Positions 1 to 18,611 of a stretch of DNA of 18,611 bases are shown here, piece after piece. The notes under the pieces are model-generated. The model did not search any database and was not told the DNA's origin. It saw only the letters and a list, made by a program, of their open reading frames with translations. The translations under genes were made by a program, and so were the position numbers. Positions within the stretch are counted from its first letter, which is position 1; the number at the start of each line of letters is the position of its first letter. Location: contig JAAEPW010000758.1 of the NCBI GenBank assembly GCA_024232355.1, positions 1 through 18,611 of the forward strand. Direction: 5' to 3'. Source of the DNA: Chloroflexota bacterium (GTDB taxonomy: Bacteria > Chloroflexota > Anaerolineae > B4-G1).

Positions 1-215
1 AAGCATCAACAGGGACTCAGTCCTACAATTCCAAAATATCATTTTCAAGTTTGCCAGACCCTGGATATGGGATTTTCCATTTGAACGCCAGTAGATATGG
101 GGGTGGATAGAATTGAATATGCATTTTAGCAAGTTAAGGACCGACTCCCTGCTGTAACAACAGAAGTAGAATTTGAATGCTGATTTTACACAAGAAAAAA
201 GAAATAGAATAATGC
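1..215. other. Upstream intergenic region, no gene seen
   Basis: AT-rich stretch before the first gene. I see no open frame of convincing length, no tRNA and no clear sigma-70 promoter; hexamers resembling -10 boxes occur but without a matching -35 at proper spacing. The promoter of the large secreted protein must be here or left of the window. A short motif related to CGACTCCCTG(C/T)TGTA appears near 147-164 and, inverted, near 18531-18547. Confidence 0.5.
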
Positions 216-226
216 AGGAGGAGAAA

Positions 227-3200
227 ATGAGCGGCAAAAAGGCAGTTTTTCGGTTTGTTCTAGCGTTGAGTTTGGCCGTTGTTGGCCTGGTTGTACTCTT
301 TGGACTTTTGGGAGCTACGCAGGAGCAGGTGCTTGCAGCTGCGCCTCGCCCCGCGATTGATCTCGTGGATAGGTGGGATGCGCCCCGCATGTCTCCACCT
401 ATCAATTCTGTTCGGTCGCCAATGGACGCACCACCGGCGGCTCCTTTATACAACGGCATTAGCGCGGCTTCTGTCATCACGGTGTGCAAGCCGAGTGCTG
501 GGCCTTGCGACTATGCCACTGTCCAGAATGCCGTGGACGCCGCAGCCACCGGCGACATTGTCAAAGTTGCACAGGGGGTCTATAACGACGTCCAATTTCC
601 CAACGTGGTGGTCTATATCTATAAAACGCTGAGCCTGCGGGGTGGCTATACCACGACTGGTGTGGCTGCCTGGATGATCTCTGACCCGGATAAATATCCC
701 ACCGTCTTGGATGGAGAAAACAGCAACCGGGTGATGATCATTGCCAACGATGTTATTGCTCCGATCATTGAGGGTTTTCACATTCGGAATGGTGTTGCGG
801 ATTTTGGCGCTGGTATGTACATCATTGGCGGTTCTCCACAAATACGGCGCAACCGCATCTACCGTAACGCGGCAACCGATTCTGGCGGCGGTATCTATAT
901 CGCCGCTTCTGGAAACTCGCCGGTGGTGGAGAACAACTTTATCTATACGAATACGGCAGACTCGAGGGGGGGTGGTATCTATGCCGGTGGCGACTCGCCG
1001 TTCATACATTATAATACCTTTGTCGATAACCTGGCGACCAATCAGGGGGGTGGCTTATACCTTATATCCGACTCGCCGGTCGTCAGTGCGTCCATCGTTG
1101 TCAGCAACGTTGCTGGAGCCGTAGACGGTGGTGGCGGCATTTTTAACGCTATGCCCACCTTTGGTGGTTCGGTAAAGTACAACGACGTGATAAGCAATGT
1201 CCAAGGTGATTTTGTCGGTTTTGATCTACCACGTCCTTTGAACAACCTCGGAGAGCTTCCGCTGTTTGTAAATTTATCCGCATGGAATCTTCGCCTTCAG
1301 CCAGGCTCTCCCTGTATCGGTAGAAATAATCCAGACTATTATCCTAGCACCCGCTACCCCGCCGACGATTATGATAGTTTGGCCCGTTCCTTTGGCCCCT
1401 ATCCGGACATTGGGGCTTCCGAGTACTATACGGGTACGTGCTTTGCACGGGTGGATAGCAGCCGAGTCTATACCACGGTCCAGGAAGCGGTAGACGCTTT
1501 CAGCGCCGCCAACGACGAGGAGGTCAAGGTGGCTGGCTCGTGCACCGGCAGTGGCAGCAACGTCGTCTATCTGGACGAATCTCTCACACTGCGCGGCGGC
1601 TATACACTGACCAACTGGAGCGTTCCGTATGCGGATACCTATGCGACCGTCTTGGATGGAGAGGGAGCGAGGCGGGTGATCCAGGTCGATGCTATGGCAG
1701 CGACGGTAGAGGGATTCCACATCTACAATGGCTATACCTCGGACAGGGGCGGCGGAATTTATATCGAGGGAGGGGTCGACCAAGTATCGCTGATTCGGAA
1801 CAACTGGATTCACAGCAACACCGTGGACGGTGGTGGTGGAGGCATCTTTATTGGCGGCGGCAGCCCCACGATACAGGGCAACGAGATCTACCACAATGCG
1901 GCTCCCGATAGCTGGGGGGGCGGCATCTATATCGACAATAGCGCCGCTTTGATACAGGATAACACGATCTATACCAATACGTCCAAGAGTGGGGGCGGGA
2001 TGTACGTCCTGGGAACGCAAGCGATCGTAGAGTACAATCGAATTTACGAGAACAGCGCCGTAGCTGGTGATGGAACCGATCAGGGCGGCGGCGGGATCTA
2101 TGCTTTTGGTGACGTGCTGGTACGGCGTAATGTCATTTCCGGCAACGTTACCTACGATCTCCCGGCGGCGTTTCAAGACGTCAGGGGAGGGGGAATGTAC
2201 GCCAGGGCCGCCAGCGTCGGTACGACTGATAGGGTTACGGTAGAGCAAAACCTGATCTATGGCAACGCTGTCGTTCACAGTGGATCGCCCGAAGCACAAG
2301 GTGGGGGAGTTTACGTCTTTGATCGTATGGTGGCCGGACAGAGCCTGGTCCTCGTACAGAACAATGTGGTTTATAGCAATACTTCCGATCAAGAAGGGGG
2401 CGGTATCGGCGTGCGGGGGAACGCGGTGATAGATGCCAACACGGTCTATGGCAACCAAAGCAATAATAATCAAGGTGGCGGCATCGCCAGATATAATGGC
2501 GGAGGCGGGGCGGGTGATCCCATTGTCCGCAACAACATTGTTATCAGCAATACCGGTTATGGAATTCACAGCCTGGAGCCGGCTCGCATCACGGTGGATT
2601 ACAATGACTTGTTGGGAAATACCCTAGCAGACTGCTTTAACGTCGATTGTAATCCGGGAACCAGCACCAACCTCAACGCCGATCCCCAGTTCGAGGACCT
2701 GGGTGGCTTTGATTTCCGCCTTCAGGCTGGGTCTCTCTGTATCGACGCGGTGACCGTCATTACTCACCCCGTATACGATTACGACAACTATGCCCGTCCC
2801 TTTGGTCAATACGCCGATATGGGGGCGCACGAGTATTACACCGGCGATTGCTTTGCCCGCTTGAGCACCGGCGGCGGGGTCTACACCTCGGTGCAGGCGG
2901 CGGTGGACGTAGCGGTCGCGGGGGTGGACGACGTGAGGGTGGCGGGAGTTTGCCAGGGCAACGATGGAATGGCTACCATCGACAAGTCTTTGTCACTGAG
3001 TGGCGGTTATACAAAGTCCAATTGGATTGAGCCTACCTATCCCACCATCTTGGATGCCCAGAACGGCGGGCGCGTGCTGACTATATCGGGTGCTGGGGCC
3101 ACTCCGGTGACCATCGAACGGCTCATTGTCATGGATGGAAGTACTGCTGGCGATGGCGGCGGCATTTATGTCGACTGGCCGCTCAGTCCCACGATTCAGA

Positions 3201-6200
3201 ACGTCATATTTTACGACAATGGCGCGGTCAACGGCGGTGGCTTTGCTTCGTCCGGGGGCAACCCGTATCTGTACAACAATACCTTTGTCGCCAATACTGC
3301 TGCTACCGACGGCGGTGGACTTTACCTGAATGGCGGCGCTCCTGTCCTTGGAAACAATATCGTGGTCAGCAACACGCGCGGCGGTATACACATTGCTGGC
3401 GGGAGTTTGCCAATCTTGGCCTACAACAACGTGCGGAGCAACACCGTCGGCGACTATGGTGGTGGTTTGAGCGCGGGCGCGACCGACATCTCTGAACCTC
3501 CGTATTTCGTGGCTCCGGCTGGCCCGGTCTTTCGTCTACGGTTCGATTCTCCCTGCATCCACGCAGGTGACCCGGGAACTGGGGTGGCGCTGGACTTTGA
3601 GGGGCACGCTCGTCCCGACGGAAGCGGGCAAGGGCAGCGCTACGACATCGGCGCCGACGAGGCCATCGACTACCTCGGCGTCAGCTTGGGGCCAGATGTA
3701 TCGGGCCTGGTTGCTGCTTCTGGGGATACGGTCGAGTACACCCATTATCTGACCAATACCGGCACGCGTGACGATGAATTCTCCATTACGCATACAGTCG
3801 AGGTAAGCGGAGGTGATTCGGCGGGCTGGCAAGATCAGGTCACGTACATCTCTGATTATACACTGTCGGCAGACGAGTCATCGCCGGTGATGGTCAGCGT
3901 TCAGGTGCCTGGTGGCGTCTCGAGTGGCACGCAGGCGACCATATTTATGACCGCCACTTACCAATCTGGCAGTGACTATTTCTTCGACGTAACCACCAGT
4001 ACCATCGTCGTCATTGATTCTGCCGACCTGATGCTCGTTAAATCCATCACGCCGGACACCGCCGCACCCGGCGATGCCATCACCTACACGATTAGCTTTT
4101 CCAACGTGGGCGCAGAATTGGCGACCGGCGTCGTCATCAGTGATAATGTCCCTCTCAGCGTGACCAACACCAGTGTCATCAGCAGCGGCAATGCATTGTC
4201 CCCAATGCTCGTCATCACGCGGCGCGTCAGCACGCGCTACGTGTGGGACGTGGACAATCTCGCGCCTGGCGCGGGCGGCGTGATCACTGTCACCGGCACG
4301 TTGAGCGACGTGTTGGCGGCGGGCGTTTTTACCAACACGGCGACGATCGCCACAACAGCGGTGGACGGCGACGCGGATAACAACAGCGACGACGCGGGCG
4401 TGGAGGTGCAGAACGTCGCACCCGTGGCCGACGACGACGCCTTTAACGTGGACGAGGACAGCAGCCTCAATCCGCTCGACGTGTTGGACGGCGACACGGA
4501 CGCCAACGGCGACACACTGACCATCACCACCGTCGGCAATCCCGACAGCGGCGGCGCGGTGGTCAACGGCGGCACAGTCGTCACCTATACGCCCCTGGCA
4601 GGCTACGTCGGGGATGAGGTCTTTACGTACACCGTAAGCGACGGCAACGACGGCTTTGATACCGCCACGGTCACCGTCACGGTGGACAATGTCAACGACA
4701 ACCCCACTGCGACCGACGATTCCGCTACGGTGAACGAGGACAGTGGGGCCAATACCATCGACGTGTTGGACAATGACAGCTATCTGCCCGACCCGGTCGA
4801 GACTTTGACCATCAGCGCGGTCGGACAAGGCGCAGACGGCAGCGTGGCGATCACCAATGGCGGAGCCGACCTGAGCTACACGCCGGATGCCGATTTCTAT
4901 GGAACCGATACTTTTACCTACACCATCGGCGACAGCCATGGCGGCACGGATACCGCCACGGTCACCGTCACGGTGGACAATGTCAACGACCGGCCCATAG
5001 CCGTGGACGACATGTTCACCGTCGACGAGGACAGCACTGATAATCCGCTCGACGTGTTGCTCAATGACTTTGACAGAGACGGCGACACGCTGACGATCTC
5101 TGCCGTTGGTCCGGTATACAGCGGCGGCGGCACGGCGGTCAACGGTGGCACAGTCATCACCTACACGCCGATGGCAGACTTTTACGGCTATGAGACCTTT
5201 ACCTACACCATCAGCGACGGTAATGGCGGCTTTGACACTAGCACCGTCAACGTCACAGTCAACCAGGGGCCTGTGGACAACAACCCGCCGGTGGCCGTGG
5301 ATGATGCAGCCGTCGCCGAGTGGGAAACGCCCGTCACCGTCGCCGTGCTCGATAATGACAGCGACCCCGACAGCGATCCGATCACCGTCACCGCCGTGGG
5401 AGCAGCCACAAACGGCACGACAGCATACTCGAACTCTGTCGTCACCTATACGTCTGATGCGGGCTTTACGGGGACGGACACCTTTACCTACACCATCAGT
5501 GACGGGGAGGACAGTGACACGGCCCTCGTCACGGTCAATGTGGCCCAGGCACGCTTTGTCATCGACGCCGACGATCCCACAGACGTCATTTTGGACCTAC
5601 CCGGAGGTTGTAGAACAGATATTCAGGCATCTATTGGAACCGTTCCAGTAGATATGGACATGCTGTACAATGTAGCATCAGCGCCCAGCATCACACCGCC
5701 CAATCACGAATTTGTCGGCTGTGCATTCACGTTGGACGCATACCTGGGTGGGATGCGACAAGATGATTTCGACTTTGATACACCTATCTCTGTCACCCTC
5801 ACGTACGAAGAGGCCAATGTTGCCGGGCTGAACTTGGACACGATGCAACTCTTTGCCAAGGATGATGGCAGCGATGAGTGGTCCACCGACGGCATTACGC
5901 GGGAAAGCCTCGACCCAGTTGCTCGTCGTCATACCTCCCGGGTGGCCCACTTGACGCAGTTCGGGCTCTTTGTACAGCAAGAGCCCGCGCTTCGTGTCTT
6001 CAAGTCGGTGAACACTGGCGGGCTGGACCCGGTGCCGCTGGGCAGCGTCGTCACCTACACCCTCGTGATCAGCAACAGCACCGATGAGGTTGCCAACAAC
6101 GTGGTGCTGACCGATCCGCTGCCCTCTGCCGTGACCTTTGGCGATTGGGTGATGTATGGTGGCTCGGCACTGCTGCCACCTCCGGGAACGGTGAACCTGC

Positions 6201-6433
6201 CGCCTGTCACCATCGAGTGGTCGCCGGGCGACGTTGCCACAGGCGCGGCGTACACGCTCTCTTTCACGGCCCACGTCGTCACCGACACCCAGTTCGCTGG
6301 GGACACTGTCGTCAATACCGCCTACGTCATCGCCGACAATGCCGATCTCGACTCGGACTCGGTCAGCTTTGGGATCAAAGGCGGAGAATCGTACATCTAC
6401 TTGCCGTTGGTAGTGAGGAACGCAGAATCGTGA
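227..6433 (+). CDS. Giant secreted beta-helix / DUF11 / tandem-95 repeat protein
   Basis: Predicted extracellular or surface protein of 2068 residues; adhesion or polysaccharide interaction is plausible but unproven. The start is ATG 227, preceded by AGGAGG at 216-221; an in-frame TTG at 173 has no such site. Residues 1-40 form a signal peptide (KK, long hydrophobic core, small residues before the cleavage site). Three right-handed parallel beta-helix modules follow at about 83-403, 404-873 and 874-1148. Each opens with a YTTVQ-AVDA type segment and GGYT, runs through GGGIY/NN rungs, and closes with D(I/M)GA-E. Next come an Ig-like region (1150-1262), a DUF11 domain (1265-1395), four tandem-95/cadherin-like repeats (about 1398-1778, with DED, LDND and FTYT(I/V)SDG motifs), an unrecognised domain (1780-1915), a second DUF11 domain and the C-terminal tail SYIYLPLVVRNAES. 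No catalytic residues were recognised. It probably forms its own transcription unit. Confidence 0.93.
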   Translation: MSGKKAVFRFVLALSLAVVGLVVLFGLLGATQEQVLAAAPRPAIDLVDRWDAPRMSPPINSVRSPMDAPPAAPLYNGISAASVITVCKPSAGPCDYATVQNAVDAAATGDIVKVAQGVYNDVQFPNVVVYIYKTLSLRGGYTTTGVAAWMISDPDKYPTVLDGENSNRVMIIANDVIAPIIEGFHIRNGVADFGAGMYIIGGSPQIRRNRIYRNAATDSGGGIYIAASGNSPVVENNFIYTNTADSRGGGIYAGGDSPFIHYNTFVDNLATNQGGGLYLISDSPVVSASIVVSNVAGAVDGGGGIFNAMPTFGGSVKYNDVISNVQGDFVGFDLPRPLNNLGELPLFVNLSAWNLRLQPGSPCIGRNNPDYYPSTRYPADDYDSLARSFGPYPDIGASEYYTGTCFARVDSSRVYTTVQEAVDAFSAANDEEVKVAGSCTGSGSNVVYLDESLTLRGGYTLTNWSVPYADTYATVLDGEGARRVIQVDAMAATVEGFHIYNGYTSDRGGGIYIEGGVDQVSLIRNNWIHSNTVDGGGGGIFIGGGSPTIQGNEIYHNAAPDSWGGGIYIDNSAALIQDNTIYTNTSKSGGGMYVLGTQAIVEYNRIYENSAVAGDGTDQGGGGIYAFGDVLVRRNVISGNVTYDLPAAFQDVRGGGMYARAASVGTTDRVTVEQNLIYGNAVVHSGSPEAQGGGVYVFDRMVAGQSLVLVQNNVVYSNTSDQEGGGIGVRGNAVIDANTVYGNQSNNNQGGGIARYNGGGGAGDPIVRNNIVISNTGYGIHSLEPARITVDYNDLLGNTLADCFNVDCNPGTSTNLNADPQFEDLGGFDFRLQAGSLCIDAVTVITHPVYDYDNYARPFGQYADMGAHEYYTGDCFARLSTGGGVYTSVQAAVDVAVAGVDDVRVAGVCQGNDGMATIDKSLSLSGGYTKSNWIEPTYPTILDAQNGGRVLTISGAGATPVTIERLIVMDGSTAGDGGGIYVDWPLSPTIQNVIFYDNGAVNGGGFASSGGNPYLYNNTFVANTAATDGGGLYLNGGAPVLGNNIVVSNTRGGIHIAGGSLPILAYNNVRSNTVGDYGGGLSAGATDISEPPYFVAPAGPVFRLRFDSPCIHAGDPGTGVALDFEGHARPDGSGQGQRYDIGADEAIDYLGVSLGPDVSGLVAASGDTVEYTHYLTNTGTRDDEFSITHTVEVSGGDSAGWQDQVTYISDYTLSADESSPVMVSVQVPGGVSSGTQATIFMTATYQSGSDYFFDVTTSTIVVIDSADLMLVKSITPDTAAPGDAITYTISFSNVGAELATGVVISDNVPLSVTNTSVISSGNALSPMLVITRRVSTRYVWDVDNLAPGAGGVITVTGTLSDVLAAGVFTNTATIATTAVDGDADNNSDDAGVEVQNVAPVADDDAFNVDEDSSLNPLDVLDGDTDANGDTLTITTVGNPDSGGAVVNGGTVVTYTPLAGYVGDEVFTYTVSDGNDGFDTATVTVTVDNVNDNPTATDDSATVNEDSGANTIDVLDNDSYLPDPVETLTISAVGQGADGSVAITNGGADLSYTPDADFYGTDTFTYTIGDSHGGTDTATVTVTVDNVNDRPIAVDDMFTVDEDSTDNPLDVLLNDFDRDGDTLTISAVGPVYSGGGTAVNGGTVITYTPMADFYGYETFTYTISDGNGGFDTSTVNVTVNQGPVDNNPPVAVDDAAVAEWETPVTVAVLDNDSDPDSDPITVTAVGAATNGTTAYSNSVVTYTSDAGFTGTDTFTYTISDGEDSDTALVTVNVAQARFVIDADDPTDVILDLPGGCRTDIQASIGTVPVDMDMLYNVASAPSITPPNHEFVGCAFTLDAYLGGMRQDDFDFDTPISVTLTYEEANVAGLNLDTMQLFAKDDGSDEWSTDGITRESLDPVARRHTSRVAHLTQFGLFVQQEPALRVFKSVNTGGLDPVPLGSVVTYTLVISNSTDEVANNVVLTDPLPSAVTFGDWVMYGGSALLPPPGTVNLPPVTIEWSPGDVATGAAYTLSFTAHVVTDTQFAGDTVVNTAYVIADNADLDSDSVSFGIKGGESYIYLPLVVRNAES
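4658..4990 (+). repeat. 42-nt exact direct repeat inside the repeat-domain region
   Basis: The 42 bases at 4658-4699 recur exactly at 4949-4990. They encode the end of one cadherin-like repeat and the linker to the next (DTATVTVTVDNVND). Exact identity in third codon positions suggests recent duplication or conversion of the repeat unit, and makes the gene prone to gain or loss of one roughly 97-residue domain. Confidence 0.85.
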
Positions 6434-6486
6434 TGCGGAACGGCTAGTCAAAAGCTCAAAATCTAAGGGGTTTTGGTGAACACAAC

Positions 6487-6525
6487 AGCCCCCTGGCCTA
6501 TTTCTGGTCAGGGGGCTATATTTGT
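6487..6525 (+). terminator. Intrinsic terminator of the large secreted protein gene
   Basis: A 12-bp stem (6487-6498 with 6506-6517, one G-U pair) with a 7-nt loop is followed by ATATTTGTTTT. It lies 54 nt after the stop codon. It sits between convergent genes and may also act weakly on the minus strand, where the tail is only moderately U-rich. Confidence 0.85.
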
Positions 6526-6573
6526 TTTACACTTTTTCGGAGGCACAGGTGCTGCCCAAATAGCACAAAAGCA

Positions 6574-6969
6574 TCAGCCCCCTGCGACCAACATCTTGAT
6601 CTTGTCCCGGTCGGGAAATCCCACCTGCCGCTCGATCAGATTGCCCTGCCCGTCAAAGACGAGGAACGTGGGTACACCTCTCATGTCGTAACGCTGTGCA
6701 ACCTCTTGCCCCAACTCGCCGAGTGCGCTCAACCGTACCACCCGCGCTTGCCCTTTTAATTCGCGTTCCAGCCTATCCACGATAGGCTTGGCTAGCAGAC
6801 AAGGCGTTCAGGTATTGGTGTATACCTCAACAACCACCGGCTCGCCCTGGCCCAATACCTCGTCCAGCCCGCCGATGCGCGTGGCGCGATTGCGGAGCAA
6901 CAAAAAGAGCAACAATATGATGCCCCATACTGCCAGGGTTCCCAAATTCGCTTGTAAAAACTCGATCAT
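6574..6969 (-). CDS. Membrane-anchored thioredoxin-like protein, candidate selenoprotein (UTPC)
   Basis: 131 residues if UGA codon 54 (6810-6808) is read as selenocysteine. The start ATG (6969-6967) has GGAGG seven bases upstream and overlaps the stop of the preceding gene by 4 nt (ATGA). Residues 9-25 are a hydrophobic membrane helix followed by R26, R28 and R31, so the thioredoxin domain is probably cytoplasmic by the positive-inside rule. The domain is complete: strand VVVEVYTN, then U54-T55-P56-C57 where thioredoxins have C-x-x-C, the LAKP helix, cis-proline GVPTFLVF and a C-terminal helix. A hairpin of bacterial SECIS type follows the UGA. UGA also serves as the ordinary stop of this gene and its neighbours, so the code is not reassigned. 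The alternative is a nonsense mutation of a Cys codon. A standard gene finder would annotate only the C-terminal 68 residues from a GTG. Confidence 0.82.
6768..6791 (-). promoter_or_regulatory. Candidate bacterial SECIS element
   Basis: On the minus strand the bases after the UGA form a perfect 8-bp stem, AGCCTATC-GTG-GATAGGCT (6788-6770), extended by two more C-G pairs past a single bulged A. The loop GUG begins at the 28th base after the UGA (27 intervening bases). As I recall it, the published bacterial SECIS model asks for a short apical loop with a G in its first two positions, about 16-37 nt from the UGA; this fits. The element lies inside the coding sequence, as is usual in bacteria. 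Confidence 0.7.
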
Positions 6970-7676
6970 AACAAAGCCTCCAATCTCTGGCGCAACACGT
7001 GCGCCGGTTGCGCACCCATCACGCGATCCACTTCCTGCCCGTTGCGGAACAAGAGCAACGTCGGGATGCTCATCACGCCGTATCGCTGGGCCGTCATCTG
7101 GTTAGCGTCCACGTCCAGCTTGGCGACTACCGCTCGCCCGGCGAACTCTTGCGCCAGTTGATCCACTGTCGGCGCGAGCATTTTGCACGGCCCGCACCAA
7201 GCGGCCCAAAAGTCAACCAGCACAGGGGCACTGGCTCCCAGCACCTCTTGCTCAAAATTGACGTCTGTCACGATCAACGGTTGCCCGCTGCCCGACGGCG
7301 TGCTTTTTGGGGATGATTTCTTTATCGTCGGTCTCGGCCCGCGCTCTAGCAAATACTCGACCCACGGGCGCAACGCCTTGGCGCTGGGCATCCCCTTGGC
7401 CCGCGCCACCATCGTCCCTTGGCGGAAGAATAGGAATTGGGGCAGCGAGTCTACGTTGTGTTGGCTGCGCGCCTGGGGCACGTCGGTCACGTCCAGCTTT
7501 ATGATCAGCGCCTCGCCCGCATACTCGCGGGCGGTCTCTTCCAGCACAGCATCGAGCTGCTGGCGCGGCATCACCTGTGCGGACCAAAAGACCGCCACGG
7601 CTGGGTGCGGGGCCTGGAGCACTGCGCGCTCAAAGCTGGCGTCGTTGGCATTGATCGGCGTGTCGTAATGTACCAT
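6966..7676 (-). CDS. Tandem-thioredoxin protein, N-domain inactive, C-domain WCGPC
   Basis: 236 residues with two thioredoxin folds. Residues about 1-112 form a thioredoxin domain whose active site reads F-W-S-A-Q-V35-M-P-R38, so both cysteines of CGPC are lost although the cis-Pro loop (SLPQFLFF) is kept. A basic, proline/serine-rich linker (PTIKKSSPKSTPSGSG) leads to a canonical thioredoxin at about 130-236, with WCGPCK (Cys161, Cys164) and SIPTLLLF. There is no signal peptide, so it is a cytoplasmic disulfide reductase or co-chaperone-like protein. The start is ATG 7676, with AGAGGTGA just upstream; an earlier in-frame TTG at 7703 lies within the likely -10 box. It is the first gene of an operon: its TGA overlaps the ATG of the candidate selenothioredoxin, so the two are translationally coupled and may share a redox task. 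Confidence 0.92.
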   Translation of the reverse strand: MVHYDTPINANDASFERAVLQAPHPAVAVFWSAQVMPRQQLDAVLEETAREYAGEALIIKLDVTDVPQARSQHNVDSLPQFLFFRQGTMVARAKGMPSAKALRPWVEYLLERGPRPTIKKSSPKSTPSGSGQPLIVTDVNFEQEVLGASAPVLVDFWAAWCGPCKMLAPTVDQLAQEFAGRAVVAKLDVDANQMTAQRYGVMSIPTLLLFRNGQEVDRVMGAQPAHVLRQRLEALL

Positions 7677-7702
7677 GTTGTCACCTCTCATTCTTGTAGG
7701 CA

Positions 7703-7711
7703 ATTATACCA
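7703..7711 (-). promoter_or_regulatory. Extended -10 promoter for the thioredoxin operon
   Basis: On the minus strand TGGTATAAT matches the extended -10 consensus TGnTATAAT exactly. The expected -35 position (about 7726-7731) reads TTTTTC, a poor match, which is tolerable for extended -10 promoters. Transcription would begin near 7696, about 20 nt before the ATG at 7676. Confidence 0.6.
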
Positions 7712-7780
7712 TTGTCCACGTTTTAGAAAAAAGTGTACCAGAGAACCATTGGTTCCGTGTTTGATTTTCATCAGAATTGC

Positions 7781-7932
7781 ATTAACGTTTTCACTACCGG
7801 ACACTTTTTTCTTCAGCCACGAATTACCACGAATGTGGGGGAAAAATTTGTGAAAATTCGTGCAATTCGTGGCAAAAAAATTAACATATCCCGCTCGTAT
7901 GTGAAAAGTGTCCGGTAGCAAATTAACGTTTT
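7781..7932. mobile_element. MITE-like palindromic element with 11-bp direct repeats
   Basis: The 11-mer ATTAACGTTTT occurs at 7781-7791 and again at 7922-7932. Just inside are perfect 15-bp inverted repeats, CTACCGGACACTTTT (7794-7808) and its complement (7904-7918). A second, nested inverted repeat is GCCACGAATT (7816-7825) with AATTCGTGGC (7864-7873), plus CACGAAT (7828-7834) with ATTCGTG (7856-7862). The core of about 130 bp encodes nothing. Terminal inverted repeats bounded by a direct repeat suggest a non-autonomous transposable element with target-site duplication. The transposase family is not recognised. Confidence 0.68.
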
Positions 7933-7945
7933 GGGCAAGAACGAC

Positions 7946-7973
7946 TTGACAACTCGATGTCTTGGGTTATAAT
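7946..7973 (+). promoter_or_regulatory. Near-consensus sigma-70 promoter
   Basis: TTGACA (7946-7951) and TATAAT (7968-7973) are both perfect, with a 16-bp spacer. The predicted start is near 7980, about 24 nt before the leader ORF at 8004. It is the strongest promoter visible in the window and the only convincing one upstream of the GNAT genes. It begins 13 bp after the right direct repeat of the MITE-like element. Confidence 0.85.
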
Positions 7974-8003
7974 GCGCCCCGCAATCTTATGAGGAGGTTC
8001 TAC

Positions 8004-8093
8004 ATGCGCAAGGTAGATTTCATGATCAGTGCAGTTCGGTCTCACAATTCCAGTGAGGGTCTACTGCCTTGTCGCAGTGCGCCTGTTTTCTGA
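8004..8093 (+). CDS. 29-residue leader peptide ORF upstream of the GNAT operon
   Basis: ATG 8004 has a strong Shine-Dalgarno site, GAGGAGG (7991-7997), six bases upstream and lies about 24 nt downstream of a near-perfect promoter. The ORF starts MRKVDFMISAV, contains a single Cys, and ends APVF at a TGA. There is no hydrophobic segment and no recognisable family. Twenty bases after the stop begins an intrinsic terminator. Strong promoter, strong ribosome site, short ORF and terminator in front of an operon is the arrangement of attenuator leader peptides. No amino acid is clustered, so classical amino-acid attenuation is unlikely; drug-induced stalling or a small secreted or regulatory peptide are alternatives. 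It could also be the stub of a deleted gene. Confidence 0.55.
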   Translation: MRKVDFMISAVRSHNSSEGLLPCRSAPVF

Positions 8094-8112
8094 GGATTTA
8101 ACCTAAATCATC

Positions 8113-8150
8113 AAAGGCCGGGGCGCGCGACGCCCCGGCCTTTTCTTTTC
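8113..8150 (+). terminator. Intrinsic terminator 1 after the leader ORF
   Basis: A perfect 13-bp stem (8113-8125 with 8131-8143) with loop CGCGA is followed by TTTTCTTTT (counting stem Ts). It is very GC-rich and is a strong plus-strand terminator. It lies 19 bases after the leader stop codon and about 95 bases before the first GNAT gene. Confidence 0.92.
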
Positions 8151-8165
8151 CATACTGGTATCATT

Positions 8166-8199
8166 AAAAGGCCGTGGGCATAACCCACGGCCTTTTTTT
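8166..8199 (+). terminator. Intrinsic terminator 2 before the GNAT operon
   Basis: A second perfect 13-bp stem (8166-8178 with 8184-8196) with loop CATAA ends in a run of seven T. It sits 22 nt after terminator 1 and 38 nt before the first GNAT start codon. A possible extended -10 (TGGTATCAT, 8156-8164) lies between the two terminators, but its transcript would start inside this stem and it has no -35. Confidence 0.9.
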
Positions 8200-8237
8200 A
8201 TTTGTGATTGAATGCTTTACAAAATGGAGAATGAATA

Positions 8238-9251
8238 ATGTCTAAAATATCGCTATTATCTGAGAACTCGAGTCGTCCGGCAGCCATGGACGATTTAAAA
8301 GCTGTTGCTACTTTGTACAATGCTTGTTCCACCGAACAAGTCGGTAGAGCACTGTGGGACGAAACCGAAATACGATCTGATTGGAAAGTGCCAGACTTTG
8401 ACTTTGATACCGATACACGAGTTGTGCTCGCGCCCAATGGCGAATTGGCGGGCTATGCGAGTATATGGGACCGAGCACCGCACGTTCGCTCGTTTGCCGA
8501 TGTGTACGTGCACCCCGCGCATACGGGACGGTCCATCGGCACTTTTCTCGAACAGTGGGCTGATGAGCGCGCTTGTCATACGATCTCTCAAGCACCGGAA
8601 GGTGTCCGCGTGGTACTTCAGCAGCGCGCGTTCAGTTCCAATGTTGCGGCTCAAGCACTGCTGCGACAGCGTGGATATCGGTTGGTGCGTCATTTCCTCA
8701 GCATGGCCATAGAGATGGATGCACCACCGCCAGAGCCGGTTGTGCGTGAGGGGATCACCATCCGGCACTTGAGGCGTGACCGGGAGGCTCGGGCTCTCGT
8801 CTGCGCGCGGCGGGACGCCTTTAAGGACCACTGGGGACACGTGGAACAACCTTTTGAGGAAGAGTATGCGCAGTGGGTCACCTGGATGGACGATGACCCG
8901 GCCTTTGACGAGTCTCTATGGTTCGTGGCAATGGATGGTGAGGAGATTGCGGGATTTTCGTTGTGTTACGATATCACAGGCGAAGGCCCCGACGTGGGCA
9001 CAGTTGCATCTCTGGGCATACGGCGGCCGTGGCGGCGGCAGGGAATCGCGTTGGCGCTGCTTGGTCACAGCTTTGCCGAGATGTACCGGCGTGGCAGGAC
9101 CACGGTCACTCTCGGCGTGGATGCGTCGAGTCTCACCGGCGCCACTCGCCTCTATGAGAAAGTCGGGATGCGCGTGCGGCATCAATCTGATCGATTCGAA
9201 AAAGAACTGCGTCCGGGCAAGGACCCGAGTACGCGGTCTATACAAGAGTAG
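8238..9251 (+). CDS. Double-GNAT acetyltransferase, array copy 1
   Basis: 337 residues with two GNAT (acetyl-CoA-dependent N-acetyltransferase) domains, at about 12-155 and 170-330, the layout of mycothiol synthase MshD. The C-terminal domain keeps the acetyl-CoA pyrophosphate loop R-R-Q-G-I-A in VASLGIRRPWRRQGIA, and the GATRLYEKVGMR motif. In the N-terminal domain the loop reads TGRSIGT, with Ser for the first conserved Gly, so acetyl-CoA binding there is doubtful. Start ATG 8238 has GGAG seven to eight bases upstream. It follows two strong terminators, so it may be expressed by read-through. Its N-terminus (MSKISLLSEN) differs from the MLxTLPE start of the other copies. The substrate is unknown: small amine, antibiotic or protein N-terminus are all possible. 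Confidence 0.92.
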   Translation: MSKISLLSENSSRPAAMDDLKAVATLYNACSTEQVGRALWDETEIRSDWKVPDFDFDTDTRVVLAPNGELAGYASIWDRAPHVRSFADVYVHPAHTGRSIGTFLEQWADERACHTISQAPEGVRVVLQQRAFSSNVAAQALLRQRGYRLVRHFLSMAIEMDAPPPEPVVREGITIRHLRRDREARALVCARRDAFKDHWGHVEQPFEEEYAQWVTWMDDDPAFDESLWFVAMDGEEIAGFSLCYDITGEGPDVGTVASLGIRRPWRRQGIALALLGHSFAEMYRRGRTTVTLGVDASSLTGATRLYEKVGMRVRHQSDRFEKELRPGKDPSTRSIQE

Positions 9252-9269
9252 GAAAACGAGGAGAAGAAC

Positions 9270-10277
9270 ATGTTAGTCACTTTACCCGAGGGCTTTGCGA
9301 CCCGTCCGGCGACGATGGACGATCTAAAAGCTGTCGTTGCTTTATACAATGCTTGCTCTATCGAGTACATCGACAGGGCATTGGTAGAAGAAACCGAAAT
9401 GCGAGCCAATTGGAAGATGCCGCACTTTAACTTGGAAACTGACACGCAGGTCGTGCTGACGCCCGATGGCGAACTGGTGGGCTATGCCAGCATGTGGGAT
9501 TACGCACCACACGTTAGTCTTTTTGCCGGGGTGCGCGTGCATCCCGCATACTTGGGTCGATCCATCGGTACTTTTCTGGAGCAGTGGGCCGAGGAACGAG
9601 CTCGTCGGTCTATCTCCAAAGCGCCAGAAAGCGCTCGTGTGTCACTCCAGCAACGCGCGTTCAGCACCAATGCGGCAGGCCAGACGTTTCTGCGACAGCG
9701 AGGCTATCAGTTGGTGCGCCACTTTCTAAGTATGGTCATCGAGATGGATGCGCCGCCGCCGGAGCTGGTTGTGCCCGAGGGGATCGTCATCCGTCCCTTT
9801 GTCCGTGAGCGGGAGGCGCGTGCCCTCGTCCACGCGCTGCGGGATTCCTTCAAGGACCACTGGGGATACGTGGAACAACCTTTTGAGGACGAGTACGCGC
9901 AGTGGGCCACCTTGATGGACGATGATCCATCTTTCGACGAGTCCTTGTGGTTCGTGGCAATGGATGGTGAGGAAATCGCAGGATTTTCACTCTGTTACGA
10001 TGTCACCGGCGAAGGACCCGACGTAGGCACAGTCGAAGAGTTGGGCGTGCGGCGGCCGTGGCGGCGGCGGGGGATTGCCAAAGCTTTGCTTGGTCACAGC
10101 TTTACCGAGATGTACCGGCGTGGCAGGACCACGGTCACTCTCGGCGTGGATGCATCGAGCCTCACCGGAGCCACCCACCTCTATGAGAAAGCGGGGATGC
10201 GCGTGCGGTATCAATCGGATCGATTTGAAAAAGAATTGCGTCCTGGTCAAGATCTCAGTACGCAGTCTGTACAATAG
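9270..10277 (+). CDS. Double-GNAT acetyltransferase, array copy 2
   Basis: 335 residues, 18 nt after copy 1, start ATG with GAGGAG six bases upstream. It is closest to copy 1: the stretch FDESLWFVAMDGEEIAGFSL and the C-terminal block MYRRGRTTVTLGVDASSLTG are identical, and part of the DNA there is identical too. The C-domain loop is W-R-R-R-G-I-A, intact; the N-domain loop is LGRSIGT, degraded as in copy 1. Variation concentrates in the N-terminal half (residues 25-60, around the segment NACSIEYIDRALVEE), where substrate contacts might lie. It is part of a single tandem operon. MshD-like architecture is recognised; an actual mycothiol role is not supported by context. Confidence 0.92.
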   Translation: MLVTLPEGFATRPATMDDLKAVVALYNACSIEYIDRALVEETEMRANWKMPHFNLETDTQVVLTPDGELVGYASMWDYAPHVSLFAGVRVHPAYLGRSIGTFLEQWAEERARRSISKAPESARVSLQQRAFSTNAAGQTFLRQRGYQLVRHFLSMVIEMDAPPPELVVPEGIVIRPFVREREARALVHALRDSFKDHWGYVEQPFEDEYAQWATLMDDDPSFDESLWFVAMDGEEIAGFSLCYDVTGEGPDVGTVEELGVRRPWRRRGIAKALLGHSFTEMYRRGRTTVTLGVDASSLTGATHLYEKAGMRVRYQSDRFEKELRPGQDLSTQSVQ

Positions 10278-10298
10278 CAGGAGAACAGAGAGAAGAAC

Positions 10299-11306
10299 AT
10301 GTTAAACACTTTACCTGAGGGCTTTGTAGCCCGTCCAGTAAAGATGGATGATTTGAAAGCAGTGGTCACGCTTTGCAACGCTTGCTCGATGAAAGAGATC
10401 GGCAAGCGGGTACTGGAAGAGAACGAGTTGAAGACCGAATGGAATATGCCGACCTTAAATCTAGAGACCGATACGCAGGTTGTGCTCACACCAGGCGGCG
10501 AGTTTGTGGGACACGTTGTTACGTGGGATTGTGCGCCGCACGTACGTTTTCGGGCGAATGTGTACGTCCATCCCGAGTACAAAGGGCGGCTTATCGGCAC
10601 CTATCTCCGCCAGTGGGCGGATGAACGCGCTCGACAATCCATCGCCAAAGCGCCAAAGGGTGCTCGTGTGGTGTCGCGATGTAACACGAATAGCACGAAT
10701 ACGGCTGCTCAGGAACTGTTACGCCAGTATGGTTATCAGATCGTGCGCCACTTTTTTAACATGGTGATCGAACTGGATTCGCCGCCGCCAGAGCCGGTTG
10801 TGCCCGAGGGCATCCTCATCCGGCCCTTTGTCCGCGAACGAGAGACACACGCCCTCGTCACGGCAGGCCGGGAGGCTTTCAAGGATCACTGGGACTTTAT
10901 CGAAACCCCTTACGAGGAGGAACTGGCGGAATGGGAAACGTGGATGGATGGTCCCACGTTCGATGAATCGCTGTGGTTCGTGGCGATGGATGGCGACGAG
11001 ATGGTCGGTTTCTCGTTGTGCTTGGGTATTGTCGCAGAAGGCCCCAACGTGGGTCACGTAGCCGAGCTGGTCGTGCGACGGGCTTGGCGGCGGCGCGGGA
11101 TCGCGCTGGCGATGCTCCAGCACAGCTTTGGCGAGCTCTACGGGCGCGGCAAAACGGTCGTAACCCTCGGCGTCGATGGGCAAAGCCTCACCGGCGCTAC
11201 GGCGCTGTACGAACAAGCCGGGATGCGCGTGAGACATCGTGCTATCTGTTTTGAAAAAGAACTGCGTCCGGGCAAGGACCTGAGTACGCAGTCTGTACAA
11301 GAGTAG
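10299..11306 (+). CDS. Double-GNAT acetyltransferase, array copy 3
   Basis: 335 residues, 21 nt after copy 2, with an AGAGAGAA ribosome site. It pairs with copy 4: both carry NACSMKEIGK near residue 30, HLRQ/YLRQWADERAR near 105, and C-terminal VTLGVDGQSLTGATALYE. The C-domain acetyl-CoA loop W-R-R-R-G-I-A is intact. The N-domain loop is KGRLIGT, with Leu for Gly. Compared with copies 1 and 2 the mid-protein segment VVSRCNTNSTNTAAQELL replaces LQQRAFS-N-AAQALL. Bases 11073-11214 match copy 4 with one difference, evidence of recent gene conversion or duplication. Confidence 0.92.
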   Translation: MLNTLPEGFVARPVKMDDLKAVVTLCNACSMKEIGKRVLEENELKTEWNMPTLNLETDTQVVLTPGGEFVGHVVTWDCAPHVRFRANVYVHPEYKGRLIGTYLRQWADERARQSIAKAPKGARVVSRCNTNSTNTAAQELLRQYGYQIVRHFFNMVIELDSPPPEPVVPEGILIRPFVRERETHALVTAGREAFKDHWDFIETPYEEELAEWETWMDGPTFDESLWFVAMDGDEMVGFSLCLGIVAEGPNVGHVAELVVRRAWRRRGIALAMLQHSFGELYGRGKTVVTLGVDGQSLTGATALYEQAGMRVRHRAICFEKELRPGKDLSTQSVQE

Positions 11307-11324
11307 GAGAACAAGGAGAAAAGC

Positions 11325-12332
11325 ATGTTAAACACTTTACCCGAGGGCTTTGTGGCCCGTTCGGCGACAATGGACGATTTGAAAGCCGTGGTTACACTTT
11401 GCAACGCTTGCTCGATGAAAGAAATCGGCAAGCTGGTGGTGAAAGAGAACGAGTTGAGGACCGAATGGAATATGCCGTCTATCAATCTGGAGACCGATAC
11501 GTGGGCTGTGCTCGCCCCCAGTGACGAGCTTGTGGGATACGTTGGCTGGCGGGATTGCGCGCCACATGTGACTTTTTGGGCTAACGCGTACGTCCATCCC
11601 AAGTACGAAGGACGCCTCATCGGCACCCACCTCCGTCAGTGGGCGGATGAACGCGCTCGACACTCTGCCATCAAAGCACCGGAGGGCGCCCGCGTGGTAT
11701 CACGATGCGAGATGCATAGCACAAACATGGCCGCCCAGGCACTGTTGCGCCAACACGATTATAAAGTCGTGCGTCACTTTCTCAACATGGTCATCGAGAT
11801 GGATGCGCCGCCGCCAGAGCCGGTCCTGCCTGAGGGGATCATCATTCGGCCCCTTGTCCGCGAACGGGAGATGCACGCCCTCGTCGCGGCAAGTCGGGAA
11901 TCGTTCAAGGATCACTGGGGCTTTGTCGAACGCCCTATCGAGGATGATCTCGCAGAATGGGGAACGTGGCTGGATGATCCCACAGTCGATGAATCGTTGT
12001 GGTTCGTGGCGATGGATGGCGACGAGATAGTCGGTTTTTCGTTATGCTTGGGCATCGTCGCAGAAGGCCCCGATGTGGGCCACGTGGCCGAGTTGGCCGT
12101 GCGACGGGCTTGGCGGCGGCGCGGGATCGCGCTGGCGATGCTCCAGCACAGCTTTGGCGAGCTCTACGGGCGCGGCAAAACGGTCGTAACCCTTGGCGTC
12201 GATGGGCAAAGCCTCACCGGCGCTACGGCGCTGTACGAACGAGCCGGAATGCACGTACGACGTCGTGCTCTCTGTTTTGAAAAGGAACTGCGTCCTGGAA
12301 AGGACCTGACGACACAGTCTGCACAAGCATAG
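11325..12332 (+). CDS. Double-GNAT acetyltransferase, array copy 4
   Basis: 335 residues, 18 nt after copy 3, with AAGGAGAA before the ATG. Intergenic sequence and first codons (MLNTLPEGFVAR) match copy 3, so the duplicated unit of about 1.03 kb included the ribosome-binding site. The C-domain loop W-R-R-R-G-I-A is intact; the N-domain loop EGRLIGT is degraded. Differences from copy 3 cluster around residues 55-90 (DTWAVLAPSDELVGYVGWRD) and 115-150, so divergence is uneven along the gene. Function is as for its paralogues: an acyl transfer whose acceptor cannot be predicted from the sequence. Confidence 0.92.
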   Translation: MLNTLPEGFVARSATMDDLKAVVTLCNACSMKEIGKLVVKENELRTEWNMPSINLETDTWAVLAPSDELVGYVGWRDCAPHVTFWANAYVHPKYEGRLIGTHLRQWADERARHSAIKAPEGARVVSRCEMHSTNMAAQALLRQHDYKVVRHFLNMVIEMDAPPPEPVLPEGIIIRPLVREREMHALVAASRESFKDHWGFVERPIEDDLAEWGTWLDDPTVDESLWFVAMDGDEIVGFSLCLGIVAEGPDVGHVAELAVRRAWRRRGIALAMLQHSFGELYGRGKTVVTLGVDGQSLTGATALYERAGMHVRRRALCFEKELRPGKDLTTQSAQA

Positions 12333-12341
12333 GAGGAAAAC

Positions 12342-13370
12342 ATGTTAAAGACTTTACCTGAGAGCTTTACGTCCCGTTCAGCGACGATGGACGACATAGA
12401 TGCCGTGGTTGCCCTGTTGAATGCCTGCGCCATCGAGGAGACCGGGCATCCACAGTTTCGCGCAGACGAGCTGCGCACCGATTGGCAGCGGCCTGGGTTC
12501 AACCTAGAGACCGACACGCTGGTCGTGCTTGCCCCCGATGGAGAGTTTGTCGGCTATGCTGTAACGTGGGACTTTGAGCCACATGTGCATATCATGGTCA
12601 CAGCAGCTGTACATCCAGAACGGAAAAAGCTGGGAATCGGGACTGCCCTCTGCCACTGGATAGAAGCGCGTGGACAACAGTCTGTGCCCAAAGCGCCGCC
12701 AGACACCCGCGTGACGTTGAGTCAGGAAGTGTTGAGCGGAAACGAGGCCGCCCAGGAATTGCTGTGCGAACAAGGGTATCAATTTGCACACTACAGCTTG
12801 CATATGCTCATCAAGATGGATGGGGCACCGCCAGAGCCGGTCGCGCCTGATGGATTCACGATCCGGCCCTTTGTCCGTGGTCAGGAGGAGCGCGCGATGA
12901 TCCAGGCGATACGGGAGTCGTTCAGGGGGCATTGGGGGTACGTGGAGGGTCCCTTTGAAGATGATTTGGAGGGTTACGTGCATCTTTTAGACACCCCCGG
13001 CAACGATCCGTCGCACTGGTTCGTGGTGATGGATGAAGACGAGATCGCCGGTACATCGTTCTGTTACACCGAGTTGGCCGAGGACCCAGAAATGGGTTGG
13101 ATTTGGGCGTTGGGCGTGCGGCCGCCGTGGAGACGGCGCGGGTTGGCGCTGGCATTGTTGCAACACTGTTTTTACGCACTCTACCAGCACGGCAAGCACA
13201 AGGTCGGATTGGCGATGGACGCGCAGAATCTCAGCGCGACCCGTCTCTACGAAAAGGCCGGGATGCACACGCAACGCCAATACAAGATTTACGAGAGTGA
13301 ATTGCGTCCCGGCGATGAACCGGGTGGCAGTCTGGAAAAAGTTGAGGAGGAATCCGATGGTCCAACATGA
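12342..13370 (+). CDS. Double-GNAT acetyltransferase, array copy 5 (most divergent)
   Basis: 342 residues, 9 nt after copy 4, with AGGAGG before the ATG. It is the most diverged member. Its N-domain has a near-canonical acetyl-CoA loop, K-K-L-G-I-G-T-A, unlike the other four copies, and its C-domain has W-R-R-R-G-L-A. Both domains could therefore bind acetyl-CoA. The region around residue 225 (LDTPGNDPSHWFVVMDEDEI) and the C-terminal LSATRLYEKAGMHTQRQ also differ. It has a short acidic tail (EKVEEESDGPT). It overlaps the ABC remnant start by 14 nt, and its 3' end supplies that gene's ribosome-binding site, so the two were translationally coupled. It may be closest to the ancestral gene, with copies 1-4 arising by later duplication. 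Confidence 0.92.
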   Translation: MLKTLPESFTSRSATMDDIDAVVALLNACAIEETGHPQFRADELRTDWQRPGFNLETDTLVVLAPDGEFVGYAVTWDFEPHVHIMVTAAVHPERKKLGIGTALCHWIEARGQQSVPKAPPDTRVTLSQEVLSGNEAAQELLCEQGYQFAHYSLHMLIKMDGAPPEPVAPDGFTIRPFVRGQEERAMIQAIRESFRGHWGYVEGPFEDDLEGYVHLLDTPGNDPSHWFVVMDEDEIAGTSFCYTELAEDPEMGWIWALGVRPPWRRRGLALALLQHCFYALYQHGKHKVGLAMDAQNLSATRLYEKAGMHTQRQYKIYESELRPGDEPGGSLEKVEEESDGPT

Positions 13371-13599
13371 ACCCATCGCTCTGAATGCTTCGAACGTTAC
13401 AAAGAAATTTGTCAAAAAAGAGGGGTTCCGTTGGCCGTGGAAGAAACAAGAGCAGAACGGTAATGGGAGCACGAATAGCAACGGCCGTAAAATGGTCGTG
13501 GCGGTGAATGATGTCGGTTTCGAGGTACGGCGCGGCGAGGTCTTTCGCCGGGCCGAAAAGTATGCCAAGCTCACCGGCAAGTTGAGCCGCAGTGGGTAA
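13357..13599 (+). pseudogene. Truncated ABC-transporter ATP-binding subunit (N-terminal remnant)
   Basis: 80 codons. The start ATG 13357 has AGGAGG (13345-13350) six bases upstream, inside the end of GNAT copy 5. Residues about 8-64 read as the first strands of an ABC ATPase: LNASNVTKKF, an inserted basic/Asn-rich segment, then VVAVNDVGFEVRRGEVF, the sequence that normally leads straight into Walker A (GPNGAGKST). Walker A, Q-loop, signature and Walker B are all absent. Instead the frame passes after EVF into RRAEKYAKLTGKLSRSG, which could be the former C-terminal end of the same protein, as many such ATPases end with a DVF-x-x-LTG segment. An in-frame internal deletion at a repeated E/D-V-F codon set would explain it. 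It cannot hydrolyse ATP. The assignment rests on pattern recognition. Confidence 0.7.
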
Positions 13600-13604
13600 T
13601 CGAT

Positions 13605-13636
13605 ACCCTCCCGCAGGTTCTGAACCGCGGGAGGGT
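13605..13636. other. Stable hairpin between the ABC remnant and SnoaL-like gene
   Basis: ACCCTCCCGC (13605-13614) pairs with GCGGGAGGGT (13627-13636). The interior GGT-TCTGA-ACC extends the stem after one bulged A, giving about 13 bp. No T-run follows on either strand, so it is not a standard intrinsic terminator. It may be an mRNA processing or stability element, or part of the deletion scar. Confidence 0.6.
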
Positions 13637-13661
13637 CAAACAAACAAAATGGAGGTATCCT

Positions 13662-14231
13662 ATGAAAACCAATGATGTAAATCAAGTGCGAGATTTGTTC
13701 CAACAGTTTCAGGACAGCTATACTGCCCGCGATCCGAAAAATCTGGACGCGGTTATGGAACTCTTTGTCCAGAGCGACGATCTAGAAATAGTCGGCACCG
13801 GTGCGGTTGGGGTGGGCACGGGCGAGTGGTGCATGGGCATCCAGGCCACGCGAGAACTGGTCGAAAGCGACTGGGAGTACTGGGGAGATGTCGTGTACGA
13901 TGTGCTGGGCGCGCGCATCCACGTCCGAGGGAACGTGGCCTGGCTGGCGACGACGGGAACCGTGACGGACGTGATCCTGAATCAAGAGCGCTACACGGGC
14001 TATATGGACTATGTCCAGAGCGTGGTCGAGGAGGATGATGACGCCAAAGAAAAGATGCTGGACATTCTCTTGTTGGGCAATGAAGTGCTCGCCGGCATTC
14101 TAAAAGGCGAGACCTGCACCTGGCCGTTCCGCTTTACGGCGGTCGCCGTCAGGGACGAGGGACAGTGGCGTTTTCATCAGATGCAGTTTTCGTTCCCGAC
14201 GACTCGTGCGCCGGATGTGCAGTATAATTAA
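13662..14231 (+). CDS. SnoaL/NTF2-like protein
   Basis: 189 residues. The start ATG has GGAGG eight bases upstream. The N-terminal pattern (V-R-D-LFQQFQDSYTARDPKNLDAVMELF---DDLEIVGTG) is that of the SnoaL_3/NTF2-like cone fold: a helix ending in a YxxRD-type turn, then strands with a glycine-rich stretch, W-x-G and AWLATTGTVT. It ends with GQWRFHQMQFSFP, the typical final strand. Family members are small enzymes (isomerases, cyclases, dehydratases) or ligand binders with a hydrophobic pocket, often encoded beside tailoring enzymes. No catalytic residues can be assigned. There is an acidic, helical insert near 122-150 (VVEEDDDAKEKMLDILLLGN). No signal peptide, so cytoplasmic. It is co-directional with the GNAT array, separated from it by the ABC remnant and a hairpin. 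Confidence 0.85.
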   Translation: MKTNDVNQVRDLFQQFQDSYTARDPKNLDAVMELFVQSDDLEIVGTGAVGVGTGEWCMGIQATRELVESDWEYWGDVVYDVLGARIHVRGNVAWLATTGTVTDVILNQERYTGYMDYVQSVVEEDDDAKEKMLDILLLGNEVLAGILKGETCTWPFRFTAVAVRDEGQWRFHQMQFSFPTTRAPDVQYN

Positions 14232-14284
14232 CAATGAATTAATGAACAAATGGGTTTATGATGATGTCATCCTCGGCAGGAGCC

Positions 14285-14402
14285 GCCCGGCGATAAAGTC
14301 GTCGGGCTAAGGAGCAGCGCCCGATGAATCGGACTGCGCCGAAGACAATTTCAGCCCCATTGATGGGGCGCTGTTCCGTAGCCGGGGCACTTTATGCCCC
14401 GG
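14285..14402. repeat. Cluster of four hairpins (REP-like)
   Basis: Within 118 bases there are four consecutive palindromes: 14285-14293 with 14299-14307 (9 bp, one G-U, loop TAAAG); CCGAT with ATCGG centred at 14326, flanked by outer complementary GCGC/GCGC; GCCCCAT with ATGGGGC (14354-14369); and CCGGGGCA with TGCCCCGG (14382-14402, loop CTTTA). None is followed by a T-run. The arrangement resembles REP/BIME-type interspersed repeats, or a structured 5' leader of the downstream gene, whose start lies 62 bases further on. The region 14232-14284 holds nothing recognisable. Confidence 0.65.
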
Positions 14403-14464
14403 TGGCATAGGGCTATCAAAACCCGACGGGATGACTATTCGTATTAGCAAGGAGAGAAACAAAA

Positions 14465-17400
14465 ATGAAACCAACACTTGTCTTTGATGCCGACGATACC
14501 CTTTGGGAAAACGAGGCATATTATCAACAGTGCGCCACCGAGTTCGGAGAACTGATGGCGACGCTGGGGCTGGATCCAAAAGAGGCCAAGCACACGTTGG
14601 ACGACGTCGAGCGTGTGCGCGTCCGCCTGACCGGCTATGGACCAGTCCAGTTTATCGAGAACATGGTCATCACCTACCAGCAGTTGTGCGAGCAGCACGG
14701 GCTGCCTGTTACTAAAGAGATAGCGGATGGGGTTAGAGAGATCGGTCAAGTGGTGATGGATTTCCCCATTGTGCTGCTCGACGGCGTGGAGGATACTCTG
14801 ACCCGATTCAATGGGCACTATCGCCTGCTGCTGCTGACCAAGGGAGACCAAAAAATCCAAGAGGAAAAGGTGACCCGGTCTGGCTTGGCGCACTTTTTCG
14901 ATGGCGTGCACGTGGTGCCGGAAAAAGACGCGCAGGTGTTCCGCAACCTGGTGGCCGAGTATGGCTTGGAACCGGAGCGGACGTGGATGATCGGCAACAG
15001 CCCGCGCTCAGACATCAACCCCGCGCTGGAAGCGGGTATCGGCGCTGTGCATATCCCCCACGCGACCACATGGGTTTTGGAACGACAAGAAATCGCAACA
15101 TCTGAGCGGGTCGTCATTTTGGATAACTTTGGGGAACTGGTGTCCTTATTTCTCAATGGTGAACAAGAGGTAGAACGAATGACTGAATACAAGATACGTC
15201 CCTACATGCCTGCCGACAATGCCCGTCTGGCCGTGATGTGGAACGAAAGTGATGATCAATGGCCAGGCACGTTCACCCAAGGTGTGCCGATGACCGAGGA
15301 TTTCGTGCGGGAATGGATGGATGAAGAAGTTTGCCTGATTCGTTTTGTGATCGACTCGGAGGCGGATGGCAGCATCGTCGGTTTCGGCTCGCTCTGGGAA
15401 ACGGTGGGGCAAACGGATGGCTGCCACGTGGAGATGCTCAACGTCCACCCGGCCCACCAAAAGCGCAGCTTGGCCCGCCGTATGCTGACCCGGATGGTGG
15501 ATTATGCTGCCGACCACGACTACCGCCGGATGACGATCGAAACTTGGCCGGGCAACCTCAAGTCGGTGCCGCTTTATAAAAAAGTGGGCTTTTTCTGGAC
15601 TCCAGACACTACCGTCTATATGGAAAACTATATCCCCGCCATCCGCCAGTTGGCCGTTGCCCAACGGTTCTTTGAGCGGCACGACTGGTATGCTACCTTT
15701 CGGCGCGAACTTGAGCAAGTGGAGGACGACCAGCGTCACCCGGCCACGGGCGATACAAAGGTCTATGCCTTTCGCTGGGAAGCGGACGGCGAGTACCTGG
15801 AGGCGGTGGTGGATCGCCTGGGGCAATCACTCGCCGGTCTGGAGACGGCGGATTTTAGTGCGCACACTATCGTGGACGAGAGCGAACCGGCGCAGGGGAT
15901 CACCTATCCAGTGCGCTGGAAGGTCGTCAACAAAAAAGATGAGCCGGTGGACGTCTCGGTGCTGGCTGAAGGGCAAACTGGCATCAAACTGAATCACCGC
16001 TCGTCGTTCACGCTGGCTGCCGGGGGGAAGCGCGTCGTCGAGGCGACGTTTACCTGCGCGGCAGACGCGCCGCGCCTTGATGACGACAAATTCAAAGCAG
16101 CACCTCAGATCAAGACCACCCTCGTCGTCGGCGGCGAGGTGGTGAAACTGGGCACCGGTCTGCGCTACCGTCCGGCGGTAGAGATCAGCGCCGAGCCCGA
16201 GTTCCCCTCGTTGCTGCCCGGCGAGCCCAAGACGGTGCATCTGCAACTGCGAAACCGCGCCGGACGCCCGTTGAGCGGCACGGTGAGCGTGTCGCCGCAA
16301 GAGGGGCTGACGACCGATTGGCTGTCCCAAGAGTTCGAAGCCGAGGACAAGGACTATGTCGGCTTGCCGCTGACGGTGACTTGTGACCAAGCAGGGACCG
16401 TCCCGCTGCTCGTCTCGACGACTTTTGCCGATGCGGGCCGCCAGATCACAACCAACCCCCAGCGTATCCCGCTGTTGGTCACGCCCCTGGGCGGTGTCTC
16501 GGCGGACCAGGGCACGGACAAGATCGTCGTCGAAAACGATTTTTTCCAATTGACCTGCCGGACCAAGGGGGGAATCTGCCACGTGGAAAACAAGGCGCGC
16601 CAGGCGCGCGACGCGATCATCGCAGAAGAGGTCGGCCCGCCCTTTGAGCCTCGGGAACTCCAAGAGAGACAATACGGCCTGGCGCTGAAGCGTGGGCAGG
16701 GCTGGGCCAAGGCGACGGTAACGGTCAAGTCGGACCGTTTCCCTGGCCTGACCATTGCCCGCGAGATCACGGTCACCGGATCGCCACTGATGCAAGTGCG
16801 CTACCAGGTGACGAATGATGCAGCTACGCCGTCCACATTCAAGCTCAGTCCGCGCCTGCGGTTCGTCGGGAAAGATGTGAGTCACGTCGCGCTACCGCGC
16901 AAAGAGCGAGTGGTGATCGAGCGCATGGCCGAGTTTCCGGTTGCGAAAGGCGATATGCCCAAAAAGCCAGAGCTTTTGGCCGAGCAATGGATGGCATTCA
17001 CGCGTGACGGTCAGGTAGCCGGTGTTGTGTGGAATGGGGATCTGGAAAAGCACGAATTCTGGTGGGAGCGTCTGTTTCTTTTCTTTTCCGAGCGCACGCT
17101 AGAACCTCAAAGCGCGACCAATATCGGGCCGCTCTATGTCTATGCCGGGCCGGGCGATTGGCGTGACGTGCGCCGCGTCTGGCAGCGAACAGTGGGCGCA
17201 GTGCCGCAACAGCCTGAGATCGTGCCAGAGCCGGATCGCCCGCACGCCTTTGGTGTGTCGCCCGCGCCGCTGGTGACGTTGAACGGCCAGATCGAGGCAA
17301 GCCTCTACGCTAACAGCATCCGCAAGCGCGAGATGCAAGGACGCATTGTCATCGAGCTGCCGTCGGGTTGGACGGTGGATCAAGCCGAGTTCCCGATAGA

Positions 17401-18352
17401 GAGCCTGACTTGCAAAAAGCCATTGGCAGAGACGCTGCGACTGACAGCGACCGATAAGCGAATCGGCGCCGCCGGCGGTCAACTGCGGATAGAGGGTAAC
17501 CAGTTCGACGAGATTCGTCCCTTCACCATGGTTCGTCTTGGCGATGAACGGGCAGCAGTGCGGGTCGAGGAGATGCAAGAATCCGAGCAGCCGCTCTGGG
17601 TCGTCGACAACGGACACAGCGCCTGGACGGTCGCCCCGGCCTATCACGGCGGCGTCACTACCTGGCGCGAGGCTGACAGCGACGTCAACCATCTAATGAC
17701 GGCCTTTCCCGAAAGCGGCAAACGGGGGTGGCTCAAACCATGGTTCGGCGGCATCTGGCCCATCATCACACCGGTGGGTGACGACGAAGACATCTGGCCT
17801 GGCAAACTGCACGAGGAGACATTCACCGCGGCACCGCTCGAGCGTGCCGACGCGCGCGGAATCCCTTGGCGCGGTGTGCAGGTGGCGGCTTCTATCAAGC
17901 GCGAGGGCTTTGAAGGGCTCCGTGCCGAGGTCGCCTACCTGACCGTGGGAGGCAGTAACATACTAAAGGTAGTTTACCGGCTGGTCAATGAGACGAGCGT
18001 TTACCGGCGCTATACGCAAGGCTTGTTGACTTTCTGCCAGACAGATGGACGGCACCAGGACACAATCCTGTACGGGGAAGGCTACCAGCGCAAGAGCACG
18101 GCGCAGATGGCCTTTTCAAAGGTCGGAGCCTGGGGAGCGGCCGTCAATCCAGCAACCGGCCGGGCGGCGGTGATGGTCGGTGCTTCGGGGAAAAAGCGAA
18201 TGGAGCTGAGCGACTGGGGTGTGGACGGTGGTCATCTGATGTTTTACAACACCATCACACTGAAACCCCACAGCAGCCACGAGATGGTGGCCTACCTGGC
18301 CCTGGCCGAATCGCTGGAGGAGGCAGAACGATATGGCAGTATTGCGCTCTGA
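14465..18352 (+). CDS. HAD hydrolase - GNAT - beta-sandwich (mutarotase-like) fusion protein
   Basis: 1295 residues, start ATG with AAGGAGAG upstream, no signal peptide, so cytoplasmic. Residues 1-235 are a HAD-superfamily phosphatase-type domain with all motifs: D8-A-D10-D-T, T125 in LLLTKGD, K154 in PEKD, and D183 in GNSPRSD. Residues about 239-395 are a GNAT domain (NVHPAHQKRSLARRML, with Ser for the loop Gly; LYKKVGF). From about 460 to the end are beta-rich modules: Ig-like segments (463-565, 569-675 and 927-1030) and two regions resembling the galactose-mutarotase beta-supersandwich (about 685-910, opening VENDFFQLTC-x-TKGGI; and 1035-1295 with WFGGIWPIITPVGDD), folds known from carbohydrate-active enzymes. 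Met239 has its own AAGAGG (15165-15170) eight bases upstream, a likely fossil of two fused genes or an internal start. Substrates are unknown; a phosphorylated sugar or amino-sugar is a guess from the domains. Confidence 0.88.
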   Translation: MKPTLVFDADDTLWENEAYYQQCATEFGELMATLGLDPKEAKHTLDDVERVRVRLTGYGPVQFIENMVITYQQLCEQHGLPVTKEIADGVREIGQVVMDFPIVLLDGVEDTLTRFNGHYRLLLLTKGDQKIQEEKVTRSGLAHFFDGVHVVPEKDAQVFRNLVAEYGLEPERTWMIGNSPRSDINPALEAGIGAVHIPHATTWVLERQEIATSERVVILDNFGELVSLFLNGEQEVERMTEYKIRPYMPADNARLAVMWNESDDQWPGTFTQGVPMTEDFVREWMDEEVCLIRFVIDSEADGSIVGFGSLWETVGQTDGCHVEMLNVHPAHQKRSLARRMLTRMVDYAADHDYRRMTIETWPGNLKSVPLYKKVGFFWTPDTTVYMENYIPAIRQLAVAQRFFERHDWYATFRRELEQVEDDQRHPATGDTKVYAFRWEADGEYLEAVVDRLGQSLAGLETADFSAHTIVDESEPAQGITYPVRWKVVNKKDEPVDVSVLAEGQTGIKLNHRSSFTLAAGGKRVVEATFTCAADAPRLDDDKFKAAPQIKTTLVVGGEVVKLGTGLRYRPAVEISAEPEFPSLLPGEPKTVHLQLRNRAGRPLSGTVSVSPQEGLTTDWLSQEFEAEDKDYVGLPLTVTCDQAGTVPLLVSTTFADAGRQITTNPQRIPLLVTPLGGVSADQGTDKIVVENDFFQLTCRTKGGICHVENKARQARDAIIAEEVGPPFEPRELQERQYGLALKRGQGWAKATVTVKSDRFPGLTIAREITVTGSPLMQVRYQVTNDAATPSTFKLSPRLRFVGKDVSHVALPRKERVVIERMAEFPVAKGDMPKKPELLAEQWMAFTRDGQVAGVVWNGDLEKHEFWWERLFLFFSERTLEPQSATNIGPLYVYAGPGDWRDVRRVWQRTVGAVPQQPEIVPEPDRPHAFGVSPAPLVTLNGQIEASLYANSIRKREMQGRIVIELPSGWTVDQAEFPIESLTCKKPLAETLRLTATDKRIGAAGGQLRIEGNQFDEIRPFTMVRLGDERAAVRVEEMQESEQPLWVVDNGHSAWTVAPAYHGGVTTWREADSDVNHLMTAFPESGKRGWLKPWFGGIWPIITPVGDDEDIWPGKLHEETFTAAPLERADARGIPWRGVQVAASIKREGFEGLRAEVAYLTVGGSNILKVVYRLVNETSVYRRYTQGLLTFCQTDGRHQDTILYGEGYQRKSTAQMAFSKVGAWGAAVNPATGRAAVMVGASGKKRMELSDWGVDGGHLMFYNTITLKPHSSHEMVAYLALAESLEEAERYGSIAL

Positions 18353-18464
18353 CGAAGATTGCAGAGGTTCTGGTTTGACGAGTAAGAATTAATGTTCAAT
18401 GCTTCAACAAGTTAGAACACGGATTCCAGGATGTCAACGGATAGTTGATTTCACAGAAAACAAA
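18353..18464. other. Intergenic region after the fusion gene, no gene seen
   Basis: AT-rich stretch with no convincing ORF, RNA gene or plus-strand terminator. Confidence 0.5.
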
Positions 18465-18496
18465 AGCTTCCGCTGGACTGTGGTCCAGCGGAAGCT
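18453..18496 (-). terminator. Intrinsic terminator, minus strand (gene outside window)
   Basis: A perfect 14-bp stem (18465-18478 with 18483-18496) with a 4-nt loop. On the minus strand it is followed by TTTTGTTTTCTG; on the plus strand by CAGGGCTGA, which has no U-run. It therefore probably ends a minus-strand gene lying to the right of the window, convergent with the HAD-GNAT fusion, though it may also stop plus-strand transcription less efficiently. Confidence 0.7.
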
Positions 18497-18611
18497 CAGG
18501 GCTGATCAATCGATCCGAGGGGCACAAGGTACAACAGGGAGTCCGACTTGAGGAATTAACAATTAAACATCTAGATATGCCCAGGTTCGGGGCAGATGCT
18601 GAAATGTAGGG

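Follow-up and report, generated by a model that had tools for sequence, protein, structure and literature searches.

A conserved in-frame UGA in a membrane-anchored thioredoxin-like gene of Chloroflexota is almost certainly read as selenocysteine

The window, that is, the whole stretch of 18,611 nucleotides that was analysed, carries a two-domain thioredoxin gene on its minus strand, followed by a reading frame with one internal TGA. Read through, this frame (6969-6574, minus strand) comprises 131 codons, with the single internal TGA at codon 54 and the true stop, also TGA, at 6576-6574. The features of the locus are as follows:

6966..7676, minus strand: two-domain thioredoxin gene, matched by PF00085 on two stretches (E 1.4e-47) and ending in an ATGA overlap
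6977..6981, minus strand: Shine-Dalgarno sequence GGAGG, ending 7 nt before the ATG (from the sequence)
6574..6969, minus strand: putative selenoprotein gene for a 131-residue membrane-anchored thioredoxin-like protein (read-through translation, PF00085 across the TGA, 115 conserved loci)
6895..6945, minus strand: predicted N-terminal membrane helix, residues 9-25 (model helix and hydrophobic segment)
6592..6858, minus strand: thioredoxin domain, residues 38-126 (PF00085 E 5.6e-10, AlphaFold2 model, Foldseek)
6799..6810, minus strand: redox motif U-T-P-C (residues 54-57), where the active-site helix starts
6808..6810, minus strand: in-frame UGA, codon 54, taken as selenocysteine (codons in 115 non-redundant relatives)
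6769..6789, minus strand: SECIS-type hairpin with an 8-bp stem (AGCCTATC/GATAGGCT), the 3-nt loop GUG and -10.9 kcal/mol
6670..6675, minus strand: V99-P100, the proline loop conserved in thioredoxin folds (P100 invariant in two alignments)

The original prediction held that reading through the TGA at 6810-6808 joins a membrane helix to a thioredoxin fold, that the UGA occupies the first position of the redox motif, and that the gene has a Shine-Dalgarno site and ATGA coupling to a thioredoxin gene. The read-through frame was confirmed, and each of these points was borne out: the PF00085 match crosses the TGA, the motif reads U-T-P-C, GGAGG stands ahead of the ATG, and the ATG shares a 4-nt overlap with the stop of the upstream gene.

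The remainder of the window is occupied by genes of other kinds. At 173-6433 lies the gene for a protein of 2086 aa in which beta-helix, cadherin-like and DUF11 domains were recognised, and five tandem GNAT acetyltransferase genes (335-342 aa, each matched by PF00583 on two stretches) fill 8238-13370. Just ahead of this row, the segment 7946-8198 combines a perfect match to the sigma-70 promoter (TTGACA-16-TATAAT, 12/12), a short ORF of about 29 codons with a Shine-Dalgarno-like GAGGAGG and an ATG at 8004, and two strong terminator-like hairpins (8113-8143 and 8166-8196); it looks like a leader-peptide attenuator. The protein of 1295 aa encoded at 14465-18352 has HAD-type hydrolase and GNAT domains in its first 400 residues; the long part beyond them has no Pfam match. 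Rfam at gathering thresholds gave no match anywhere in the window.

The joined protein scored 39.6 bits against PF00085 (gathering cut-off 23.5). An AlphaFold2 model built from 38 sequences had a mean pLDDT of 91.6. Its chain runs from a helix at residues 9-25 into strands and helices, of which the active-site helix (55-70) begins directly past the UGA residue. All 50 Foldseek matches listed were thioredoxins, their fusions or complexes, or thioredoxin-fold domains; the target TM-score was 0.66-0.82 in 48 of them, and the other two were thioredoxin fusions. In an 11-row alignment consisting entirely of UGA genes, column 54 was U in 11/11 rows and Cys57 was invariant. By analogy with the thioredoxin family, we take P100 to be the cis-proline. 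The protein is not a canonical thioredoxin, as it reached 51 bits against the 96.8 of TIGR01068 and its motif reads N-T-U-T-P-C, with no W-C-G-P-C. The description of the protein as a membrane-tethered selenothioredoxin is supported as the main reading, but not in the sense of a canonical thioredoxin.

Of 116 family members, 113 have a hydrophobic segment ahead of the domain, with start codons picked by script. Positive-inside topology divided these 116 members into 49 N-in, 45 N-out and 22 tied. In the window protein, 0 positive charges precede the helix and 3 follow it, which, taken alone, would place the domain in the cytoplasm.

When the joined sequence was searched against 5.8 billion proteins, all 56 matches were pieces of 72-78 aa that start past the codon, in agreement with the claim that annotation loses the catalytic residue. 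The 53-residue upstream pieces could not appear in this first search because of its length filter (0.55-1.75x the query). A profile of 11 read-through sequences returned 491 protein matches, the best 120 of which were examined; among the matches listed were full-length Cys proteins of 136-145 aa (P0059-P0064, P0066 and others).

As a single query, the window protein found no relative in genome contigs or viral contigs. A profile of its truncated relatives yielded 11 genome loci and no locus in viral contigs. The eleventh genome locus was an ordinary WCGPC thioredoxin; the other 10 were family members, and all 10 carry TGA, so that the proposed check of whether relatives have UGA at this codon gave no refutation. 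Plasmids returned 104 records, all below 60% identity and none with 80% query coverage, and the five matches listed were annotated as thioredoxins.

We also used a sample of 396 genomes representing the class of G006 (Thermoflexia) and also including the Anaerolineae G001, G002, G003 and G005. A stop-tolerant search of this sample gave only the stop states "none" and "1 TGA" among the matches listed. The resulting set of 115 non-redundant loci includes L004, L007, L008, L009 and L010 and excludes duplicates, the window and the ordinary thioredoxin locus; it represents 113 genomes, 110 of them from the sample. The family, in its UGA or Cys form, is therefore present in at least 110 of the 396 genomes of the class, and in a phylum-wide sample it was found in 25 of 201 genomes at E 1e-20. 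The aligned codon was TGA in 89 loci, TGC in 20, TGT in 6 and nothing else. Because 89 of 115 relatives share the TGA and all 56 database pieces start past it, the TGA at codon 54 is more than chance.

A nonsense mutation, pseudogene or sequencing error is conceivable in one contig alone, and is highly improbable for a TGA that recurs at the same codon across independent genomes and many branches of the tree, with an intact and conserved frame downstream. In a tree built without the codon column, which is a quick tree from few columns, no fewer than 10 Sec/Cys switches were required, 5 of them forced by supported branches, as compared to 23.8 with shuffled labels. The window grouped with L038 (the place of L001) and L043 (the place of L002) at 99% SH-aLRT.

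Trp stands at the Sec column in two metagenome proteins (P0058 and P0072), as would be expected if this organism read TGA as sense, for example as Trp, and no selenocysteine were involved. The Trp probably arose as the gene caller read TGA as Trp. Against such a code, TGA is the stop codon of both the window gene and the gene upstream of it, Cys is the sole alternative across the 115 genome loci, and relatives carry tRNA-Sec genes with the anticodon TCA; we regard this explanation as very improbable. Pseudogene, sequencing error and altered code were accordingly rejected on the recurrence of TGA in relatives together with the TGA stops of the window genes.

The genomes of relatives encode the machinery for selenocysteine. 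Of the two closest relatives of the window, G001 has selA, selB and tRNA-Sec, and G002 has selA and selB and a best tRNA-Sec match of 46.7 bits (cut-off 47). In these two genomes, the proposed check for Sec machinery likewise gave no refutation. Among the nine genomes of the first UGA loci, selB exceeded the cut-off in eight and selA in seven, and eight had tRNA-Sec matches of 66.9-77.2 bits. As the Rfam cut-off for tRNA-Sec is unspecific (5 of 14 control genomes pass it), these matches were checked with ARAGORN, which identified all eight as tRNA-SeC with anticodon TCA. The genome that carries the ordinary thioredoxin locus had none of selA, selB and tRNA-Sec above the cut-off. A tRNA-Sec gene lies at L001:5100-5196, on the opposite strand and some 0.9 kb past the point where the selenoprotein gene ends.

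Across the class, selA was over the cut-off in 314 of 396 genomes and was detected in 319 at E 1e-30; these 319, together with G004, G007 and G008, formed the set for comparison. It was present in 79 of 87 relatives' genomes with a UGA gene vs 12 of 26 Cys-only genomes (Fisher p 4e-6). Since six of the eight UGA genomes lacking selA have tRNA-Sec or selB, at least one of the three markers occurs in 85 of 87. In the other two (G322 and G328), neither selA, tRNA-Sec nor selB was found, and our guess is that these are gaps in the metagenome-assembled genomes. The 14 Cys genomes without selA yielded no tRNA-Sec among 127 candidates scored per genome, two matches near 50 bits being tRNA-Ser; of the 12 Cys genomes that do have selA, 11 carry selB as well. 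The association of selA with Sec follows clades, and branch-independent pairs gave it no support (1.1 changed the same way and 0.8 the opposite way, of 5).

The hairpin begins shortly past the UGA, with 27 nt from UGA to loop. As quoted from the bSECIS description in PMC13188914, the relevant ranges are a loop of 3-9 nt, an upper stem of 4-16 bp, a spacing of 16-37 nt, a G in the first two loop positions and an MFE of at most -7.5; the window hairpin lies within all of these quoted values. For counts across the family, we used 89 UGA genes, comprising the window and 88 of the 89 loci (L043, which has a 12-nt insertion, was excluded). The six core pairs were complete in 61 of these vs 0 of 26 Cys genes. 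At least five pairs were retained in 88 of the 89, the 28 incomplete cores consisting of 27 with five pairs and one with four; Cys genes averaged about 2.4 of six.

Complete stems occurred in 60 of 86 distinct UGA sequences, vs a mean of 30.0 (maximum 39, 300 shuffles) when codons were exchanged between sequences that have the amino acid in common and a mean of 3.6 (maximum 8, 100 runs) upon synonymous recoding. Two pairs covary, each with a silent codon position on one side and an amino-acid-changing position on the other. Pair 24-34, which links a Pro third base with an Arg/Gly first base, is C-G in 54 and U-A in 30 of the 89 UGA genes; pair 25-33, between an Ile/Val first base and an Asp third base, is G-C in 52 and A-U in 35. 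On the tree, the partner base changed in the same way in a mean of 3.5 (24-34) and 4.7 (25-33) of 5 branch-independent pairs and never in the opposite way; with five such pairs per base pair, significance is out of reach for this comparison. The visible out-of-register controls (24-39, 21-33 and 21-34) were mixed, and changes at pair 26-32 were largely one-sided.

Local hairpin energy averaged -9.5 kcal/mol in UGA genes vs -2.3 in Cys genes, and was -7.5 or lower in 77 of 89 vs 2 of 26. Over 48 nt, folding energy told UGA and Cys genes apart for the nearer subgroup (p 5e-6) and gave no separation for the more distant one (p 0.74); over this length, values of -7.5 or lower also occurred in 19 of 26 Cys genes.

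The hairpin bears on a further explanation, in which the UGA serves as a regulatory stop that ribosomes hardly or never read through: two pieces would be made separately, or translation would terminate and re-initiate. The downstream piece does stand in databases as a protein of its own of 72-78 aa, as this explanation would predict. Yet each piece is half a thioredoxin domain, Cys orthologues such as P0059-P0064 and P0066 are full length, and the complete hairpin core is confined to UGA genes, which together make a regulatory stop very unlikely. The TGA at 6810-6808 is almost certainly read as selenocysteine, and we propose that SelB, guided by the hairpin within the coding sequence, would bring Sec-tRNA to codon 54.

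What the protein does was approached through its neighbours. In the upstream thioredoxin, the first domain is without cysteines (VMPR in place of CGPC) and the second has CGPC. As judged from sequence layout, the upstream ORFs of L001 and L002 match this gene in length and arrangement and show the same 4-nt overlap. In the distant subgroup L107-L140, 29 loci have a metalloenzyme-superfamily gene downstream, and 16 have an EF-G-like gene upstream on the opposite strand.

A selenoprotein at this locus might instead act as a membrane-bound disulfide oxidase or as a metal or selenium handling protein, and not as a reductase of the thioredoxin type. The motif without thioredoxin's WCGPC would fit such a role, as would the gene for a CsoR-type metal-sensing repressor that 10 of 116 loci have no more than 5.5 kb away, 3 of them as the direct neighbour. 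Against this, 21 of the 116 loci have a thioredoxin gene as their immediate upstream neighbour, and 13 have one for thioredoxin reductase no farther than 5.5 kb away, though it is the adjacent gene in just 2; all of these counts come from flanks of unequal length. On balance we consider an oxidase or metal-related role improbable, if a good deal less so than the explanations that dispense with selenocysteine.

Taken together, we consider with a probability of roughly 0.94 that the gene at 6574..6969 encodes a genuine selenoprotein, namely a small selenol/thiol-disulfide oxidoreductase held at the membrane, with a UxxC pair working like the CxxC of thioredoxin. Both selenocysteine insertion and redox activity of the window protein are inferred from the comparisons above. 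A single N-terminal helix would hold the protein to the cell membrane, where its UxxC pair may act as CxxC does in thioredoxin; the thioredoxin encoded upstream would be its partner, and thioredoxin reductase perhaps the electron source. Its role is thus most likely that of a membrane-tethered selenol-disulfide exchange protein served by the upstream thioredoxin.

Selenothioredoxins with UxxC are already known from the accounts in PMC1794560, PMC13188914 and PMC9312934. As described in PMC1794560 and PMC13188914, Sec thioredoxin (PF00085, UxxC) shares with the window protein the fold, the replacement of the first Cys by Sec and a SECIS just past the UGA. The window protein differs in its N-terminal membrane helix, its N-T-U-x-x-C motif without the WCGPC tryptophan and its TIGR01068 score below the cut-off, a distinction drawn from the descriptions of known Sec thioredoxins. 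The thiol:disulfide interchange selenoprotein (PF13098, UxxC), by its description in PMC13188914 and PMC9312934, likewise has UxxC in a thioredoxin-like domain; PF13098 gave the window protein 26.5 bits, just under its 27-bit cut-off. None of the named NCBIfam selenoprotein families exceeded its cut-off. The sole match among them, far below, was to the rhodanese/DsbD fusion-like selenoprotein TsoB (NF045694), whose thioredoxin domain is weakly similar (17.9 bits) and whose model of 572 positions with an 805-bit cut-off does not describe the window protein. Also close are Cys orthologues within the class (L048, L070 and P0076, the last labelled Anaerolineae at its source), which share the anchor, fold and second Cys and carry Cys where the window protein would have Sec; L048 and L070 use the codon TGC, and their stem cores are incomplete.

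A 2006 survey reports three selenoprotein families in Chloroflexi. Words beginning with Chloroflex or Anaerolin are absent from the main texts of two selenoprotein reviews and of the deep-Sep paper PMC12013277. Among the entries listed by a literature search, no title or opening of an abstract concerned the membrane-anchored selenothioredoxin family. With no such title, no NCBIfam model at cut-off and selenothioredoxins already known, we regard the protein as a new form within a known class.

These results indicate that databases store a conserved redox protein from a large class of environmental bacteria as a stub of about 73 residues, without its catalytic residue and membrane anchor, and the corrected gene adds a membrane-anchored subfamily to the selenothioredoxins. 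The silent positions that covary with amino-acid-changing ones suggest that RNA structure shapes protein sequence here. The family also provides a natural set for comparing Sec with Cys (89 vs 26 loci), with at least five switches forced by supported branches. More tentatively, and with the odds somewhat against it, selenocysteine may be ancestral in a membrane redox relay widespread in the class; in the lineage of the window, a two-domain thioredoxin would hand electrons to a membrane-fixed Sec partner, and Cys forms would have arisen repeatedly as selenium was given up. If so, the family would be a record of how the use of selenium was acquired and lost within the class.
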